Shown here piece after piece: positions 1 to 64,000 of a DNA stretch of 64,000 bases. Made by a program: the position numbers and the translations under genes. Numbering within the stretch: the stretch's first letter is position 1; every line of letters begins with the position of its first letter. The notes under the pieces are model-generated. The model worked only from the letters and a program-made list of their open reading frames with translations. It was not told the DNA's origin and made no database searches. The stretch comes from [Clostridium] asparagiforme DSM 15981 (lineage in GTDB: Bacteria > Bacillota > Clostridia > Lachnospirales > Lachnospiraceae): contig CP102272.1 in assembly GCA_025149125.1 (NCBI GenBank), forward strand, positions 5,518,001-5,582,000, in the 5' to 3' direction.

Positions 1-1
1 C

Positions 2-406
2 GCTGGCATTAATGGCGAAGACGACGATAAGTACTATTTAGGCGGAAAGTTAGTCACGGCCGATAAGGAAGATAAATTCATGATCGCGTCTATTGACAGC
101 ACCGGTAATGTAGAAGCCGGATATGGTAATTCCGCAAGTAATTCTCTTCAGGTTAAAGCGAAAGATCTTATTAGCGATAACACTCTGTTTACTAAGGTGA
201 CAAGTACTACAGATCCTGATTACAAGAAGGATGCCCAGGTTTGGGTTGCTGTTAAGGATGCTAACGGCGATTATGTAACCGGTGATTTCCGAGTAGTTAA
301 TACTTCCGGTACTGTTTCCAAGAGTAAGAGTGTTAAAAATGGTAATGATTATAAGATTACTGTAGATAAGAATAAAGTGATCACCAAAATTGTACAGGAG
401 GATTAA
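2..406 (+). CDS. C-terminal end of a secreted cell-wall-binding repeat protein (5' part outside window)
   Basis: The frame is open from the first bases of the window and ends at TAA 404-406, so this is the last ~134 codons of a longer gene. The residues GINGEDDDKYYLGGKLVTAD match the region before the C-terminus of the three complete paralogs in this window (A 2557-4203, B 6300-7979, C 41793-43535). The end (VNTSGT, then a K/S-rich stretch, DYK and final VQED) matches their shared C-terminal signature. Family knowledge: these are surface proteins with aromatic repeats that bind wall polysaccharide. It is AT-rich like A and C. An IS110 remnant lies directly downstream and probably separates the gene from its own terminator at about 2013. 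The N-terminus and promoter cannot be seen. Confidence 0.85.
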   Translation, partial: AGINGEDDDKYYLGGKLVTADKEDKFMIASIDSTGNVEAGYGNSASNSLQVKAKDLISDNTLFTKVTSTTDPDYKKDAQVWVAVKDANGDYVTGDFRVVNTSGTVSKSKSVKNGNDYKITVDKNKVITKIVQED

Positions 407-419
407 TAGTCCAATCGTA

Positions 420-715
420 ATATTTAGGAAATACTACTACAATGTATTTATGGGTAAAGTACACGACAGCCAGTCGTGTCTATATCCCTCTTGTTGCTAA
501 AGCTGTTAGAATAGAGAGTGCAATGGGCTGACGACGGAAATGCTGGACATTTCGTCCGTAAATTAGTCTGTCTGCCAGCCTCTCATTCGCAGCCGTTCGT
601 TTTATGCAGGTTGAACTGCTGGTTACCAGTACGTCCGTGTCACACCACAGTAGATAGAATCGGCAATGAGTAAAGGTTGGGTTCCCATTACAAATCTAAA
701 TAAGGAGTTGGATCT
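420..715 (+). ncRNA. Structured left end of the IS110 element, possible bridge RNA
   Basis: About 296 nt without a credible ORF precede the transposase start. A hairpin is visible at 533-556 (GACG, bulged G, AAATG, loop CTGGA, CATTT, CGTC), and further GC-containing inverted segments follow. IS110-group elements are known to express a guide-like bridge RNA from the noncoding end upstream of the transposase. That this region is such an RNA is inferred from position and structure; target- and donor-binding loops were not resolved. The transposase RBS (AAGGAG, about 701-706) lies at the right end. Confidence 0.4.
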
Positions 716-1878
716 ATGAACGCAGTTGGCATTGATGTTTCTAAAGGTAAAAGTATGGTTGCTGCCCTCCGCCCGTTCGGCGAAATTGTTGCCAAACCAT
801 TTGAAGTTCCGCATACCTCCAGTGGTTTCCATCAGCTAGTTGATCAGCTCAGTTCTTTGGACGGCAGTACACGGATTATCATGGAGCATACAGGGCGGTA
901 TTATGAACCTATGGCCCGATGGCTCTCTGACTCTGGGTTCTTTGTCAGTACGGTTAATCCTAAGCTGATTAAGGATTACGGCAATAACACTCTCCGTAAA
1001 GTTAAAACAGATAAAGCTGATTCCGTTAAGATTGCGCGCTATGCTCTTGACAACTGGCAGGATTTGCGCCAGTATACCAGTATGGATATCATTCGCAATC
1101 AATTAAAAATCATGAATCACCAGTTCAGCTTCTACATGAAATAGAAAACCTCTTACAAGAATAACCTCATCTCCCTGCTGGATCAGACTTACCCTGGCAT
1201 TAATGACTTCTTTGACAGCCCTGCCCGCAGCGATGGCAGCCAGAAATGGGTAGACTTTGTTTCCTCATTCTGGCACGTGGACTGTGTGCGCTCTCTTGGG
1301 CTTGCTGCGTTTACTGAGCGCTATCAAAAATGGTGCAAACGGCACGGCTATAACTTCCAACCAGAAAAACCAGCACAGATTTATTCGTTTTCCAAAGAAC
1401 TGATTTCCGTGTTCACGAAAGACCCTGTGACTAAGTTTTTGGTTAAGCAGGCTGTGGAGCAGCTCAATACGGTATCTTTCACAGTGGAACAGCTCCGCCT
1501 GGAAATGAACCGTCTTGCTGCCCAACTGCCAGAGTATCAGGTAGTCATGGCCATGAAGGGGGTAGGCCCCTCACTCGGCCCTCAACTTATGGCCGAAATA
1601 TGCGATCTCTCTCGCTTTTCCCATCGTGAAGCATTAACTGCATTTGCCGGTGTGGACCCTGGAGTCAATCAATCCGGCACCTATGAGGCACGTAGTGTCC
1701 GTACATCCAAGCGAGGATCACCGCAGCTGCGCAAGACGCTGTTTATCGCTTTCTGGACAAGAAACGTTCAGAAGGGAAGCCGTACTATGTCTACATGACT
1801 GCCGGTGCCAATAAGTTCCTGCGAATCTACTATGGCCGTGTGAAGGAGTATTTAGCTGCCTTACCCAAACCAGAATAA
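716..1878 (+). pseudogene. IS110-family transposase, inactivated by a stop and a frameshifting deletion
   Basis: The N-terminal part shows the IS110 RuvC-like DEDD residues (GIDVSK, MEHTGRYYEP, KTDKADSVKIA). The C-terminal part shows the serine-containing transposase_20 region (FAGVDPGVNQSG, SKRGSPQLRKTLF). An in-frame TAG at 1142-1144 interrupts the reading frame, and the same frame resumes from 1145. Near 1740-1750 the frame shifts and about 20 residues expected in the family are missing; the true C-terminus (RFLDKKRSEGKPYYVYMTAG through LPKPE) continues in another frame to TAA 1876-1878. Two independent lesions make activity very unlikely. Confidence 0.85.
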
Positions 1879-1995
1879 CCTTGACTCAATATCCAATAGG
1901 CCAGCGTTTTACGGTGGTCTTTTTGTAGTACTTAAACGCTGCATAAAACTTTTTTGCAAATATCCTCTATTCTCTATTGACTTTTCATTTGCAGG

Positions 1996-2066
1996 CTAAT
2001 TGCTAGAGATATCGAGGGTGTCGTAAAATCATCAAACATAGATGATTCAGCGGCACCCTCGCTCTG
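1996..2066 (+). terminator. Long hairpin right of the IS110 remnant, probable terminator of the first surface-protein gene
   Basis: Perfect outer arms CGAGGGTG (2013-2020) and CACCCTCG (2054-2061) enclose a second pair, ATCATC (2028-2033) and GATGAT (2041-2046). CTAATTGC at 1996-2003 precedes it. All three complete paralogs show a similar arrangement, a TAATTGC-like motif and then a strong hairpin, 20-60 nt after their stop codons. No long T-run follows, so the terminator role is inferred from this parallel. Confidence 0.5.
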
Positions 2067-2192
2067 CATAAAAAATCAGTAGAAAATCATCATTTGGGAC
2101 CAGTCCTTTTAAACTTAATGGTAAAACCAGTTGATAAGTGCAATATTGATTTTTTAGTAGTATAATTATTTATTCGCATACTTAATTATACC

Positions 2193-2232
2193 ACGGAATG
2201 GCGGACTCTTCGAAGTCCGCTTTTCCGTTTTG
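2193..2232 (+). terminator. Rho-independent terminator-like hairpin
   Basis: Nested stems ACGGAA...TTCCGT (2193-2198, 2223-2228) and GCGGACT...AGTCCGC (2201-2207, 2214-2220) are followed by TTTT on the plus strand. No gene is seen immediately upstream. The rest of the 1879-2556 interval is AT-rich, and I see no gene in it. Confidence 0.55.
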
Positions 2233-2475
2233 GGGGCGCAGAAAAGGAAATAATGCTCTACTAGATCATTTATCCATTTTTGCAACAGTTCGGTATTTTT
2301 TATAGATTCATAATAATTACTTGTAGACTAAATAATCCAATCCCATTTGATTAACAAGGATAACTCGTTAATCATTAAGAATATATTCTAAACTAAAATA
2401 TTAACATCATGGCATTTTTAGTAAAAGGGCAGAAGTAGTATTCCCATCTGGTTAATCTTTTTTAAATCAAAAGCA

Positions 2476-2513
2476 CTGCCGCACCTATGATGTTCAATCA
2501 TTAAGTGCGGCAG
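2476..2513 (-). terminator. Terminator of surface-protein gene A
   Basis: CTGCCGCAC (2476-2484) pairs with GTGCGGCAG (2505-2513) across a 20-nt loop. It lies ~44 nt past the stop of gene A, and on the minus strand a T-rich tract follows. The paralogous gene C ends with a hairpin of the same design at 43577-43609. Confidence 0.65.
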
Positions 2514-2556
2514 CTGCTCATTTCGCAATTAGAACTTCTTCAACTTAAAGTATTAA

Positions 2557-4203
2557 TTAGTCCTCTAATACAACCTTTGTAATCTGACGCTTGCTAACGC
2601 TAAACTTGTAATCATCAGCATCCTTAGCATTAGTCTTATTCTTCAGAATAGTACCGGAGGTATTAACCAGATAATACTTAACGCTGTCCGTATTAGTTGT
2701 AGTAACAGTGTATACGGTTTCTTCCTTATCATCATCATGCTTACCACCATCGGTGCATGTAGCAATAAAGTCGGTCGTGGTCATCTCGGTTACAGAGTTA
2801 TTGGTCTTATCATACTTATAAACAGTGTACTTATCGTCCTTATCGGCCTTAACCTGTTTACCAGCCATGTACAGCTTATCATCATCTTCGCCAACTAAGC
2901 CGGAACCCTTCAGGTTGCTACCGGTCTTAAACTTAAAGGTGAAGGACTCGCCATCGATCGTTACAGTCTGCTTGCCAGTCTTCATAGCGCCATCATCAGA
3001 TCCACCAAAGTAGTAGCTTCTGATAGTATGATCGTTGATTTCCGTAGCAAAGTCTTTTACAAACTGATCAAAGTTATCCTCGGTATCATACGGATGAAGG
3101 TCATCATCATCAGCTAACTTATTCTGGATCTCGTTGCTGGTAGTACCATTAGCCATCTCCAAGAATACCAGTCCGCTGATCATTCTGCCATAGTTATCAA
3201 ACGCATATTTCTTGCCCTTGATGGTCTTGATTTCATTAGAGTAAATCTGGCCATCGCCATCGGCGTAGTACCAATACTCGCTTCCATCTTCGTACTTAGA
3301 CTTCTGCAGGTAATAACCAGGAACTACCTTAAACCATCCCTTAGTATAACGAGCTCCGTCCTCGGGATTGTTGAAATACATAAATGTATTACTGTAAGTA
3401 GCAGTACCCTGAGAAGCTACAGCAGCAGTAGCCTCTGTATACCAGGAAGCTACCATACGGCCAAACTCATCAAAGCCATACTTTTTACCATTAATGGTTT
3501 TGTCGGTGTAGCTCTCGCCGTCTTTAGCTGCTTTTTTCTTACCAGAAGCCTGGAAGAAGAACCAACGATCCTGATCTTCATCCCAGAACTCATCACCAGG
3601 CTGTGCATCCTCAGCTTCGTCATCAGTAATAGAAATCAGTCTCCAGCCTTCGGACATAGCGCCGTCATCTTCATCGCCAAAGTAGTACTGGCAGGTCTTC
3701 CAAGCATCATCATCAGTCTGACGCTCACCAGCATCTACCCAACCATACAGCATTCTGCCATCTGTATCAAAAGCATACTTTTTGCCATTGATGGTTTTAG
3801 CGGAAATAGATGTATCAGAAGCGCTGTCAGATCTCTTGTAAGCTTTACCATTAGCCTGGAAATAGTACCAATAGTGATCAGGCTCATCATCCTCACCAGC
3901 GTCTTCGTTCTCAATCGCTACCCACTGATTGGAAACCATGGCGCCGTTCTCGTTTACATAATAATAGTTGTCGTCATCCTCAACCAGGGTGTCAACAGCC
4001 ATCTCGCCGTTGTCATCTAACCAATACCAGTTGTCCCCAGATTTCTTCCAGGACTCGGTAACCTTGTCGCCATTCTTGTCATAATAAACCCAAGTCCCAT
4101 CTTCCTCAGCCCAACCCTGAGCCGCAAAAGAGGTCATGGATGCACCAATGGCGAGCAGTGCTGCTGTGGATAATACAGCAACTAATTTTGTCTGCTTTCT
4201 CAT
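2557..4203 (-). CDS. Surface protein A: secreted cell-wall-binding repeat protein, predicted expressed copy
   Basis: 548 aa. Residues 1-28 form a signal peptide (MRKQTK, hydrophobic core, cleavage near SFAAQG). The rest is made of aromatic wall-binding-type repeats (GTWVYYD, NWYWLDDNGEMA, YYYVNENGAMV, YWYYFQANGKAY), very rich in Asp/Glu, with recurring INGKKYAFD and FGDEDDGAM units. The end is the family signature VNTSG...DYKFSV...ITKVVLED. No catalytic domain is recognised; a structural or adhesive surface role is inferred. RBS AAGGAG precedes the ATG by 8 nt. It is the only one of the three complete paralogs with both -35 and -10 boxes. Its leader and first 131 coding bases are identical to gene C 37 kb away, and the leader is 95% identical to gene B. 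The gene faces away from uxaB and B. Confidence 0.9.
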   Translation of the reverse strand: MRKQTKLVAVLSTAALLAIGASMTSFAAQGWAEEDGTWVYYDKNGDKVTESWKKSGDNWYWLDDNGEMAVDTLVEDDDNYYYVNENGAMVSNQWVAIENEDAGEDDEPDHYWYYFQANGKAYKRSDSASDTSISAKTINGKKYAFDTDGRMLYGWVDAGERQTDDDAWKTCQYYFGDEDDGAMSEGWRLISITDDEAEDAQPGDEFWDEDQDRWFFFQASGKKKAAKDGESYTDKTINGKKYGFDEFGRMVASWYTEATAAVASQGTATYSNTFMYFNNPEDGARYTKGWFKVVPGYYLQKSKYEDGSEYWYYADGDGQIYSNEIKTIKGKKYAFDNYGRMISGLVFLEMANGTTSNEIQNKLADDDDLHPYDTEDNFDQFVKDFATEINDHTIRSYYFGGSDDGAMKTGKQTVTIDGESFTFKFKTGSNLKGSGLVGEDDDKLYMAGKQVKADKDDKYTVYKYDKTNNSVTEMTTTDFIATCTDGGKHDDDKEETVYTVTTTNTDSVKYYLVNTSGTILKNKTNAKDADDYKFSVSKRQITKVVLED

Positions 4204-4290
4204 AATTAATGCACTCTCCTTTTTCTTTTTGAAATACTTTTTGAAATTCCTAATTGCATTACGAGTTGATTATACTTCCAATAAGGGAAA
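4073..4290 (-). repeat. Shared 5' cassette, copy A (promoter spacer to codon 44)
   Basis: These 218 bp (87 nt leader plus 131 nt coding) are identical to 41706-41923 of gene C in opposite orientation. The 87-nt leader differs from gene B (6213-6299) at four positions. The cassette contains the -10 box, a dyad TTTCC-N6-GGAAG in the promoter spacer, the motif GCAATTAGGAATTTC and the RBS. It forms an inverted repeat with copy B. Confidence 0.9.
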
Positions 4291-4297
4291 TTATCAA
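4269..4297 (-). promoter_or_regulatory. Promoter of gene A (complete: -35 TTGATA, -10 TATAAT)
   Basis: On the minus strand TTGATA (4292-4297) and TATAAT (4269-4274) are separated by 17 bp. The -10 and most of the spacer lie inside the block shared with B and C. The -35 lies at its outer border, and the equivalent positions in B and C read TCTATA and CTCATA. A is therefore predicted to be the transcribed copy. Confidence 0.75.
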
Positions 4298-4589
4298 TAG
4301 TTTTTTTGCATTTTTTGTATTTTCTACTAAAATACTTAAAATATGACAATTTATATTGGAGGCATACCACCAACTCCATCACACGCATTTAGTATATAAT
4401 AGTCCGGCCTAAAATACCATAACATTTACCTGTGCATTTTCTTACATAATTATTACAGAAGTGTTATTTTTATCGCAAATTGTACAGATATTAGTACAAT
4501 CTTCCATATCCATCCATGCAACCTGACGATAGCTTTCGGGACGCCCCCTGAGATGGGGATTCAGACGACAAAGTCTGTGCTTGTATTGC

Positions 4590-4622
4590 GGAAAGGGCAG
4601 CGCCAAATGCGCTGCCCTTTCC
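4590..4622 (-). terminator. Terminator hairpin downstream of uxaB
   Basis: A perfect 14-bp stem GGAAAGGGCAGCGC (4590-4603) and GCGCTGCCCTTTCC (4609-4622) has a 5-nt loop. It lies ~80 nt after the uxaB stop. No T-run follows, but the stem is very stable. The remainder of 4298-4701 holds no credible gene. Confidence 0.6.
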
Positions 4623-4701
4623 GGATCTATCTCACTCGATATACTCATGTTTCCCCTGGAATGATCTGGTGTTTACGCCTCCGCGATGAGAGGCGTAAGT
4701 C

Positions 4702-6042
4702 CTATTTGGCCAGAACTTCCTTGTAGGCATCGGCCATTCCCTTGGCCTGGATCAGGTCATAGTATTCCTGGACCATGGGAATCATTTCGCTTAAGTCGGC
4801 ATGCCAGTAATCTTCTCTCTTCAGGATCTCCTCGACGGATGCATCCTTCATGAACTTCATGATCTCCTCGCCGTCGTTGGCTTTGTCGGTGCGGTAGAAG
4901 GAAATGAGGGCGGCCATGGAGAAGGTAAGGCCGGCCGGGTATTTGCCGAATTTTTCTTTGTACTCCAAAATGGTGGGCAGCACGCGGACCTGGAATTTGC
5001 TCACGGAGTTCAGCGCGATGCTTAACAGCTGATGCTTGATAAACGGGTTGGAGAAACGCTCCAGCACGGCAGCGCCGAACTTGCGGTTGTCCTCGGTGTC
5101 GCCGATGGTGGGGATGATCTCCTCAAAGATGCACTTTTTCAGGAAGGAGCTTACGGTCTCGTCCTGCATGCACTCGCCTACGGTGGTCAGGCCGTACAGA
5201 TGGGCGCCCAGTACCATGGAGGTGTGGCCTCCGTTCAGAATGCGTACCTTTCTCTTCTTATAAGGATGCACGTCGTCGGTCCATACGACGTTGTAGCCGG
5301 CCTTCTGGAAGGGCAGCTCGTCCTCGTGATGGCCGCCGATTACCCACAGGTGGAAGATCTCTGCGGTGTCAACCAGCTTGTCTTCGTAGCCGATCTGTTT
5401 GGTCAGCTCCTCTACCTCGTCTCTGGGATAGCCGGTTACGATGCGGTCCACCAGGGTGCTGCAGAAGTCATTTTCGGTCTCGATCCAGTTCTTGAAGCCG
5501 TCCTCCAGCTCCCACAGATCGGCGTACTGGAGCACGCATTTCTTTAAGTTGTCGCCGTTGTCGTCGATCAGCTCGCAGGGAAGCAGGATCAGACCCTTTA
5601 AACCGGCCTGGTAGCGCTTGTACAGGAACTGGCACAGCTTGGCGGGATATGCCTTGGGCGGCATGTCGGTGAGTTTCTCAGTGCCTACATACTCGATGCC
5701 CGCCTCGGTGGTGTTGGAGACCAGAACCCGCAGATCGGGGTTGGATGCCAGGGCAATGTACTCGTCGTACTGGGTGTAGGGATTCAGTGCACGGGAAATG
5801 GACGTCACATGGGTGTGCTCGTTTACAACCTGACCATTGTCAATACCGCGCAGGAACAGGTTGTACTCACAGTTCTGCTCCGCCAGGGTCTGGCACATAC
5901 CTTTCTCGATGGGCTGCACTACTACGATCTTGCCGTCGTAAAGGCCCTTCTCCTGAAGTTTGTGGAAGAAATAGTCCACAAAACCGCGTAAAAATCCGCC
6001 CTCGCCAAACTGGATGACTGTTTCTTTTACGTTGCTGCTCAT
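4702..6042 (-). CDS. uxaB: Tagaturonate reductase (altronate oxidoreductase)
   Basis: 446 aa, mannitol-dehydrogenase superfamily. It reduces D-tagaturonate to D-altronate with NADH in the isomerase route of galacturonate breakdown. Visible features are an N-terminal Rossmann segment (IQFGEGGFLRGF, residues 10-21), NTTEAGIE, the uxaB-typical LLPCELIDDNGDNLKK, and the family signature KVRILNGGHTSM near residue 265. It is somewhat shorter than the ~480-aa enterobacterial enzyme. RBS GGAGGT precedes ATG 6042. It has its own promoter and LacI/cre-type operator and its own terminator. It is therefore a self-contained unit enclosed by the divergent surface genes A and B, far from the rest of the pectin locus at 23-41 kb. 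Its product would use galacturonate released by that locus. Confidence 0.92.
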   Translation of the reverse strand: MSSNVKETVIQFGEGGFLRGFVDYFFHKLQEKGLYDGKIVVVQPIEKGMCQTLAEQNCEYNLFLRGIDNGQVVNEHTHVTSISRALNPYTQYDEYIALASNPDLRVLVSNTTEAGIEYVGTEKLTDMPPKAYPAKLCQFLYKRYQAGLKGLILLPCELIDDNGDNLKKCVLQYADLWELEDGFKNWIETENDFCSTLVDRIVTGYPRDEVEELTKQIGYEDKLVDTAEIFHLWVIGGHHEDELPFQKAGYNVVWTDDVHPYKKRKVRILNGGHTSMVLGAHLYGLTTVGECMQDETVSSFLKKCIFEEIIPTIGDTEDNRKFGAAVLERFSNPFIKHQLLSIALNSVSKFQVRVLPTILEYKEKFGKYPAGLTFSMAALISFYRTDKANDGEEIMKFMKDASVEEILKREDYWHADLSEMIPMVQEYYDLIQAKGMADAYKEVLAK

Positions 6043-6081
6043 GATTTGCTACCTCCATATGAAATAGTGTGAGTGACTACT

Positions 6082-6095
6082 TGTAAGCGCTTACA
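6082..6095 (-). promoter_or_regulatory. Perfect palindromic LacI/CcpA-type operator upstream of uxaB
   Basis: TGTAAGCGCTTACA is a perfect palindrome and fits the cre consensus TGWAARCGYTWNCW. It lies ~35-40 nt downstream of the uxaB -10, where a bound repressor would block elongation. The binding protein could be CcpA or a LacI-family uronate regulator; the LacI regulator at 23053-24042 is one candidate. Confidence 0.75.
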
Positions 6096-6135
6096 CTATT
6101 GGGTGCACTGCGCTTTCCTTTTATTTGCTGAGATT

Positions 6136-6164
6136 ACTATACAACATTCTCCGGAAATATTCAA
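6136..6164 (-). promoter_or_regulatory. uxaB promoter
   Basis: On the minus strand -35 TTGAAT (6159-6164) and -10 TATAGT (6136-6141) are separated by 17 bp, ~95 nt upstream of the uxaB start, with the operator at 6082-6095 in between. Confidence 0.65.
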
Positions 6165-6205
6165 TAGGTTTCGGAGAAAAATTGTAAGCATTTACATTGC
6201 TGGTG

Positions 6206-6234
6206 TCTATAATTTCCCGTATCGGAAGTATAAT
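6206..6234 (+). promoter_or_regulatory. Incomplete promoter of gene B (-10 only)
   Basis: TATAAT at 6229-6234 is inside the shared leader. At 17-bp spacing the -35 position (6206-6211) reads TCTATA, a poor match. A second TATAAT at 6208-6213 has no good -35 either. B is therefore predicted silent or weak in this orientation. Confidence 0.55.
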
Positions 6235-6326
6235 CAACTCGTAATGCAATTAGGAATTTCAAAAAGTATTTTAAAAAGAAAAAGGAGAGTGCATTTATTA
6301 TGAGAAAGCAGACAAAATTAGTTGCC
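6213..6326 (+). repeat. Shared 5' cassette, copy B
   Basis: The 87-nt leader 6213-6299 matches copies A and C with four mismatches and no indels, and the first 26 coding bases are identical. Beyond that the codons differ mostly at synonymous third positions (about ten in the first 30 codons). The noncoding leader is thus better conserved than silent coding sites. It is inverted relative to copy A, with 6.2 kb and 4.2 kb copies flanking uxaB. Confidence 0.9.
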
Positions 6327-7979
6327 GTCTTATCTACGGCAGCACTGCTGGCCATCGGCGCATCCATGACTTCCTTCGCGGCTCAGGGTTGGGCTGAGGA
6401 GGACGGAACCTGGGTTTATTATGACAGCAGCAATGACAGAGTGACCGAAGAGTGGAAGAAATCCGGGGATAACTGGTATTGGCTGGACGACAACGGCGAG
6501 ATGGCGGTTGATATGCTGGTTGAGGATGACGACGATTACTATTACGTTGACGCCAACGGTGTGATGGTCACCAATCAGTGGGTTGCCATTGAAAATGAGG
6601 ACGCCGGCGAGGAGGATGAGCCGGATCACTACTGGTATTATTTCCAGGCCAACGGCAAGGCCTACACCAGATCCGACAATGCCAGCGAGGACTCCGTTTC
6701 CGCCAAGACCATTAACGGCAAAAAGTATGCCTTTGACGAGGAAGGCAGAATGCTGTACGGATGGGTAAGCGGCGGCGAGCGCCAGACCGATGACGATGCC
6801 TGGAAAGAGAGCCTTTACTACTTTGGCGATGAGGACGACGGCGCTATGAGCTTAGGCTGGAGACAGATCTCCATCGTGGACGATGAATACGAGGATCTGC
6901 AGCCCGGCGACGAATATTGGGACGAGGATCAGGACCGCTGGTTCTATTTCCAGACTTCCGGCAAGAAGGTAGCTGCGGATTCCGATGACGGCGACACCTT
7001 AAAGACCAAGACCATCAACGGCAGAAAATACGGCTTCGACGAGTATGGCCGTATGATCGCCGACTGGTTCACGGAGACCGCCTCCTACAGCACCGCAACT
7101 CAGGGCGTTGCCTCCTATACCAGCAGCTTTATGTATTTCAGCACTCCTGAGGACGGCGCCCGCGCCACCAAGGGTTGGTTCAAGGTTGTTCCCGGCTATT
7201 ACCTGCACGAGGACAAATACAACGACGGGGACGATTACTGGTATTATGCAGACGGCGACGGCGAGATTTACTCCAACGTAATCAAGACCATCAAGGGCAA
7301 AAAGTACGCATTCGACAACTACGGCCGTATGATTGACGGTCTGGTATTCCTGCAGATGGCGACTGAGAACGGCAAGGTGGATTCCTCCGAAATCGCTCAG
7401 AAGTTTGCTGACGACGGCGATATCCCCTACGATACCGAGGATGCGTTCGACGATTTTGTGGTTCACTACGCTCCCCAGATTTCCAGCGGCGAGATCCGCT
7501 CCTTCTACTTCGGCGACTCGGATGACGGCGCCATGAAGACCGGCAGACAGACGGTTGAGATTGACGGCGACTCCTTTACCTTCAAGTTCAAGGACAGCAG
7601 CAGCAGTAAGGGCGCCGGTATCAACGGAATCGACGACCACAAGCTGTACAGCGCCGGCAAGCTGATCGAGGCCGACAGCGACGATAAGTATCAGGTGGTG
7701 ATTTACAGCGAGGACGAGGACGGCATCGTGACCATGGAGAAGATGGATACCGATGATTTCCTCACCGAGTATTGCCACGAGCTGGAAGCGGGCGACAAGG
7801 ATTACGACGAGGACGCCACGACCTGGAATGTGAATGACGATATTGACTCCAGCGTTAAGCTTTATCTGGTAAATACCTCCGGTTCCATGGTTAAGAATAA
7901 ATCTGCTGCCAAGGACGGCGAGGACTACAAGTTCAATGTGAAGAACTACCAGATCACTCAGGTTGTTTTAGAAGACTAA
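6300..7979 (+). CDS. Surface protein B: secreted cell-wall-binding repeat protein, predicted silent copy
   Basis: 559 aa with the same plan as A: identical signal peptide (ending SFAAQG), acidic aromatic repeats (GTWVYYD, NWYWLDDNGEMA, YYYVDANGVMV, YWYYFQANGKAY), INGKKYAFD and FGDEDDGAM units, and the C-terminal VNTSG...DYKFNV...ITQVVLED. RBS AAGGAG precedes the start. The codons are distinctly more GC-rich than in A and C although the protein is close, so B has a different recent history or has adapted to the local base composition. Two tandem tyrosine recombinase genes follow on the same strand. No enzymatic domain is seen; a variable surface-layer or adhesin role is inferred. Confidence 0.9.
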   Translation: MRKQTKLVAVLSTAALLAIGASMTSFAAQGWAEEDGTWVYYDSSNDRVTEEWKKSGDNWYWLDDNGEMAVDMLVEDDDDYYYVDANGVMVTNQWVAIENEDAGEEDEPDHYWYYFQANGKAYTRSDNASEDSVSAKTINGKKYAFDEEGRMLYGWVSGGERQTDDDAWKESLYYFGDEDDGAMSLGWRQISIVDDEYEDLQPGDEYWDEDQDRWFYFQTSGKKVAADSDDGDTLKTKTINGRKYGFDEYGRMIADWFTETASYSTATQGVASYTSSFMYFSTPEDGARATKGWFKVVPGYYLHEDKYNDGDDYWYYADGDGEIYSNVIKTIKGKKYAFDNYGRMIDGLVFLQMATENGKVDSSEIAQKFADDGDIPYDTEDAFDDFVVHYAPQISSGEIRSFYFGDSDDGAMKTGRQTVEIDGDSFTFKFKDSSSSKGAGINGIDDHKLYSAGKLIEADSDDKYQVVIYSEDEDGIVTMEKMDTDDFLTEYCHELEAGDKDYDEDATTWNVNDDIDSSVKLYLVNTSGSMVKNKSAAKDGEDYKFNVKNYQITQVVLED

Positions 7980-8018
7980 TCATCCATTGACATAAGAAAA
8001 TTCCAAATTGCGACAAAA

Positions 8019-8050
8019 CTGCCCGGCGATATACTGCGCCGGGCAGACCT
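8019..8050 (+). terminator. Terminator of gene B
   Basis: CTGCCCGGCG (8019-8028) pairs perfectly with CGCCGGGCAG (8037-8046), ~40 nt after the B stop codon. The T-tract is poor (ACCTCAGATTTT). It is preceded by GAAAATTCCAAATTGC (7996-8011), the B version of the flanking inverted motif. Confidence 0.6.
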
Positions 8051-8107
8051 CAGATTTTCCAGGGCTGCTGTGCCGTAAAAAGCACAGCGGCCTTTTCTTC
8101 AACGCGA

Positions 8108-8219
8108 AGGGCCACCGGCGCAGCCTGTGGCCCTTTATTGAGCGCAATGGCCGCCGGATTAACCTGCCGGCCATGATTGAACGCAATGGGCCGCTGGCGC
8201 AGCCGGCGGCCCATGTTTT
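8108..8219. repeat. Array of three GC-rich hairpins between gene B and the recombinases
   Basis: Three consecutive inverted repeats are visible: GGGCCAC...GTGGCCC, GGCCGCCGG...CTGCCGGCC, and GGGCCGCTGGC-GCA-GCCGGCGGCCC (8188-8212) followed by ATGTTTT. The units are separated by near-identical spacers (ATTGAGCGCAATGG and ATTGAACGCAATGG). The last resembles the hairpin at 19312-19336. They may act as terminators isolating the recombinase genes. Confidence 0.6.
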
Positions 8220-8326
8220 AACCAGTCTCTGTAAAGTTTATGTAAAATTTTCGTGGCAATAATGTGGCACTTTCCCGGTTTGCGCGAGAGAATTCCGACA
8301 ATATAGTGAATTTTTTGTGAACCATA

Positions 8327-8357
8327 TTGACATTTCGTGGTTTTATAATGTTATACT
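8327..8357 (+). promoter_or_regulatory. Candidate promoter of the recombinase pair
   Basis: TTGACA (8327-8332) is followed by TTATAC/TATACT (8351-8357) at 18-19 bp, ~36 nt upstream of the recombinase start. The RBS GGAAGGAGG lies at about 8374-8382. Confidence 0.5.
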
Positions 8358-8392
8358 GGCTCGTAAATACAACCGGAAGGAGGTAATGCACT

Positions 8393-9226
8393 ATGCCGGC
8401 AATCCAGCCAGCGGCTGCCATGGTCAAACGAGGCTTCGACGCCTATCTGTCAGCCCACAACCTGGCCCCCAACACCATTCACATTTACCATTTTACGGTG
8501 GAACAGTATCTGCACTGCTACCCCCGCCTGACCTACCGCAATCTGCAGCTTTACAAAATTTATCTCATAGAGCACTATAAACCTCAAACCGTCAACCTGC
8601 GGATCCGGGCGCTCAACTCTTATCTTGAATACTGCAAAGCAGACATTTGTCCGCTTTCGATGGTAAAGGTACAGCAAAAAACATATTTGGACAAGATTAT
8701 AACCCAAGCCGACTATGAATACTTGAAACGCAGGCTGTGGGAGGATGAGGAATACAGCTACTTCTACCTGGTGTGGCTGACCGCGGCCACCGGCGTGCGG
8801 GTCAGCGAACTGGTTACGTTTTGCGTCGAGGACATAAAGCTCGGGCACAAGGACGTCTATTCCAAAGGAAATAAGATGCGGCGGGTTTACGTTCCAACCC
8901 GCTTAAAATGCGCAATCCTGACCTGGCTTGAACAGGAACACCGCACCACAGGCCCTCTCTTTCTGAACCGCTATGGTTCCGCCCTGTCCGTCACCGGAGT
9001 CCGCTCGCGGCTGAAAGATTTCGCCGCACGGTATAATCTGGATCCTGAGGTTATGTACCCTCACTCCTTCCGCCACCGTTTTGCCAAAAATTTTATTGAG
9101 CATTCAGGGGATATCTCGCTGCTGTCTGATCTTCTGGGACATGAAAGCCTGGAAACCACACGGATTTATCTGCGGCGAAGCAGCACGGAACAGGCCCGGA
9201 TTGTCAATCAGGTTGTAAACTGGTAG
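8393..9226 (+). CDS. Tyrosine recombinase 1 (XerC/D-like)
   Basis: 277 aa, a typical length for stand-alone Xer-type recombinases. An N-terminal SAM-like core-binding domain (~1-95) is followed by the catalytic domain with Arg136 (GVRVSEL), His224 and Arg227 (HSFRHRF), His250 (LLGHES) and the nucleophile Tyr259 (TTRIYL). All catalytic residues are present, so it should be active. It lies directly downstream of surface gene B, ten bases before a second recombinase gene. It is closer to the recombinase next to gene C (FAKNFIE, LSDLLGH, YLRR..STEQA shared) than to its tandem neighbour. There are no phage genes or tRNA nearby. Inferred role: DNA inversion at the shared leaders of the surface genes. 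Confidence 0.92.
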   Translation: MPAIQPAAAMVKRGFDAYLSAHNLAPNTIHIYHFTVEQYLHCYPRLTYRNLQLYKIYLIEHYKPQTVNLRIRALNSYLEYCKADICPLSMVKVQQKTYLDKIITQADYEYLKRRLWEDEEYSYFYLVWLTAATGVRVSELVTFCVEDIKLGHKDVYSKGNKMRRVYVPTRLKCAILTWLEQEHRTTGPLFLNRYGSALSVTGVRSRLKDFAARYNLDPEVMYPHSFRHRFAKNFIEHSGDISLLSDLLGHESLETTRIYLRRSSTEQARIVNQVVNW

Positions 9227-9236
9227 GAGTGATGCG

Positions 9237-10094
9237 ATGGAATACTATGATCTGAACGCAGGGGCAGAGCAGCGCCTGGAGTATTTTAAAGAACGGCTCA
9301 GACAGCGCGGAGCCTCCGCAAACACGATTAATACCTACGCCCGTTCACTGTGGCTCTACGAGTCCCTGTACGGCAATCTGAGCCTGGAATCTCTGAATGA
9401 TTACCGGAATTACCTGATCGCCCATTACAAGCCGTCCACGGCCAATTCACGCATTTACGGAATGAATCAATACCTGAAGCTCCTGGAGCAGAACGGCGCG
9501 GAAATACCGGCCGGCTATCAGCTGGCTGCCGTCAAATTGCAGCACAGGCCCTTTCTGGACAATGTGATCTCCCAGCGGGATTACGAGCGCCTTAAACGGG
9601 GGCTTAAGGAGGATCATAACGTCTTCTGGTATTTTGTGGTCCATTTTCTGGGGAGCACGGGCGCGCGGATCAGCGAGCTGCTCCAGATCAAGGCGGAACA
9701 CATCCGCATGGGGTATATGGATCTGTACTCAAAGGGCGGAAAGGTCCGCCGGGTTTATTTTCCGGAAGCGCTGTGCCGGGACGCGCTGGACTGGCTGGAG
9801 ACGAGAGGGCTTCAGACCGGCTTTGTGTTTACCAACCGAAACGGCGCTCCGTTTACCGCACGCGGAATCAGCTCGCAGTTAAAGGTGCTGGCCAGGCGTT
9901 ACCGGATCAACCCGGATACCGTCTACCCGCACTCGTTCCGGCATCGGTTCGCAAAGAATTTTTTGTCCAGATTTAACGATATTGCGCTGCTGGCGGATCT
10001 GATGGGGCATGACAGCATTGAGACTACACGGATTTATTTGACGCGGTCCTCGAACGAGCAGCGGGCGATAATTGATGAGATTGTTACGTGGTGA
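9237..10094 (+). CDS. Tyrosine recombinase 2 (XerC/D-like)
   Basis: 285 aa. Core-binding N-terminal domain, then catalytic residues Arg144 (GARISEL), His232/Arg235 (HSFRHRF), His258 (LMGHDS) and Tyr267 (TTRIYL). RBS TAGGAG lies 7 nt before ATG, and it starts 10 nt after recombinase 1, so the pair is cotranscribed. Tandem Xer-type pairs can act as heterotetramers, as XerC/XerD do; that this pair does so is inference. A strong terminator follows at 10110-10150. Confidence 0.92.
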   Translation: MEYYDLNAGAEQRLEYFKERLRQRGASANTINTYARSLWLYESLYGNLSLESLNDYRNYLIAHYKPSTANSRIYGMNQYLKLLEQNGAEIPAGYQLAAVKLQHRPFLDNVISQRDYERLKRGLKEDHNVFWYFVVHFLGSTGARISELLQIKAEHIRMGYMDLYSKGGKVRRVYFPEALCRDALDWLETRGLQTGFVFTNRNGAPFTARGISSQLKVLARRYRINPDTVYPHSFRHRFAKNFLSRFNDIALLADLMGHDSIETTRIYLTRSSNEQRAIIDEIVTW

Positions 10095-10109
10095 GAAAAG
10101 GGCAAAAAG

Positions 10110-10150
10110 GCGGCTGCGGAAGCTTGGAAATGCTTCTGCAGCCGCTTTTA
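10110..10150 (+). terminator. Rho-independent terminator after the recombinase pair
   Basis: Stem GCGGCTGCGGAAGC (10110-10123) and GCTTCTGCAGCCGC (10132-10145), one mismatch, followed by TTTTA. Confidence 0.8.
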
Positions 10151-10300
10151 GAGCGTCGCAACCGTCCGACGGCTTGTCTTCTTGACCGATAAAGCTGGTC
10201 AAGAAGCATCGGATATTCATCCGATGTGAAAATTGGCGTGGATGGCCGCTTACAAGCTAGCTTGACGCGGCCTTCCACACCAATTTTCCCGCCATTTTTT
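10150..10300. repeat. MITE-like palindromic repeat, copy 1 of a tandem pair
   Basis: A 151-bp unit starting AGAGCGTCGC. It contains an inner hairpin (CTTCTTGACCG...GGTCAAGAAG), the CATCGGATATTCATCCGATG palindrome, and a long hairpin whose arms end AAAATTGG and CCAATTTT. It is almost identical to the next unit and related to copies at 11639-11743 and 18824-18977. Confidence 0.85.
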
Positions 10301-10459
10301 AGAGCGTCGCTACCGTCCGACGGCTTGTCTTCTTGACCGATAAAACCGGTCAAGAAGCATCGGATATTCATCCGATGTGAAAATTGGTGTGGATGGCCGC
10401 TTACAAGCAAGCTTGACGCGGCCTTCCACACCAATTTTCCCGCCGTCTAAATTGTTACG
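10301..10459. repeat. MITE-like palindromic repeat, copy 2 of a tandem pair
   Basis: Same structure as the preceding unit, with only a few base differences. It ends GCCGTCTAAATTGTTACG (10442-10459), a two-mismatch version of the terminal repeat GCCGTCTGAACTGTTACG of the copy at 18824-18977. The element ends six bases before the rplL stop and probably also terminates rplJL transcription. Confidence 0.85.
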
Positions 10460-10464
10460 CGGAA

Positions 10465-10839
10465 TTATTTCAAAGTAACTTTTGCGCCTTCGGCCTCTAA
10501 CTTGGTCTTCAGCTCTTCGGCCTCTTCCTTGGAAACGCCGGACTTAACAGCCTTCGGAGCGGAATCAACTACTTCCTTGGCTTCCTTCAGGCCCAGGCCG
10601 GTAGCTTCACGTACAACCTTGATAACCTTAACCTTGTTCGGGCCAACCTCGGTCAGCTCTACGTCGAACTCGGTCTTCTCTTCCTCAGCTGCTGCTGCGC
10701 CGCCTGCTGCTGCAACTACAACGCCTGCTGCTGCGGATACGCCGAACTCTTCCTCACATGCTTTTACTAAATCGTTCAGTTCTAATACGGATAATTCCTT
10801 GATAGCTTCGATAAACTCTGCGGTGGTTAACTTTGCCAT
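10465..10839 (-). CDS. rplL: 50S ribosomal protein L7/L12
   Basis: 124 aa. N-terminal dimerisation region ([20 protein letters not shown]), Ala/Gly hinge at ~38-52, then the conserved C-terminal factor-binding domain ([35 protein letters not shown]). Forms the L10-L12 stalk that recruits GTPase factors to the ribosome. Start has an AGGAGG RBS. It is cotranscribed with rplJ, 57 nt upstream, from the promoter at 11589-11617. Confidence 0.98.
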
Positions 10840-10896
10840 TTTATATTCCTCCTATTATAATTCGAATTTGTGTTTTGATAATATAGCGACCGAAAC

Positions 10897-11397
10897 TTAC
10901 GCCTCGGCAGCGCCGCCCTTGGACTCCGCGATCTGATTGATAACGCGGGCAAAGTTGGTAATCGGGGACTGGATGCTTCCAAGCAGCTTGCCCAGCAGTT
11001 CTTCTCTGGACGGGATGGTAGCGATCACCTGCGTTCCCTTGGTGTCGTAGTATGTGCCTTCAACAACACATGCTTTTAACTCCAGCTTGGGAGCAGTCTT
11101 GGCGAAATTGGCCAGAACTCTTGCGGGAGCTGTGGCGTCTTCCTTGGATACGGCCAGAGCAGTCGGGCCTTCCAGATCGGGATTCAGAGCGGAGAACGCT
11201 GTCCCTTCTGCGGCACGCTTGATCAGGGTATTCTTGTATACCTTGTAGATCACCCCGGCTTCTCTCAGCTGCTTGCGCAGACGAGTATCCTGCTCAACTG
11301 TAAGGCCGCGGTAATCTACGACAACCGCTCCCTGAGCGCCGTCGAGCACACCTTTGATCTCGTCCACAATCGGCTGTTTTAATTCAACTTTTGCCAT
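10897..11397 (-). CDS. rplJ: 50S ribosomal protein L10
   Basis: 166 aa. The N-terminal rRNA-binding domain (VVDYRGLTVEQDTRLRKQLR) and the C-terminal helix that anchors L12 dimers are both present. L10 is the base of the ribosomal stalk and usually autoregulates through the leader upstream, which is visible here at 11398-11582. RBS GGAGGT lies 7-8 nt before ATG 11397. Confidence 0.98.
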   Translation of the reverse strand: MAKVELKQPIVDEIKGVLDGAQGAVVVDYRGLTVEQDTRLRKQLREAGVIYKVYKNTLIKRAAEGTAFSALNPDLEGPTALAVSKEDATAPARVLANFAKTAPKLELKACVVEGTYYDTKGTQVIATIPSREELLGKLLGSIQSPITNFARVINQIAESKGGAAEA

Positions 11398-11582
11398 GAA
11401 TGGTTTACCTCCTTATAAAATTTTCGCATTGAAAACCGTCATAGCATGGAAAAGACCTCTCCGTCCCAAAGACAGAGAGGTCTGCAAAATCTCATCACAA
11501 AAAAGCTTGAGTTTTTGTATGTTCCTCGGCAGGCGGTTACGCCTTACGCCTTGCGGCACCTGCTGTCTTAGGCATTCAATAC
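11398..11582 (-). ncRNA. L10 leader (autoregulatory mRNA leader of rplJ-rplL)
   Basis: On the minus strand the leader begins near GCCTAAGACAGCAGGTGCCG and continues through the CCGCCTGCCGAGG segment, as expected for the L10-binding structure. It is followed by an attenuator: stem AGACCTCTC/GAGAGGTCT (11453-11483) with a TTTT tail. Family knowledge: L10 or the L10-L12 complex binds this kink-turn-containing RNA and favours the terminator. Confidence 0.85.
11453..11483 (-). terminator. Attenuator terminator in the L10 leader
   Basis: Nine-base arms AGACCTCTC and GAGAGGTCT are followed on the minus strand by TTTT (11449-11452), ~55 nt before the rplJ start codon. Confidence 0.75.
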
Positions 11583-11588
11583 TCGGGT

Positions 11589-11617
11589 ATCATATCATAC
11601 GATATGATGGATGTCAA
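11589..11617 (-). promoter_or_regulatory. rplJ-rplL promoter
   Basis: A consensus -35 TTGACA (11612-11617) and -10 TATGAT (11589-11594) are separated by 17 bp on the minus strand, placing the start immediately before the L10 leader. Confidence 0.85.
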
Positions 11618-11638
11618 GATGAAAAATCATCTTTAATA

Positions 11639-11743
11639 GTAACTGTTCAGGACATCCGATGTGGAAATTGGTGTAAAAAACAGCTTACAAGCAAGCTTGA
11701 CGCTGCTTTCTGCACCAATTCCCCCGCTGTCCTGAACTGTTAC
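11639..11743. repeat. MITE-like palindromic repeat, short 105-bp copy
   Basis: Terminal inverted repeats GTAACTGTTCAGGACA (11639-11654) and TGTCCTGAACTGTTAC (11728-11743), one mismatch. The inside keeps the core AAATTGGTGTA...GCTTACAAGCAAGCTTGACG...CACCAATT of the family. It sits between rplA and the rplJ promoter. Confidence 0.85.
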
Positions 11744-11765
11744 CTTTAATATACGCAAACACGAA

Positions 11766-12461
11766 TTAGTTGGTCAGCTTCGCTACGTTCAGCTTTACGC
11801 CAGGACCCATGGTAGAGGTCAGGGTAACGCTCTTAAGGTAAGCGCCCTTAACGGTGCTCGGCTTCGCTTTCATGATTGCTTCAATAAGCGTCTGGAAGTT
11901 GTCGGCTAACTGATCTTCTGCGAAAGAAGCTTTTCCTACTGGCACATGGATAATGTTGGTCTTGTCGAGTCTGTACTCAATCTTACCGGCTTTGATGTCA
12001 TTGATGGCCTTGGTAACGTCCATGGTTACGGTTCCGGCCTTGGGGTTGGGCATAAGGCCCTTGGGGCCCAGCACGCGGCCCAGACGGCCTACAACGCCCA
12101 TCATGTCCGGAGTTGCCACAACTACGTCAAAGTCCAGCCAGCCCTCGTTCTGGATCTTCGGGATCAGCTCCTCAGCGCCTACATAGTCTGCGCCTGCGGC
12201 CTGAGCCTCGTCGGCCTTCGGTCCCTTTGCGAATACCAGAATACGAACCACCTTGCCGGTGCCGTGAGGCAGAACAACGGCTCCACGGATCTGCTGGTCG
12301 GCGTGACGTCCGTCACAGCCTGTTCTGATATGGGCTTCTACAGTCTCGTCAAATTTGGCAGAAGCATTCTTCTTAACCAATGCAATCGCATCTGCGGTGT
12401 CATAAAGAGCAGTACGGTCTACATTCTTAAAGGCCTCTGCATATCTTTTACCTGATTTCAT
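11766..12461 (-). CDS. rplA: 50S ribosomal protein L1
   Basis: 231 aa, normal for bacterial L1. Start chosen at ATG 12461 ([16 protein letters not shown]) with RBS AGGAGG. An upstream in-frame start would give a non-homologous extension through the leader hairpin. Conserved L1 blocks are visible ([34 protein letters not shown]). L1 forms the L1 stalk and can repress its own mRNA; a candidate binding hairpin precedes the gene. Confidence 0.97.
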
Positions 12462-12477
12462 TCTAAATAACCTCCTA

Positions 12478-12506
12478 GTGGTGTTGTCGGGGAATCTCCC
12501 TCCCAC
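12478..12506 (-). promoter_or_regulatory. Candidate L1-binding hairpin upstream of rplA
   Basis: The minus strand reads GTGGGAGGGAGATTCCC followed by CGACAACACCAC. The inner stem is GGGA/TCCC and the outer GTGG/CCAC, just upstream of the RBS. An almost identical element lies before rplK (13089-13116). L1 is known to repress its operon by binding a leader motif mimicking its 23S site; assignment here is by position and duplication. Confidence 0.55.
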
Positions 12507-12588
12507 GTTTTCATGTTAATCCCATCAATTTGCATGTTTTAATCGGGTATGTTCACTCATCTAAGCTCGATAAGACCTCGCTAAGATT

Positions 12589-12630
12589 CGCGAACGACGT
12601 TCGCGCTAAGTTCGTGAGATACCTCACGAA
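12589..12630 (-). other. Two hairpins in the rplK-rplA intergenic region
   Basis: CGCGAACG/CGTTCGCG (12589-12605) and TTCGTGAG/CTCACGAA (12611-12630) lie just after the rplK stop. There is no T-run, so they may be mRNA-stability or processing structures rather than terminators. Confidence 0.5.
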
Positions 12631-12640
12631 GCGCTCACAG

Positions 12641-13066
12641 TCAGTCCTCTACAACGATTCCCATGCTTCTGGCAGTACCGGCGATCATGCTCATTGCAGC
12701 TTCGACGCTTGCGGCATTTAAGTCGGGCATCTTCAGTTCTGCGATCTTCTGTACTTCTGCCTTGCTGATGGTGGCTACCTTGGTCTTGTTCGGAACTGCG
12801 GAAGCGGACTTCAGATTGCAAGCCTTCTTGAGCAGTACGGCAGCCGGCGGAGTTTTGGTAATGAAGCTGAAGCTTCTGTCCGCATATACAGTGATAACAA
12901 CCGGGATGATCATATCACCCTGATCTGCTGTTCTAGCGTTGAATTCCTTCGTAAACTGTACGATATTAACACCATGCTGACCAAGAGCCGGTCCAACTGG
13001 CGGTGCTGGTGTTGCCTTACCAGCAGGAATCTGTAATTTGATGTAACCTGTTACTTTCTTTGCCAT
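12641..13066 (-). CDS. rplK: 50S ribosomal protein L11
   Basis: 141 aa from ATG 13066, exactly the family length. A GTG nine bases upstream is in frame but overlaps the RBS (AGGAGGTG). Conserved features: [35 protein letters not shown], and the C-terminal rRNA-binding domain ending [11 protein letters not shown]11 binds the GTPase-associated centre of 23S rRNA. Second member of the nusG-rplK-rplA stretch. Confidence 0.98.
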
Positions 13067-13088
13067 CTTAGGCACCTCCTAAAATTAT

Positions 13089-13116
13089 GTGGTATTGTCG
13101 GGAATCTCCCTCCCAC
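13089..13116 (-). promoter_or_regulatory. Candidate L1-binding hairpin upstream of rplK
   Basis: The minus strand reads GTGGGAGGGAGATTCCC followed by GACAATACCAC. It is a near copy of the element before rplA and lies 23 nt upstream of the L11 start. This is the classical position for L1 feedback on the L11 operon. Confidence 0.55.
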
Positions 13117-13150
13117 CAGCTGCTGCGCCTGCAGCGGCTGATTCCTTGTG

Positions 13151-13666
13151 TTACATTTTCTTGACTTCCGCGAAGCCAAGTTCAACCGGTGTCTCACGAC
13201 CGAACATTTCCACGTTGATCGTGACGGTTTTCTTGCCGTCGTTAATCGCCTTGATGGCGCCGACGGTATCTTTCCAGGCACCGTTTGTTACAACGACCGT
13301 ATCTCCAACTTCAAAGTCAACGACGACATCCTCATGTCGGAAGCCGAGACCTTTCATCTCGTCCTCGGTCAGGGGGACCGGCTTGGAGCCCGGACCCACA
13401 AAGCCCGTGACACCGCGGGTGTTGCGCACCACGTACCACGTGTCGTCGTTCATGACCATGTGGATCAGCACGTAACCCGGGAACATTTTCTTATCAGCTT
13501 TTTTCTCCACGCCGTTTTTCAGCTCCACAACCGGGAGCATGGGCACGGAAACTTCTAAGATCTGGTCCTGAAGGTTTCTGTTCTCAATCGTCTTCTCAAT
13601 GTCGACCTTGACTTTGTTCTCATAACCTGAGTAGGTATGGACTACATACCAATGTGCTTCTGACAT
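13151..13666 (-). CDS. nusG: Transcription termination/antitermination protein NusG
   Basis: 171 aa. The NGN domain (HWYVVHTYSGYENKVK, FPGYVLIHMVMNDDTWYVVR, GFVGPGSKPVPL) is followed by a KOW domain (FEVGDTVVVTNGAWKDTVGA). Binds RNA polymerase and affects pausing, and couples to Rho or the ribosome. Located between secE and rplK as in most Firmicutes; 18 nt after secE. Confidence 0.98.
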   Translation of the reverse strand: MSEAHWYVVHTYSGYENKVKVDIEKTIENRNLQDQILEVSVPMLPVVELKNGVEKKADKKMFPGYVLIHMVMNDDTWYVVRNTRGVTGFVGPGSKPVPLTEDEMKGLGFRHEDVVVDFEVGDTVVVTNGAWKDTVGAIKAINDGKKTVTINVEMFGRETPVELGFAEVKKM

Positions 13667-13684
13667 ACATTCACCCTCGCCTTA

Positions 13685-13948
13685 TTAAAAGATAAATCCC
13701 AAACCAAATTTAATCACCATGTCCAAGAGCATGATCACCACACCCAGAAAAATAGATGACAGGACAACGGCAATGGTCTGCTTGGTAACGGTCTGTCTGT
13801 CAGCAAAGACGATTTTCTTGTACTCAGTTTTCAACCCCTTAAAGAAGCTGGGCTTCTGTTCCTTCTTGGCTTTTTTCGCCTTGTCGGGTTTTTCAGCCTT
13901 GGCCGCTTTCTCTGTGGTTACTGCAGTGTTGGCTGCTGTTTCTCCCAT
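13685..13948 (-). CDS. secE: Preprotein translocase subunit SecE
   Basis: 87 aa. A charged Ala/Lys-rich N-terminus precedes the conserved amphipathic segment (FFKGLKTEYKKIVFADRQTV) and one membrane helix (~57-80). Start ATG 13948 is 10 nt from the AAGGA box; the in-frame GTG at 13957 abuts the RBS and is less likely. Third subunit of the SecYEG channel. Confidence 0.95.
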   Translation of the reverse strand: MGETAANTAVTTEKAAKAEKPDKAKKAKKEQKPSFFKGLKTEYKKIVFADRQTVTKQTIAVVLSSIFLGVVIMLLDMVIKFGLGFIF

Positions 13949-13975
13949 AACGTTCACGTCCTTTACTGAGCCGGA

Positions 13976-14125
13976 TTACTTCGTTTCTTTGTGCATCGTA
14001 TGGGTCTTGCAGAATCTGCAATACTTCTTGGTCTCCATACGGTCAGGATGAGTTTTCTTATCCTTAGTCATGTTGTAGTTGCGTTGTTTGCATTCTGTAC
14101 ATGCCAGTGTGATCTTTGTTCGCAC
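13976..14125 (-). CDS. rpmG: 50S ribosomal protein L33
   Basis: 49 aa with a GTG start, preceded by GGAGGTGGAAGTC. The protein begins [12 protein letters not shown] and ends HTMHKETK. Two CxxC pairs (Cys9/12 and Cys36/39) mark the zinc-binding form. It is the first gene of the rpmG-secE-nusG-rplK-rplA group, the standard order. Confidence 0.95.
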
Positions 14126-14223
14126 GACTTCCACCTCCACTTATATTATCGTAGTTCACATTTTGCTCAGGACCTTATTTTTGAGCATAAAAAAAAGACC
14201 TAAGCTCTTCCATTCGCCCGTAC

Positions 14224-14252
14224 AGTTTACCACAATAACCGCATACTGTCAA
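14224..14252 (-). promoter_or_regulatory. Promoter of the rpmG-secE-nusG-rplKA operon
   Basis: On the minus strand TTGACA (14247-14252) and TAAACT (14224-14229) are separated by 17 bp, ~100 nt upstream of rpmG. The rest of 14126-14414 is noncoding, with an A/T-tract near 14189-14196 on the leader side. Confidence 0.65.
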
Positions 14253-14414
14253 GCATAATGCGCGAATTTTACGGGTTTTCGCCGGATTTCGCCGGATGGG
14301 TTTTTAGCGGTTTCTTTGCTGGAAAAACCTGGATTTTCGCATATTTCCAGGGATGATACAACGTAAAACCGGCGCGCATGCCGCGGGACAAAAACGCCCG
14401 CCCGAACGCCACGG

Positions 14415-14591
14415 CTATCTGCCCGTCAGCGTGTACTCAAAGCACTCGTAATGCAGGCGGCTCCCCTCCTGTATCTCCTGGGGCAGCAGCGCTCTTGCCA
14501 CCAGCTTTAACTCGTCCTCCGGGCGGTCCAGATTCCTGAGATGGGCGTAATCGCCGTCGATCTGTATTACCTCATAGTCAAATATTCCCAT
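14415..14591 (-). CDS. Small hypothetical protein, 58 aa
   Basis: Begins MGIFDYEVIQIDGDYAHLRN and ends HYECFEYTLTGR. RBS GGGAGGAAG lies 5-6 nt before ATG 14591. It is acidic, soluble and mixed alpha/beta in character, with no signal peptide or membrane segment. It is 65 nt downstream of comF on the same strand and is likely the last gene of the mreB-recD2-comF group. I do not recognise the family. Confidence 0.75.
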   Translation of the reverse strand: MGIFDYEVIQIDGDYAHLRNLDRPEDELKLVARALLPQEIQEGSRLHYECFEYTLTGR

Positions 14592-14656
14592 TTTTCTTCC
14601 TCCCTATTCAGCTTTCGCCGGTTCCCTGTATGATACCGCATACAACTGCGCGCGGC

Positions 14657-15385
14657 TCAGTGCCCGCCTCCGATGCAGATACAAAGGAAATACACCCTGG
14701 AAACGCCGGCCCGCTTCAAAACTCTGCTGCACGCCTCCACCGTGCTGCCGGTAGTGTAGATGTCGTCCACCAGGATCACGGATGTAAGGCCCGCCCGGGG
14801 ACGTTTTGCCGAAAATGCCTCCTCCAGGTTTTTCAGGCGCTGGGCGGGGTTTAGGTCTTTCTGGGGCGCGGTGTTTTTGTTGCGGGACAGAATACCGTTT
14901 TCCACCGGCAGCCCCAGACCGTCAGACAGACGCCGGGCCAGCTCCTCCGCCTGGTTGAAGCCCCTGGTTTTCAAACGCTCCGGGTGAACGGGCACCGGGA
15001 CCAGGGCCTGGGCGCCCATGGCCTTGACCGCGGGGCCAAGCCGGCGGACCATCTCCCCGGCGTAGTAGTCCAGGTATTCCCGCCGGTTGTTGTACTTGAT
15101 CTGAGCCATGGAGCGGGAAGCCGCTTCGTTGTAATTGATCAGGGCGCGGCCGTATACAAAGCTGTGGGGACGGCGTGCGCAGTCGAAGCAGTATTCTACC
15201 GTGTCCACGGACAGTTCCTTGCCGCAGGACTTGCAGACAGGCTGCTTCACCCAGGACAGGCGGTTTATGCAGCCAGGGCAGATCAGACGCCCCCTGGGCA
15301 CGACGATGCGGCCGCAGACCGGGCAGCGGCGTGGAAAAAGCGCGTCGATTGCGCAGTCTGTCAGGGATTTTAAAATCATCAGCAC
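14657..15385 (-). CDS. comF: ComF family protein (phosphoribosyltransferase-like)
   Basis: 242 aa. The N-terminal zinc-finger part has four CxxC-type pairs (CPVC, CPGC, CKSC, CFDC), followed by a type I phosphoribosyltransferase domain with the PRPP loop VILVDDIYTTGSTVEACS near the C-terminus. In competent bacteria ComF works with the ComFA helicase in DNA uptake; here it adjoins the recD2 helicase gene. It lies 15 nt after recD2, so the two are cotranscribed. Confidence 0.9.
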   Translation of the reverse strand: MLMILKSLTDCAIDALFPRRCPVCGRIVVPRGRLICPGCINRLSWVKQPVCKSCGKELSVDTVEYCFDCARRPHSFVYGRALINYNEAASRSMAQIKYNNRREYLDYYAGEMVRRLGPAVKAMGAQALVPVPVHPERLKTRGFNQAEELARRLSDGLGLPVENGILSRNKNTAPQKDLNPAQRLKNLEEAFSAKRPRAGLTSVILVDDIYTTGSTVEACSRVLKRAGVSRVYFLCICIGGGH

Positions 15386-15400
15386 CTCCGGATATGGAAT

Positions 15401-17683
15401 CTACTCCTCCTCCAATGCGTACAGCTCTTCAATCCGCTGCCGCAGCCCTGTGTAGCGCTTCTGTTCCATGCTGTTGCCGGCCATGGCGGCAAATACCTCC
15501 GGCAGGCCCACCAGGCAGACGCAGGTACGGGCGCGGGTGACGGCGGTGTAGATCAGGTTCCGGGTCATGAGCATCCGCGGGCCGCTGTGCATGGGGATGA
15601 TCACCGCGGGGTACTCGCTGCCCTGGGACTTGTGGATGGTGATGGCGTAGGCCAGCTCCAGCTCTTCCAGCTGCTTGAAGCTGTACTCCACCCGCTTGCC
15701 CTCGTCAAACTCCACGGTCAGAAGCTCGGCGTAGTCGTTGATCTCCCGGATGATGCCCATGTCGCCGTTGAAGATTCCGCTCCCGGTCTCAATGGGAATT
15801 CCGTAGCGGTTCACAACCTCCCACTCCATCTGGTAATTGTTCCGGATCTGCATGACCTTGTCGCCTACCCGGTAGATGGTGCCGCCGGATTCCTTCTCCG
15901 TCTTGGTCTTGTCCGGCGGATTTAAGAAGCTCTGGAGAATCTGGTTCAGCCGCTCCACCCCCAGGGCCCCCTTGCGCATGGGCGTCATCACCTGGATGTC
16001 GTAGGGCTGGGCCTTGACGTAGCCGGGCAGCTTCTTCTGGATCAGGGTGACCATGGCGCTTATGATGGCGTCCGGGTTCTCCCGGCGGATGAACAGAAAA
16101 TCGTTGCTGCGCTTGGCCAGGTCCACCGGCTGGCCCTCGTTGATCCGGTGGGCGTTCACGATGATGTCGCTCTGGGCCGCCTGCCGGAAAATGCGGGTCA
16201 GCTTGACCATATTGAAGCACTGGGAATCGATCATATCCCGCAGCACGTTTCCGGGTCCCACGCTGGGCAGCTGGTCCACGTCGCCCACCAGGATCAGCCG
16301 GGTTCCCACATTCACAGCCCGCAGCAGGGCGTGCATGAGGTGGATGTCCACCATGGACATCTCGTCTATGATAATAACGTCCGCGTCCAGCGGATTCTCC
16401 TCGTTGCGCTCAAAATGCATCCCCGCCATGCCGGACGGCCCTCCCTTGCCGCCGGGAGCTCCGGGGATATCCCTGGCCGTGGCCGCGGGAGCGGGCACCA
16501 GCTCCAGCAGGCGGTGGATGGTTCTGGCCTCGCAGCCCGTGGCCTCGGTCATCCGCTTGGCTGCGCGGCCGGTGGGGGCCGCCAGAAGGATTTCCATGCC
16601 CTCCATCTCAAAGTAGCGGATAATGGTGTTGATGGTGGTGGTTTTTCCCGTTCCGGGGCCGCCGGTGATGATGAGCAGACCGCTGTTCACCGCCTCCATC
16701 ACCGCCTGCTCCTGGAGTCCGTCCAGCTGAATGGATTCCTGCTGCTCCACCTTCAGCAGGCGGCTCTTGATCTCCGTCTCCGGGATGCCGCCGCGGATGT
16801 TTAAGTCGTGGAGCATCCGAGCCGTGTTCAGCTCCAGGTAATAATACTGGGAGGAGTAGACAATCTGCCCCTCCGGGGTATTTTTCACCACCAGGCGCTT
16901 CTCCATCTGCATATCCATCAGGTGCTTGTCCATGGCGGAGGGGGCCACCTTCAGCAGCTCGCAGGCCTCCTTTAGCAGCTCGTTTAACGGCAGGTATGTA
17001 TGGCCGTTTCCCACCGCCTGCAGGAGGGTGTAGAGCATCCCCGCCTTCACCCGGTAGTCGGAGTCGGTGAAAATGCCCACCTTCCCGGCGATCTCATCCG
17101 CCATCTTAAATCCCACGCCCGGAATGTCGTCGGCCAGGCGATAGGGATTTTCCTTCAGAATGCCGTAGAGCTTGGGGCCGTACTCCTGGTAAATTTTTAC
17201 AGCGAGATTGAGGGAAATGCCGTAGTTCTGCAGGAACATCATGGCCTGGCGCATGTCCTTTTTCTCCTCCACCTGCTCGGCGATGGCCATGGCCATCTTC
17301 TCGCTGATGCCCTTGACCTCGGAGAGGCGCTCCGGCTCCTCCTCCATAATCCGGAAGGTGTCGGCTTTGAAATGGCGGACAATCCGGGCAGCCAAAGCGG
17401 CCCCGATGCCTTTTATGGCACCGGAGCCTAGATATCGTTCCATGGACAGCGTGTCCTCGGGAGTCTTGATCTCGTAGCTCTCCACCTGCAGCTGCTCACC
17501 GTATATAGGGTGTTCCGTCAAACGGCCCGTGGCCTGGATCATATCACCCTCGCCCACATAGGCGAAGTTTCCCACCATGACTACCTCGTCGCCGTCGTGC
17601 TGGTCCGTGGCAGTCAGGACCGTGTAGCCGTTTTCCTCGTTCCGGAACTTGATTTTCTCAATAAATCCTGTGATCGTTGCCAT
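15401..17683 (-). CDS. recD2: RecD2-type ATP-dependent 5'-3' DNA helicase
   Basis: 760 aa, typical for RecD2. N-terminal OB-like region, then tandem helix-hairpin-helix motifs (GAIKGIGAALAARIV, VKGISEKMAMAIAE, DIPGVGFKMADEIAG). Walker A is GGPGTGKTT near residue 341-349 and Walker B DEMSMVD. The C-terminal UvrD-like half has HKSQGSEYPAV and the arginine-containing YTAVTRAR. RecD2 acts alone, without RecBC, in DNA repair and mismatch tolerance. It sits 21 nt after mreB. Confidence 0.95.
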   Translation of the reverse strand: MATITGFIEKIKFRNEENGYTVLTATDQHDGDEVVMVGNFAYVGEGDMIQATGRLTEHPIYGEQLQVESYEIKTPEDTLSMERYLGSGAIKGIGAALAARIVRHFKADTFRIMEEEPERLSEVKGISEKMAMAIAEQVEEKKDMRQAMMFLQNYGISLNLAVKIYQEYGPKLYGILKENPYRLADDIPGVGFKMADEIAGKVGIFTDSDYRVKAGMLYTLLQAVGNGHTYLPLNELLKEACELLKVAPSAMDKHLMDMQMEKRLVVKNTPEGQIVYSSQYYYLELNTARMLHDLNIRGGIPETEIKSRLLKVEQQESIQLDGLQEQAVMEAVNSGLLIITGGPGTGKTTTINTIIRYFEMEGMEILLAAPTGRAAKRMTEATGCEARTIHRLLELVPAPAATARDIPGAPGGKGGPSGMAGMHFERNEENPLDADVIIIDEMSMVDIHLMHALLRAVNVGTRLILVGDVDQLPSVGPGNVLRDMIDSQCFNMVKLTRIFRQAAQSDIIVNAHRINEGQPVDLAKRSNDFLFIRRENPDAIISAMVTLIQKKLPGYVKAQPYDIQVMTPMRKGALGVERLNQILQSFLNPPDKTKTEKESGGTIYRVGDKVMQIRNNYQMEWEVVNRYGIPIETGSGIFNGDMGIIREINDYAELLTVEFDEGKRVEYSFKQLEELELAYAITIHKSQGSEYPAVIIPMHSGPRMLMTRNLIYTAVTRARTCVCLVGLPEVFAAMAGNSMEQKRYTGLRQRIEELYALEEE

Positions 17684-17704
17684 ATTGCGCTTTCAGTCCC
17701 CGGA

Positions 17705-18724
17705 TCAGTATTCGTCGCGTTCCCCATCCAGACCCATTCCGTGGGCAAATTCGATAAACTTGCCGGTGCCGATGGCTACCGCGGTCAGGGGATCCTCCGC
17801 GATCATGGTGCTGATGCCCGTCTTTTCCTCGATCAGGGCGTCCAGGCCGCTGAGCAGGGAACCGCCGCCGGTCATCACGATGCCGCGGTCAAAGATATCC
17901 GCCGCCAGCTCCGGCGGGGTGCGCTCCAGCACGTTGTGCACGGCGTCCACGATCTGCATGGCCGGCTCTCTCAGGGCCTCCAGCGTCTCGTCGGAGGTCA
18001 CCACAATGGTCTTTGGCAGGCCGGTTACCAGGTTACGGCCTCTCACCTCCATGGTGAGGACCTCGGGACGGCGGTAGGCCGCGCCCACGTTGATCTTGAT
18101 CTCCTCGGCGGTTCTCTCGCCGATGAGCAGGTTGTGCTTTTTGCGCATGTAGCGCACCAGGGCCTCGTCGAAATCATCGCCCGCCACCTTGATGGAGGTG
18201 CTGACCACGGGGCCGCCTAAGGAGATGACCGCGATGTCGGCCGTGCCGCCGCCGATGTCCACGATCATGTTTCCGCAGGCCTTGCCGATGTCGATTCCGG
18301 CTCCGATGGCTGCGGCCACCGGCTCCTCGATGATGGCCACTTCCCTGGCGCCGGCCTGGTAGGTGGCGTCCTCAACGGCCTTTTTCTCCACCTCGGTGGC
18401 GCCGCTGGGGATACATACGCTGATTCTGGGCTTGCGCAGGGTCTTCTTGCCCACCGCCTTGCGGATGAAGTATTTGAGCATCTTCTCGGTGATAGTGTAA
18501 TCGGAGATCACGCCCTGGCGCAGGGGACGCACGGCCACGATGTTGCCAGGCGTACGGCCGATCATCAGGCGGGCCTCCTCTCCGAAGGTGATAATCTTGT
18601 TGCTGTCGCGGTCGATGGCGACCACGGAAGGTTCTTTTAACACAACGCCCTTACCCTTGATGTACACCAGGATGCTGGCGGTTCCCAAGTCAATTCCTAT
18701 ATCATTTGACATCATTGAAAACAT
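17705..18724 (-). CDS. mreB: Rod-shape determining protein MreB (actin-like)
   Basis: 339 aa. Actin-fold motifs: phosphate 1 GIDLGTASILVYIKGKG, connect VEDATYQAGAREVAIIEEP, phosphate 2 MIVDIGGGTADIAVISLGG, adenosine VMTGGGSLLSGLD. Forms membrane-bound filaments guiding lateral wall synthesis. GGAGG lies 11 nt before the ATG. The 5' leader is unusually long (~300 nt) and contains a complete MITE-like repeat. There is no mreC/mreD next to it, so this may be an Mbl/MreBH-type paralog. Confidence 0.95.
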   Translation of the reverse strand: MFSMMSNDIGIDLGTASILVYIKGKGVVLKEPSVVAIDRDSNKIITFGEEARLMIGRTPGNIVAVRPLRQGVISDYTITEKMLKYFIRKAVGKKTLRKPRISVCIPSGATEVEKKAVEDATYQAGAREVAIIEEPVAAAIGAGIDIGKACGNMIVDIGGGTADIAVISLGGPVVSTSIKVAGDDFDEALVRYMRKKHNLLIGERTAEEIKINVGAAYRRPEVLTMEVRGRNLVTGLPKTIVVTSDETLEALREPAMQIVDAVHNVLERTPPELAADIFDRGIVMTGGGSLLSGLDALIEEKTGISTMIAEDPLTAVAIGTGKFIEFAHGMGLDGERDEY

Positions 18725-18823
18725 ATAATTTATTTCCTCCTTGCTGTAAGCATCCCGGGCGGCTTGTCCCGGAACACAGTGTACCCATCTGTCACGCCGC
18801 CTCTGTCGGAAACCCCGTTTTTG

Positions 18824-18977
18824 CGTAACAGTTCAGACGGCGAGAAAATTGGCGCGGTAAGCCGCGTCAAGCTCGCTTATAAGCGGATTTCCGCGCCAAT
18901 TTTCACATCGGATGGACATCCGATGCTTCTTGACCCGTCTTTTTCGGTCAAGAAGATGAGCCGTCTGAACTGTTACG
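18824..18977. repeat. MITE-like palindromic repeat with perfect terminal inverted repeats
   Basis: A 154-bp unit bounded by CGTAACAGTTCAGACGGC (18824-18841) and its exact inverse (18960-18977). Inside are the AAAATTGGCGCGG...CCGCGCCAATTTT hairpin, CATCGGATGGACATCCGATG, and TTCTTGACC...GGTCAAGAA. It codes for nothing. It lies inside the transcribed leader of mreB. Confidence 0.9.
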
Positions 18978-19032
18978 TTTTTGCTTGTAAAATAAGGGGT
19001 TGCGCGGCTACTGCCATTCTTGCATTGCTTCT

Positions 19033-19060
19033 ATTATATACAATATCGCAAAGTTTTCAA
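19033..19060 (-). promoter_or_regulatory. mreB operon promoter
   Basis: TTGAAA (19055-19060) and TATAAT (19033-19038) on the minus strand are separated by 16 bp. It is the only good promoter seen upstream of mreB. Confidence 0.7.
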
Positions 19061-19115
19061 AGGGTTTTTTTGTTTTTTATATTCTTTATGTTTTTTTCAT
19101 TGTGTAGACATACTT

Positions 19116-19286
19116 TTGTCACAATTCTGGCCTATCATAATAACATGTTCACCGAGAGGTGAGCAAGGCCTTTGTTTCAAGTGATTACTTGGAATCACAA
19201 AGCTTTTTCATACTCATACCGGCTAAGGGTCGCACCTTAGCCGGCCCCCCTAAAAAGTTTAACCGTCTTGCGCAGGCAAGGCGGTT
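19116..19286 (+). ncRNA. Candidate small RNA, family member 1, with promoter and terminator
   Basis: TTGTCA (19116-19121) and TAATAA (19138-19143), 16-bp spacing, would start an RNA near 19150. The core at 19198-19252 reads CTTTTTCATACTCATACCGG, a perfect hairpin (CCGGCTAAGG/CCTTAGCCGG), then CCCCCCTAAAAAG. The outer CTTTTT and AAAAAG can pair, leaving CATACTCATA and CCCCCC as an internal loop. The RNA ends in a terminator (AACCGTCTTGC/GCAAGGCGGTT with a TT tail, 19261-19286). A second copy of the core is at 41493-41542. There is no coding potential, and I cannot match it to an RNA class I know. Confidence 0.55.
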
Positions 19287-19311
19287 TATTTATTGTTTGT
19301 TTGAAAACAGC

Positions 19312-19336
19312 GGGCCGCAGGCTGTGCCGGCGGCCC
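19312..19336 (-). terminator. Terminator hairpin of the protease gene
   Basis: GGGCCGC/GCGGCCC arms (19312-19318, 19330-19336) lie ~25 nt past the stop of the minus-strand protease gene. The hairpin resembles the one at 8188-8212. Confidence 0.6.
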
Positions 19337-19358
19337 ATTATTGTTGAAATTCAGTCTG

Positions 19359-22300
19359 TCAATGACTCCACTCACCATCTGTTCCTACCACATATCCGTT
19401 CGGAGTCCGTTCTCCTGCATACATCTTTCCCATTTCACCGTCGGATACCGCATGAAAATAATACCATTTTCCGTCTATCTGCCTCCATCCCACCGCCATG
19501 GTTCCGCGCTCTTCCAGATAGAACCATCGTTCATAGGACGGATCATACAGCCATCCGGTCTGCATTCCGCCAAAGGTTTCCGCCTCCTGGCTTAAGTAAT
19601 ACCAGGAATCTCCCAACTGGAACCAGCCGGAGGCCGCATAGGTATCTTCTTTGAAGTAATACCACACGCCTCCGATCCGTTCCCAGGAGGACGCGGCATA
19701 GGTTCCATCTTCCTTCTGGAAACGCCACTGGCCGCTGGCCGGTTCCCAGCTTCCGCGGGCGGTGTCCGCAACGCCCGGACCGTCTGCTGTGGTCCAATCC
19801 CCGTCATCATCGGAATCAGAGCTGTTTCTGTGGTTTACCGTGATGGTGCAGGCGGCATTTCCTTCGCCGGCTTTTGCCGTAATCACCGCAGTGCCAGGCC
19901 TCAACGCCATAACCCGCCCGTCTTTATCCACTGAGACCACATCGGGTCTGTCGGAGGAGTAGACAACCGTCAATTCTTCATCGGCCTCCACCGTGGCGTT
20001 CAGATTCCTGATCTCCCCGACCTCCAGCGTCATGGTTTCCGGTTCAATATGGACTCTGGCCGGCAGCATTTCCAGGATCTCAACCTGACACGAAACTCTC
20101 AGGCTGACGTCCGCCATGCTGACGGCGGTTACGGTTACCCGGCCCGGCCCCAGCGCCTTCAGCGCGCAGAATGTCTGCCCGCTTTCGGACAGTTTCGGTC
20201 CTTCCTCCACGCTTCCCAAATCGCCGGAAATCTCCCAATAGATCTGGGGACTTCCGGGATTGAACGATTCACAGTCCGAATACAGGGCGCCTGATAGGTT
20301 CAGAGGGATTTCCTCCCCTTTTCTGAGTTTCAATGAGATGGTTCCATCCACAATCGGATAATCCCGGGATACGAGATTTAATCCTCTGGGGTAGTCGATC
20401 ATCTGATTCCCATATCTCAAAAAACCGGTCTCCAGTGCGCCTGCTGCTGAAAATGTCCAGCAGAGATTGCTGTTTCCCTGGTTCTTGGCCTTTGTTACTA
20501 AGTGGTAGTCCCTGGAATCGTATTTGGCCGGAAAATCAAGGTTCAGCGGATCGACCTCAAACTCATTTGGGTTGTCATTCGGAATCGCACCGGACTCCGC
20601 CTCCCGGATTCTCCAGAAGTTCTGTTCCTTCACCCGCTTTGCCTCTGCCGCCTCCTCCTCACTGTCATCGAACAGAATGATATCCTCCCACTCGTTTTCT
20701 TCGTCTTCGGCGTCTTCCTCCGCTTTTGCGGCGTTGCTCCCGGATGCGGTATCATACCTGGGGACCGCCTGGGAGGCGGTGGCCTTCTCAATCCCTGCCT
20801 CCGCGTTGGAAGCGGCGGCACGGTCTGCATTCCGGTCCGTCTGGGGCGCGGTGGGCGGCTGTAGTTCCCGGTCTGCCTCCGAGGCAGTGGCCCGCTGTAT
20901 CTCCCGATCCGCCTCCGAGGCGGTGGCATGCTTTACCTCCCGGTCCGCCTCCGAGGCCGTGGCATGCTTTACCTCCTGATCCGCCTCCGAGGCGGTGGCT
21001 TTCTGTGCCTCCCGGTCCGCCTCCGAGGCCGTGGCTTTCCCGATTTCTCCAGCCGGCTCCCTGTTGTCCAAAATGGTGATCTCCTGGTCCATCGGAGAAT
21101 ATGTATATGCGAAAATGCAGGGGTATTCTCCCTGGGCGGAGGCATCCACCCAGTCCGACTGGCCATCCCAGTCCGTATAATAGTAGGATTTTCCAGGGAT
21201 TGCCTTGATCCCGTTGATCCAGCCCTCCACATTCTGGCATGTATAAAACGACATCAGCTTATCATCATCACCGGAAAGGGCCACATGGATCTCGAAATCC
21301 GCACCGGGGGGAATCATAATTCCCTGGTCCAGGCGGGCTGTATAGAAACCGGGATATTTCAGATAACCGGTCTTAACCCTGTCAAGGGGGCCATCTCCTA
21401 TACGAACCCCTATTTCATAAGAAATCTCGCCCTGTCCTGTAGCAAATCCAACTGCCCTCAACAGTTCGCTGCCGCCTTCATTTTGAAAAGCCTGCACGCC
21501 TCTAATAAAGCCGCGGGCCTTGGACGCTACATCCATCATTCCACCGGAAGTATTGCTGTAGAGGTGGTTATAGTTATCGCTCTGCTCCGGAGGAGCAAAG
21601 GCTGTGGGCACAAAAGACGGGCCTCCGAAATCCTGAGATTCGTAGGAAACATAAAAATAATCCGGCAGCAATCCCGCATAGGAATCCCTGCAAATCCATG
21701 CTCCGTCCTGTTCCGGCATAGCCTCGGCGAGAATCTTTCCAGATTCGTCTCTTTCCGTAACACGGAATTTTTCTCGTTCAACGGTATCATCCCACCCCAC
21801 AATCAAGGTGGCATGACCTCCATATTTCTCGTAATTCCAATCTTTCGGCACATAAAAATACTCAAAATCCCAATCCGGATAACCGGGACCTTCATTTTTA
21901 TCCCTGAAATTGTAACTGGTAAAAAATCCGGTATCAATCGACCCATAAGTCATAATCGCGTTCTTCCAGTGCTCCATGTGCACACCGTTTTCCTGATATC
22001 CCGGCAATATGACCGCATTCTGTACGTGGAAGTTTGGTTTTGCTTTCTTATACTTAATGTAATCGCTGGGAACCTCACTAAAATCACCTTTATCGTAATA
22101 GGGAACCACCGATTCATCCACCGGCCCCTGCCAGTGGGCCAGGTAGTGAATCGCCATAATCGGGCTGCCGCCCCGGTTTTTCTCTTCCTCACTCTGAATA
22201 TTGATTGCCCGGAATGGGGATTTGGGATCAAACAGCGTTCCGGCAATGTGCGCCTCCGAATAGTCCGGCTGCTTTTTCCGGTCGCTCTGACGGGAAATGC

Positions 22301-22793
22301 GCAGTGTGTAGGTGGATGTATCCACATGCTCCTGGGGGATGACCCGCACCGTATAGGTTCCCGCTTCCAGTCCGTCCGGTTCCAGAATCTGGCTGTAGGG
22401 CCGGTCGGAAACGCCGATTACCTGCCCCTGACACATCAGTTCCATAGTGCAGGGGTATTCGGATTCCAGCGACAATGTCAAATCGCTTTCTTCCTCCAGT
22501 TCGAAGGAATAGCGGTCCTCATCGTCCGGAGAAGATATGTCTGCCTCAATCTGGCTTGGAAATGCGACCATAACCTCGCCGTTCGTTTCCAGTTTCTCCC
22601 ATATCTCTCCCTGACCGGAGAAATATTCTGCCGGAAAGCTGTCCCCATGATTTTCAGGAGACGCCTGGGAAGCCGAGGCCCGGATTGGGCTCAGCGTTTC
22701 CGCCGAAAAGCTGAGCAGCGCCACAATCAGAAACCGTGCCGTCCATATTCTGCTGTTCGTTCTGTTTCTTTTTAGTCGATCCATCATGTACAT
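19359..22793 (-). CDS. Large secreted papain-like (C1A) protease with permuted catalytic halves, Big_2 domain and wall-binding repeats
   Basis: 1144 aa. Order: signal peptide (~1-42); a PPC-like beta domain (~60-165); the His half of a C1A peptidase (AIHYLAHWQGPVDE, His327 in YGGHATLIVGWDD, then WICRDSYAG, Asp370 where Asn is usual, and DYFYVSYES); eight 12-residue repeats of type ATASEADREVQ- (20755-21045); an acidic linker; the Cys half (FPAKYDSRDY, Gln in KNQGNSNLCWTFSA, Cys778); a Big_2 Ig-like domain (VHIEPETMTLEVGE...); and C-terminal aromatic wall-binding repeats. In known C1A enzymes the Cys segment comes before the His segment, so this order is reversed. Start 22793 or 22787 (MMDR), RBS AGGAG. 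Single gene with its own terminator. Confidence 0.85.
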   Translation of the reverse strand: MYMMDRLKRNRTNSRIWTARFLIVALLSFSAETLSPIRASASQASPENHGDSFPAEYFSGQGEIWEKLETNGEVMVAFPSQIEADISSPDDEDRYSFELEEESDLTLSLESEYPCTMELMCQGQVIGVSDRPYSQILEPDGLEAGTYTVRVIPQEHVDTSTYTLRISRQSDRKKQPDYSEAHIAGTLFDPKSPFRAINIQSEEEKNRGGSPIMAIHYLAHWQGPVDESVVPYYDKGDFSEVPSDYIKYKKAKPNFHVQNAVILPGYQENGVHMEHWKNAIMTYGSIDTGFFTSYNFRDKNEGPGYPDWDFEYFYVPKDWNYEKYGGHATLIVGWDDTVEREKFRVTERDESGKILAEAMPEQDGAWICRDSYAGLLPDYFYVSYESQDFGGPSFVPTAFAPPEQSDNYNHLYSNTSGGMMDVASKARGFIRGVQAFQNEGGSELLRAVGFATGQGEISYEIGVRIGDGPLDRVKTGYLKYPGFYTARLDQGIMIPPGADFEIHVALSGDDDKLMSFYTCQNVEGWINGIKAIPGKSYYYTDWDGQSDWVDASAQGEYPCIFAYTYSPMDQEITILDNREPAGEIGKATASEADREAQKATASEADQEVKHATASEADREVKHATASEADREIQRATASEADRELQPPTAPQTDRNADRAAASNAEAGIEKATASQAVPRYDTASGSNAAKAEEDAEDEENEWEDIILFDDSEEEAAEAKRVKEQNFWRIREAESGAIPNDNPNEFEVDPLNLDFPAKYDSRDYHLVTKAKNQGNSNLCWTFSAAGALETGFLRYGNQMIDYPRGLNLVSRDYPIVDGTISLKLRKGEEIPLNLSGALYSDCESFNPGSPQIYWEISGDLGSVEEGPKLSESGQTFCALKALGPGRVTVTAVSMADVSLRVSCQVEILEMLPARVHIEPETMTLEVGEIRNLNATVEADEELTVVYSSDRPDVVSVDKDGRVMALRPGTAVITAKAGEGNAACTITVNHRNSSDSDDDGDWTTADGPGVADTARGSWEPASGQWRFQKEDGTYAASSWERIGGVWYYFKEDTYAASGWFQLGDSWYYLSQEAETFGGMQTGWLYDPSYERWFYLEERGTMAVGWRQIDGKWYYFHAVSDGEMGKMYAGERTPNGYVVGTDGEWSH

Positions 22794-22948
22794 ATGCTCC
22801 TAACCAGCTCCAAAAACGGCCATATGGTACTTTATATTTTTTTATTATAGCACACGGAATACCCGTTTCAAAGCTTCCCGGAATATTTTCGGATGGCATT
22901 GCCATTCCCTTATTCCGTGGCCTTAGTATCCCTGGTTTCTGAAAATGC

Positions 22949-22997
22949 AAAAAGGAAGTGTGCTCATAACTAAAAACAGTCATTTTGCAACACTTCC
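22949..22997 (-). terminator. Terminator of the LacI regulator gene
   Basis: Arms GGAAGTGT (22954-22961) and ACACTTCC (22990-22997); on the minus strand the hairpin is followed by TTTTT. Located 55 nt after the regulator stop. Confidence 0.65.
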
Positions 22998-23052
22998 ATT
23001 TAATGGCTGCAGCAGAGTGCGGACACACAGCCGAACCGCCCCGGCAGCACTT

Positions 23053-24042
23053 TCAATTTAAGTTTCTCACCGTCTCGCGGATGATCAGTTTATTCTCCAG
23101 GTACACTCTGCGGTTGTCGATGATTCCGTCCTCCAGGCGGCGCAGGAGAATCCGGGTGCCCTCGATTGCGATATCGCCCATGTTCCGCTCCACAGTGGTC
23201 AGCTTCATACTGGCGTAACCCGACATATCCCAGTTGTCGAATCCGATCAGTGAGATATCGTCGGGAACCTTAAGGCCCAGCTCCACAATCGCCTCCCGGG
23301 CGCCGAAGGCCATTTCGTCGTTAAAGCACAGTATGGCGGTCAGTTCCTGCTCAAGCAGCTTCCTGGCCGCCTGATATCCGCTTGTAAAACGGTAATTTCC
23401 GTACTCCACCGGGATGCGCTCCGGATCGAGGCCGTGGGCCTCGGCTGCGGCCCTCCATCCCCTGTGGCGCAGCCTGGTGGAATCCAGGCGCGGGTCTCCC
23501 TCGATCACACCGATGTTTTTGTGGCCGTTTTCCAGCAGGTAGTCCATAGCCTTCTCCACGGCCCGCGACTCGTCCGTGGTCACGTTGGGGACGTCCAGGA
23601 ACACGGTGCGGCAGATCACTACCATAGGGATGTTCTTGTCCATAACCTCTTCCATGAACGCCAGGTCCTCGTTCCGCTGGGACAGGACGATGATGCCATC
23701 GTAGTAGGTGGGGTTGAGCGTGCCCGGCTCGTGCATGTCGATGCCCTTGACCACGACATTGTACCGGCTGCCCACCACGCTGTAGACCCCGGTCAGCACA
23801 TCGTGAAGCACAAAGGGGGAGGTCATCTTGCTGATCGTGGAAAAATAGAGCCCGATCACATAGGATCTTGACATTTTAAGGTTGATAGCCGCCTGGTTGG
23901 GCACGTAGCCCATCTCCTTGGCGATTCTTAAAATCCTCTTTTTCTTGTCTGATTTGTCAGCGTTCTGATCGTTCAATGCCCTGGATACCGTTGAATAGGA
24001 TACGCCCGCCTTTTTTGCAATGTCCTTGATTGTAACTGCCAT
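23053..24042 (-). CDS. LacI/GalR family transcriptional regulator
   Basis: 329 aa. N-terminal HTH and hinge (VTIKDIAKKAGVSYSTVSRALN, residues 3-24), then a periplasmic-binding-protein-like sensor domain (GIIVLSQRNEDL, NIGVIEGDPRLDSTRLRHRG, SLIGFDNWDMSGYAS). RBS GGAG before ATG 24042. It adjoins a CUT1 transporter operon and GH105, whose shared intergenic region has LacI-type palindromes (27439-27454, 27661-27674). It is the likely repressor, with a pectin-derived sugar as inducer (inference). Confidence 0.92.
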   Translation of the reverse strand: MAVTIKDIAKKAGVSYSTVSRALNDQNADKSDKKKRILRIAKEMGYVPNQAAINLKMSRSYVIGLYFSTISKMTSPFVLHDVLTGVYSVVGSRYNVVVKGIDMHEPGTLNPTYYDGIIVLSQRNEDLAFMEEVMDKNIPMVVICRTVFLDVPNVTTDESRAVEKAMDYLLENGHKNIGVIEGDPRLDSTRLRHRGWRAAAEAHGLDPERIPVEYGNYRFTSGYQAARKLLEQELTAILCFNDEMAFGAREAIVELGLKVPDDISLIGFDNWDMSGYASMKLTTVERNMGDIAIEGTRILLRRLEDGIIDNRRVYLENKLIIRETVRNLN

Positions 24043-24075
24043 AGGTCACACTCCTGTCAATGCGTTTCTTGTCTT

Positions 24076-24121
24076 ACTATAGCATTCTTTTCCTTATTTG
24101 CAAAGAGGGGAAGCGCTTTCC
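24076..24121 (-). promoter_or_regulatory. LacI gene promoter with adjacent palindrome
   Basis: TTGCAA (24098-24103) and TATAGT (24076-24081), 16-bp spacer. The palindromic AAGCGCTT-centred site (24109-24121) lies just upstream of the -35. It could serve autoregulation or CcpA. Confidence 0.6.
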
Positions 24122-24123
24122 GG

Positions 24124-24981
24124 TTAACCCTTTACGCCGCCGGCTGCGATTCCGTCGATAAATTGATCCTGAGCCGCCAGGAACACGATCAGGGACGGGA
24201 TAATGGAGATCAGCGACATGGCCAGCACGCGGTTCCACTCAAAGCCCGCATCCGCGTCCATGGACATTTTTACGAAAATGGAAGCCGGATATTTGGCGGG
24301 CGTATTCACGTAGAGCAGGGGGCCCATAAAGTCGTTGGAGGACCACATGAACTGGAACAGGGCGCAGGATACGATGGAGGGCTTCAGCATGGGCACGATC
24401 ACGTACCACAGAGTCTTGATGGAGCCGCAGCCGTCGATGCAGGCCGCCTCCTCCAGCTCGCCGGGGATGTTCCGCAAAAACTGGATCAGCATGAACACAA
24501 AGTAAGTGTCGGTGGCAAATAAGGTGGGGACGATGAGCGCCATGTACAGTGGGGAGTCGATCCAGCCGAATTTGTTGAACAGGATAAATTGGGGCACGTT
24601 CAGCACCACTTGGGGCAGGAACAGGGTGGACATCAGCACCGCGAACAGCAGGTTCTTCCCCCGAAACTGGAAACGAGCGAATCCGTATGCCGTAACGGTG
24701 GCGGAGATGATAGTGAACAGCACCTTGGGCAGCACGATGCTGTAGGTGTTGATCATGGCTTTGAAAATGTCAATGTCGCCGCCGTAGTTCTTCAGAGCGT
24801 TTTTATAGCCGGAGAACGTAGGATTCTTGGGAATAAAGCCGATTCCGCTGAATATTTCGTTGTTGGTTTTAAATGTGGCTCCCACCATCCAGATCAGAGG
24901 ATAGATCATCACCAGACCCACGACAATGAGGACCAAATAACGCATGAACGTATTGATGGCTCTTCTGGTTTCCCTTGTCAT
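24124..24981 (-). CDS. Carbohydrate ABC transporter permease, MalG/LplC-like (CUT1)
   Basis: 285 aa from ATG 24981 (MTRETRRAINTFMRYL), with GGGAGGT RBS. An in-frame upstream extension overlaps the previous gene and has no homology. Six membrane segments are expected; the ATPase-coupling EAA loop reads EEAACIDGCGSIKTLWYVIV. Ends QFIDGIAAGGVKG, the usual CUT1 MalG C-terminus. The start lies 4 nt after the upstream permease stop. No ATPase gene is nearby, so a shared MsmX-type ATPase is likely. Confidence 0.93.
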   Translation of the reverse strand: MTRETRRAINTFMRYLVLIVVGLVMIYPLIWMVGATFKTNNEIFSGIGFIPKNPTFSGYKNALKNYGGDIDIFKAMINTYSIVLPKVLFTIISATVTAYGFARFQFRGKNLLFAVLMSTLFLPQVVLNVPQFILFNKFGWIDSPLYMALIVPTLFATDTYFVFMLIQFLRNIPGELEEAACIDGCGSIKTLWYVIVPMLKPSIVSCALFQFMWSSNDFMGPLLYVNTPAKYPASIFVKMSMDADAGFEWNRVLAMSLISIIPSLIVFLAAQDQFIDGIAAGGVKG

Positions 24982-24985
24982 TTTC

Positions 24986-25915
24986 CTACCTCCCATCCTC
25001 GTCTGAATAGTAAACCCATTTCTTCTGGCTGATAAATGCAACGGCCGTAAAGGTCATCACGATCAGGAACAGCAGCCAGGCCTGAGCGCTGGCCATACCC
25101 ATCTCGTAGCTCTTGAACGCGTTGTTGTAAATCAGCATGGAGATCAGCATGGTGGCGTTTCTGGGACCGCCCTGGGTGATGATGAAGGGGCCGTTGAACT
25201 CCTGGAACGCCTGGCACAGCTGGGTGACCAGATTGTAGAATATCACCGGCGTGATTAACGGCACCGTGATGCTGAAAAACTGTCTCCATTTTCCGGCTCC
25301 GTCAATGGAAGCCGCCTCGTACAGGTCCCCGGGAACGCCTTTTAAGGCGGCCAGGAAAATGACCATGGCGGAACCAAACTGCCAGACTCTCAGAAGGGAG
25401 ATGACAAACAGGGCGTGGGGCGGACTGGCCAGCCAGTTGGGGCCCTCGATGCCAATGTAGCCCAGCAGCATGTTGATGATGCCGTCGTCCTTAAATACTG
25501 CTTTCCACAGCACCGCGATGGCGATGGACCCGCCCAGGATCGAGGGAATGTAGTAGGCGGTTCGAAACAGGTTCACGCCCTTCAGCTTGAAATTCAGGAT
25601 GTAAGCGATAAACAGAGCGAACACCAATTTGAGGGGAACCGTCATGAACGCGTATTTCATGGTCACCACAAAGGCCTTTACGATCTTCTTGGTGTGGATG
25701 ATCTCATCGTAGTTCATCAGACCGAATTTCGATATCCCGTCGAACAGATGATAATCCGTGAAGCTGTAAAATAAGGACGACCCAAAGGGGTACACTTTAA
25801 AAATAAGGAATCCAATCAGCCAGGGAAGGATAAAGAAGAAACCCTTGTTCTCCTTTATTACCTTTTTCATTCCTTTGCGGCCCGCGGGCTGAGCATTAAC
25901 CGCCGCCTTTTTCAT
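24986..25915 (-). CDS. Carbohydrate ABC transporter permease, MalF/LplB-like (CUT1)
   Basis: 309 aa. A Lys-rich cytoplasmic N-terminus precedes membrane segments beginning FFFILPWLIGFLIFKVYPF; the EAA loop is YEAASIDGAGKWRQFFSITVP. It pairs with the MalG-like permease immediately downstream and the binding protein upstream. Paralogous to the permease at 38585-39472. Confidence 0.93.
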   Translation of the reverse strand: MKKAAVNAQPAGRKGMKKVIKENKGFFFILPWLIGFLIFKVYPFGSSLFYSFTDYHLFDGISKFGLMNYDEIIHTKKIVKAFVVTMKYAFMTVPLKLVFALFIAYILNFKLKGVNLFRTAYYIPSILGGSIAIAVLWKAVFKDDGIINMLLGYIGIEGPNWLASPPHALFVISLLRVWQFGSAMVIFLAALKGVPGDLYEAASIDGAGKWRQFFSITVPLITPVIFYNLVTQLCQAFQEFNGPFIITQGGPRNATMLISMLIYNNAFKSYEMGMASAQAWLLFLIVMTFTAVAFISQKKWVYYSDEDGR

Positions 25916-25992
25916 ACCGTTCCCTCCTTCTCATAATTGCAGCGGCCTCCCCGCATGGCGCGAAGACCGCTGTGCTGCTCTTCATTCATTCT

Positions 25993-27393
25993 TTACTTCT
26001 GCAGGACTTTGTTGATCCCTTCGATCAGCACGTCGGAGGCCTCGTCGATGTCGTAGTCTCCGTAGCTCAAGCCTGCCATCACATCCCAGTAAACGCCTTC
26101 GTTGGTGGCCTTTAACGCGCTGGCCTCAAACTTGGGATCCAGGGGGAAGGACACATAGCTCAGAACCTTCTCATTGGCTTCCGTGACAATCGGATCCAGA
26201 AGTCCCTGATCCTTGCAGATCTGTAAACCGGCTGCGGAGCAGGGGATTCCTCTCTCGGAGCCTACCGGCGCCACGCCAGCCTCTTCGTTCAGCAGGAAGT
26301 TCACAAGCGCCGCGCACTCCGCCGGGTACTTGGTGTTCTCAGAGATGCCGTAGCACATGGAAACCTTGGCAAATCCGCCCTTGTAGTCGCCCATGTCGGC
26401 CAGCTCCTCGCCTACCACAAACTCCTGTCCTTCGTTCAAAGCGGCCTGCTGCTTGGGAGCCGCGGAATCCCACTCGAAGATACCGGCGTACTTGCCTTCC
26501 ATCCACTTGGGGTTCTTGTCAAAGGAAGCGGCTCCGTCGCCTGCGATGGTGGCGATGGAGGGGATCACGTGCTGCTCTTCCAGGGACTGGATGAACTGCA
26601 GGCCATCTTCGATCTCTTCCTTGGTGTACTGGAGCTGGCTGTTCTCAACCCAGGCCTTGCCGTACTTGGACTCCAGATAGTATACCATGAAAATAGTTCT
26701 GTCGTACTCATTCATTGCCAGAGGATAATAATCCTTGCCCAGCTTTTCCTCGAACACCTTGCCGGCCGCGGTCAGCTCGGCCAACGTCTTGGGCGTCTCA
26801 AGACCCGCCTTTTCGTAGGTTGTTTTGTTCCAGTAGAAGATTCTTCCGGTCATGGAAATCGGCACGCCCTGCAGCTTGCCTGCAACGGTGCACTGGTCCA
26901 GATAGCCCTGGGAGAACTGGGTCAGATCCAGGATATCGGAGAGTTTGTTCAGATCATAGAAGGCGCTTCCATCGGAGCTGAAGGAGGTAATCCAGTTCCA
27001 GTTGATCTGGTTTACGTCGGGTGCGGTTCCGGTTGCAAACTGTGAGGACATCTTATCCTCCCAGCCGTCCCATGCGGAGTAAGAGCTTTTTACCGTGATG
27101 TTCGGATATTTCTTCATGAATGCGTCCACTGCCTTCAGGGTAGCTTCGTGTCTGGAGTCTCCGCCCCACCAGCTGAAGGTGATCTCAATGGGATCCGTGG
27201 TGTTAACCGCAAGGCCTTCCGCTGCCGCGGGTGCCGCCGTGGTCTCCGCGGCTGCCTGGGCCTCCGTCTCGGCCTTCGCCGCCTCTGTGGCCGCCGAAGT
27301 GGTCTCCGGCGCCTTGCCGCCTCCACACGCAGTTAAACCGGCTGCCATTACAGCCGCCATGGCTGCCGCCAGTACGCGATTCCATTTTTTCAT
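25993..27393 (-). CDS. Extracellular sugar-binding lipoprotein of ABC transporter 1
   Basis: 466 aa from ATG 27393 (MKKWNRVLAAAMAAV), with GGAGG 9 nt upstream. Lipobox LTAC-G gives a lipidated Cys, followed by an Ala/Thr/Glu linker. The SBP_bac_1-type fold begins ITFSWWGGDSRHEATLKAVD. First gene of the three-gene CUT1 operon. The mature protein resembles the other binding protein (39782-41182) and has the same length, so the operons are duplicates. Substrate inferred as pectin or rhamnogalacturonan oligosaccharides from the divergent GH105 gene. Confidence 0.93.
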   Translation of the reverse strand: MKKWNRVLAAAMAAVMAAGLTACGGGKAPETTSAATEAAKAETEAQAAAETTAAPAAAEGLAVNTTDPIEITFSWWGGDSRHEATLKAVDAFMKKYPNITVKSSYSAWDGWEDKMSSQFATGTAPDVNQINWNWITSFSSDGSAFYDLNKLSDILDLTQFSQGYLDQCTVAGKLQGVPISMTGRIFYWNKTTYEKAGLETPKTLAELTAAGKVFEEKLGKDYYPLAMNEYDRTIFMVYYLESKYGKAWVENSQLQYTKEEIEDGLQFIQSLEEQHVIPSIATIAGDGAASFDKNPKWMEGKYAGIFEWDSAAPKQQAALNEGQEFVVGEELADMGDYKGGFAKVSMCYGISENTKYPAECAALVNFLLNEEAGVAPVGSERGIPCSAAGLQICKDQGLLDPIVTEANEKVLSYVSFPLDPKFEASALKATNEGVYWDVMAGLSYGDYDIDEASDVLIEGINKVLQK

Positions 27394-27438
27394 AAAATTC
27401 TTCCTCCTTTTCATTTTTCCTGCATTGCTTTTCAGCTT

Positions 27439-27454
27439 TTGCAAAGGTTTGCAA
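27439..27454 (-). promoter_or_regulatory. Palindromic LacI-type operator before ABC transporter 1
   Basis: TTGCAAAGGTTTGCAA is a 16-bp near-perfect palindrome, ~45 nt upstream of the binding-protein start, in the divergent region with GH105. Confidence 0.7.
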
Positions 27455-27660
27455 CTATTATTTCAAAATAATGCACATCTTCTATTTTTACGAACCTTTT
27501 TTTGTGAATCATAGAACAAATGTGCATTGAATAACTTGTAATTTTATAATATCACTCTATATTTCATCTGTCAACTGTACATTTTGACAGGTTTTAGTTT
27601 GCATTTTTATCGATAGTGTACAATTCCTTTTTTTGTGTTTCTATGTTATGATGCAATAAA

Positions 27661-27674
27661 TGCAAACGTTTGAT
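27661..27674 (+). promoter_or_regulatory. LacI-type operator before the GH105 gene
   Basis: TGCAAACGTTTGAT shares the TGCAAA/TTTG half-sites with the operator at 27439-27454. It lies downstream of a possible -10 TATGAT (~27645-27650) and ~59 nt before the GH105 start. Two sites ~220 bp apart could permit looping. The 27455-27660 interval is AT-rich and otherwise only promoter DNA. Confidence 0.6.
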
Positions 27675-27732
27675 TTTCATCCTTTTTAATCATCGTCGAA
27701 GTCTGCTTACTATGGAAGAAGGAGTCATTTCA

Positions 27733-28857
27733 ATGGAAATTTTAGATCGTTATATCAGCCAGCTGCTGGAAAACAGCACCCCGGAATGCCCGGCCTGGTT
27801 CAAAGAGAAGCGCGAGGAGGGCTGCGGGCTCAAATGGAACTACATTGACGGTTGTATGATCAAAGCGGTTCTGGAGCTTTATCATATGAACCAGGATACC
27901 GGCTACCTGGAATTTGCCGACGGCTTCATCGACCGCTTTGTCAATGAGGACGGTTCCATCGTCTCTTACCGCCCGGAAGACTACAACCTGGACAATGTCA
28001 ACGCCGGAAAGACGCTTTTCGACTTATACCACCTGACCGGAAAGGCGAAGTACCGGAAGGGAATCGATCTCATTTACAGCCAGCTGCAAACCCAGCCCCG
28101 CACGAAGGGCGGAAATTTCTGGCATAAGCAGATTTACCCCAATCAGATCTGGCTGGACGGGCTTTACATGGCGCTTCCATTTTATATGCAGTACGAGGTG
28201 GAGTACAACGGAGGCAAAAACTGCGGGGATATCCTCAGGCAGTTCTGCAATGTGCGGGAGTACATGCGGGATCCGCGCAATGGTCTGTATTACCACGCTT
28301 ACGACGATTCCCGCTCCGCCTTCTGGTGCGATCCGGTCACCGGCCTGTCCGACAGCTTCTGGCTCAGGGCGCTGGGCTGGTTCGCCATGGCGCTGGTAGA
28401 CACCGCAGAGCTGATGACCGGTGAGCCCAGAAAACGGCTGAGCGCCATGTACCGGGAGCTGATCGACGCCATGCTGCCCTACCAGGATCAGGCGTCCGGC
28501 ATGTGGTATCAGGTGGTTAACCGGGGCGGAATTGAACCCAACTACCTGGAAACCTCCGGTTCCGCTATTTTCGCCTACGCGATCATGAAGAGCGCTCGGA
28601 TCGGACTGCTCCCCCCGTCCTATTTCTCCTTCGGGGAAAAGGCGTTTGACGGCATCTGCAGCCGGTATCTGTCGGTGGAGAACGGCGAGCTGCAGCTGGA
28701 CGGCATCTGCCTGGTGGCCGGGCTGGGAAATGTGGAGCGGCGGGAGGGAACCTTTGATTATTACATGAGGGAACCAATCGTAAAGAATGAGGCCAAGGGG
28801 GTGGCCCCGCTGGTGCTGGCTTATATCGAGCTGTTAAAGAAACATGAGCCGGTCTGA
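27733..28857 (+). CDS. Unsaturated rhamnogalacturonyl/glucuronyl hydrolase, GH105 family
   Basis: 374 aa from ATG 27733 (MEILDRYISQLL), AAGGAG 8 nt upstream; earlier in-frame starts lack an RBS. No signal peptide, so it is cytoplasmic. GH88/105 (alpha/alpha)6-barrel motifs: YIDGCMIKAVLELY, IWLDGLYMALPFYMQYE, FWLRALGWFAMALVD, GMWYQVVNRGG, LETSGSAIFAYAIMK. It removes the 4,5-unsaturated uronic acid left by pectin or rhamnogalacturonan lyases from imported oligosaccharides. Divergent from ABC transporter 1 and controlled from the shared operator region. Confidence 0.9.
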   Translation: MEILDRYISQLLENSTPECPAWFKEKREEGCGLKWNYIDGCMIKAVLELYHMNQDTGYLEFADGFIDRFVNEDGSIVSYRPEDYNLDNVNAGKTLFDLYHLTGKAKYRKGIDLIYSQLQTQPRTKGGNFWHKQIYPNQIWLDGLYMALPFYMQYEVEYNGGKNCGDILRQFCNVREYMRDPRNGLYYHAYDDSRSAFWCDPVTGLSDSFWLRALGWFAMALVDTAELMTGEPRKRLSAMYRELIDAMLPYQDQASGMWYQVVNRGGIEPNYLETSGSAIFAYAIMKSARIGLLPPSYFSFGEKAFDGICSRYLSVENGELQLDGICLVAGLGNVERREGTFDYYMREPIVKNEAKGVAPLVLAYIELLKKHEPV

Positions 28858-28866
28858 GTGATTAAT

Positions 28867-30815
28867 CGAGTAGGAGGGAGTGATTAACTCCCGTCCTCTC
28901 ACACCACCGTGCGTACCGTTCGGTACACGGCGGTTTCAATAGTTGACATGCACGGACTGATAGGCAGTAGCTAAATCATAAAAGCCACTGTTTATCAGTC
29001 TTTTTTGTGTTAATGCTCTGTTGACCGCTCCCATTCCCGTTACATACCAGTATTTCCTGCGGCTGTTTGCCGCCTGATGTGCAAAATATTCAGGTATTCC
29101 GAGTTTTATAAGATTTCTTTTCCTTGTTTTGGGTAACTTCCATTGTTTCCATATGCACATTCGAATACGGTGATACAGCCATGAGTTTAGTTCGTCTATC
29201 CTGTTCTTCATATCCGCAATCCCATAATAATTCAGCCATCCACGCATGAATACTTTTATCTTTTCCAATGAAGGACGTATACTCTGACAAGACCTTCGGG
29301 AACTGAGCTCTTTCAGTTTTGTCTTCATCTTCTTCCATGACTTCCCATGAACCCGGACATATATGCCCTTCCCGTTCTTTCCCAATGTGAAGCCAAGAAA
29401 CTTAAAATTTCGGATTGCAAACACACTTACTACACGACTTTTCTTTTGATTCACTTTCAGTTTCAGTGTTTTCTCCAGATATTTCGTGCTGGATTCCAGT
29501 AATCTCTTTGCGGCTCTCTCACTTTTAGCTAACAGCACAATATCGTCTGCGTAGCGTACAAATGCCACTCCCCGCTTCTCAAACTCCTGGTCGAACTCGT
29601 TCAGATAGATATTGGCCAGCAGGGGTGAGATGTTTCCGCCCTGCGGCGATCCTTCTTCGGTTTCCATGACTACACCGTTTTCCATGACACCACTCTTTAA
29701 GTATCTCTTAATCCACTGGATTACCCTTTCGTCCTTTACATTCCTTCGCAAGATATTCAGGAGCATTTCGTGGTTAAGTGTATCAAAGTATTTCGACAGG
29801 TCTAATGTCACTGCATGGGTATATCCCTGTTCTGCATACTCCTTCACTTTCAGAATGGCGGCTTTTGCGCTTATCCCCGGTCGATAGCCATAGCTGTTTT
29901 CCGAGAATAGCGGCTCATAGACCGGCATGAGCTGTTGTGTTATGGCTTGCTGGAAAATACGGTCTTTGACTGTTGGAATACCAAGCTTTCGTATTCCACC
30001 GTCTGGTTTTGGGATTTCCACTCGTCTTACCGGGTCGGGAGTATATTTCCCCCTTTTAATTCTCCCGATAAGCTCTTTCTGGGTCTTCCGAAGGTAGGCT
30101 CCGGCTTCCTCCACGGTCATTCCATCGATTCCCGGTGCTCCCTTGTTTGCCTTTACTCTCTTGAACGCTCTGTTCAGGTTGTCCTTATCCAGTATCTTCT
30201 CTAAGAGCTCCGGTTGTGCACTGTCCCGTTCCTTCCATATCCGACGGAAAGAACGGTGCGCTCTCACATACCCTTCACGTTCCGCGCTATCTCTTTGCGA
30301 GCAGCTTTCTCTGTTTTCTGCACCCAATGTTCTTTCCTCCTTTCCCGGTTGTACTAAGGACTCCTATTGATTCGGTCCTTTGCCTCTCGGCTACTATGAC
30401 CTCGGCTGACTTCTGTACGTTCAGCATTATCTCACGATAATGGTTATCCCTTTCAGGACATATCGTACAGACCTCCCCGGGGTGCAAAGCATCCAGTGGA
30501 TGCTTGTTCTGCACGGACCGAAGCGGAGCGAAGACACACACGTTTCTTTCTCTCCATCTATCTGCCACATTTACCATACATGATTCCGTGTAGTTATTGG
30601 GCTTCAACTTGTGATGCAGTCTTACCCTCATGCATAGCCTGATGTGATTTCTGTTCGTCAGACCAGAGATTTGCCCATGGGTTAGTATGTTCCCCATATC
30701 CGGCTTCCTTCAGATTCCACCTCACGATGGACACCCTTGCCTTCGGCTATATCCTTCCCACTACCGGGCGGATTCCGGACTTGCACCGGTTAGAAACGTG
30801 CGCCGCCGGGCACAC
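28867..30815 (-). mobile_element. Group II intron with its maturase, inserted after a transcription terminator
   Basis: On the minus strand the 5' end reads GTGTGCCCGGC (from 30815). The 3' part has a domain V-like hairpin (GTGTACCGAACGGTACGC...) followed by GGTGTGAGAGGACGGG and ends ...CTCCTACTCGAT near 28867. The maturase ORF lies in domain IV. The 5' flank is the terminator hairpin of the GH28 gene plus TTTTCGAT. Insertion after a terminator is typical of group IIC introns. The exact 3' boundary is uncertain by a few bases. Confidence 0.85.
28936..30327 (-). CDS. ltrA: Group II intron reverse transcriptase/maturase
   Basis: 463 aa. RT domains include GIDGMTVEEAGAYL, RKLGIPTVKDRIFQQAI, YGYRPGISAKAAI, TLDLSKYFDTLNHEML, EEGSPQGGNISPLLANIYL and the catalytic FVRYADDIVLL. 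A maturase X domain (VFMRGWLNYYGIADM) follows, and no HNH endonuclease domain is visible at the C-terminus. It splices the intron RNA and primes its retrohoming. The reading frame is intact, so the intron may be active. Confidence 0.95.
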   Translation of the reverse strand: MGAENRESCSQRDSAEREGYVRAHRSFRRIWKERDSAQPELLEKILDKDNLNRAFKRVKANKGAPGIDGMTVEEAGAYLRKTQKELIGRIKRGKYTPDPVRRVEIPKPDGGIRKLGIPTVKDRIFQQAITQQLMPVYEPLFSENSYGYRPGISAKAAILKVKEYAEQGYTHAVTLDLSKYFDTLNHEMLLNILRRNVKDERVIQWIKRYLKSGVMENGVVMETEEGSPQGGNISPLLANIYLNEFDQEFEKRGVAFVRYADDIVLLAKSERAAKRLLESSTKYLEKTLKLKVNQKKSRVVSVFAIRNFKFLGFTLGKNGKGIYVRVHGKSWKKMKTKLKELSSRRSCQSIRPSLEKIKVFMRGWLNYYGIADMKNRIDELNSWLYHRIRMCIWKQWKLPKTRKRNLIKLGIPEYFAHQAANSRRKYWYVTGMGAVNRALTQKRLINSGFYDLATAYQSVHVNY

Positions 30816-30821
30816 ATCGAA

Positions 30822-30856
30822 AACGCCTGGAAGGCGCGGCCTTCCAGGCGTTTTTT
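30822..30856 (-). terminator. Terminator of the GH28 gene, insertion landmark of the intron
   Basis: Perfect 14-bp stem AACGCCTGGAAGGC/GCCTTCCAGGCGTT with a 3-nt loop, 14 nt after the GH28 stop, followed by TT and CGAT before the intron. It is bidirectional (TTTTTT on the plus side). Confidence 0.85.
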
Positions 30857-30869
30857 GTATGGGGTGTGT

Positions 30870-32429
30870 CTATTCCCTGTTTTCAATGGTTTCCACATTC
30901 TCCGCCTGAACCGGATCACCGGCACAGCCCTTTATGTCCACGTTCTTCAGCGTCAGGAGGCGGACGTTCCTTGCCACAATACCGGCCTTTGCCATGGGTT
31001 CCAGGCCGTCCATCATAGCGGGGATCTCAGGCTGTACCCGGGGGGCGTAGGAGACAGAAATATTTTCAAATATCAGGTGACCGATCTTTTGCTCCGGAAG
31101 TCCGTAGGCGCATACGGCGGCGTAGTGGGCGTTTTCAGCGTGGATGTCTTTAAAGCTCAGCTCCTGGATGCTGGGGGTGCGCTCGTCCACCGGCAGAGGC
31201 TCTTTGCTCTGAACGTATTCCGTTCTCCCGTCCGGATCGCAGAAGTAAAAGCAGTTGACCACAAAGGGGGTGAGAACGCCGTCCATCCGTATGTTCTCAA
31301 AGGCGACCCGGTCCACTACGCAGTCCTCCCCGCGGCCCCTCCTGGTTTTGATGCGCAGCCCGCGGTCCGTGTCCTTAAATATGCAGTCCCGGACAGTCAG
31401 ATCCCGCACTCCCGCGCCGATCTCCGAGCCGATCACCACGCTGCCGTGGCCGTCGTTCATGGAACATTGGCGTATGGTGATATGCTCGCTGGGCGTCCTG
31501 TAGGTCTTTCCCATGTAGATTTTCCCCGACTTGACGGCGATACAGTCGTCCCCCACGGAGAAATGGATGCCCGCCAGCTCCACCTGGCGGCAGCTTTCCG
31601 GGTCCAGACCGTCGGTGTTGTGGGAATCCTTGGGCGCCAGCACATTGAGGCCAAGGAAACGCAGATGATTGGAAAAATATGGATGTATAGTCCAGCTGGG
31701 CGAGTTTTTGACGGTCAGGCCCACCAGGGAAATGTTCTCGCACCCGTTCAGGAACACGGCTCTCGGCCTCCAGGCGATCTTCATCTCCTTGCAGTTATGC
31801 CACCAGTTTTCGTGGCTGGCATTGCCGTTTAAGGTTCCCTCACCGTAGATGTTTACATTTTTCACGTGGACGCCCGTGATCAGGCCGCAGAACATTTTCT
31901 GGGGATCCCCCTCCCATGTGCCCAGGCAGTAATCCCCGGTTTGGTCGGTATAGGGCACCATGCCGGGGTAGAAGGGAAAACGCTCCCGGTCGGTGACGGC
32001 GGAGAGCTCCGCCCCTTTCTCCAGTTCCAGGTTGATCCCGTCCTTTAAGAACAGGCAGACGAAGGAGTAGCGGCCCGCCGGGATCAGGACGCGGCCCTGG
32101 GGCGGGCAGGCCATGATGGCGGACTGGATCGCCAGAGTGTCGTCCTTTATTCCGTCCCCCGCCGCGCCGAAATCCCGGACGTTTAAGGTCACAGACTCCG
32201 GTTCGGTGGTAAACCGGGCCTGAGCCACGACGCCGTCCCCAAACCTGAGCTCGGCCAGGTAGTCCGTCCTGGGCGACAGGCCGTATATGGGAGTGATCAC
32301 CTTTTGAACCGGGCCGGCCGGCTCCCCGTTTAAAAACAGCTGATATGCTTCCTTTGTGGTGTAAATGCCCCCGTCGGCCGTTTCCAGCACGGCACAGCGG
32401 CCTGCGGTGTAGATGACGTTAAACTCCAT
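30870..32429 (-). CDS. Polygalacturonase-type glycoside hydrolase, GH28 family
   Basis: 519 aa from ATG 32429 (MEFNVIYTAG), RBS GGAGGG. No signal peptide: cytoplasmic. An Ig/FN3-like N-terminal part (~1-85) precedes the right-handed beta-helix starting NVRDFGAAGDGIKDDT. GH28 catalytic motifs are NTDGLDPES, GDDCIAVKSGK, GHGSVVIGSE and RIKTRRGRG. It hydrolyses galacturonosyl bonds in imported oligogalacturonides or rhamnogalacturonan fragments; exo-action is inferred from its location in the cell. Single gene ending at the strong terminator that hosts the intron. Confidence 0.92.
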   Translation of the reverse strand: MEFNVIYTAGRCAVLETADGGIYTTKEAYQLFLNGEPAGPVQKVITPIYGLSPRTDYLAELRFGDGVVAQARFTTEPESVTLNVRDFGAAGDGIKDDTLAIQSAIMACPPQGRVLIPAGRYSFVCLFLKDGINLELEKGAELSAVTDRERFPFYPGMVPYTDQTGDYCLGTWEGDPQKMFCGLITGVHVKNVNIYGEGTLNGNASHENWWHNCKEMKIAWRPRAVFLNGCENISLVGLTVKNSPSWTIHPYFSNHLRFLGLNVLAPKDSHNTDGLDPESCRQVELAGIHFSVGDDCIAVKSGKIYMGKTYRTPSEHITIRQCSMNDGHGSVVIGSEIGAGVRDLTVRDCIFKDTDRGLRIKTRRGRGEDCVVDRVAFENIRMDGVLTPFVVNCFYFCDPDGRTEYVQSKEPLPVDERTPSIQELSFKDIHAENAHYAAVCAYGLPEQKIGHLIFENISVSYAPRVQPEIPAMMDGLEPMAKAGIVARNVRLLTLKNVDIKGCAGDPVQAENVETIENRE

Positions 32430-32573
32430 TGCGGTTCCCTCCAAGCGTGGTGTGAATGAACTTATTTTACCACGATTTGTTTTATGTTCCCAGCGGTTTT
32501 GCCGATTATTTCAAATTGAAAATTGAAGGTTGCCGTTTGATGATTTTAATCCGGTGATTTTTCCCCGGCCGCT

Positions 32574-34391
32574 TTACACCGCGCCGGGCTGAGGGCCGGA
32601 TAACGCCCCCGCGCCTTGTCCTTCCCGGGGCAGCGCCCGGATTTTCAGTTGGATCATGGTTCCGCGGCCCGGGCGGCTCAGGAGGCGTATTTTGTAGTCC
32701 CCGCCGTAGATCAGTTCCAGGCGTTTGTGGGTGTTCAGCAGGCCGATGTGCACGCCTTCCTGGGTGTCCTCCCCCTCCAGCCGCTTTTTCAGCTGTTCCA
32801 ACCGCTCCCGGTCCATGCCCAGGCCGTTGTCCAGCACGGTGATCGCCACCCAGCCGTCCCTGGAGTCGATCTTGATCTTGATGGTGGAATGGCCCGCCTT
32901 GTCCCGGATGCCGTGGTAGATGCTGTTCTCAATCAGGGGCTGGATGATCAGCTTGGGCACCATCACCGCCTCCATGGGCGCCCACACGTCCCAGATCACG
33001 TCGAACTGATTTTTATAGCGCTGCACCTGTATGTCCAGGTAGCACCGGGTAATATTCAGCTCCTCCTTGAGCGGAACCAGCTCTTGGCTGGATTCCAGGG
33101 AATAGTGGAGGATTTCGGACAGGTTTTCCAGCATCTCCGTGGCCGGATTTGGGCCCTGGGTCAGGGAAATACACCGCCAGTACACAGTCTGCAGTGTGTT
33201 CATGAGAAAGTGGGGGTTGATCTGAGACTGCAGGGCCATCAGCTCCATGGCCTTTAACTTGTACCTGCGCTCCGAGAGCTGGACCTGCAGGAAATCATTT
33301 TGCAGGAAGGTTTCCACGATATTGTAGAGAATGTAATTGTAAACGTCGGTGGTCCGCTGCGACAGCGCCGGAAGCTCCTGTCCGTGGGTGGCCTTGTCGA
33401 AAATATCCACGATCCCCATCAGGGACTTGTAATTCTTGCGTGCAAAGAAATAGGACGTGACCGTGCTTAAAAAGAGCGCCAGGCAGATCAGCCCGGCGGC
33501 CATCCGGGTCAGCCGGTTGGGAACCTGGTAGGCCACCTCGCCGGGAACCGCCAGGCAGTAGTTCCACCCCAGATCCCCGGACTCCTGCCGGTAGACCCGG
33601 TAGGTTCCCTGCCCTGTAATCCGGGCCTCCCGCGCGTTTCCCGCCGCCAAAACCGCTTCCGCGCGCTCTGCGCCCGCCTGCCGGTTGCGGAAAATCACGC
33701 GCCCTTCCCCATCCGTGACGAAAAACAGGTGGTTCTCCTCGCCCACCAGTTCGTTTAAGGTGCGGTTGACATGATCTCCCCGCACGTTCAGTACAATCAC
33801 GCCCTCCGGGGTCCGCTTCCCCGGCGAGAAGATCTTGCGGTAGATGGTGAATATCTCCCGGGTGGAGCCTGCAAAGTTGTAGGGAGCGATCTTGCGGAAC
33901 TCGCTCCACGTCTGTTCCGGACCGCTGATGTGGGCCTGGTAGCTGTCGTACCAGTCCTGGTCGAAGAAATAGTCCAGATTGGTGATGCGGTTGTTGCTGC
34001 TGATGAACTGCCGGCCCGCGTTGTTAAAATAGATGTAGATGGACTCCACCGCCGTGTTGGCGTTGTAGGAGCCGTACAGCAGGTCCATGATGGTGTTGAT
34101 CTCGTCGTAGGTGTTGGCCGGAATCCCGTCCTTGCATTTGCTGATCATGTTTTTTAGGCGGAACTGGATGCTGGGGTTGTTGCTGAGATTCATGTTCAGC
34201 CAGTCCAGCTCGCTCATCATGGCGTCGATCCTGGTCCGGTGGCTCTCCAACCGGTCCTCATAGCGCTCGTCGATACCCTGCCGCATGTACCGGTTCAGGG
34301 TGATGCCCGAGAGCGTGCCCAGAATCAGGATCGGGATCATCACCGGCACGATGAAAAAGGACAGGGTCTTGCGGAAAAATTTCATTTTCAT
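32574..34391 (-). CDS. YesM-type sensor histidine kinase
   Basis: 605 aa. One membrane helix near 11-31, an extracytoplasmic Cache-like sensor (~32-285), a second helix (~290-312), a HAMP-like linker, then His_kinase signature SQINPHFLMNTLQTVYW with the phospho-His, and an HATPase_c domain (ENSIYHGIRDKAG, VLDNGLGMDRE, GIGL-type HIGLLNTHKRL). It pairs with the AraC-type response regulator 22 nt downstream. This class senses oligosaccharides or binding-protein states; pectin fragments are the inferred signal. Confidence 0.93.
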   Translation of the reverse strand: MKMKFFRKTLSFFIVPVMIPILILGTLSGITLNRYMRQGIDERYEDRLESHRTRIDAMMSELDWLNMNLSNNPSIQFRLKNMISKCKDGIPANTYDEINTIMDLLYGSYNANTAVESIYIYFNNAGRQFISSNNRITNLDYFFDQDWYDSYQAHISGPEQTWSEFRKIAPYNFAGSTREIFTIYRKIFSPGKRTPEGVIVLNVRGDHVNRTLNELVGEENHLFFVTDGEGRVIFRNRQAGAERAEAVLAAGNAREARITGQGTYRVYRQESGDLGWNYCLAVPGEVAYQVPNRLTRMAAGLICLALFLSTVTSYFFARKNYKSLMGIVDIFDKATHGQELPALSQRTTDVYNYILYNIVETFLQNDFLQVQLSERRYKLKAMELMALQSQINPHFLMNTLQTVYWRCISLTQGPNPATEMLENLSEILHYSLESSQELVPLKEELNITRCYLDIQVQRYKNQFDVIWDVWAPMEAVMVPKLIIQPLIENSIYHGIRDKAGHSTIKIKIDSRDGWVAITVLDNGLGMDRERLEQLKKRLEGEDTQEGVHIGLLNTHKRLELIYGGDYKIRLLSRPGRGTMIQLKIRALPREGQGAGALSGPQPGAV

Positions 34392-34413
34392 AGCAATGTC
34401 CTCCCTGTCCTGA

Positions 34414-35154
34414 TTACAGCCCCTGCTTCATGCGCCGGTAGTCCTTCGGGTTGCACTGGTAATATTGCCGGAACGCCCGGGTGAAGCTGTTGGGATTGGT
34501 GTAGCCCACCGCCTCCGCCACCTCTTTCACGTTCTGGCCGCCCCGCTCCAGCAGGCTGGCGGCGGCTTCCATTTTCACCCGCTGTACATAGTCGGAAAAC
34601 TTTTCCCCGGTCTGCTGCTTGAAAAACGTGCTCAGATAGTAGGGATTCAGGTGAACGTACTCCGCCACCCCGTCCAGCGTGACCTCCGCATAGTGGGTGC
34701 GGATATATTTCTTCACGCTGGAAATCACGGAGCGCTCGGGATCCGGCAGATTTTCCTCCTGCCGCTGGGCCGACGCGCTGTGGTCCAGCTCCGCGGTGAT
34801 GCGGGAAAACACCTCATAGATCTGGGAATATTTGGTAGGTTTCAGGATGTAGTCCTTTACCCCCAAAAGCAGGCCCTTCTTGGCGTACTCGAATTCCCGG
34901 TAGCCGCTGAGGATCACATAACAGGTGGACGGGGACACCGCCTTGGCCTTCTCGATCAGCTCCAGGCCGTCCATAAACGGCATGCGGATGTCCGTCAGTA
35001 CGATGTCCACCGGATGGGCCTTCAGATAGGCAAAGGCCGTCCGCCCGTTCTCAAAGATTCCGGTCACCCGGATATTTAAGCTCTCCCAGGGGAAATAGTT
35101 GCTGATTCCCTCCCGCAGCTCCGCCTCGTCGTCCACCACGATCATCTGATACAT
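34414..35154 (-). CDS. YesN-type response regulator with AraC DNA-binding domain
   Basis: 246 aa, shorter than the usual ~370-540 aa YesN proteins because the middle linker is reduced. Receiver domain: acidic pair IVVDDEAELREG, phospho-Asp in VLTDIRMPFMDG, Thr/Ser YVILSGY, Lys DYILKPTK. C-terminal tandem HTH of AraC type (LDGVAEYVHLNPYYLSTFFK; VKEVAEAVGYTNPNSFTRAF). Activates pectin genes; a direct-repeat pair upstream of the second transporter operon (41324-41375) is a candidate target. Confidence 0.93.
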   Translation of the reverse strand: MYQMIVVDDEAELREGISNYFPWESLNIRVTGIFENGRTAFAYLKAHPVDIVLTDIRMPFMDGLELIEKAKAVSPSTCYVILSGYREFEYAKKGLLLGVKDYILKPTKYSQIYEVFSRITAELDHSASAQRQEENLPDPERSVISSVKKYIRTHYAEVTLDGVAEYVHLNPYYLSTFFKQQTGEKFSDYVQRVKMEAAASLLERGGQNVKEVAEAVGYTNPNSFTRAFRQYYQCNPKDYRRMKQGL

Positions 35155-35243
35155 ACGCCCGCCCCTTTATCCATTGTCATAAGACTATTATAATACCTGC
35201 GCTTTGCCGCGCGCAAGCCTTCGTATCTTCCAGAATTCCCCAA

Positions 35244-36029
35244 TCATTTTGCTGTTTTGCCCCCGTCCACCACCAGAAGCGCGCCGGTCACAAAGTCCGA
35301 GGCCCCGGAGGAGAGATACAGGGCCGTGCCCATGTAGTCCTCCGCCCGGCCCAGCCGCCCCAGTGGGTGATTGGTCCGCGCCCGCTCCTTTGCCTGGGGA
35401 TTCTCCCGGTAATACTCCTCCGTGAAACGCGTCTCCGTGGCCGTGGGCGCAATGGCGTTCACGTTGATCCCCCAGGGCGCCAGCTCCAGGGCCAGGGTTT
35501 TCATCATCATCACCACCCCAGCCTTGCTGGCGCTGTAGGCTCCGAAGTTGACGCCCGCCCGGTAAGCGCCGGTGGACACGATAAAGGTCATTTTCCCACC
35601 GCGGCCCTGCCGGGTCATTAGCTCCCCCACCTGCTTTCCCATGTGATAGGCGCCGTTTAGGTTTACGGTGAGAATGTGGTTCCACTCCTCCTCGGTCATG
35701 TCCAACAGCTGTTTGCGGTTGGTGACGGCGGCGCTGTGAATCAGAATGTCTACGCCGCCGAATTCCCGCGCCTGCCCCATAAGCGTCTCAACGGACCGCA
35801 TATCCGCCACATCGCAGACCGCTGTAAGAAAGCGCCCTCCGGACGGACCGTTCTCCCGCCGGATCTCCTCCGCCGCCGCGTCCAGCCGCCCGCCGTCGAT
35901 ATCCGCCAGAATCAGATCCGCCCCCGCGGACGCCAGGGCTTTGGCGCAGGCCAGGCCGATTCCCCCGGCGGCGCCGGTGACCAGGGCTATTTTCCCGTCC
36001 ACCCGAAACATTTCCTCAACCGATCTCAT
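35244..36029 (-). CDS. Short-chain dehydrogenase/reductase (KduD/gluconate 5-dehydrogenase-like)
   Basis: 261 aa classical SDR. NAD(P)-binding TGAAGGIGLACA, Asn motif SAAVTN, catalytic Ser (VSTGAYRAG), Tyr and Lys in YSASKAG, and a C-terminus ending VVDGGKTAK. In pectin loci such enzymes often act on 2-keto-3-deoxy or 5-keto uronate intermediates; the substrate here is inferred. Its ATG overlaps the 3' end of the 575-aa gene by 14 nt, so translation is coupled. Last gene of the ABC transporter 2 operon. Confidence 0.88.
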   Translation of the reverse strand: MRSVEEMFRVDGKIALVTGAAGGIGLACAKALASAGADLILADIDGGRLDAAAEEIRRENGPSGGRFLTAVCDVADMRSVETLMGQAREFGGVDILIHSAAVTNRKQLLDMTEEEWNHILTVNLNGAYHMGKQVGELMTRQGRGGKMTFIVSTGAYRAGVNFGAYSASKAGVVMMMKTLALELAPWGINVNAIAPTATETRFTEEYYRENPQAKERARTNHPLGRLGRAEDYMGTALYLSSGASDFVTGALLVVDGGKTAK

Positions 36030-37743
36030 CTGTCTCCTCCTCTCTCAAATCCCGGTACAGGCAGCGCATCCGGTCCCCGTCCATCAGCGTGTACACCGTG
36101 TGGGGCGTGTAATCTGTCTCCACAGCCATGCGCCGCAGCCTGATCTCCCAGTCCGCCAGGGCTTCCACCGCCTGGCGGCGCTTCCAACAGATCGCCCGGT
36201 AATATTCGGAGTTCCGGTCCTCCTCCGTCTCCCGCACGTACCGGGTGAGCATCAGGGCGCTCACTGCGGCCGCGTACATTTCCGCGTATTCGCAGTGAAT
36301 CCCAAACCGCCGGGCCAGTTCTCCGGCTTTTTCCGGCCGGATCCCCGCCGGAGGCTCCCCGGACAGAGCGCACAGGGCGGTAACGCGCTCCACCGCTTCC
36401 TTTTTCTCCGCCAGGGCCGCCTCCAGGTGTTCCCGGTCCGGCGCCAGGGCGTCCGCCTTGGAGGGGTCCCAGGCCTTCAGCGAGTTTTTCTCCTCCGCCA
36501 GCCAGAACGCGTGGGCGAAGGAAACGGGCATCAGGCTGGAATCCGAGAATACGCAGCCCTGCACGTACAGCATCCGCCTGGTGGCTTCCCAGGTCCTGCC
36601 CATAAGACGGCCGAACCACCGGGCGGCCTCGCCGGTCTCCTCCGGTGTAAGGCCGTCCTTCAGCCAGTTTTCCGACCGCAGAAACCGCAGGTAAATGTCC
36701 CGGTCCGACACGCCGGGATCGGCCGCCAGCATGGCTCCGGCGTAGAGGTTGATCCGGTTGGGCGTTCCAAAGGCCGTGTGGCCGTCCAGGCTCTCCCAGT
36801 CCGTACGGATCACCACACCGGTGGCCCCCTTTTCCCTGGCGTAGCGCATCCGTTTGCGGTAATCCCCGGTCAAGTCCGCCATGGCAACACCCCAGCCGAA
36901 ATACTGGCCCATGGCGTCGTACTCGATCCACTGCCGGTGATTTCCCACGTTCCCGATCCGGCTGTTGTCCGGGAACGTGGGGTAATAGTCGTGGGGTGTA
37001 TTTTTCAGGGAAATGACCACGTCCTCCGGCAGCCGCTCCATCACCCCCGCAATCTCGCCGTGGGCCTGGGGATCGAACACGAAGTCCCGCACCACCAGGG
37101 TTTTCCCCGCCTCGTGGATGGGGGCGTACATGGCCCGCAGCACATTGTCGAACCAGTCCTCCTTCCGGGCGCAACGGCAGCGCTCACACTGGCAGCGGTT
37201 GGATTTGATGGAGATGCGGCTCTCACCGGTGGCCGGGGCGGTGATGATTCCCGCCACCTCGGGAAATTCCCAGAAAAAGTCCCGGTATTTTACCTGGAGG
37301 AATTCCAGCCAGAAGGGATCTGTTGCACAAATGTGGCCGTCGTGGACCAGATTGGGGTAAAATTCCAGCAGAATGTCGGGGAAATACAACTCCTTGTTCT
37401 CGATGTACACGTCAATGCCCCGGCGTTTGGCCTGCTCCAGCACACGCTTTAAGAACGCCCGGCGCTGGTAGGGGCCGGAACGCCTGGTGGGGGTGTACCG
37501 GTAGAGCTTGCGGAATATGTGGCTGTAGGTCTCAAAGATCGTGTCCCCGGCCTTTTCCTCGTACCCGAAGTATTTTCCCGGGTAAATGATCAGGTCGATA
37601 AAATCATTGCGGTGGAGAACCAGGGTGTTGAAGTCCAGGTTCTTCATAAAATCCATGGTGTTGATGATCCAGTTGTAGTCCCAGGCGTACTGACTGTGCA
37701 ACTCCAGCGCCCGCACCTCAAAGCTTTGATTCTGTCCGTCCAT
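36016..37743 (-). CDS. Unassigned 575-aa protein, probable TIM-barrel carbohydrate-active enzyme
   Basis: Start ATG 37743 (MDGQNQSFEVRALELHSQYA) is 8 nt after AAAGGA; ATGs at 37749/37752 overlap the permease stop. No signal peptide: cytoplasmic. The N-terminal part looks like a (beta/alpha)8 hydrolase (FMKNLDFNTLVLHRNDFIDL; KRRGIDVYIENKELYFPD; VAGIITAPATGESRI; KNTPHDYYPTFPDN; GVVIRTDWESLDG). A cysteine cluster CQCERCRC after TGESRISIKSNR may bind metal. The C-terminal ~200 aa are helical. Between permease and SDR genes of a pectin-oligosaccharide operon, a glycoside hydrolase acting on uronic-acid oligosaccharides is inferred. I cannot assign a family; similarity in layout to GH67/GH20-type barrels is only an impression. 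Confidence 0.75.
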   Translation of the reverse strand: MDGQNQSFEVRALELHSQYAWDYNWIINTMDFMKNLDFNTLVLHRNDFIDLIIYPGKYFGYEEKAGDTIFETYSHIFRKLYRYTPTRRSGPYQRRAFLKRVLEQAKRRGIDVYIENKELYFPDILLEFYPNLVHDGHICATDPFWLEFLQVKYRDFFWEFPEVAGIITAPATGESRISIKSNRCQCERCRCARKEDWFDNVLRAMYAPIHEAGKTLVVRDFVFDPQAHGEIAGVMERLPEDVVISLKNTPHDYYPTFPDNSRIGNVGNHRQWIEYDAMGQYFGWGVAMADLTGDYRKRMRYAREKGATGVVIRTDWESLDGHTAFGTPNRINLYAGAMLAADPGVSDRDIYLRFLRSENWLKDGLTPEETGEAARWFGRLMGRTWEATRRMLYVQGCVFSDSSLMPVSFAHAFWLAEEKNSLKAWDPSKADALAPDREHLEAALAEKKEAVERVTALCALSGEPPAGIRPEKAGELARRFGIHCEYAEMYAAAVSALMLTRYVRETEEDRNSEYYRAICWKRRQAVEALADWEIRLRRMAVETDYTPHTVYTLMDGDRMRCLYRDLREEETDEIG

Positions 37744-37748
37744 TTCCA

Positions 37749-38585
37749 TCATCCTTTCAGTCCCGTGCTGGCCACGCCTTCCACAAAGTATTTCTGGCAG
37801 AGGAAGAACAGGGCCACCGGGGGAACCATTGCCAGAACCGACATTGCCATGGTCTGGTTCCAGCTCACCGTGTCCGTTACGTCCAGAGCCATGCGCAGGG
37901 CCAGGGACAGGGGGTATTTTTTCACGCTGCTGATGTAGATCAGGGGATTTAAAAAGTCGTTCCAGCGCCAAACGAACTGGAAAATCACGCAGGAGACCAG
38001 GGCGGGCTTGCACAGGGGCAGAATGATGTTCACCAGCGTGCCCCAGGGACCGCAGCCGTCGATGCGCGCCGCCTCGTCCAGCTCCCTGGGAATCCCGCGG
38101 ATGAACTGAACCAGCATAAATATAAAGAAGGAATAGGTGGCAAATGCCGCCGGCACGATGAAAGGCAGGTAGGTGTTCAGCCAGCCCAGCTTGTTGAACA
38201 GCATGTACCGGGGGATGATGATTACTTCCGTGGGCAGCATGAGGGAGGCGATCACCAGGGTGAACAGAACTCCCTTACCCTTGAACCTGAACCGGGCAAA
38301 GCCGTAGGCCACCGGCAGGCTGGAGGCCACCGTCAGGAGTACGGTGGGAATTACCATGACAAAGGTGTTGGCAAAGTAGGTGGCAAAGGTGTACTGTCCG
38401 CTGCTCTGCCAGCCTTTGGAATATCCGTCCCACAGAATCTCGGTGGGCATCAGGGACAGGGAGCTGAAAATCTCCCGGTTGGTCTTAAAGGACGCGGAGA
38501 TCATCCAAAGCAGAGGGTAGACCATCACGATGCCGATGACGGTCAGCAAACCGTAGGTAATCACAAGTCTGTGCGCGCGTTTCAT
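37749..38585 (-). CDS. Carbohydrate ABC transporter permease, MalG-like (transporter 2)
   Basis: 278 aa with six predicted membrane helices. EAA loop DEAARIDGCGPWGTLVNIIL; C-terminus KYFVEGVASTGLKG. ATG 38585 overlaps the stop of the MalF-like gene by one base, and its own stop touches the downstream gene. Paralogous to the permease at 24124-24981. Confidence 0.93.
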   Translation of the reverse strand: MKRAHRLVITYGLLTVIGIVMVYPLLWMISASFKTNREIFSSLSLMPTEILWDGYSKGWQSSGQYTFATYFANTFVMVIPTVLLTVASSLPVAYGFARFRFKGKGVLFTLVIASLMLPTEVIIIPRYMLFNKLGWLNTYLPFIVPAAFATYSFFIFMLVQFIRGIPRELDEAARIDGCGPWGTLVNIILPLCKPALVSCVIFQFVWRWNDFLNPLIYISSVKKYPLSLALRMALDVTDTVSWNQTMAMSVLAMVPPVALFFLCQKYFVEGVASTGLKG

Positions 38586-39472
38586 CAGAATTCACCTCCG
38601 TCCTCGTAGAACGTCCAGTAGGGGGACGATTTGAATGTGAGGGCCGTGAACACCAGGATGATCATGAACAGCACCCAGGACTGGGCCGACGCGTAGCCCA
38701 TTTTAGAGTGCTGGAAGGCGTTCTCGTAGACCATCATGCCGTACAGGTAGGTGGAGTTTAAGGGCCCTCCCTTAGTGATCAGAAACGGGGCGTTAAACTC
38801 CTTGAAGGCGTTGATCATCTGCATGATCAGGTTGAAAAAGATGGTGGGCGTGAGCAGCGGCAGGGTGATGGTGAAAAACGTGCGGATCCGCCCTGCTCCG
38901 TCCACCCTGGCCGCCTCGCAGAGCTCCGCTGGCACGTTTTTTAACGCCGCCAGGAAGAGCACCATGGAGGAGCCGAACTGCCAGACCACCAGAAGTCCCA
39001 TGGTCACTAACGCCAGATTGGGGCTTCCCAGCCAGTCCAGGGCCGGGATATGCAGATGGGCCAGAAAGGTGTTTACAGTTCCGTTTTTGCTGAACAGGAA
39101 CTTCCACAGGATCGAGATGGCTACGGAGCCGCCCAGAATGGAGGGCAGGTAGTAAACGGTCCGGTAGAAATTGATGCATTTCAGCTTCATATTTAAGATC
39201 ATGGCGATGATCAGGGCAAACACCAGCTTGCCCGGCACCGCGATCAGCACGTATTTCACCGTGGCCCAGAGGGACTTGTAGAACACCCGGTCCCGGGTGA
39301 ACATCTGCACGTAGTTTTTAAAGCCCACGAATTTCATGGACTTTAACAGCGAGAAATCCGTGAAGGAATACACAAAGGAAGCCACAAAGGGATACAGCTG
39401 GAATATAAGAAATCCAATGATCCAGGGCAGTATAAACAGGTACGCCACAGGCTGGTGGTCTGTCCGTTTCAT
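38585..39472 (-). CDS. Carbohydrate ABC transporter permease, MalF-like (transporter 2)
   Basis: 295 aa. Begins MKRTDHQPVAYLFILPWIIG; EAA loop CEAARVDGAGRIRTFFTITLP. Works with the MalG-like permease (1-bp overlap) and binding protein upstream. A stable hairpin at 39686-39727 separates it from the binding-protein gene, which should give more binding protein than permease. Confidence 0.93.
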   Translation of the reverse strand: MKRTDHQPVAYLFILPWIIGFLIFQLYPFVASFVYSFTDFSLLKSMKFVGFKNYVQMFTRDRVFYKSLWATVKYVLIAVPGKLVFALIIAMILNMKLKCINFYRTVYYLPSILGGSVAISILWKFLFSKNGTVNTFLAHLHIPALDWLGSPNLALVTMGLLVVWQFGSSMVLFLAALKNVPAELCEAARVDGAGRIRTFFTITLPLLTPTIFFNLIMQMINAFKEFNAPFLITKGGPLNSTYLYGMMVYENAFQHSKMGYASAQSWVLFMIILVFTALTFKSSPYWTFYEDGGEF

Positions 39473-39685
39473 CTTATCATCTCCTAATCGTCGGGTGGTG
39501 CGGTTGAATGATGGGTGTACAAGGGGTGCCCGCTAGAGACTCTGCGCAGGGTAATGGGCGGCCCCGGTAGGCGCGGGCAGGGACGTGGCGCAGGCTGGGA
39601 CGTGGCGCGGGCAGGTCCGTGGCCCCGGCAGGGCTGGGGCGCAGGCCGCTGGGGGCCGTCCCGGCAACTTGTCTCGTTCAACAGG

Positions 39686-39727
39686 AAGGGGTATTGCGTC
39701 CGTTTGATCGACCCGGCAATACCCCTT
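39686..39727 (-). terminator. Intra-operon hairpin between binding protein and permease genes
   Basis: Perfect 12-bp arms AAGGGGTATTGC (39686-39697) and GCAATACCCCTT (39716-39727). No T-run, so partial termination or mRNA protection is likely. The rest of the 309-nt gap is a GC-rich, internally repetitive tract (GGGACGTGGCGC-type repeats, ~39550-39640) with no credible gene. Confidence 0.65.
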
Positions 39728-39781
39728 GGCAATTTTGTCTCTATTTTTCAGGTTACGCACTGCAAAGCCGCGGCTTCAGCC

Positions 39782-41182
39782 TCACGGTTTGATGGTTTCC
39801 AGCAGCGCTTCCAGCTCGGACCGGAATTCGGCCGCCGCTTCCTCCGGGGTCATCTGAAGGTAGCCGACCTCCTGGATGTAGTCTTTCAACAGCACCAGGA
39901 CCTCCGAGTTCAGGCTGGGCCCGTTCTCCGCCGCTCCGGCACCGCTGAGGGCCTGGGCCACCATGGTGGAGACCTTTCCGTCGATAACGCCTTCCTCCAC
40001 CAGCTGCTCCTTGGCCGTCTCGTTGGCCGGGATTCCCCGGGTATCCTTGAGAACGGAGATGGCTTCCGGATCATTCAGCATATAATTGATAAAGTCCGCG
40101 GCCACATCCGGGTGCTTGCTGTTGGCTGAGATGGTGAGGAACACCGACGGGGTCACCAGGATTCCGGGATCCACAGCGTCCTTTGCCACCGGGTAGCGCA
40201 GGGTCGCCAGCTCGAAATCGCTGGCCTTGGCGATGCCGGGCACCAGGGAGGAGGATGTGGGGAAAATTCCCAGATCCTGGTTCAACCAGTTGGGGTTCTG
40301 GTCCGCATACACGGTCTCGTAGAGCACGCCCTCTGCAAAAGGAGGCACGGTCCCGGTCTCCACCAGCTGTCTCTCATAGTCGAAGATCTTCGCCATCTCC
40401 TCGGCGGTAAAGCCCGGAGTATAGTCGTCCTTCACCAGGTTCTGGCCGTTCATCTGCTTTAAGATCGCCTTTACCATGTAAACCCAGTGATCCGCGTGAT
40501 TGTACATGAGGTGCTTGGAGGGGTCCTGTTCCTGCACCTTTTTTCCGTTCTCCAGCACAGTCTCCCAGGTCCAGTCGTCACTTGGCTCAACGCCGTACTG
40601 TTTCAAAAATTCCACGTTATACAGGTAACCCATGCCGTTGATTCCCACCGGAAGGCCGATCAGGTAATCGTCCTTGGCCCCGTATATTTTCGCAAAATCC
40701 ATGTCGAATCCGCTCATATCGATTTGATCCGTCAGGCTGTTCATATCCACGAACAGTTCGCCCTGGGCGGTGAGGTCGCTGACCCACTTGTAATCCACGG
40801 AAATGATGTCCGGCTCCGTTCCTCCGCCCAGCTGGGTCTGAAGCTTCTGATAAAAGGAGTCGAACGCCCCGTATTCCCCCTCGATGGTGACGTTGGGGTG
40901 CTTTTCCATGTACATGTCCATCACCTTCAAGGTGGCTTCGTGGCGGGTATCGGCCCCCCACCAGGAAAAGCGGATGGTCACCTTCTCATCGGAGGCGGTT
41001 TTCGCGGCCTCCTTCTTGTCCTCTGCGGGCTCTGCCGTGGTCCCGGAATCCGCGGAATCTGCGGTCTGAGTCCCGGACGGCGCTTTCGCTTCCCCGCCTC
41101 CCCCGGAAGAACAGGCCGACAGGCCCACGGCCATGGCGGCCGCAATCAAAAGCGCAGTTGCCCTTTTCATATTTTTTCTCAT
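39782..41182 (-). CDS. Extracellular sugar-binding lipoprotein of ABC transporter 2
   Basis: 466 aa from ATG 41182 (MRKNMKRATALLIAAAMAVG); RBS GGGAGAGG. Lipobox LSAC-S, then a Gly/Ser-rich and acidic linker. Fold start IRFSWWGADTRHEATLKVMD is almost the same as in transporter 1. First gene of the operon binding protein-permease-permease-575 aa protein-SDR. The substrate is probably a different pectin fragment from that of transporter 1. Confidence 0.93.
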   Translation of the reverse strand: MRKNMKRATALLIAAAMAVGLSACSSGGGGEAKAPSGTQTADSADSGTTAEPAEDKKEAAKTASDEKVTIRFSWWGADTRHEATLKVMDMYMEKHPNVTIEGEYGAFDSFYQKLQTQLGGGTEPDIISVDYKWVSDLTAQGELFVDMNSLTDQIDMSGFDMDFAKIYGAKDDYLIGLPVGINGMGYLYNVEFLKQYGVEPSDDWTWETVLENGKKVQEQDPSKHLMYNHADHWVYMVKAILKQMNGQNLVKDDYTPGFTAEEMAKIFDYERQLVETGTVPPFAEGVLYETVYADQNPNWLNQDLGIFPTSSSLVPGIAKASDFELATLRYPVAKDAVDPGILVTPSVFLTISANSKHPDVAADFINYMLNDPEAISVLKDTRGIPANETAKEQLVEEGVIDGKVSTMVAQALSGAGAAENGPSLNSEVLVLLKDYIQEVGYLQMTPEEAAAEFRSELEALLETIKP

Positions 41183-41323
41183 CTGATACCTCTCCCTGTC
41201 TGTTTTTGTGGAGGCCGGCACATTCTCATGCCGGCCGGTTGCGATTCACGTTGGCCTCGGTGAAATGTTCTGTTACGTTCTGTTTTTATTTTATCATTTG
41301 CCGTCCGGGCTTGTACATCGACA

Positions 41324-41375
41324 TGTTTTTAGATTGTATGCATTTATTGGGACAGGGCCCGCTTTGTTTTTAGAT
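41324..41375 (-). promoter_or_regulatory. Two direct repeats TGTTTTTAGATT upstream of ABC transporter 2
   Basis: TGTTTTTAGATT occurs at 41324-41335 and 41365-41376, offset 41 bp (about four helical turns), ~145-195 nt upstream of the binding-protein start. AraC-type regulators bind direct repeats, so the YesN-like regulator is a candidate (inference). Confidence 0.4.
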
Positions 41376-41468
41376 TTCCATAATAATTGACCGTTTGTCT
41401 TTCATGATTTCCTAATAATTTTTATCTTTTTTTCATGGAACGTCCATATTTTCCTCACATTTTTCCGG

Positions 41469-41668
41469 TATGATAATACATGTAAAGCAAAGAAAGCTTT
41501 TTCATACTCATATCGGACGGGTAAAACCGTCCGACCCCCCTATCAACATTTTCTTTTTTACAAACTATAATATACCTACCATTCCCACGCAGGCGCTGAG
41601 CCTGCGAAAGAAAGAGATAAAGGCGAGCAATGACGTGATCCCACACGGCAAGCCTTTGTCTCTTTTTT
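41469..41668 (+). ncRNA. Candidate small RNA, family member 2
   Basis: A -10-like TATGATAAT at 41469-41477 precedes the core at 41493-41542: GCTTTTTCATACTCATATCGG, a perfect hairpin (CGGACGG/CCGTCCG), then ACCCCCCTAT. The single-stranded parts match member 1 (19198-19252), while the hairpin sequence differs and keeps pairing. Further hairpins GCAGGC/GCCTGC (41590-41605) and a terminator AGAGATAAAGGC/GCCTTTGTCTCT with a T6 tail (41612-41668) end the RNA just before gene C. No ORF fits. Confidence 0.55.
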
Positions 41669-41698
41669 GTTGTGCAAACGCGTCTCTACCGTCAACTC

Positions 41699-41727
41699 CT
41701 CATACTTTCCCTTATTGGAAGTATAAT
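41699..41727 (+). promoter_or_regulatory. Incomplete promoter of gene C (-10 only)
   Basis: TATAAT at 41722-41727 lies in the shared leader. At 17 bp the -35 position reads CTCATA (41699-41704), a poor match. An upstream terminator at 41612-41668 blocks read-through, so C is predicted silent. Confidence 0.55.
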
Positions 41728-41923
41728 CAACTCGTAATGCAATTAGGAATTTCAAAAAGTATTTCAAAAAGAAAAAGGAGAGTGCATTAATTATGAGAAA
41801 GCAGACAAAATTAGTTGCTGTATTATCCACAGCAGCACTGCTCGCCATTGGTGCATCCATGACCTCTTTTGCGGCTCAGGGTTGGGCTGAGGAAGATGGG
41901 ACTTGGGTTTATTATGACAAGAA
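41706..41923 (+). repeat. Shared 5' cassette, copy C
   Basis: 218 bp identical to copy A (4073-4290, inverted). Identity starts in the promoter spacer and ends inside codon 44, after which A and C diverge clearly. This sharp boundary suggests recent recombination or conversion between A and C. Confidence 0.92.
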
Positions 41924-43535
41924 CGGCGACAGAGTAGAGAGCGAGTGGAAGAAATCCGGAACCAACTGGTATTGGTTGGACGACAACGGCGAGATGGCTG
42001 TGGATATGCTGGTTGAGGATGATGATGACTACTACTACGTAGATGTCAACGGTGTTATGGCGACCAACCAGTGGGTAGCGATTGAGAATGAAGATGCCGG
42101 AGAGGAAGATGAGCCGGAGCATTGGTGGTATTATTTTGGTGCCAACGGAAAAGCCTATAAGCGGAGTGATAACGCCACCGGCGATGTGTCTCTGAAGATT
42201 ATCAATGGTAAAAAATATACGTTTGATGATGAAGGTAAGATGCAGTTCGGCTGGGTAAAAGATGGCGTGCGTCAGACTGATGATGAGGCTTGGTCAGAGT
42301 GTGATTACTATTTCGGCGATGAAGATGACGGCGCTATGGCCACTGGCTGGAGACTGATCAGCATTACGGATAGCAACTACGAGTCCGATCAGCCGGATCC
42401 GCTTGGCGACACTTGGGATGAAGATCAGGACCGTTACTTCTGGTTTAAACCCTCCGGCAAAAAACAGACTGATAAGACAAATAAGACCATTGATGGCCAC
42501 AAATATGGATTTGACGAGGATGGCCGTATGATCGCCTCCTGGTATACAACTGCTACAACCTCGAAAGCCAAGGCCACTTCTCCTGTTGCTGCCGGTACAG
42601 AAATGATACAGGGTGCGACTGACTACACCAAAGAATTCCTGTACTTTAACAGTCCGGAAAGCGGCGCTCGTTACACGAAAGAATGGTTTAAGGTTGTACC
42701 CGGTTATTATCTGCAGCAGGGCAAATACGATGACGGGGATGAGTATTGGTACTACGCCGATGGAAATGGTAACCTGTATGCGAATGAAATCCGGACGATC
42801 AAGGGCAAAAAGTATGCCTTTGATGAATATGGCCGCAATATTACCGGCTTAGCGTTCCTGAGCTTTACCGGCGATGACGAATCCGTCAATATCGAGATGA
42901 AATTTGCGGATGATGCTAAGAAGCCGGATTCCTCGAAGTCTTTGGAGGACAACAAAAAGGCTGCGACAACCGGTGCTTATGATACCGAGGACGCATTCGA
43001 TGAATTTGTAAATGAATATAAAGGGGAAATTGCTGACGGAACTCTCAGATGCTACTACTTCGGCGATGACGGCGCCATGAGAACCGGCACTCAGACCGTA
43101 AACATTGACGGAGATTCCTTTACATTCAAATTCAATAAATCCGGAGCTCTGAAAGGTGCCGGCTATGTTGGTGTCGATGATAAGAAGCTGTACATGGCAG
43201 GCAAACAGGTAAAGGCTGATAAAGATGACAAGTACAGCATCTATAAAGTAAGCTTCCAGGATGGTAAAGCAATCGCTGTAGAAAAAATCGATACTCCCAA
43301 ATTCTTGAGGGAGCGGGTTGATGACGAGAGCTTTATCAGAACCACAAATAGCGACGGCGACGTAACCTGGACCCGCGCTGAAGATGCGAAGCTTGATACC
43401 GCTACCACAAAATACTACTTAGTCGGAAGCAACGGCACCATTGCCAAGGGCAAGAGCTCTGCCAAGGACGGAAATGACTATAAGTTCTCCGTCAACAGCT
43501 CTTACGAGATCACCAAGGTAGTTCTGGAAAACTAA
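41793..43535 (+). CDS. Surface protein C: secreted cell-wall-binding repeat protein, predicted silent copy
   Basis: 580 aa. Signal peptide and first repeat identical to A; then acidic aromatic repeats (NWYWLDDNGEMA, YYYVDVNGVMA, HWWYYFGANGKAY), INGKKYTFD and FGDEDDGAM units. The tail is YLVGSNGT...DYKFSV...ITKVVLEN. It carries an insertion relative to A and B around residues 250-275 (Thr/Ala/Lys-rich). AT-rich like A. RBS AAGGAG. A tyrosine recombinase gene follows on the same strand, as with B. Confidence 0.9.
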   Translation: MRKQTKLVAVLSTAALLAIGASMTSFAAQGWAEEDGTWVYYDKNGDRVESEWKKSGTNWYWLDDNGEMAVDMLVEDDDDYYYVDVNGVMATNQWVAIENEDAGEEDEPEHWWYYFGANGKAYKRSDNATGDVSLKIINGKKYTFDDEGKMQFGWVKDGVRQTDDEAWSECDYYFGDEDDGAMATGWRLISITDSNYESDQPDPLGDTWDEDQDRYFWFKPSGKKQTDKTNKTIDGHKYGFDEDGRMIASWYTTATTSKAKATSPVAAGTEMIQGATDYTKEFLYFNSPESGARYTKEWFKVVPGYYLQQGKYDDGDEYWYYADGNGNLYANEIRTIKGKKYAFDEYGRNITGLAFLSFTGDDESVNIEMKFADDAKKPDSSKSLEDNKKAATTGAYDTEDAFDEFVNEYKGEIADGTLRCYYFGDDGAMRTGTQTVNIDGDSFTFKFNKSGALKGAGYVGVDDKKLYMAGKQVKADKDDKYSIYKVSFQDGKAIAVEKIDTPKFLRERVDDESFIRTTNSDGDVTWTRAEDAKLDTATTKYYLVGSNGTIAKGKSSAKDGNDYKFSVNSSYEITKVVLEN

Positions 43536-43576
43536 TTTTCGTTAAAACGATTAGAAATTCTAATTGCTAATAAGTG

Positions 43577-43615
43577 CTGCACCATAACTGTAAAACCGTT
43601 ATGGTGCAGTTCTTT
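43577..43615 (+). terminator. Terminator of gene C
   Basis: Perfect arms CTGCACCATAAC (43577-43588) and GTTATGGTGCAG (43598-43609), followed by TTCTTTT. Preceded by GAAATTCTAATTGC (43554-43567). Confidence 0.85.
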
Positions 43616-43675
43616 TATCCACTGGTTGCGCCAGAGCACCCTACGTTGTAAAATCGAAAAAAGGAGCAAATACAT

Positions 43676-44542
43676 ATGGGCATGTCCTCCTCTAATCCCC
43701 CTCCCGCCTCCATCCTCCCACAGGGAAACCTGGAAGCGCTGCTGGGAACCTTCCTCCGGTACATGACCGCGAAAAATCTGTCAGGTAATACCATTTTGTC
43801 CTACGTCTATGGTGTTAAAACCTTTTTCTCCCGCTACCCTGAGCTGGATCAGAATAACGTAAGCCTTTACAAAGTCTACCTGATGGAACGCTACCGCCCC
43901 CAGACCGTCAACATGCGCATCCGGGCGCTGAACTGTTTTCTGAAATCACAAGATATCCACGACTATAAAATCCCCTCCGTCCGCCTCCAGCAAAAATCCT
44001 TCATCGACCACGTCATCAGCCAGGCGGACTATGAGTATCTGAAAAACAGGCTGTGGGAGGATGAGCAGTACACCTTCTATTTTATTGTGCGCTTCATCGC
44101 CGCCACCGGTGTGCGGGTCAGCGAGCTGGTGGCACTGGTTTTGCCGGACGTGCAGGTGGGTTACCGGGACCTCTACTCCAAGGGAAATAAGACCCGGCGG
44201 ATTTACATCCCCTCCTCCCTCCAAAAAATGTGCCTGGACTGGCTGGCGGCGGAGGGACGGCGAGACGGCCCTCTTTTTATCAGCCGCCTTGGCCGCCCCA
44301 TGACCGTTTCCGGAATCCGCAAACAGCTTAAAACCTTTGCCATCCGGTATCACCTGGACCCGGAAGTCATGTATCCCCACTCCTTCCGCCACCGCTTCGC
44401 CAAAAATTTTATCGAAAACGGCGGCGATATTGCATTTCTCTCAGACCTTCTTGGGCATGATAGCATAGAGACCACCCACATTTACCTGCGGCGGACCAGT
44501 ACGGAGCAGGCTATTCTTTTCAACCGGGTCGTAGACTGGTGA
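43676..44542 (+). CDS. Tyrosine recombinase 3 (XerC/D-like)
   Basis: 288 aa. Core-binding domain ~25-110; catalytic Arg147 (GVRVSEL), His235/Arg238 (HSFRHRF), the LLGHDS His, and Tyr270 (TTHIYL). RBS AAGGAG. Closely related to recombinase 1 (shared FAKNFIE, LSDLLGHDSIETT, STEQA). 140 nt downstream of surface gene C, an arrangement repeated at B. Intact, so likely active. Confidence 0.92.
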   Translation: MGMSSSNPPPASILPQGNLEALLGTFLRYMTAKNLSGNTILSYVYGVKTFFSRYPELDQNNVSLYKVYLMERYRPQTVNMRIRALNCFLKSQDIHDYKIPSVRLQQKSFIDHVISQADYEYLKNRLWEDEQYTFYFIVRFIAATGVRVSELVALVLPDVQVGYRDLYSKGNKTRRIYIPSSLQKMCLDWLAAEGRRDGPLFISRLGRPMTVSGIRKQLKTFAIRYHLDPEVMYPHSFRHRFAKNFIENGGDIAFLSDLLGHDSIETTHIYLRRTSTEQAILFNRVVDW

Positions 44543-44638
44543 GTTCTACCCCGCCCGCGGTCATACGTTGCTTTTTTTGCCAAAACACAGTATGATAATA
44601 ACAGCATTTTCAATCGACTGAGTAAAGGAAGAATCAAT

Positions 44639-45844
44639 ATGTACACTTACACCTGGTACCAATGGCTGCTGATCTTTTACACTTATTGCTTTTTCGGCTG
44701 GATTTTCGAATCCACCTACGTGTCGTGCAAGACGCGCCGGTTTGTGAACCGCGGTTTCCTGCGGCTTCCCATGCTGCCCCTTTACGGCACCGGGGCCGTT
44801 ATGATGCTGTGGGTGTCTCTGCCATTGAAACACAACGTGTTCCTGGTGTACATTTCCGGAATGATCGCCGCCACGGTGCTGGAATACGTCACGGGCTGGG
44901 CCATGGAACGGCTGTTCAAAATGAAATACTGGGATTACAGCAACCAGCGCTTTAATCTGAACGGGTATATCTGCCTGAGTTCCTCCGTGGCCTGGGGATT
45001 TCTTACTATTTTCCTCACGGAGATCGTACACCCGCCCATCTCCCGGCTGGCGCTTCTGCTCCACCCCATTCCCGCCCTGATCACAGTGGGAGCCGTTACC
45101 GTCATGTTCACGGCGGATGCCGTGCAGTCCGTGCGGGCGGCTCTGGATCTGGCTAAGGTTCTGGATGCCATGACCAAAATGCGCGCGGAGCTGGATGATA
45201 TCCAGGTGCAGATGGCCCTGCTCAAAAGCGAGACCAGCAAGCGGGTGTCCGAGGCGCGGGATGAGGCGGCGCAGCGCCTGGATCTGTTGAAATCCGAAGC
45301 GGCAGCGAAAGCCGGAGCCATCGGGGAATCCACTGTCAGCCGCATGGAGGGCAAGGCGGCGCGGATCAGCGAGTTTGTGGAGGACACCGCGGAACGCATG
45401 GGTGAGTTCGTGGAGGACACCGCGGACAAGGTGGCCCGGACAGCGGAACGCCTGTCCTCTCTCACCGAGGACGCCGCGGCCCGGGTTTCAAGCGTCCTGG
45501 CCCAGCGGGCACAGGCGGATTCCACCGCCGGTACGCCTCAGGCGGACGATCAGGCGGACGATCAGGCGGGAATTCCCGACGGAGTTGCCGTGGACAAAGC
45601 GGCCAAAGCGGAGGCTGCGGACCGGGAACGCCGGGAGCGCATGGCCGCTCTGTCCCAGCGTCTGACCGCTCTCACCGAGAAACGGCGCCAGCTCTCCTCC
45701 CACATGGATTTCTACCGGCGCAGCCTCTTAAAAGGCAACCCCTCCGCCTCCTCCTCCCGCTTCAGCGAGGCTTTAAAGGAGCTGCGGGAAAATGCGGGGC
45801 GCAGGCAGAAGGATGGGGACGGAAAGCCGGAGACGATGGACTGA
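44639..45844 (+). CDS. CmpB-like (putative ABC transporter, PF06541-type) membrane protein with long coiled-coil tail
   Basis: 401 aa. The N-terminal ~165 aa have about five membrane helices with family motifs FFGWIFESTYVS, GTGAVMML, LEYVTGWAMERLF and YWDYSNQRFNLNGYICL. The C-terminal ~235 aa are soluble and helical, with repeats of the type ISEFVEDTAERMG-EFVEDTADKVARTAERL, Ala/Glu/Arg-rich, plus short QADD repeats. Function of the membrane family is unknown. The long apolipoprotein-like tail is unusual; an envelope-organising role is speculative. Single gene between two terminators. Confidence 0.8.
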   Translation: MYTYTWYQWLLIFYTYCFFGWIFESTYVSCKTRRFVNRGFLRLPMLPLYGTGAVMMLWVSLPLKHNVFLVYISGMIAATVLEYVTGWAMERLFKMKYWDYSNQRFNLNGYICLSSSVAWGFLTIFLTEIVHPPISRLALLLHPIPALITVGAVTVMFTADAVQSVRAALDLAKVLDAMTKMRAELDDIQVQMALLKSETSKRVSEARDEAAQRLDLLKSEAAAKAGAIGESTVSRMEGKAARISEFVEDTAERMGEFVEDTADKVARTAERLSSLTEDAAARVSSVLAQRAQADSTAGTPQADDQADDQAGIPDGVAVDKAAKAEAADRERRERMAALSQRLTALTEKRRQLSSHMDFYRRSLLKGNPSASSSRFSEALKELRENAGRRQKDGDGKPETMD

Positions 45845-45900
45845 TACACTTCCTTTGAAGCCGCGTATTAGATTCGGAACGCCCAATATTGGCGCTATAA

Positions 45901-45951
45901 AAAAGGGTATTGCAGAGAGTTCTAACCGTTCTCCCTCTGCAATACCCTTTT
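45901..45951. terminator. Bidirectional terminator
   Basis: AAAAGGGTATTGCAGAG and CTCTGCAATACCCTTTT form a perfect stem with T-runs in both directions, between the convergent membrane protein gene and phosphoglucomutase gene. Confidence 0.9.
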
Positions 45952-45962
45952 CTGTCATGTCA

Positions 45963-47699
45963 TCACAGCATCTGATCCACCATCGCCATCACGGCCTCGC
46001 CCAGCGCGGCTGCCTTGGCCTCAGCATCTTCCAGGGACCCGCCCTTGATGCCGTAGTAGAATTTGATCTTCGGCTCGGTGCCGGAAGGTCTCACGCAGAT
46101 CCATGCGCCGTCGTTCATATCGTAGTACAGCACGTTGGATGCCGGAAGTCCGGTGGGCTTCACCTCTCCGGTCTCCATATTCCTGACGGTGTCCAGCTTG
46201 TAGTCCCTTGCGGACAATACCTTGTAGCCGCCCACCTCGGTGGGGGTGTTCTGGCGCAGGTTCTCCATGATCGCCTGGATCTTGGCTAGCCCCTCGATGC
46301 CGGACAGGCCGATGGACTTCACCGCATCCTTATAATAGCCGTATTTCTCATACATGTCCACCATAGCGTCCCACAGCGTCTTGCCCTGCTTCTTGTAGTA
46401 AGCGGCGGCCTCGCAGAGGGCGGCGGTAGCGGAGATGGCGTCTTTGTCTCTGGCGTAGGTGCCGATCAGACAGCCGTAGCTCTCCTCCATGCCGAAGAGG
46501 TAGGTGCCATGTCCGCTGGCCTCATTTTTCAGTATCTGCTGGCCGATCCACTTGAAGCCGGTCAGCACCTCGATAAGCTCTGCGCCGTAGGCCTTCGCCA
46601 CGGCGTCAATCAGGTTGGTAGAGACGATGGACTTGATCACCTGGCCGTCCGCCGGGATCTTGCCCGCGGCCTTCTTCTGGCTGAGCACGTACTCGCACAG
46701 CAGGGAGCCGGACATGTTGCCGGTCAGCGGAATGTAATCGCCGGATTTGGCGTCCTTCACGTACACGCCCAGACGGTCCGCGTCGGGATCGGTGGCCAGC
46801 ACCAGGTCCGCGTCCTTCTCCCGGGCAAGCTTCAGTCCCAGCTCAAAGGCTTCAGCGGCCTCGGGGTTGGGGTAGCTGACGGTGGGGAACTCCCCGTCGG
46901 GCAGCTCCTGCTCCGGAACCACGTAAACGTGGGTGAAGCCCAGCTCCTTCATCACCCTTCTGGCCGGGATATTGCCGGTTCCGTGAAGGGGGGTGTAGAT
47001 GATGGTGATCTGGTCCTGCATCTCGTCGATGGCCTGCTGGTTCACTACCTGAGCCTTTACCTGGGCGATGTATTTGTCGTCGATGTCGGCGCCGATCACC
47101 TGGTACAGGCCGGCTGCAACAGCGCTGGCCTCATCCGTGGTCTTCACCGTGGACAAATCCTCGATGGCCAGAACTTCTTCCGTTACGCCCTTATCGTGGG
47201 GCGGGGTGAACTGGGCGCCGTCCTCCCAGTATACCTTGTAGCCGTTGTACTCCGGCGGGTTGTGGCTGGCGGTGATGTTGATACCGGCGATACAGCCCAG
47301 CTCGCGCACTGCGAAGGACAGCTCCGGGGTGGGGCGAAGGGATTCGAACTTGTAAGCCTTGATGCCGTTGGCAGCCAGGGTCATTGCGGCCTCCATGGCG
47401 AATTCCGGCGACATACGGCGGGAGTCGTAGGCAATGGCAACGCCCTTATCCGCGCCGCCCTGCTTGATAATGTAGTTGGCCAGCCCCTGGGTCGCCCTTC
47501 TCACCACATAGATGTTCATGCGGTTGATGCCCGCGCCGATCACGCCGCGCAGGCCGGCGGTTCCGAACTCCAGGTCCATATAGAAACGCTCTTTGATTTC
47601 ATTCTCATCGCCCGCAATGGCGCGAAGCTCTTCTTTGGTCGTCTCGTCGAAATAGGGGTTGTTCAACCACTCTTCATAGATTTTCATGTAATCCTTCAT
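45963..47699 (-). CDS. pgcA: Phosphoglucomutase/phosphomannomutase (alpha-D-phosphohexomutase)
   Basis: 578 aa, PgcA/PGM2-like length. Phosphoserine loop NITASHNPPEYNGYKVY (Ser145), metal loop ATDPDADRLGVYV, sugar-binding loop GMEESYGCLIG, phosphate-binding end CVRPSGTEPKIKFY. Interconverts glucose-1-P and glucose-6-P for wall polysaccharide and glycogen metabolism. RBS AAGGGAG, own promoter and terminator. Confidence 0.95.
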   Translation of the reverse strand: MKDYMKIYEEWLNNPYFDETTKEELRAIAGDENEIKERFYMDLEFGTAGLRGVIGAGINRMNIYVVRRATQGLANYIIKQGGADKGVAIAYDSRRMSPEFAMEAAMTLAANGIKAYKFESLRPTPELSFAVRELGCIAGINITASHNPPEYNGYKVYWEDGAQFTPPHDKGVTEEVLAIEDLSTVKTTDEASAVAAGLYQVIGADIDDKYIAQVKAQVVNQQAIDEMQDQITIIYTPLHGTGNIPARRVMKELGFTHVYVVPEQELPDGEFPTVSYPNPEAAEAFELGLKLAREKDADLVLATDPDADRLGVYVKDAKSGDYIPLTGNMSGSLLCEYVLSQKKAAGKIPADGQVIKSIVSTNLIDAVAKAYGAELIEVLTGFKWIGQQILKNEASGHGTYLFGMEESYGCLIGTYARDKDAISATAALCEAAAYYKKQGKTLWDAMVDMYEKYGYYKDAVKSIGLSGIEGLAKIQAIMENLRQNTPTEVGGYKVLSARDYKLDTVRNMETGEVKPTGLPASNVLYYDMNDGAWICVRPSGTEPKIKFYYGIKGGSLEDAEAKAAALGEAVMAMVDQML

Positions 47700-47756
47700 A
47701 GCATCATACTCCCTTCTGTTTCAGCCTTTCCGCTGGGTATTTCTGATTATGATTAT

Positions 47757-47786
47757 ACTATACCCCACCAGAAAAAGGAAGTACAA
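47757..47786 (-). promoter_or_regulatory. Phosphoglucomutase promoter
   Basis: TTGTAC (47781-47786) and TATAGT (47757-47762) with an 18-bp spacer on the minus strand, ~50 nt before the RBS. Confidence 0.6.
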
Positions 47787-47820
47787 ATTCGCCCCCGCGA
47801 GTCCGGTACGCTCCTCATAT

Positions 47821-47836
47821 GTAACAGTTCAGACGC
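47821..47836. repeat. Solitary end of the MITE-like repeat family
   Basis: GTAACAGTTCAGACGC matches the terminal repeat of the element at 18824-18977 for 15 bases. No second end is seen, so it is a remnant next to the CotS-like gene stop. Confidence 0.65.
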
Positions 47837-47837
47837 C

Positions 47838-48848
47838 TTATACCCCCGCAAATATCTGTTCCAAAAACCGGTTTCTCACCGGCTGCTGCTCTTCCAGGCT
47901 GCGCAGCTTTTCAATATTGCGGGCCGGAATCCAGGCTTTGTTGGCGTTGTAGTAAAAATTGATCTGCTTCCAATATTTCTCCGGATACAAAAACATATAG
48001 TACAGGCAGCGCATCTCCTTAGCGCTCATGTCCAGCACGCGCTCGTAGGCATCCATCATGGAGCGGCCCAGGTCCACGTTCCAGTTGTGTTTTTCCATGA
48101 CCTTGCGCATAAAGCGGTACAGGTCCGTGGACTGCACGCCCAGATGCATCCGGTTGTACTCGATGATGGCGGTGTAGCCGTCGCCCATGAGCAGATGGTG
48201 CTGGTCCAAGTCCCCGTGGCACAGGTACAGGGGTTTTGAGTCCTCACCGTCCAGGGATGCGGCCCTGGTTTCCTCCCACAGCCCCTTTAGTCCCTCCACC
48301 GCCTGGACCGCCTGCTCATAAAACATATTGTAATTGCCGATCACGCAGAGCTCGAATTCGGACTTTTTCCGCTTGCCCCGTATGTAGTTCCTGGCCCGCT
48401 GCAGCTCCCGGTTATGGCGCTCCAGCTCGGTCTCTAACGGTTCGATCAGGATGGAGCCCATGTTCCACTCCTCCTGAAACGGCACTTTGCGCAGGCTTTT
48501 GTGCAGCATGGCCAGCCGGGAGGCCGCCAGGCGGATCTCCCGGTTATCCTTCAAGTCGCATTCCCGGTCCAAAAACCAGTCCTTTAACACATAGCGCGTC
48601 CCGTCCCCGGCGATGGACAGAAGGCTGCCCTCCCGGTTGCGGACATAGCGGTCCGCCCGCAGTGCGCCGCCGGTATCCAACTGGTCCAGAACCTGGTCCT
48701 CAAATTCCAGACGTTTTACGGTTCCCCGGTATTCCTTCAGCAATTTGCAGCCGTCCTCCGTCTCGCAGATCCAGGACCCGCGTCCCTTGCGGACGGAAAA
48801 GATTTCCAGTTCATATTGTTCCAGCGCTTCCACATACTTCTCGTTCAT
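47838..48848 (-). CDS. CotS-family spore-coat protein (kinase-like fold)
   Basis: 336 aa, aminoglycoside-phosphotransferase-like fold of the CotS/YsxE/YutH group. The C-terminal YRFMRKVMEKHNWN and YPEKYWKQINFYYN are typical of sporeformers. The catalytic loop reads LCHGDLDQHHLL, with His where the metal-binding Asn is usual, and the DFG-like position reads IIEYNRMHLG, so it may be a pseudokinase. Implies the host forms endospores. Confidence 0.85.
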   Translation of the reverse strand: MNEKYVEALEQYELEIFSVRKGRGSWICETEDGCKLLKEYRGTVKRLEFEDQVLDQLDTGGALRADRYVRNREGSLLSIAGDGTRYVLKDWFLDRECDLKDNREIRLAASRLAMLHKSLRKVPFQEEWNMGSILIEPLETELERHNRELQRARNYIRGKRKKSEFELCVIGNYNMFYEQAVQAVEGLKGLWEETRAASLDGEDSKPLYLCHGDLDQHHLLMGDGYTAIIEYNRMHLGVQSTDLYRFMRKVMEKHNWNVDLGRSMMDAYERVLDMSAKEMRCLYYMFLYPEKYWKQINFYYNANKAWIPARNIEKLRSLEEQQPVRNRFLEQIFAGV

Positions 48849-48973
48849 TTCAACCCCTCCACACTCTAACTAGTCGAAACGGGAAGTGCCGTTTCAGCTA
48901 CTTCTAGGGTATGAAGGGAACAGAAAGAATATGAGCGAATAGTGGTGAATGGGACGGGGCGGCATCAAAAGAA

Positions 48974-49020
48974 CGGGGCAGACGGAGATTCCGGACTGGT
49001 CCAAAATCGCGTCTGCCCCG
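48974..49020 (-). terminator. Terminator of the exonuclease-to-trmL operon
   Basis: CGGGGCAGACG (48974-48984) pairs perfectly with CGTCTGCCCCG (49010-49020); on the minus strand TTCTTTTG follows. Confidence 0.8.
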
Positions 49021-49054
49021 CGTTGGGTATGGGTGTGTTTACAGAGTGGTGTTA

Positions 49055-49564
49055 TCAGGTTTCCCCGTTCCAGTGCAGGCGGTGAAGCTGCCCCGCCGGG
49101 TTGAGCTCCCCAAACCGGTTCTGCCGCAGCGCCTCATAGAGCACAATGGACACGGAGTTGGACAGGTTCAGGGAGCGGATTTCACCCCACATGGGAATCC
49201 GCACGCAGTAGGGCTCGTTGGCCACCAGAATTTCCTCCGGGATCCCCGCGCTCTCCTTGCCAAACATCAGATAGCAGTCCGGCCGGTAGGCGGGCTCGGT
49301 GTAGAGCTGGTGCGCCTTGGTGGTGGCAAAATACAGATTGCCCTTTGCCTGGGGATTGCGGTCCAAAAAGTCCTGGTAATCGGCGTAGACCTGCACGTCC
49401 AGCTTATCCCAGTAGTCCAGGCCCGCCCGCTTGATGGCTTTCTCGCTGAGCTTAAAGCCCAGGGGTTCGATCAGATGGAGCCGGGTGCCGGTGGCCACGC
49501 AGGTGCGGCCGATGTTGCCGGTGTTGGCCGGCATCTCGGGCTCCAGAAGTACAACGTTCATCAT
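49055..49564 (-). CDS. trmL: tRNA (cytidine/uridine(34)-2'-O)-methyltransferase
   Basis: 169 aa SPOUT enzyme. Motifs EPEMPANTGNIGRTCVATG, LMFGKESAGIPEEIL and RIPMWGEIRSLNLSNSVSIV form the trefoil-knot SAM site. Methylates the wobble ribose of tRNA-Leu. ATG 49564 (or 49561) begins just after the overlapping stop of the aminotransferase gene, so translation is coupled. Last gene of the operon. Confidence 0.93.
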   Translation of the reverse strand: MMNVVLLEPEMPANTGNIGRTCVATGTRLHLIEPLGFKLSEKAIKRAGLDYWDKLDVQVYADYQDFLDRNPQAKGNLYFATTKAHQLYTEPAYRPDCYLMFGKESAGIPEEILVANEPYCVRIPMWGEIRSLNLSNSVSIVLYEALRQNRFGELNPAGQLHRLHWNGET

Positions 49565-49569
49565 GTGAA

Positions 49570-50739
49570 TCACGCCTTTCCGTCACGCCGCCTGACAAAA
49601 CGCTCGATGCGGCCTAAGGCTTCCTTTAAGCTCTCCAGGGAGTAGGCGTAGGAGATGCGGACAAAGCCCTCCCCGCAGTCGCCGAAGGCGGTGCCGGGAA
49701 CCACGGCCACCTTCTCCTCCTTTAACAGGGTGGTGGCGAAGTCCTCCGAGCTCATGCCGAACCGGCTGATGTTGGGGAAGGTGTAGAATGCCCCCAGGGG
49801 CTCGAAGCAGTCGATATTCATCTCCTTAAAGGCGTGGAGCAGGTAGCGTCGGCGCTGGTTGTAGGACTCCCGCATCATAGCCACGTCGCCGTCGCCGTTT
49901 TTCATGGCCGAGATGGCCGCGTACTGGCTGGTGGTGGGCGCGCACATGATGGCGTACTGGTGGATCTTTAACATCTGCTCCAGAATGTTGGCCGGGGCGC
50001 AGGCGTAACCCAAGCGCCAGCCGGTCATGGCATAGGCTTTGGAGAAACCGTTGATCAGGATGGTCCGCTCCTTCATGCCGGGAAACGCAGCGATGGTGTG
50101 GTGGCGCTGGCTGTATGTAAGCTCGGAATAGATCTCGTCGGAGATGACGAACAGGTCCTTCTCAATGACAATTCTGGCAATTTCTTCCAGTTCTTCCTTC
50201 TCCATAATGGCGCCGGTGGGGTTGTTGGGGAAGGGAAGCACCAGGATTTTGGTTTTGTCAGTAATCTTCTCCAAAAGCTTTTCCGGGGTCAGCTTGAACT
50301 GATCCTTCTCCTCCAGCTCGATGACAACCGGAACGCCGTCTGCCAGCACCACGCAGGGCATGTAGGACACATAGCTGGGCTGAGGGATCAAAACCTCGTC
50401 GCCCGGGTTTAACATAGCGCGCAGGCCGATGTCGATGGCTTCGCTGCCGCCCACGGTGACTAACACCTCGTGATCCGGGTCGTAAAGCACGTCGCAGCGG
50501 CGCTTCAAATACTCGCAGATTTCCACCTTCAGAGGCCGCAGGCCCGCGTTGGAGGTGTAGAAAGTGCGCCCCTTTTCCAGGGAATAGATGCCTTCCTCGC
50601 GGATATGCCAGGGCGTGTCAAAATCCGGCTCGCCCACGCCCAGGGAGATGGCGTCGCTCATCTCGCTGACAATGTCGAAAAATTTGCGGATCCCGGAAGG
50701 GGGGATCTGCACGATTTTATCGGATAATGGATTTCTCAT
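49570..50739 (-). CDS. PLP-dependent class I/II aminotransferase
   Basis: 389 aa. Aspartate-aminotransferase fold: GVGEPDFDTPWHIREEG, YTSNAGLRPLK, PNNPTGAIMEKEEL, SDEIYSELTY, Schiff-base Lys234 in INGFSKAYAMTGWRLGY. Similar to PatA/AspC-type enzymes for acidic or aromatic amino acids; exact substrate not predictable. ATG overlaps the Lrp stop (ATGA), consistent with control by that regulator. Confidence 0.93.
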   Translation of the reverse strand: MRNPLSDKIVQIPPSGIRKFFDIVSEMSDAISLGVGEPDFDTPWHIREEGIYSLEKGRTFYTSNAGLRPLKVEICEYLKRRCDVLYDPDHEVLVTVGGSEAIDIGLRAMLNPGDEVLIPQPSYVSYMPCVVLADGVPVVIELEEKDQFKLTPEKLLEKITDKTKILVLPFPNNPTGAIMEKEELEEIARIVIEKDLFVISDEIYSELTYSQRHHTIAAFPGMKERTILINGFSKAYAMTGWRLGYACAPANILEQMLKIHQYAIMCAPTTSQYAAISAMKNGDGDVAMMRESYNQRRRYLLHAFKEMNIDCFEPLGAFYTFPNISRFGMSSEDFATTLLKEEKVAVVPGTAFGDCGEGFVRISYAYSLESLKEALGRIERFVRRRDGKA

Positions 50740-51218
50740 GGGGTAATCAACATCCTTTCGTCCTGCACCGGATCGCTGATGATGGTGCCGTGGTCCTTAT
50801 ACTTTTTCAGTACAAAGTGGGTTGCCGTGCTCAGAACAGACTCCATGGGCGCCAAGCGCTCGGACACGAACTGCGCCACCTGGCGCATAGTCTTGCCCTC
50901 AATGAATACGGTGAAGTCAAAGGAACCGCTCATCAGGTACACGGCCTCCACCTCGCTGAACTGGTAAATCCGCTCCGCGATCTTGTCAAAGCCCATGCCT
51001 CTCTGGGGCGTCACCTTCACCTCGATCAGGGCAACCACCTTCTCGTCGCTGGTGTTATCCCAGTTGATCAGGGTGTGATAGCCGCAGATGATGTGCTCCT
51101 TCTCCATCTGCGCGATCTCGTTGGCCACCGCCACCTCGCTCTCGCCCAGCAGGATCGCCAGATCTTTTATATCAATTCTGCTGTTTTTCTCCATAACCGC
51201 AAGTATACGTTCTCTCAT
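50736..51218 (-). CDS. Lrp/AsnC family transcriptional regulator
   Basis: 160 aa. N-terminal HTH (RIDIKDLAILLGESEVAVANEI) and C-terminal RAM/AsnC ligand domain (EKVVALIEVKVTPQRGMGFD, VYLMSGSFDFTVFIEG). 4-nt overlap with the aminotransferase gene suggests it responds to an amino acid handled by that enzyme. Confidence 0.93.
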   Translation of the reverse strand: MRERILAVMEKNSRIDIKDLAILLGESEVAVANEIAQMEKEHIICGYHTLINWDNTSDEKVVALIEVKVTPQRGMGFDKIAERIYQFSEVEAVYLMSGSFDFTVFIEGKTMRQVAQFVSERLAPMESVLSTATHFVLKKYKDHGTIISDPVQDERMLITP

Positions 51219-51236
51219 AATTTCCTCTCCTCTTTT

Positions 51237-51839
51237 CTATGTCTGCCGCTCATCGCCGCATATCTTATCATATTCATCCGGCTGGGGCCGCTCCAGAAAG
51301 CCGGCGCTCTCGCCGCCGTGGCTCATCCTGCGGGCCGTTCCCGGGATCACGCTTCCGATCACCGCAGCCGGTATCCCAGCAGCCTCCAGGGCGCGCACCG
51401 CCCGCCCTCCGTTGTCCGCGGCGGCCATAAAGCCTCCGCCCGAGCGCAGCCGGTAGGGGTTCAGCCCGTAGAGCTCACAGATTTCCACCGTGGCCTGACG
51501 GATGGGAATCCGGCGCAGGTCGAATTCGATGCCCGCGTTAAAAACCCCTGATAAATTCCAGAGGGCAGCTAATACGCCGCCCTCTCCCAATACTTCATAA
51601 GCTGTTATATCCGCTCCCAGGTGTTCCCCTGCCCATATGACGGGCGAAGGTCCCGGGGAACCGGCCAGCTGTTTTAAGAACGCGCTGCAGAATCTGCGCT
51701 CCAGCTCCTCCCGGCGCGCCCTGGCAATGCCGCAGGCGCCGTCCAGACCGGCGTATCCCGCCATGATCAGGTCCTGTCCGGGTCTCATTTCACCGTCGCG
51801 TCTTTTAAAGCCGCGGGGTCCCTGACCGGCTGTCCTCAT
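51237..51839 (-). CDS. AIR-synthase-related C-terminal domain protein (HypE-like fragment)
   Basis: 200 aa. The C-terminal half carries the AIRS_C pattern (NLSGVFNAGIEFDLRRIPIR, LYGLNPYRLRSGGGFMAAAD, GIPAAVIGSVIPGTARRM). The N-terminal ATP-binding AIRS domain seen in HypE, ThiL or PurM (~150 aa with the Asp-rich site) is missing or reduced to ~85 unusual residues. ATG overlaps the VanW gene stop (ATGA). Either a degenerated gene kept by translational coupling or a stand-alone ligand-binding domain; function unknown. Confidence 0.7.
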   Translation of the reverse strand: MRTAGQGPRGFKRRDGEMRPGQDLIMAGYAGLDGACGIARARREELERRFCSAFLKQLAGSPGPSPVIWAGEHLGADITAYEVLGEGGVLAALWNLSGVFNAGIEFDLRRIPIRQATVEICELYGLNPYRLRSGGGFMAAADNGGRAVRALEAAGIPAAVIGSVIPGTARRMSHGGESAGFLERPQPDEYDKICGDERQT

Positions 51840-53371
51840 TGGGGACCTCCCGGCTGGCCCGCCGGATCGGCCGCAGGGGCCGGATCAGGACCCGGGCCGG
51901 GAGCCGGTTCCGGGCTGGGGGCCGGCGATACGCCGGGACCTCCGTCCACACCGGTCACAGGTTCAACCACCGGCGTCTCCGTGGGCGCTGCAGGGGTCTC
52001 CACCGGCGCTTCCGCAGGCACTGCCGGGCCAACGCGGTAAATAGCCTTGGACGCGTTATAGGTGTCCGTGTGCAGCAAGGTCCGCTCCGTCTCAACGTCA
52101 TCCACGTAGACCACCTTCCACAGCCTGGAGCGAAGTCCGGTGTGGCTGGACTGCACCTTCACCCTGGCGCCGGGCGCCAGAGAATTGTCCACAATCTGCT
52201 GAGGCTCGCCGGGGCTGGTGGTGCCCAGAGTCTCGGAAACATACTCAACCCTGCGGTTCGCGGGCCTGGTCTCCTTGCCGTACACCGTAAAGGTCAGCTT
52301 CTTGCCCTCGGTATAGCCCTCCACGTAGATGGGAGTGCTGTAGTTGTTGGTGAACTTGATGTCCTTGTAGGTGCCGGCGATAGCCGCATCCTTGGAGGGC
52401 TTCACGTAGGTGACGATCATGGAGTGGTTCTGCCGCTGGGTGATCTCAAGCTCCGCGTTTAACGCCATGTTGTACAGCGTGGTCGCGATCTGGCAGACGC
52501 CGCCGCCCACGCTGTCCACCACCTGGCCGTTCTCGTAGGCGGCCGCCGTGCGGTAGCCGTTGGCCGTGGTGAAGGGCTGTAAACATTCATAACCGGACAA
52601 AGTCTCCCCGGGCATCAGCACATGGCCGTTAATCTTGGCTGCCCCCACCGTCAGGTTGGTGGAGCGGGACGCGCCGCTGCTGGAAAAATCAGTTGTAAAT
52701 GTGCCTAAAACATCCTGGATGGTGGCCAGGTCCTCGGTCTTGATCCGGGGCTGCTGCTCCGTCACCGCGGCCGCCACCTGAATCTGCGTGCTGCCGCCAT
52801 CCGCCAGCGCCGCCGTGATGGCCTCGTTTAACGCCGCCTCCGTGGCCGCTGTGTCTACCGCCACTCCCACCACGGAATCCGTGATCACGAACTGGCCGTT
52901 CTCCCGGGTGATGGAAGCATCCTGAGCCTGGGCGGTAAAGCCCTGGCATTTCTCATCCACAAACGCTTTTACTCTGGCGGGATCGGTCTGAACTTCAAGG
53001 CTCAGTTTCACGGGGGACTGTTCCAGATCCTTCCGCGCCATATACTGCTTCACCAGGCTTCCGTACTCGTACTGGTCCGCAGTCTCCTTCACCACATCGG
53101 GATTGGACCAGGTAAGCCCAAGCTCCCCGGTGGTAGTCTCCACTGTGGTTCCATCTATATCCACGGATACGGGCAGCGCGGTCAGGTTGTCAATATAGGC
53201 CTGCACTGCCTTCTCCGCCTCCTCCTCCGTCATGCCGCCCAAGCTCTGCTCACCCACGTACAGTCCCTCCGGAAGTACCTGGGCGCCGAACGCCATGGAC
53301 GGCATTGCCGCGAGAAGCCCCATACCCAGGGCCGCAGCAGCGAGGCCGTTCTTCCATACTCTCTTTTTCAT
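51836..53371 (-). CDS. VanW-family secreted protein with peptidoglycan-binding-like and G5 domains
   Basis: 511 aa. Signal peptide ~1-30 (ending AFGAQV); two PG_binding_4-like regions (LGGMTEEEAEKAVQAYI; VKAFVDEKCQGFTAQ); VanW domain (TTDFSSSGASRSTNL, HVLMPGETLSGYECL, GGGVCQIATTLYNMAL, RQNHSMIVTYVKPSKDAAI); G5 domain (VEYVSETLGTTSPGEPQQIV); a Pro/Ala/Glu-rich tail from ~440. VanW proteins occur with wall-modifying functions but the activity is unproven. Likely attached or retained in the wall. Confidence 0.92.
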   Translation of the reverse strand: MKKRVWKNGLAAAALGMGLLAAMPSMAFGAQVLPEGLYVGEQSLGGMTEEEAEKAVQAYIDNLTALPVSVDIDGTTVETTTGELGLTWSNPDVVKETADQYEYGSLVKQYMARKDLEQSPVKLSLEVQTDPARVKAFVDEKCQGFTAQAQDASITRENGQFVITDSVVGVAVDTAATEAALNEAITAALADGGSTQIQVAAAVTEQQPRIKTEDLATIQDVLGTFTTDFSSSGASRSTNLTVGAAKINGHVLMPGETLSGYECLQPFTTANGYRTAAAYENGQVVDSVGGGVCQIATTLYNMALNAELEITQRQNHSMIVTYVKPSKDAAIAGTYKDIKFTNNYSTPIYVEGYTEGKKLTFTVYGKETRPANRRVEYVSETLGTTSPGEPQQIVDNSLAPGARVKVQSSHTGLRSRLWKVVYVDDVETERTLLHTDTYNASKAIYRVGPAVPAEAPVETPAAPTETPVVEPVTGVDGGPGVSPAPSPEPAPGPGPDPAPAADPAGQPGGPQ

Positions 53372-53389
53372 AACTGCTCCTCTTGTAAC

Positions 53390-53500
53390 TTAATACATCA
53401 GCGCGCTTAACGCCATCGGCACGATCATCGCCAACACCAGCACGACTACAATAATGGTGGAAATAATCTTCTTCATCTTCGGATCGCTCATGTTAATCAT
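53390..53500 (-). CDS. 36-aa single-helix membrane peptide
   Basis: MINMSDPKMKKIISTI followed by a hydrophobic helix (VVVLVLAMIVPMALSALMY). RBS GAGGTG 8 nt upstream; the ATG overlaps the exonuclease stop (ATGA), so it is translationally coupled. 18 nt before the VanW gene. Below normal gene-calling length but well supported by RBS, overlap and charge pattern. A small envelope peptide; function unknown. Confidence 0.75.
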   Translation of the reverse strand: MINMSDPKMKKIISTIIVVVLVLAMIVPMALSALMY

Positions 53501-54231
53501 TGTAAATTCACCTCTTTAATCTTTGCCTTTCTTCCGTACTGTGAGAGAATCCGATCGATCATTCTGGAAGCCTCGTTGCGGCTCAGGGTATCGATCTGCA
53601 CAGTTACGTCTATTCTATGACATTTTATTAAATCCTGCAAGTATTCTTTTTGCCTTTTTGTGACGGGCTGTTCCTTTTTTGCCTTGTAAATCAAGGATTT
53701 CGGGGTGAACAGCTCCTCCCTGCCCTCCCCGCGGCCCTCCAGCAATTTCTGGTAAAGCAGATGGGCGCTGAGGGCGTCCGCCTCCGCCCGGTGGGCCTCC
53801 ACCTGCTCGATGCAGTAAAATGCACAGGCGGCGGAGAGGTTCTTCTTATGTTCCCCGGGCATAAACGCGCGGCATAGGTTCAGCGTGTCGATGCCCTCCC
53901 GCTGGAAATCCAGGCCCTGATTCACGGCTGCCCGCTTTAAAAAGCTGTAGTCGAACAGGATGTTGTGGCCCAGAAGGGGCAGGTCCCCGCAGAAGCGCAC
54001 CAGAGGCCCGATCACGTCCCCGATGGCCGGAGCCCCGGCCAGCATGCCGTCGGTGATCCCCGTCAGCTCCACGATCCGCTCCCCCAGCGGCCGCCCCGGG
54101 TTCACCAGGGTCACAAAACGGCCTTCCACCGCCCCGTCCACCACCCGCAGGGCGGCAATTTCCGTTATCTTATCCAGCCTGGGCTCCAGGCCCGTGGTCT
54201 CGATATCGATCGCAACGTATGAATTTGTCAC
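53497..54231 (-). CDS. 3'-5' exonuclease, DnaQ/PolC-epsilon family
   Basis: 244 aa from GTG 54231 (VTNSYVAIDIETTGLEP), RBS AAAAGAGG. An ATG at 54264 lies only ~12 nt after the predicted transcription start and has no RBS. DEDDh exonuclease motifs: Exo I DIETTGLEP, Exo II LLGHNILFDYSFL, Exo III HRAEADALSAHLLYQ. The C-terminal ~70 aa form a basic domain (KQKEYLQDLIKCHRIDV), possibly nucleic-acid-binding. Processing or repair role. First gene of the seven-gene operon. Confidence 0.9.
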   Translation of the reverse strand: MTNSYVAIDIETTGLEPRLDKITEIAALRVVDGAVEGRFVTLVNPGRPLGERIVELTGITDGMLAGAPAIGDVIGPLVRFCGDLPLLGHNILFDYSFLKRAAVNQGLDFQREGIDTLNLCRAFMPGEHKKNLSAACAFYCIEQVEAHRAEADALSAHLLYQKLLEGRGEGREELFTPKSLIYKAKKEQPVTKRQKEYLQDLIKCHRIDVTVQIDTLSRNEASRMIDRILSQYGRKAKIKEVNLQ

Positions 54232-54282
54232 TGTATCCTCTTTTCTAATAGTATCAGTTCTCATGTGTTTTTTATGCCATTC

Positions 54283-54311
54283 AGTATACAGCTTTTTAAG
54301 ACGGGTTGCAA
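54283..54311 (-). promoter_or_regulatory. Promoter of the exonuclease-VanW-trmL operon
   Basis: TTGCAA (54306-54311) and TATACT (54283-54288), 17-bp spacer on the minus strand. The predicted start near 54276 supports the GTG start of the exonuclease. The 54312-54541 interval is GC-rich with hairpins (e.g. GGCCGC/GCGGCC at 54521-54538) and no gene. Confidence 0.7.
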
Positions 54312-54541
54312 GTTTTACCGCACAAAGCGGAAACCGCCCGGGATTGTTCCCCGAACGGCTCCATTTTGGTAGGTAGGTAGTATGAATTTATTCCCGCGGC
54401 CGCCTCCTCTTCGTGAGCCCGTTTTGGTCTCAGTCCGGGGCGGCAGTCCCGCGGGGCCGGTCATTTTGCCGCTCGCATGGCAGAACAACCGGCTTGATCC
54501 GGCCCGCTGTGGGGCCATGGCCGCCGGGAAGCGGCCTGTGA

Positions 54542-55201
54542 TCAACTGTTTTGTTCCGCCTTGGCAAGTTTCACAATCCGGCTGGTGCCCAGACGGCCGG
54601 CTCCCAGCTCCATGAATTTCTCCGCGTCCGCAAAGGAACGGATTCCCCCGGCCGCTTTCATGCGCACGCCCGGCCCCACGTGGGCCGCAAACAGCGCAAT
54701 GTCGTCAAATGTTGCCCCGGCCTTGGAAAAACCGGTGGACGTCTTAATAAAGTCAGCGCCGGAGGCGGTGACGATCTGACACATTTTGATTTTTTCCTCG
54801 TCGGTGAGCAGACAGGTCTCAATGATCACCTTGAGTATTTTCTCCCCGCAGATTTCCTTTAATTTGCGGATCTCATCCTCGATCGCAGCGTAATTTTTGT
54901 CCTTTAAGTCCCCGATATTGATCACCATATCGATCTCGTCCGCCCCGTTGTCCAGGGCGTCCCTTGTCTCAAAGCATTTCACGGCCGTGGTCTGATACCC
55001 GTTGGGGAATCCGATGACCGTGCACACGGCCATGCGCCCGGCCAGGTACTCCGCCGCCCTCTTTACATAGGAAGGGGGAATGCACACGGAGGCCGTGTGG
55101 TAAGCCAGCGCATCGTCGCAGATCTGTCGGATTTCCTCCCATGTGGCGGTCTGTGCCAGCAGGGTGTGGTCCACCGCCTGAAATAGATTCTCTCGGTCCA
55201 T
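54542..55201 (-). CDS. deoC: Deoxyribose-phosphate aldolase
   Basis: 219 aa TIM barrel. Motifs [59 protein letters not shown], Schiff-base Lys in [22 protein letters not shown]. Cleaves 2-deoxyribose-5-P into glyceraldehyde-3-P and acetaldehyde. Last gene of the transporter operon, supporting uptake of (deoxy)nucleosides. Confidence 0.95.
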
Positions 55202-55262
55202 AATCGCTCTCCTTATCTCAATTTGCCGGATGCGCCGCCGCAGTCCGTCCTTGTGACCGGCC

Positions 55263-56201
55263 TCACACCGCCTCGCAGGCGTAGGTCTCGGCGAAGAGCC
55301 GGTCCACTTCCTCCTGCCGCGTCATGGAGTAGGACCCGGTGCGGGTCACGCAGATGGCAGAGGCGCACTGGGCGTAGCGGATGGATTTCTCCAACGGCCA
55401 GTCCCGGCTGAGGGCGGCCAGAAGCGCGCCTGCGAAGGTATCGCCCGCGCCGCCGGTGTCCACCGCTTTCACGGTCAGGCCCGGGAAATGCTTCACGCCC
55501 TGCCTGGTGACCAGCACGGCCCCCTTCTCGCCCAGGGTGATGATGGCGGCCTCCTTCACGCCCTTGTCCAGGAACCATTTTCCTGCTCTGGCGGCGCTGT
55601 CTGTGTCCTCCACCCGGATTCCGGTCAGCTCCGCGGCCTCGCACTCGTTGGGCTTGATGATGGAAATGTGCGGGTACAGGCTCTCGTCAAAGTCCATCAC
55701 CGGCGCGGGATCAAGCAAGGTCCGCACCCCCATGCCGTCCGCCGTGCGGATGGCGTAGTCCACGGTGGCGGCCGGAACCTCGAACTGGGTTCCCAGAATC
55801 TTCGCTCCCCGCAGCACCTCCCGCATATTGTCGATATCCCGGCAGCTCACATTGCTGTTGGCTCCCGGCACAATAATAATCTTATTCTGCCCCTCGGCGT
55901 CCAGGAAAATGCCTCCGGTGCCGGTGGGGCAGTCCTTGTCCAGGTAAACATAATCCGTGTGGATGCCCATCTCCTGGTAGGACTCTTTTTCCCTGCGCCC
56001 GTAAGCGTCGTCTCCCAGGTGCTCCAGCATAAACACCTCGCTGCCCAGGCGGCAGGCCACGATGGCCTGGCCGGAACCTTTTCCGCCCACCACGATGTGG
56101 TAATCGTCCCCGATCACCGTCTCGCCCCGGTTCGGCAGATTCGGCGAGGCGAACACATGGCACACGCTGCAACTGCCCAGCACTACAACCCGTCTGTCCA
56201 C
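55263..56201 (-). CDS. PfkB-family (ribokinase-like) carbohydrate kinase
   Basis: 312 aa. N-terminal [20 protein letters not shown] and [16 protein letters not shown]-terminal PfkB signature [18 protein letters not shown] with the catalytic Asp. Phosphorylates ribose, deoxyribose or a related sugar or nucleoside. 14 nt from the DapA-family gene upstream. Confidence 0.92.
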
Positions 56202-56215
56202 TTTATCCCGCCCCC

Positions 56216-57109
56216 TTATATGAGTTTCATTTCCTGAAGCCCGGTCTTGATGATCATTTTCTGCTCATCCGTCACCATGGTCATGTTTTTGGGCATGCGG
56301 GTGCCGTTAAAGGGCATTCCAAGCAGCTCGCAGGCATAGTAGTAGCCGTTCATGTCCGTGGCGGTCTTTAACAGCTTGCGCACTCTTATGGAGAACCGGT
56401 GCGCGTTCAGCGCGCCCTCAAAGTCCCCTGCAAAAAACTTGTCCGTAATGTCTAACACCACCTTGGGGAAGGGCACGGAGATGGCGGAGATCACGCCCAC
56501 GCCGCCCAGAGCCATCATGGGAAGGGTCATGGCGTCGCTGCCCGCGATGTACTGGAAGTCCGGGTTCTTCACCTGGCTGATCAGATCCTGCAGGCCGGAA
56601 ATGTTCTGGGTGCTGTCCTTGTAGCCCAGCACGTTGGCATGGTCGTTGGCGATGCGCGCCGTCAGCCTGGGCGACAGGGTGTTGCCCGTCTGAGGCACGT
56701 TGTAGATATAGGTGGGGTATTGTGCGGGAATCACCTCGTCGAAAAACTCGTACAGGGCCTGCTCCGTATAGGGAAACACGGAGGGCTGGGAAATGCACAC
56801 GGCGTCCACGCCGATCTCCATGTAAGCCTCCACCAGCTCCTTTGCATCCCGGATGGAATCCTCCATCACATTCATCATCACCGGCACCCGGCCCGCGGCG
56901 GCGTTCATCAGCTCCGCGCACACCTGCTTTTTCTCCTCCATGCTCAGGAGGTAGGTCTGGGTGGAAAGGCCGCCCATAAACAGGCCGTCGATGTGGTTCT
57001 CCACCTGGAACTCCACCATCTTCTTCACCGGCTCGAAGTCCAGATCCCCGTTGGGTTTGTAGGCCACCATAATCTCACTGATACTGCCGTCGAATTTCTT
57101 TTTATTCAT
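56216..57109 (-). CDS. Dihydrodipicolinate synthase/N-acetylneuraminate lyase family aldolase
   Basis: 297 aa from ATG 57109 (MNKKKFDGSISEIMVAYKPN), RBS GAGGAG; the longer in-frame extension overlaps the upstream gene. Class I aldolase barrel: FQVENHIDGLFMGGLST, catalytic Tyr in YIYNVPQTGN, Schiff-base Lys in NVLGYKDSTQN. The usual GGTGE motif is MGGLSTQ, so it is not a biosynthetic DapA. Substrate unknown; a 2-oxo acid made from the transported compound is likely. Confidence 0.88.
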   Translation of the reverse strand: MNKKKFDGSISEIMVAYKPNGDLDFEPVKKMVEFQVENHIDGLFMGGLSTQTYLLSMEEKKQVCAELMNAAAGRVPVMMNVMEDSIRDAKELVEAYMEIGVDAVCISQPSVFPYTEQALYEFFDEVIPAQYPTYIYNVPQTGNTLSPRLTARIANDHANVLGYKDSTQNISGLQDLISQVKNPDFQYIAGSDAMTLPMMALGGVGVISAISVPFPKVVLDITDKFFAGDFEGALNAHRFSIRVRKLLKTATDMNGYYYACELLGMPFNGTRMPKNMTMVTDEQKMIIKTGLQEMKLI

Positions 57110-57135
57110 TGTTAAAACTCCTCTGTTTTTTATTC

Positions 57136-57519
57136 TTACTTCCGGTCCACGCAGCCGTAATAACACACCTTCCAGCCGCCATCCTTTACCAGCCTCAGGG
57201 TCACGTTGGGGTAGAGCGTCAGCGTTCCCCCCTCTGTCTTTTCCGCTGTCCAGGTAATTTCGGAAAAAATTTCCATTTCCGTGTCGCTGCCGGACACCCG
57301 AACAGTATGGAGCTGGTGCCGGCCCGTAAAATCCCGGCACTGCCCCTCATACCAGCTCTTAAATCCACAAAAATCTAAAGGATTGCCCGGGAAATCCACA
57401 ATCAGGCTCTCCCCCGCCGTGTCCCCGACGATCTCCTCAAAGGGGACCTTGGCGTCGATGCGCGCATACCAGCCGCGGATGAACGCCTCCCCCTGTTCTG
57501 TCAATTCTCTCTCTTCCAT
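57136..57519 (-). CDS. NTF2-like/SnoaL-like small domain protein
   Basis: 127 aa with the NTF2-like alpha+beta pattern: N-terminal helix (FIRGWYARIDAKVPFEEIVG), then DFKSW-type helix (FCGFKSWYEGQCRDF) and long strands (MEIFSEITWTAE, LYPNVTLRLVKDGGWKVCYY). Such proteins can be lactonases, isomerases or binding proteins. Lies between permease and aldolase genes, so probably a catabolic helper for the transported substrate. Confidence 0.75.
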   Translation of the reverse strand: MEERELTEQGEAFIRGWYARIDAKVPFEEIVGDTAGESLIVDFPGNPLDFCGFKSWYEGQCRDFTGRHQLHTVRVSGSDTEMEIFSEITWTAEKTEGGTLTLYPNVTLRLVKDGGWKVCYYGCVDRK

Positions 57520-57532
57520 CTGTCATATCCTC

Positions 57533-58465
57533 CTAGTTATCCTCAGCCACAAAGGGCGTGGTCAGGGCCTCCGGCCCGGCGGCTCCCTTGTCCCGGTTGG
57601 CGATGGATACCGCTACCAGCACCACCACGGTGGCCGCGTATGGCATCATTTTTAACAGCACCGGGGACACGTTCACGCTGACGGCCTGGAGCTGGTAGGC
57701 CAGGGCCTCCACTCCGCCGAACACGTAGGCCGCCACCATGGCCGCGCCGGGCTTCCACATGGCGCAGGTGACAATGGCCAGGGCGATCCAGCCGCGCCCG
57801 CCGGTCATATTTTCCACCCAGCTGGGCACTGTGCTCAGAATCAGGAAGGAGCCGCCGATTCCGGCCAGCATCCCGCCCAGCACCACGTAAATATACCGGG
57901 TGCGGTTGACGTCCACGCCCATGGAATAGGCAGCCGCCGGGTTCTCGCCGCAGGCCCGCAGCTTTAAACCTGTCTGGGTGTGGAAAATCATATAGGTCAG
58001 GCCGATCACCAGGGCGTAGGATAAGTAGACCAGCAGGTTCTGGTGGAAGAAAATTTCCCCCACATAGGGAATATCCGCCAGCAGCGGAATCCGGAAGCTG
58101 GGCAGCACCTTGGGCGCCGCGATGCCGTTGTAGTCCTTGCCCAGATAACCGCTTAGGCCCCCTGCGAAAATATTTAAGGCCAGGCCGCAGATCACCTGGT
58201 GGACCCGGCAGGTGATGGACAGAAACGCGTGTACCAGGGCCAGCAGGCCGCTGCACAGCGCTCCGATGAGCACCGCCAGAATCAGGCTGTTGGTGTTGAC
58301 CAGCGCGATGAAGGAAGCCGCCGCACCGATGAGCATCATGCCCTCCAGCCCAAGGTTCAGAACGCCGGATCGCTGTGTCATAATCTCCCCCAGCGCGGTG
58401 ATGAGCAGAGGTGTGCCCTGGGCCACTGCGGCCGTCAATGTCGCCAATAAAATCACTTGTACCAT
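57533..58465 (-). CDS. ABC transporter permease, nucleoside/BMP type (NupQ-like)
   Basis: 310 aa from ATG 58465 (MVQVILLATLTAAVAQGTP). About eight hydrophobic segments; family motifs ALGEIMTQRSGVLNLGLEGMM and ENMTGGRGWIALAIVTCAMW. BPD_transp_2 family. Forms the channel with the permease just upstream (8-nt gap). Confidence 0.93.
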   Translation of the reverse strand: MVQVILLATLTAAVAQGTPLLITALGEIMTQRSGVLNLGLEGMMLIGAAASFIALVNTNSLILAVLIGALCSGLLALVHAFLSITCRVHQVICGLALNIFAGGLSGYLGKDYNGIAAPKVLPSFRIPLLADIPYVGEIFFHQNLLVYLSYALVIGLTYMIFHTQTGLKLRACGENPAAAYSMGVDVNRTRYIYVVLGGMLAGIGGSFLILSTVPSWVENMTGGRGWIALAIVTCAMWKPGAAMVAAYVFGGVEALAYQLQAVSVNVSPVLLKMMPYAATVVVLVAVSIANRDKGAAGPEALTTPFVAEDN

Positions 58466-58473
58466 GACAAACC

Positions 58474-59556
58474 CTACCTTTCTTTCCAAACAATCCGGTA
58501 ATTCATGAACATGGTTCCCGCCGCAACAAAGAACAGGATGGAACCCTGAATCATCTGCACCGTGGAGACCGGAAGTCCCAGCTTCTGGATGGTATTGCCG
58601 CCCACAAGCAGCGCTCCGAACAGGAAGGACACCAGCACGGCTCCCAGGGGATGGCACTGGGCCAGGTAGGCGATGGTCATTCCCGACGGCCCCACCTGGG
58701 CCGCGAAATTGGCCTGAAGGCGGTGTGTGATGCCGCAGACCTCGGACATACCGGCCAGACCGGCGATTCCGGCGCTGACGAACATCACGGCCAGCACGTA
58801 GCGCTTCACCGGGATTCCGGCGTACTCGGCCACCCTGGGATTGGTGCCGATGAGCTTGATCTCATACCCCCACTTGGTCTTGGCCAGAATGAACCAGAGA
58901 ATCAGCGCAATGACCACGCCGATCACCACCCCAGCGTGGATGCGCGTGCCGAAGAAGGTGGGCATCTCCCCGACCCTGGGGAATTTTTCCGTTCGCGGGA
59001 AAGCAAAGCCCGTGGGATCCTTCCAGGGCCCCTGGATCAGCCAGGAAATGAACAGGGTGCCCACGTAGTTTAACATCAGACAGGTGATCAGCTCGTTCAC
59101 CTTCCATTTTACCTTTAATATGGCCGGGATCAGGCCGTAAAGGCCCGCGCAGATAAAAGCGGCCAGAAACGCGGCGGTCAGAGTAGTTTTCTTGTCATAC
59201 CCCTGCAGATGGAGCACCACGTAGGTGGCGGCAGCCGCCCCGATGTGCAGCTGGCCTTCGCCTCCGGCGTTCCAAATCTGCATCTTAAAGGCAAAGGACA
59301 CGCCCACGGAAACGATCATCAGGGGAATCATTTTCACCACGGTCTCCCCCAGACCGTAGAGGGAGCCGAAGGCCCCGCCGAACATCACGGAGTACACCCG
59401 GATGGGCGACTCCCCCGCCGCCATCAGAAATATGGCCGAAAACAGGAATCCTCCGATGATGGAGGCCACCGGCACCGCGATTTTAAACCAGCCCGGGGTC
59501 TCCATGCGCTTTACAAGCGTCAAAGCTCTCTGCCGTTTGATTGTCTCTTCCATCAC
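58474..59556 (-). CDS. ABC transporter permease, nucleoside/BMP type (NupP-like)
   Basis: 360 aa. BPD_transp_2 family with signature FAFKMQIWNAGGEGQLHIGA and GVSGNP-like region replaced by AGMSEVCGITHRLQ. Start overlaps the ATPase stop by 4 nt. Pairs with NupQ-like protein. Confidence 0.93.
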   Translation of the reverse strand: MMEETIKRQRALTLVKRMETPGWFKIAVPVASIIGGFLFSAIFLMAAGESPIRVYSVMFGGAFGSLYGLGETVVKMIPLMIVSVGVSFAFKMQIWNAGGEGQLHIGAAAATYVVLHLQGYDKKTTLTAAFLAAFICAGLYGLIPAILKVKWKVNELITCLMLNYVGTLFISWLIQGPWKDPTGFAFPRTEKFPRVGEMPTFFGTRIHAGVVIGVVIALILWFILAKTKWGYEIKLIGTNPRVAEYAGIPVKRYVLAVMFVSAGIAGLAGMSEVCGITHRLQANFAAQVGPSGMTIAYLAQCHPLGAVLVSFLFGALLVGGNTIQKLGLPVSTVQMIQGSILFFVAAGTMFMNYRIVWKER

Positions 59557-61079
59557 GCCTCACCCCCTAACCGGGCCGCTCCCGCCATGGCCATGCCGAT
59601 CTGTTCCAGACCGACCTCGCCGACGGGCAGAATTCCCATAAATGTTCCCTCGTACATCACTGCCACACGGTCGCTGAGCTGGAAGATCTCGTCCAGGTCC
59701 TCGGACACCAGCAGCACGCCGGCTCCCCGGGACTTCTCCTGGACCAGGATCTTGTGGATGCTCTCCGTGGCCTTGATATCCAGTCCCCGCACCGGGTAGC
59801 TGGCCAGGATGACCGACGGGTTCTCCGCAGTCTCCCGGGCCAGAATCAGCTTCTGGGCATTTCCGCCGGACATACTCTGCACCAGGCTCTTAGGCCCGCC
59901 CACCTTAATCTCAAATTCTTCGATAAACCGCCCGGCCTGCTGCTCCAGTTTCCGGTAATTAAGCACGCCCCGGCGGCAGAACTCCGGCTTGCGGTAGCAC
60001 TTTAAGCTGGCGTTCTCCGCCACGGTCATGGTCTTGATCAGCGCGAAGCCGTAGCGGTCCTCCGGGATAAAGGCCACGCCCCGGCTGATCCGCTCCCTGG
60101 GCGAGGACCTGGAAATGTCCTCCCCCCGGACCTCCAGATAGCCGGACACAGTGGGCCTTAAGCCGGCCAGCGCCTCCATCAGCTCCTTCTGCCCGTTTCC
60201 GGACACCCCTGCAATGCCCAGGATTTCCCCTGCGTACAGGTCAAAGCTCAAATCATTGACCGCCTTCAGTTTCTTGTCGTTTAGCACGGTCAGGCCCTTA
60301 ACCCGCAGGATCGCCTCGTTTCTGGTGGTATTTTCCGTGTTCCGGCGTCCCATGGAGATCTCCCGGCCCACCATCAGCTGGGCCAGCTCCTGCTCCGTGG
60401 TCTCCTCCTTTTTCAGGGCCTTCACCAGGCGGCCGTCCCGCAGCACGGTGATCCGGTCCGCGAACTCCATCACCTCGTTCATCTTGTGTGTGATGAAAAT
60501 GATGGTGCAGCCCATGGCGGCCATGTTGCGCAGGGTGCCGAACAGCTCCCTCACCTCGTCCGGGGTCAGAACCGCCGTGGGCTCGTCCAGAATCAGGATA
60601 TTGGCCTTGCGGTACAGCACCTTTAAAATTTCCACCCGCTGCTGCTCGCCGATGGACAGCTGCCATATGGCGGAAGCGGGATTGATGTCGATTTTATACT
60701 CCTCGGACAGGGCCTTCACCTGCTGCTCCAGGGCCTGCGTTTTGAGGATTTTTACCTGTTCCATGCCCAGCACGATGTTTTCCGCCACCGTAAAGGGCTT
60801 CACCAGCTTAAAATGCTGGTAAATCATACCGATTCCCAGCGCCAGAGCGTCCCCCGGCGACTTCATAGAGACCCGCGCTCCGTTAATCAGGATTTCTCCG
60901 CCGTCCGGCCTTAACACGCCGGTGAGGATGTTCATCAGGGTGCTTTTCCCTGCGCCGTTTTCCCCCAGCAGCGCATGGATTTCCCCTTTATAGGCGGTGA
61001 AATCAACGTTGTCGTTGGCCAGCGTAGCGGGAAACTCCTTGCGGATCTGTTTCATTTCTACCGTTGCAATTTCAGCCAT
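59553..61079 (-). CDS. ABC transporter ATP-binding protein with two ABC domains (NupO-like)
   Basis: 508 aa. Domain 1: Walker A LLGENGAGKSTLMNIL, signature LSIGEQQRVEILK, Walker B ILILDEPTAVLTP. Domain 2: degenerate Walker A GVSGNGQKELMEAL and signature MSGGNAQKLILARE, typical of the sugar/nucleoside importers RbsA, YufO and NupO. Energises the two permeases. Confidence 0.95.
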   Translation of the reverse strand: MAEIATVEMKQIRKEFPATLANDNVDFTAYKGEIHALLGENGAGKSTLMNILTGVLRPDGGEILINGARVSMKSPGDALALGIGMIYQHFKLVKPFTVAENIVLGMEQVKILKTQALEQQVKALSEEYKIDINPASAIWQLSIGEQQRVEILKVLYRKANILILDEPTAVLTPDEVRELFGTLRNMAAMGCTIIFITHKMNEVMEFADRITVLRDGRLVKALKKEETTEQELAQLMVGREISMGRRNTENTTRNEAILRVKGLTVLNDKKLKAVNDLSFDLYAGEILGIAGVSGNGQKELMEALAGLRPTVSGYLEVRGEDISRSSPRERISRGVAFIPEDRYGFALIKTMTVAENASLKCYRKPEFCRRGVLNYRKLEQQAGRFIEEFEIKVGGPKSLVQSMSGGNAQKLILARETAENPSVILASYPVRGLDIKATESIHKILVQEKSRGAGVLLVSEDLDEIFQLSDRVAVMYEGTFMGILPVGEVGLEQIGMAMAGAARLGGEA

Positions 61080-61110
61080 TTACCTTCTTCCTTCCTGCTC
61101 CGAACCAAAA

Positions 61111-61149
61111 CGCCGGGGCGGGCTGTTCAGTCTTTCGCCCACCCCGGCG
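61111..61149 (-). terminator. Intra-operon attenuator hairpin
   Basis: CGCCGGGGCGGGC and GCCCACCCCGGCG form a long GC stem, followed by TTTTGG on the minus strand, between binding-protein and ATPase genes. It should favour binding-protein expression. Confidence 0.7.
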
Positions 61150-61175
61150 CTGTCCGATCCGCCTGCTGCCTTCGT

Positions 61176-62396
61176 TTAATCTACCGGTTTATCCGCCCAG
61201 TTGTCGATGACGTTGGGCAGGAACCACTGCATGCTGTTGGCCGCCTCGCCGGTCAGGGACTCGCCCTCGGGCACCCGCAGCTTTCCGGTGTTGTCGTACA
61301 GCGGGCCTACAAAGACTTCCTCGCCGTCCATAAATTTCTGTTTCTGCTCCTCGATCATATCGATCACGTTCTGGGGAACCGCGTCGCTGTAATCCGCCAG
61401 GCTGATGGCTCCGTCGTTGATGTCCAGCTCGCACCAGGCGCCCTTAAAGTTGCCTTCGCGGACCGCCTCAACCTGTTTGGCCATCCAGGGGCCCCAGGTC
61501 CAGCAGTTGGAAGTGAGCTGCTGCGTGGGTGCGAATTCCCGCATATCCACGGAGCTGCCGATGAATTTCACGCCGCGCTCCTCGCAAACCTGCGCTACCG
61601 CGGAAGAGCTTAAGTCGATACAGATCAGATCACAGCCCTGGTCGATCAGGGTGTTGGCGCACAGGGCGTCGGTGGTGGGGTCGTTGAAGGAGTTGGACCA
61701 CAGGGTCACTACCTTGGCATCCGGGTTCGTGGCGGCCACTCCCGCTGCAAAGCCGTTCAGCTGTTTAATGGGATCCGGGAAGGGGATACTGGAGCAGTAG
61801 CCGATCTTGTCCACTTCCGTCAGCTCGCCCGCCATCATGCCGGTCAGGTAACGCCCCTGCTCCAGCTTGGCGATGTAAACGGACAGGTTGTCTTTGGTCT
61901 CATAGCCGGAGCCGTTGATAAACGCGATGTCCGGGTACTCGTCGGCCAGAGCCAGCATGTAGTCCAAATAGTCGAAGGACGTGCCCACGATGATCTCGCA
62001 GCCGTCGTTTATGTACTCTCTCATCACGCGCTCGCAGTCCGCGCCGCCCGCGATGTTCTCCACCTTGAAGGTCTCCACGTTCTCACAGTTCTCTTCCAGG
62101 TACAGCCTGGCGTTCTCATGGGTCTGAGCCCACGCGTCCGTGCTGATCACGTTGCTGAACAGGAAACCGATCTTGATCAGACGGTTGGGGTCCTTGCCGT
62201 CCGCCTGAGCCTGGCTCTCCCCGCCCGCGCTCTCGGTTCCCGCCGCCTCCGGCGTATTCTGTTCGGCTTCCGTCTGGGCCTTTGTCTCAGCCGCCGTAGT
62301 CTCCGGCGCTTTCTCCTTGCATCCGCTGAGCGCCATAGTCGAGACCATGGCCGCCGCCATCAGCAAACCGATGAGCTTCTTTCCACACTTCTTCAT
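61176..62396 (-). CDS. BMP-family substrate-binding lipoprotein (Med/NupN-like)
   Basis: 406 aa from ATG 62396 (MKKCGKKLIGLLMAAAMV), GGAGG 6 nt upstream. Lipobox ALSG-C, then an Ala/Thr/Glu-rich linker (~25-70). BMP fold from RLIKIGFLFSNVISTDAWAQ, with DCERVMREYINDGCEIIVG, IAFINGSGYE and RYLTGMMAGELTEVDKIGY. The family binds nucleosides or purines. First gene of the eight-gene operon. Confidence 0.93.
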   Translation of the reverse strand: MKKCGKKLIGLLMAAAMVSTMALSGCKEKAPETTAAETKAQTEAEQNTPEAAGTESAGGESQAQADGKDPNRLIKIGFLFSNVISTDAWAQTHENARLYLEENCENVETFKVENIAGGADCERVMREYINDGCEIIVGTSFDYLDYMLALADEYPDIAFINGSGYETKDNLSVYIAKLEQGRYLTGMMAGELTEVDKIGYCSSIPFPDPIKQLNGFAAGVAATNPDAKVVTLWSNSFNDPTTDALCANTLIDQGCDLICIDLSSSAVAQVCEERGVKFIGSSVDMREFAPTQQLTSNCWTWGPWMAKQVEAVREGNFKGAWCELDINDGAISLADYSDAVPQNVIDMIEEQKQKFMDGEEVFVGPLYDNTGKLRVPEGESLTGEAANSMQWFLPNVIDNWADKPVD

Positions 62397-62553
62397 CTTT
62401 ATCCTCCTTTGGTTGTATAACACTTATCAGCCGGAAACCGGCCAAATACTCACATGGTTGGGGGTTCATTTTCAGAACATGTACATTGTATATTGTATCC
62501 GTTATGAAGGCGGAACAATCCCACGGTGCAGTCCGCTTAGTACCCCTGTACCG

Positions 62554-63612
62554 TCACTTGGACAGACGGTACAGGACGTACAGGACATAGAGATAAAACA
62601 GGTCCTGGAAACTTCTGGGGTTCTTTCCGGTCAGCTCCTGAATCTTGTCCAGCCGGTATTTCAGGGTGTTGCGGTGGATGAACAGCTTGTGGATCACCTC
62701 CGCGGAGTTGCCGCTTTCCTGGATGTACATCTCAAGGGTCTGAAGCAGGTCCGCGTGCTGAGGTTGTTCAAATAGCTCCAGCACGCCCTTTTTGACTTTG
62801 AGATCCTGGATTTTTGAGAGGGCGTAGGCAAACTCGTAATCCCGGTAATCGTAGATATTTTTCTGGGGATGGAGGCGTTTGCCCGCAAACAGGGCGTTCT
62901 GAGCCACCACAAAGGAGCGGTTCAGACTGGTCTCCACGCTGCCCACCGCGATCTTGATGTCGTGAAACAGGGCCGCCACCTGCCGGAGCACCGACTCGTC
63001 GGTTCCCTCCTGCAGGATCAGCACCAGGCAGCTGTTGTTGTGGCACAGGTAATAGTTGGGTCCGCTGAGGATCCGCTCCACTGCCTTCTGGGCGCTGACC
63101 GGGTTCCAGATGCCGTCCAGCACCACCGTATAGTACGGCTGCGTCACATCGATTCCCAGGCGCACGCCCCTGCGGATAAAGGGCAGGGTGTACTCCTCCG
63201 TATTGTTCAGCCACTCCGTCAGGTACTCGAAATACATGACGTAGCTGGTCTGGTCGGGATTATTGAAATAGGGCTGGCAGATCACGCTCTCGCCCACCGC
63301 CTTGGCGATGGAGGTCAGCCGTTTGATCCGCTCCGGGTCTCCGGTCATAATAATGGCTCCCACGCAGATGTCCCGGAAGAACAGCGGCGTGGCGGTGGTA
63401 TTTCCCTCATAATGCCGCTCATTGTAGGACTGGAGCTGGCCGGCCTGCTCGATGCATTCTTTGGCCAGCCTGGAGGACTTTCCCAGGAACGCAGCGCTGG
63501 AGCTGGCGATAATGCAGCCGTTCTCATCCGCCACGCTGACTCCCTTGGGCACGATCTCCATCAGCTCGAACACAATATTCTGGGCCTGGGCTACCGACAA
63601 ATATACACTCAT
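62554..63612 (-). CDS. PucR/CdaR-type transcriptional regulator
   Basis: 352 aa. N-terminal sugar-diacid-recognition-like region (AQNIVFELMEIVPKGVSVADENGCIIAS), a middle GGDEF-like/CdaR domain, and the C-terminal PucR-type HTH (LFIHRNTLKYRLDKIQELTG). Family members control purine or organic-acid catabolism. Divergence is absent (same strand), but it directly precedes the transporter operon and probably regulates it. Confidence 0.9.
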   Translation of the reverse strand: MSVYLSVAQAQNIVFELMEIVPKGVSVADENGCIIASSSAAFLGKSSRLAKECIEQAGQLQSYNERHYEGNTTATPLFFRDICVGAIIMTGDPERIKRLTSIAKAVGESVICQPYFNNPDQTSYVMYFEYLTEWLNNTEEYTLPFIRRGVRLGIDVTQPYYTVVLDGIWNPVSAQKAVERILSGPNYYLCHNNSCLVLILQEGTDESVLRQVAALFHDIKIAVGSVETSLNRSFVVAQNALFAGKRLHPQKNIYDYRDYEFAYALSKIQDLKVKKGVLELFEQPQHADLLQTLEMYIQESGNSAEVIHKLFIHRNTLKYRLDKIQELTGKNPRSFQDLFYLYVLYVLYRLSK

Positions 63613-63646
63613 AATCGCTCCTTATGAAAGGGCTGCGCCCGACGGA

Positions 63647-64000
63647 TCATCCTTCCCAACGGATGCGCTTCGGGTCGAAGCGGTCCTTTGCCTTCTGCTG
63701 CGCCGCCGGGTATCCCACCGGAACAGCTGCGAAGGGGATCAGGTTTTCCGGCAGTTCAAACGCCTCCCGGATGGCGCTCACCCGGTCCTGCCTGGGGTAC
63801 ATCCCCAGCCACACGCCGCCCAGCCCCTGTTCCACGGCCTCGATGAGCATGTTCTCCACACAGGCGCTCATGTCCTGTACCCACCAGGGGCTTTCCGGCG
63901 AAATGCGGTTCTGATCTGCCAGCGCCACAATCACCACAGGCGCTCTGCGGCAGCTCCCGGCGTAGGGGCTGGACGCGGCCAGCGCTTCCCTGCCCTGCTC
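63647..64000 (-). CDS. Nitroreductase family protein (C-terminal part; 5' end outside window)
   Basis: 118 codons remain, open to the window edge. REALAASSPYAGSCRRAPVV, WWVQDMSACVENMLIEAVEQ, LGGVWLGMYP and PFAAVPVGYPA are typical of FMN-binding nitroreductases (NfnB/RutE-like). The C-terminus (QQKAKDRFDPKRIRWEG) is complete. Substrate unknown. Confidence 0.88.
   Translation of the reverse strand, partial: EQGREALAASSPYAGSCRRAPVVIVALADQNRISPESPWWVQDMSACVENMLIEAVEQGLGGVWLGMYPRQDRVSAIREAFELPENLIPFAAVPVGYPAAQQKAKDRFDPKRIRWEG

Follow-up and report, generated by a model that had tools for sequence, protein, structure and literature searches.

The window, meaning the whole stretch of 64,000 nucleotides that was analysed, carries three paralogous surface-protein genes (A, B and C), each preceded by a copy of a shared leader, and three Xer-like tyrosine recombinase genes (Table 1). 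As claimed in a preliminary description of this DNA, all three surface genes are complete, and their products share 65–72% pairwise identity. Choline-binding repeats (PF19127) were detected in A, B and C at 55–58 bits against a Pfam gathering cut-off of 27; protein A combines a signal peptide with choline-binding-type repeats, and inspection by eye found no lipobox, the signal sequences of all three being without cysteine. The recombinase genes, correctly placed by the preliminary description beside B (two) and C (one), match Phage_integrase (PF00589), and their best NCBIfam models are XerA/XerC/XerD, with scores under the cut-offs of these models. The UxaB-like gene scores 562 bits against its model, for which the cut-off is 359.

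Table 1. Features of the locus, in window coordinates.
Feature	Position	Strand	Remark
Broken copy F, 3′ end	1..406	+	F leader 1.4 kb beyond the window edge
Surface protein A, 548 aa	2557..4203	−	Intact; joined to the active promoter
Leader of A	4204..4274	−	−10 to start codon
Only complete promoter	4269..4297	−	−35 TTGATA 4292-4297; 17 bp spacer; −10 TATAAT 4269-4274
Putative crossover site A	4275..4294	−	ATAATTTCCCTTATTGGAAG; between −35 and −10
A-rich stretch	4298..4320	−	Immediately 5′ of −35; conserved for the active copies of other species
Tagaturonate-reductase-type (UxaB-like) gene	4702..6042	−	NF002969; between inverted A and B sites
Putative crossover site B	6209..6228	+	ATAATTTCCCGTATCGGAAG; without −35
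Leader of B	6229..6299	+
Surface protein B, 559 aa	6300..7979	+	Intact; predicted silent
Xer-like tyrosine recombinase	8393..9226	+	Intact; pair member 1; 3′ of B
Xer-like tyrosine recombinase	9237..10094	+	Intact; pair member 2
Terminator-like hairpin, strong	41608..41668	+	17-pair stem and T-tract; ~35-50 nt 5′ of site C
Putative crossover site C	41702..41721	+	ATACTTTCCCTTATTGGAAG; without −35
Leader of C	41722..41792	+
Surface protein C, 580 aa	41793..43535	+	Intact; predicted silent
Xer-like tyrosine recombinase	43676..44542	+	Intact; 3′ of C

Leader, promoter and candidate crossover site

The window belongs to the genome of an Enterocloster-type Lachnospiraceae, represented by one 6.35-Mb contig. 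The three leaders noted earlier are present in the window, but the genome total is larger, with six copies (A–F) lying inside 57 kb and D (intact), E and F (both broken) placed just beyond the window edge. The six matches range from E 8e-66 to 7e-47 and the next best match genome-wide has E 0.2; the sharing of the leader is far from chance. An additional recombinase pair lies close to D, resulting in five recombinase genes near the six copies. Transposase and group II intron genes also occur near the leader copies.

A −35 is present at copy A alone, the remaining five copies reaching 3/6 matches. The hexamer 17 bp 5′ of TATAAT reads TTGATA at A, TCTATA at B and CTCATA at C, exactly as first described, and a consensus promoter scan returned 11/12 for A and listed none across the B or C site. 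Further 5′ of C, a 10/12 promoter match (41543-41571) stands ahead of the strong terminator-like hairpin, which likely insulates C. The A-rich stretch immediately upstream of the −35 of A resembles an UP element and may act as one.

From 16 bases 5′ of the −10 through 202 bases from the −10 start, A and C do not differ by a single letter, and this run of 218 bp is the longest exact one shared in this genome. The non-coding share of this run, 16 + 71 nt, is the 87-nt leader previously reported to begin inside the promoter spacer and to contain TATAAT; B has shorter exact runs (5 and 43), yet can be aligned throughout. On its upstream side the shared block begins at a short imperfect palindrome between −35 and −10, and the right arm of site A extends into the −10. 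Since the cores are unequal in this genome (B has CGTATC, and those of E and F are one base longer), as they also are in some other multi-copy genomes (G002, G164), some copies may not recombine. A distance of 1,955 bp separates A and B, the nearest inverted site pair, and a metabolic gene lies between them.

Distribution among Lachnospiraceae genomes

A leader search in 397 genomes of the family gave 64 with a match at E ≤1e-3, among which 23 with E below 1e-22 and a match covering the site region were defined as leader-bearing and the other 41 omitted. Eight of the omitted genomes were checked (G088, G133, G193, G200, G259, G308, G310 and G391), and a recombinase at E ≤1e-45 was absent from all eight. 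In G200 and G310 the match includes the site region, with 75 and 72% identity, respectively; these are more distant single copies without recombinase that keep TTGATA and a −10 (TATAAT, TATGAT), and their core is unrelated or lost. Out of 83 site rows, seven without recognisable GAAGTATAAT were dropped (three from G127), leaving 76, one of which, from G007, has an assembly gap ahead of the site. G127 counts as multi-copy by leader matches, with just one of its diverged sites passing the site filter, and G001 was scored as single-copy, its second leader match being without a site. Two exact-match scans of viral contigs gave no match to the leader.

Two or more sites could be read in 21 genomes. 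Of these, 20 have TTGATA at exactly one copy, one has none and no genome has two; G064 is without a TTGATA copy. When labels were shuffled over 62 sites, 0 of 200,000 shuffles avoided a genome with two TTGATA copies. In all, 49 sites are here called silent, among them those of G268 and G384 that read TTGCTA, and most silent copies keep TATAAT and the core. Where a silent site was retrieved on one stretch with the active copy, it is inverted relative to that copy in 20 of 23 instances (p 0.0005). Among multi-copy genomes, 40 of 75 within-genome site pairs agree fully in a 12-bp core, compared to 53 of 1816 pairs between genomes. By eye, the TTAT-type centre of the core is lost in four of the seven single-copy genomes.

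Relatives of the window's Xer-like recombinase (E ≤1e-45) were found in 16/16 multi-copy, 2/7 single-copy and 16/374 other family genomes, scoring at most six candidates per genome, or all candidates for single-copy genomes except G001 (Fisher, 0.0006 for multi-copy vs. single-copy and 1e-17 for leader-bearing genomes vs. the rest); with G200 and G310 included the single-copy count becomes 2/9. Of the silent sites 17/49, and of the active sites 2/26, have a recombinase gene no more than 4.5 kb away (p 0.012). Five genomes contain six silent sites with a divergent recombinase gene 162-268 bp upstream. In G062 and G376 the nearest relative found is ~48-58 kb from a site. Genes are intact at 19/19 active and 32/38 silent sites, and the six broken genes in this count all belong to silent sites, the count covering sites with enough sequence (11 silent and 7 active sites too near the stretch end were omitted).

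Terminators at −8 kcal/mol or below accompany 15/49 silent and 5/26 active sites; the ten strongest (−19 or below) are every one at silent sites, and with no clear silent/active difference overall, insulation of silent copies by terminators was rejected as a general rule. In the gene tree activity is partly clustered, with five label changes, where shuffling gave 6.9 on average and as few in 32 of 500 trials. Vertical inheritance of an ortholog at the active site would have to accommodate these five changes and was not adopted as the full account, although the tree is not decisive.

Exchange of the gene at the active promoter and its interpretation

The preliminary description had suggested looking in related genomes for the same −35 next to different paralogs, and this arrangement was found in one clean congeneric pair, G062 and G376. 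Over the 180 bp 5′ of the −10 their active copies are 98-100% identical, falling to 43-77% from 180 bases 3′, and the promoter-linked genes share only 56% with each other; instead, each active gene is closest to one of the other genome's silent genes (93% and 79%). When the active gene of G062 is compared with a silent G376 gene, identity is 73% in the last 60 bp, where the core lies, with 43-55% in the four windows preceding them and 80-100% afterwards; in the reverse pair it is 48-67% before and 73-100% after. A 5′-UTR marker moves together with the gene. The pair shows a clean, reciprocal exchange of the gene behind the active promoter, with a breakpoint in the site plus leader that can be placed only to ~90 bp. 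The active gene is unchanged in G003/G004 (95%) and G001/G010 (90%), and pairs beyond these three are ambiguous. The earlier proposal that recombination in the leader moves the active −35 between genes gains support from this exchange, from the one-per-genome rule and from the association of recombinase with multi-copy status.

We consider it highly probable, judging from sequence comparison, that the family is a single-promoter multi-gene surface-protein switch operating by site-specific inversion, with the crossover inside the promoter. A single genomic place would hold the −35 and the A-rich upstream element, and in each family member a ~20-bp site, located between −35 and −10, would be followed by an individual −10, leader and signal sequence. 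An Xer-like recombinase, often one of a pair encoded beside silent copies, would join two inverted sites; the DNA between them would therefore be inverted, passing the −35 to another gene and leaving the previous gene with the −10 only. The recombinases described here are the presumed agents of this exchange, the inversion is expected to be reversible in living cells, the silent copies are predicted to be untranscribed, and the outcome would be variation of the cell surface. A fuller version, in which gut Lachnospiraceae switch antigens through Xer-like recombinases (often paired) that cross over inside a sigma-70-type promoter, a single −35/UP module being passed among up to six −10/leader/surface-gene cassettes with one coat protein displayed at a time, appears probable.

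The strongest alternative, which we nevertheless regard as unlikely, is that the near-identical leader and 5′ end are the substrate of RecA-type homologous recombination or of gene conversion, similar to a Campylobacter fetus sap- or vls-like route, the nearby recombinases serving other ends. The 218-bp exact run between A and C and the ~90-bp uncertainty of the G062/G376 breakpoint both fit this explanation, and so does the homogenisation of leaders (median identity 98.6% within genomes and 94.4% between Enterocloster genomes), a pattern more easily accounted for by homologous recombination than by core exchange. Against it, upstream homology ends at the short core in the sites read, recombinase presence goes with multi-copy status, and the core is lost, with promoter elements and leader retained, in the four single-copy genomes mentioned above and in G310 and G200.

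It is less probable still that this is an ordinary paralogous family, consisting of one constitutive gene and relics or differently regulated copies without present switching, for which the exchange between congeners would be an old rearrangement. The same active gene in two close pairs, the broken state of E and F and the restriction of broken genes to silent sites would suit such a family, but the large majority of readable silent copies are intact, most keep TATAAT and the core, and the one-per-genome rule holds in 20 of 21 genomes. A mobile or integrating element of the tyrosine-recombinase transposon type, whose copies happen to bear surface genes, is very improbable: recombinase pairs adjoin some cassettes, one pair lies without leader at 3.94 Mb of the same genome, and transposase and group II intron genes are nearby, but only the left end is common, no right boundary is shared among the own-genome copies in the alignments listed, and all six copies lie inside 57 kb.

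If the inversion switch is real, common gut Lachnospiraceae would use one-at-a-time coat switching, for which mycoplasmas and a few pathogens have been the main objects of study, and this would bear on how they meet phages, antibodies and neighbours. Placing the crossover point inside the promoter would be a tidy design, in that a silent copy, being without −35, needs no shut-off. Moreover, as the junctions are defined nearly to the base, antigenic variation in commensals would become directly testable with long-read data.

Comparison with known switching systems

Among the open-licence literature searched, at the level of titles and abstract openings, no precedent for a promoter-splitting switch was found, and the matches listed for phase or antigenic variation in Lachnospiraceae contained no description of such a system. 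In cwpV and the invertible promoters of Bacteroides, the promoter region before one gene or operon flips ON and OFF. Phase variation through a genetic switch is described for Clostridioides difficile cwpV (PMC2784873) and promoter inversion for Lactiplantibacillus plantarum msa (PMC8493755). The present system resembles them in concerning phase-variable surface proteins of gut bacteria, but one −35 would be shared among a family, and the choice would be which gene is expressed rather than whether. A simple ON/OFF invertible promoter was not favoured, since the inverted repeats observed consist of the leaders, at distances of 1.8-37 kb; among the inverted site pairs, of which A and B are the nearest, none encloses a short invertible segment before one gene or operon of the C. 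difficile or Bacteroides type.

Also comparable to the present arrangement is the S-layer protein (sap) locus of Campylobacter fetus, where a single promoter serves several silent paralogs with conserved 5′ ends and inversion proceeds through long 5′ homology with RecA involvement. The single promoter and the silent paralogs sharing 5′ ends are common to both, and we know of no promoter-splitting site in sap. SLP switching in C. fetus is mentioned in PMC5634654.

According to PMC2268961, the Vpma system of Mycoplasma agalactiae (Xer1) and the vsp system of M. bovis possess a unique promoter, silent paralogs and an Xer-family recombinase, and inversion connects a silent gene to the promoter. 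The putative Vpma recombination site is placed there at −1 to −72, counted from the start codon, and is taken to lie downstream of the promoter. The preliminary description had called the present locus Vsp/Vpma-like, and the likeness stands as regards the single active-type promoter among paralogs, judged from sequence, the Xer-family tyrosine recombinase genes in the window and near a site in several other genomes, and the inverted sites that would permit inversion between promoter and silent gene. It does not extend to a site in the 5′-UTR or to lipoprotein products: here the site lies between −35 and −10, silent copies retain the −10, and the products are choline-binding-type secreted proteins. 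The hosts differ as well (Lachnospiraceae and mollicutes), the recombinases are often paired, and the copies are spread over 57 kb with other genes interspersed. The present system would work like Vsp/Vpma yet is not a member of that group, its proteins having no lipobox and its site splitting the promoter.

One complete promoter among six leader copies

The DSM 15981 genome is one 6.35-Mb contig, of which the window covers 5,518,001-5,582,000. Searching the whole genome with the leader, the block shared from the -10 to the start codon, returned six strong matches (E 8e-66 to 7e-47), beyond which the best match reached only E 0.2. The three copies of the preliminary description are present as cassettes A, B and C, and D, E and F lie just outside the window. 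Its 87-nt shared leader is made up of 16 + 71 nt of non-coding sequence in A and C, whose exact identity spans from 16 bases upstream of the -10 to 202 bases from the -10 start; the exact run of A and D begins 20 bases before the -10 and covers 151 from its start. Beyond about -20, going upstream, the flanks of the six copies are mutually dissimilar, apart from segment-end pairs (A and B flank two ends of one segment, E and F likewise) and a single 45-bp match between E and F. The good -35 is limited to A, as had been claimed: TTGATA, 17 bp from the -10, is the sole one among the six. At 17 bp D has CTAATA, B TCTATA and C CTCATA, and at 18 bp E and F have TCAATA, each matching TTGACA at 3/6 positions; by eye, TG ahead of the -10 is absent from all six.

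The surface-gene products are secreted and bear cell-wall repeats of the choline-binding type; PF19127 is present in A, B and C, and PF01473 in A and B. Their initial 120 residues are nearly invariant and their C-terminal half is variable. A strong terminator-like hairpin precedes C, with a promoter-like site upstream of it. A stretch of some 130 bp ahead of site C, which takes in this promoter-like site and the beginning of the hairpin, is 81-82% conserved at the equivalent position in other Enterocloster genomes; Rfam gave no family with E below 0.9 for this stretch, possibly a small RNA or merely a terminator.

Leader copies and other located features (G000, own genome; other G numbers, related genomes; L numbers, fetched stretches)
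Feature	Location	Strand	Remarks
Copy D	1st in genome order	+	gene intact, 581 aa
Copy E	2nd in genome order	-	gene broken
Copy F	3rd in genome order	+	gene broken; window opens with its 3' end
Copy A	4th in genome order	-	
Copy B	5th in genome order	+	
Copy C	6th in genome order	+	
Two similar transposase genes	window 716-1798; L063 13886-14968		near E and F; each broken into two ORFs; IS110-type by eye
Group II intron parts	window 30375-30731	-	RF02001, RF01998
Conserved stretch before C	window 41494-41623		
Promoter-like site	window 41543-41571		
Recombinase pair	G000:C1:3941355-3943048 (L064 5355-7048)		3.94 Mb
Silent site	G002 129969 (L098 9969)		divergent from capsule/exopolysaccharide-like genes (by eye)
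Silent site	G376 C15 144707 (L138 9707)		same
Silent site	G062 879927 (L136 1927)		same
Assembly gaps	G007 C103 59077-59507, 68491-68614 (L110 1077-1507, 10491-10614)		draft

The active promoter in related genomes

The leader is present in 14 of the 17 genomes of the Enterocloster genus, the three others being 77-86% complete. In the family sample, leader and site region match 23/397 genomes at E <1e-22, our own cut-off (64/397 at E <=1e-3), and in the class sample the leader occurs in 2/341 genomes at E <=1e-8, both Lachnospiraceae. Of 21 genomes in which two or more sites could be read from the fetched surroundings, 20 have exactly one TTGATA copy, G064 has none and none has more; shuffles lacking any genome with two TTGATA copies numbered 0/200,000. 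An A-rich stretch before TATTGATAATTT tends to be common to active copies, those with TTGATA, and absent from the presumably silent ones. The single-copy genomes G268 and G384 carry TTGCTA, scored as not TTGATA, behind the same kind of A-rich stretch. In G007 the gaps fall between the UxaB-like and surface genes, the expected position of the active promoter, and immediately before its silent site, a pattern that repeats or mixed populations would produce.

The same -35 beside different paralogs, which the preliminary description had proposed to look for, was found in G062, a single contig, and G376, a set of 50 contigs, the only two genomes available for their genus. The 180 bp preceding the -10 of the active promoter are 98-100% identical between them, and the genes joined to it are 56% identical (protein); the active G062 gene matches one silent G376 gene at 93%, and the active G376 gene one silent G062 gene at 79%. 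Identity profiles change over inside the shared site and leader, and in the G062 active/G376 silent pair a 5'-UTR marker (GCATTTTT for GCATTAATT) tracks the gene, not the promoter. Since G376 is a draft with this silent copy on a 5.9-kb contig, a misjoin across the ~86-nt identical stretch (by eye) is possible, although the other half of the evidence comes from the end of a separate 84-kb G376 contig. Surveying all pairs of sites whose upstream flanks are alike at 70% or more recovered this exchange, found none in the close pairs G003/G004 (95%) and G001/G010 (90%), and gave a weaker case in G012 locus C, which compared with G004 shows 91% upstream, 73% for the linked gene and 79% for the active gene of G004, and where ~5.3 kb of flank is 95% identical to G003; in the remaining pairs distances were too even for judgement. 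The gene tree fits a history in which the active gene changed repeatedly, and does not demand one.

Orientation, recombinases and route of exchange

Where both lie on the same fetched stretch, 20/23 silent sites are inverted relative to the active one, as inversion without loss requires; active-silent distances are 1.8 to 37 kb, and ribosomal-protein genes would turn in some inversions. The UxaB-like gene and rplL are co-directional in all Enterocloster genomes where both were seen (G000, G002, G003, G004, G011, G016), so no A/B flip was caught among these. In one of two recurrent layouts divergent sites enclose a gene, UxaB-like in A/B and in G002, a PF01637-type ATPase in E/F and in G062 a gene that by eye looks similar to the latter; in the other, cassettes are convergent (G002, G007, G062, G164, G243). 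Downstream of each of the four surface genes of G002 lies a second secreted gene, both of those tested being of choline-binding type, and similar DNA follows surface genes in other Enterocloster genomes among the matches listed. Like the silent sites tabulated, D is by eye directly divergent from capsule/exopolysaccharide-like genes, with a family-2 glycosyltransferase gene nearby; choice of coat protein may be linked to choice of capsule.

The Xer-type genes reported beside B (two) and C (one) do encode tyrosine recombinases, with XerA, XerC and XerD as best NCBIfam models, all under curated cut-offs, and by eye with the usual catalytic residues. Seven close relatives (44-100% identical) occur in the genome: pairs at B, near D and at 3.94 Mb, and one at C. 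The 3.94-Mb pair, of the same type, has no leader copy nearby and is adjoined by several short look-alike ORFs. Relatives at E <=1e-45, found in 34/397 family genomes, occur in 16/16 multi-copy leader genomes, 2/7 single-copy ones (G001, G384) and 16/374 others; in a second search with every candidate scored, G075, G187, G268, G336 and G377 had relatives at 29-30% at most or none at all. On the fetched stretches, which contig ends cut short, a recombinase lies <=4.5 kb from 17/49 silent vs 2/26 active sites, and at six silent sites (G035, G049, two in G064, G164, G232) it stands divergent, 162-268 bp upstream.

Homologous recombination is the alternative to site-specific exchange; in its favour, the leaders and the initial 90 bases of coding sequence are homogenised within genomes (medians 98.6 / 95.6% within, 87.7 / 82.2% between; 56 cassettes, 30 genomes). 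However, the upstream edge of the shared block sits at the core of the putative ~20-bp crossover site between -35 and -10; recombinases are associated with multi-copy genomes; and cores are identical in 40/75 within-genome but only 53/1816 between-genome pairs. Moreover, the TTAT-type core centre is lost in 4/7 single-copy genomes (G075, G268, G336, G384), and in G200 and G310, more distant single-copy genomes with no recombinase, TTGATA and -10 are kept on either side of an unrelated spacer, which suggests that the core is retained for recombination rather than transcription. These four observations speak for the site-specific route; both may operate, site-specific exchange for switching and conversion keeping leaders alike. 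As to the cores of the DSM 15981 genome, B deviates and E and F are one base longer, which suggests A, C and D as the currently exchangeable set.

Comparison with known switching systems

The literature searched, mostly without subscription journals, yielded no description of such a system in Lachnospiraceae. The Vpma account (PMC2268961) describes one unique promoter and switching by Xer1, the putative sites spanning positions -1 to -72 relative to the start codon. The likeness to Vpma/Vsp drawn earlier holds for the way of working and not for membership: the Lachnospiraceae system works like Vpma/Vsp yet is not a member, since its putative crossover site splits the promoter and its proteins are not lipoproteins.
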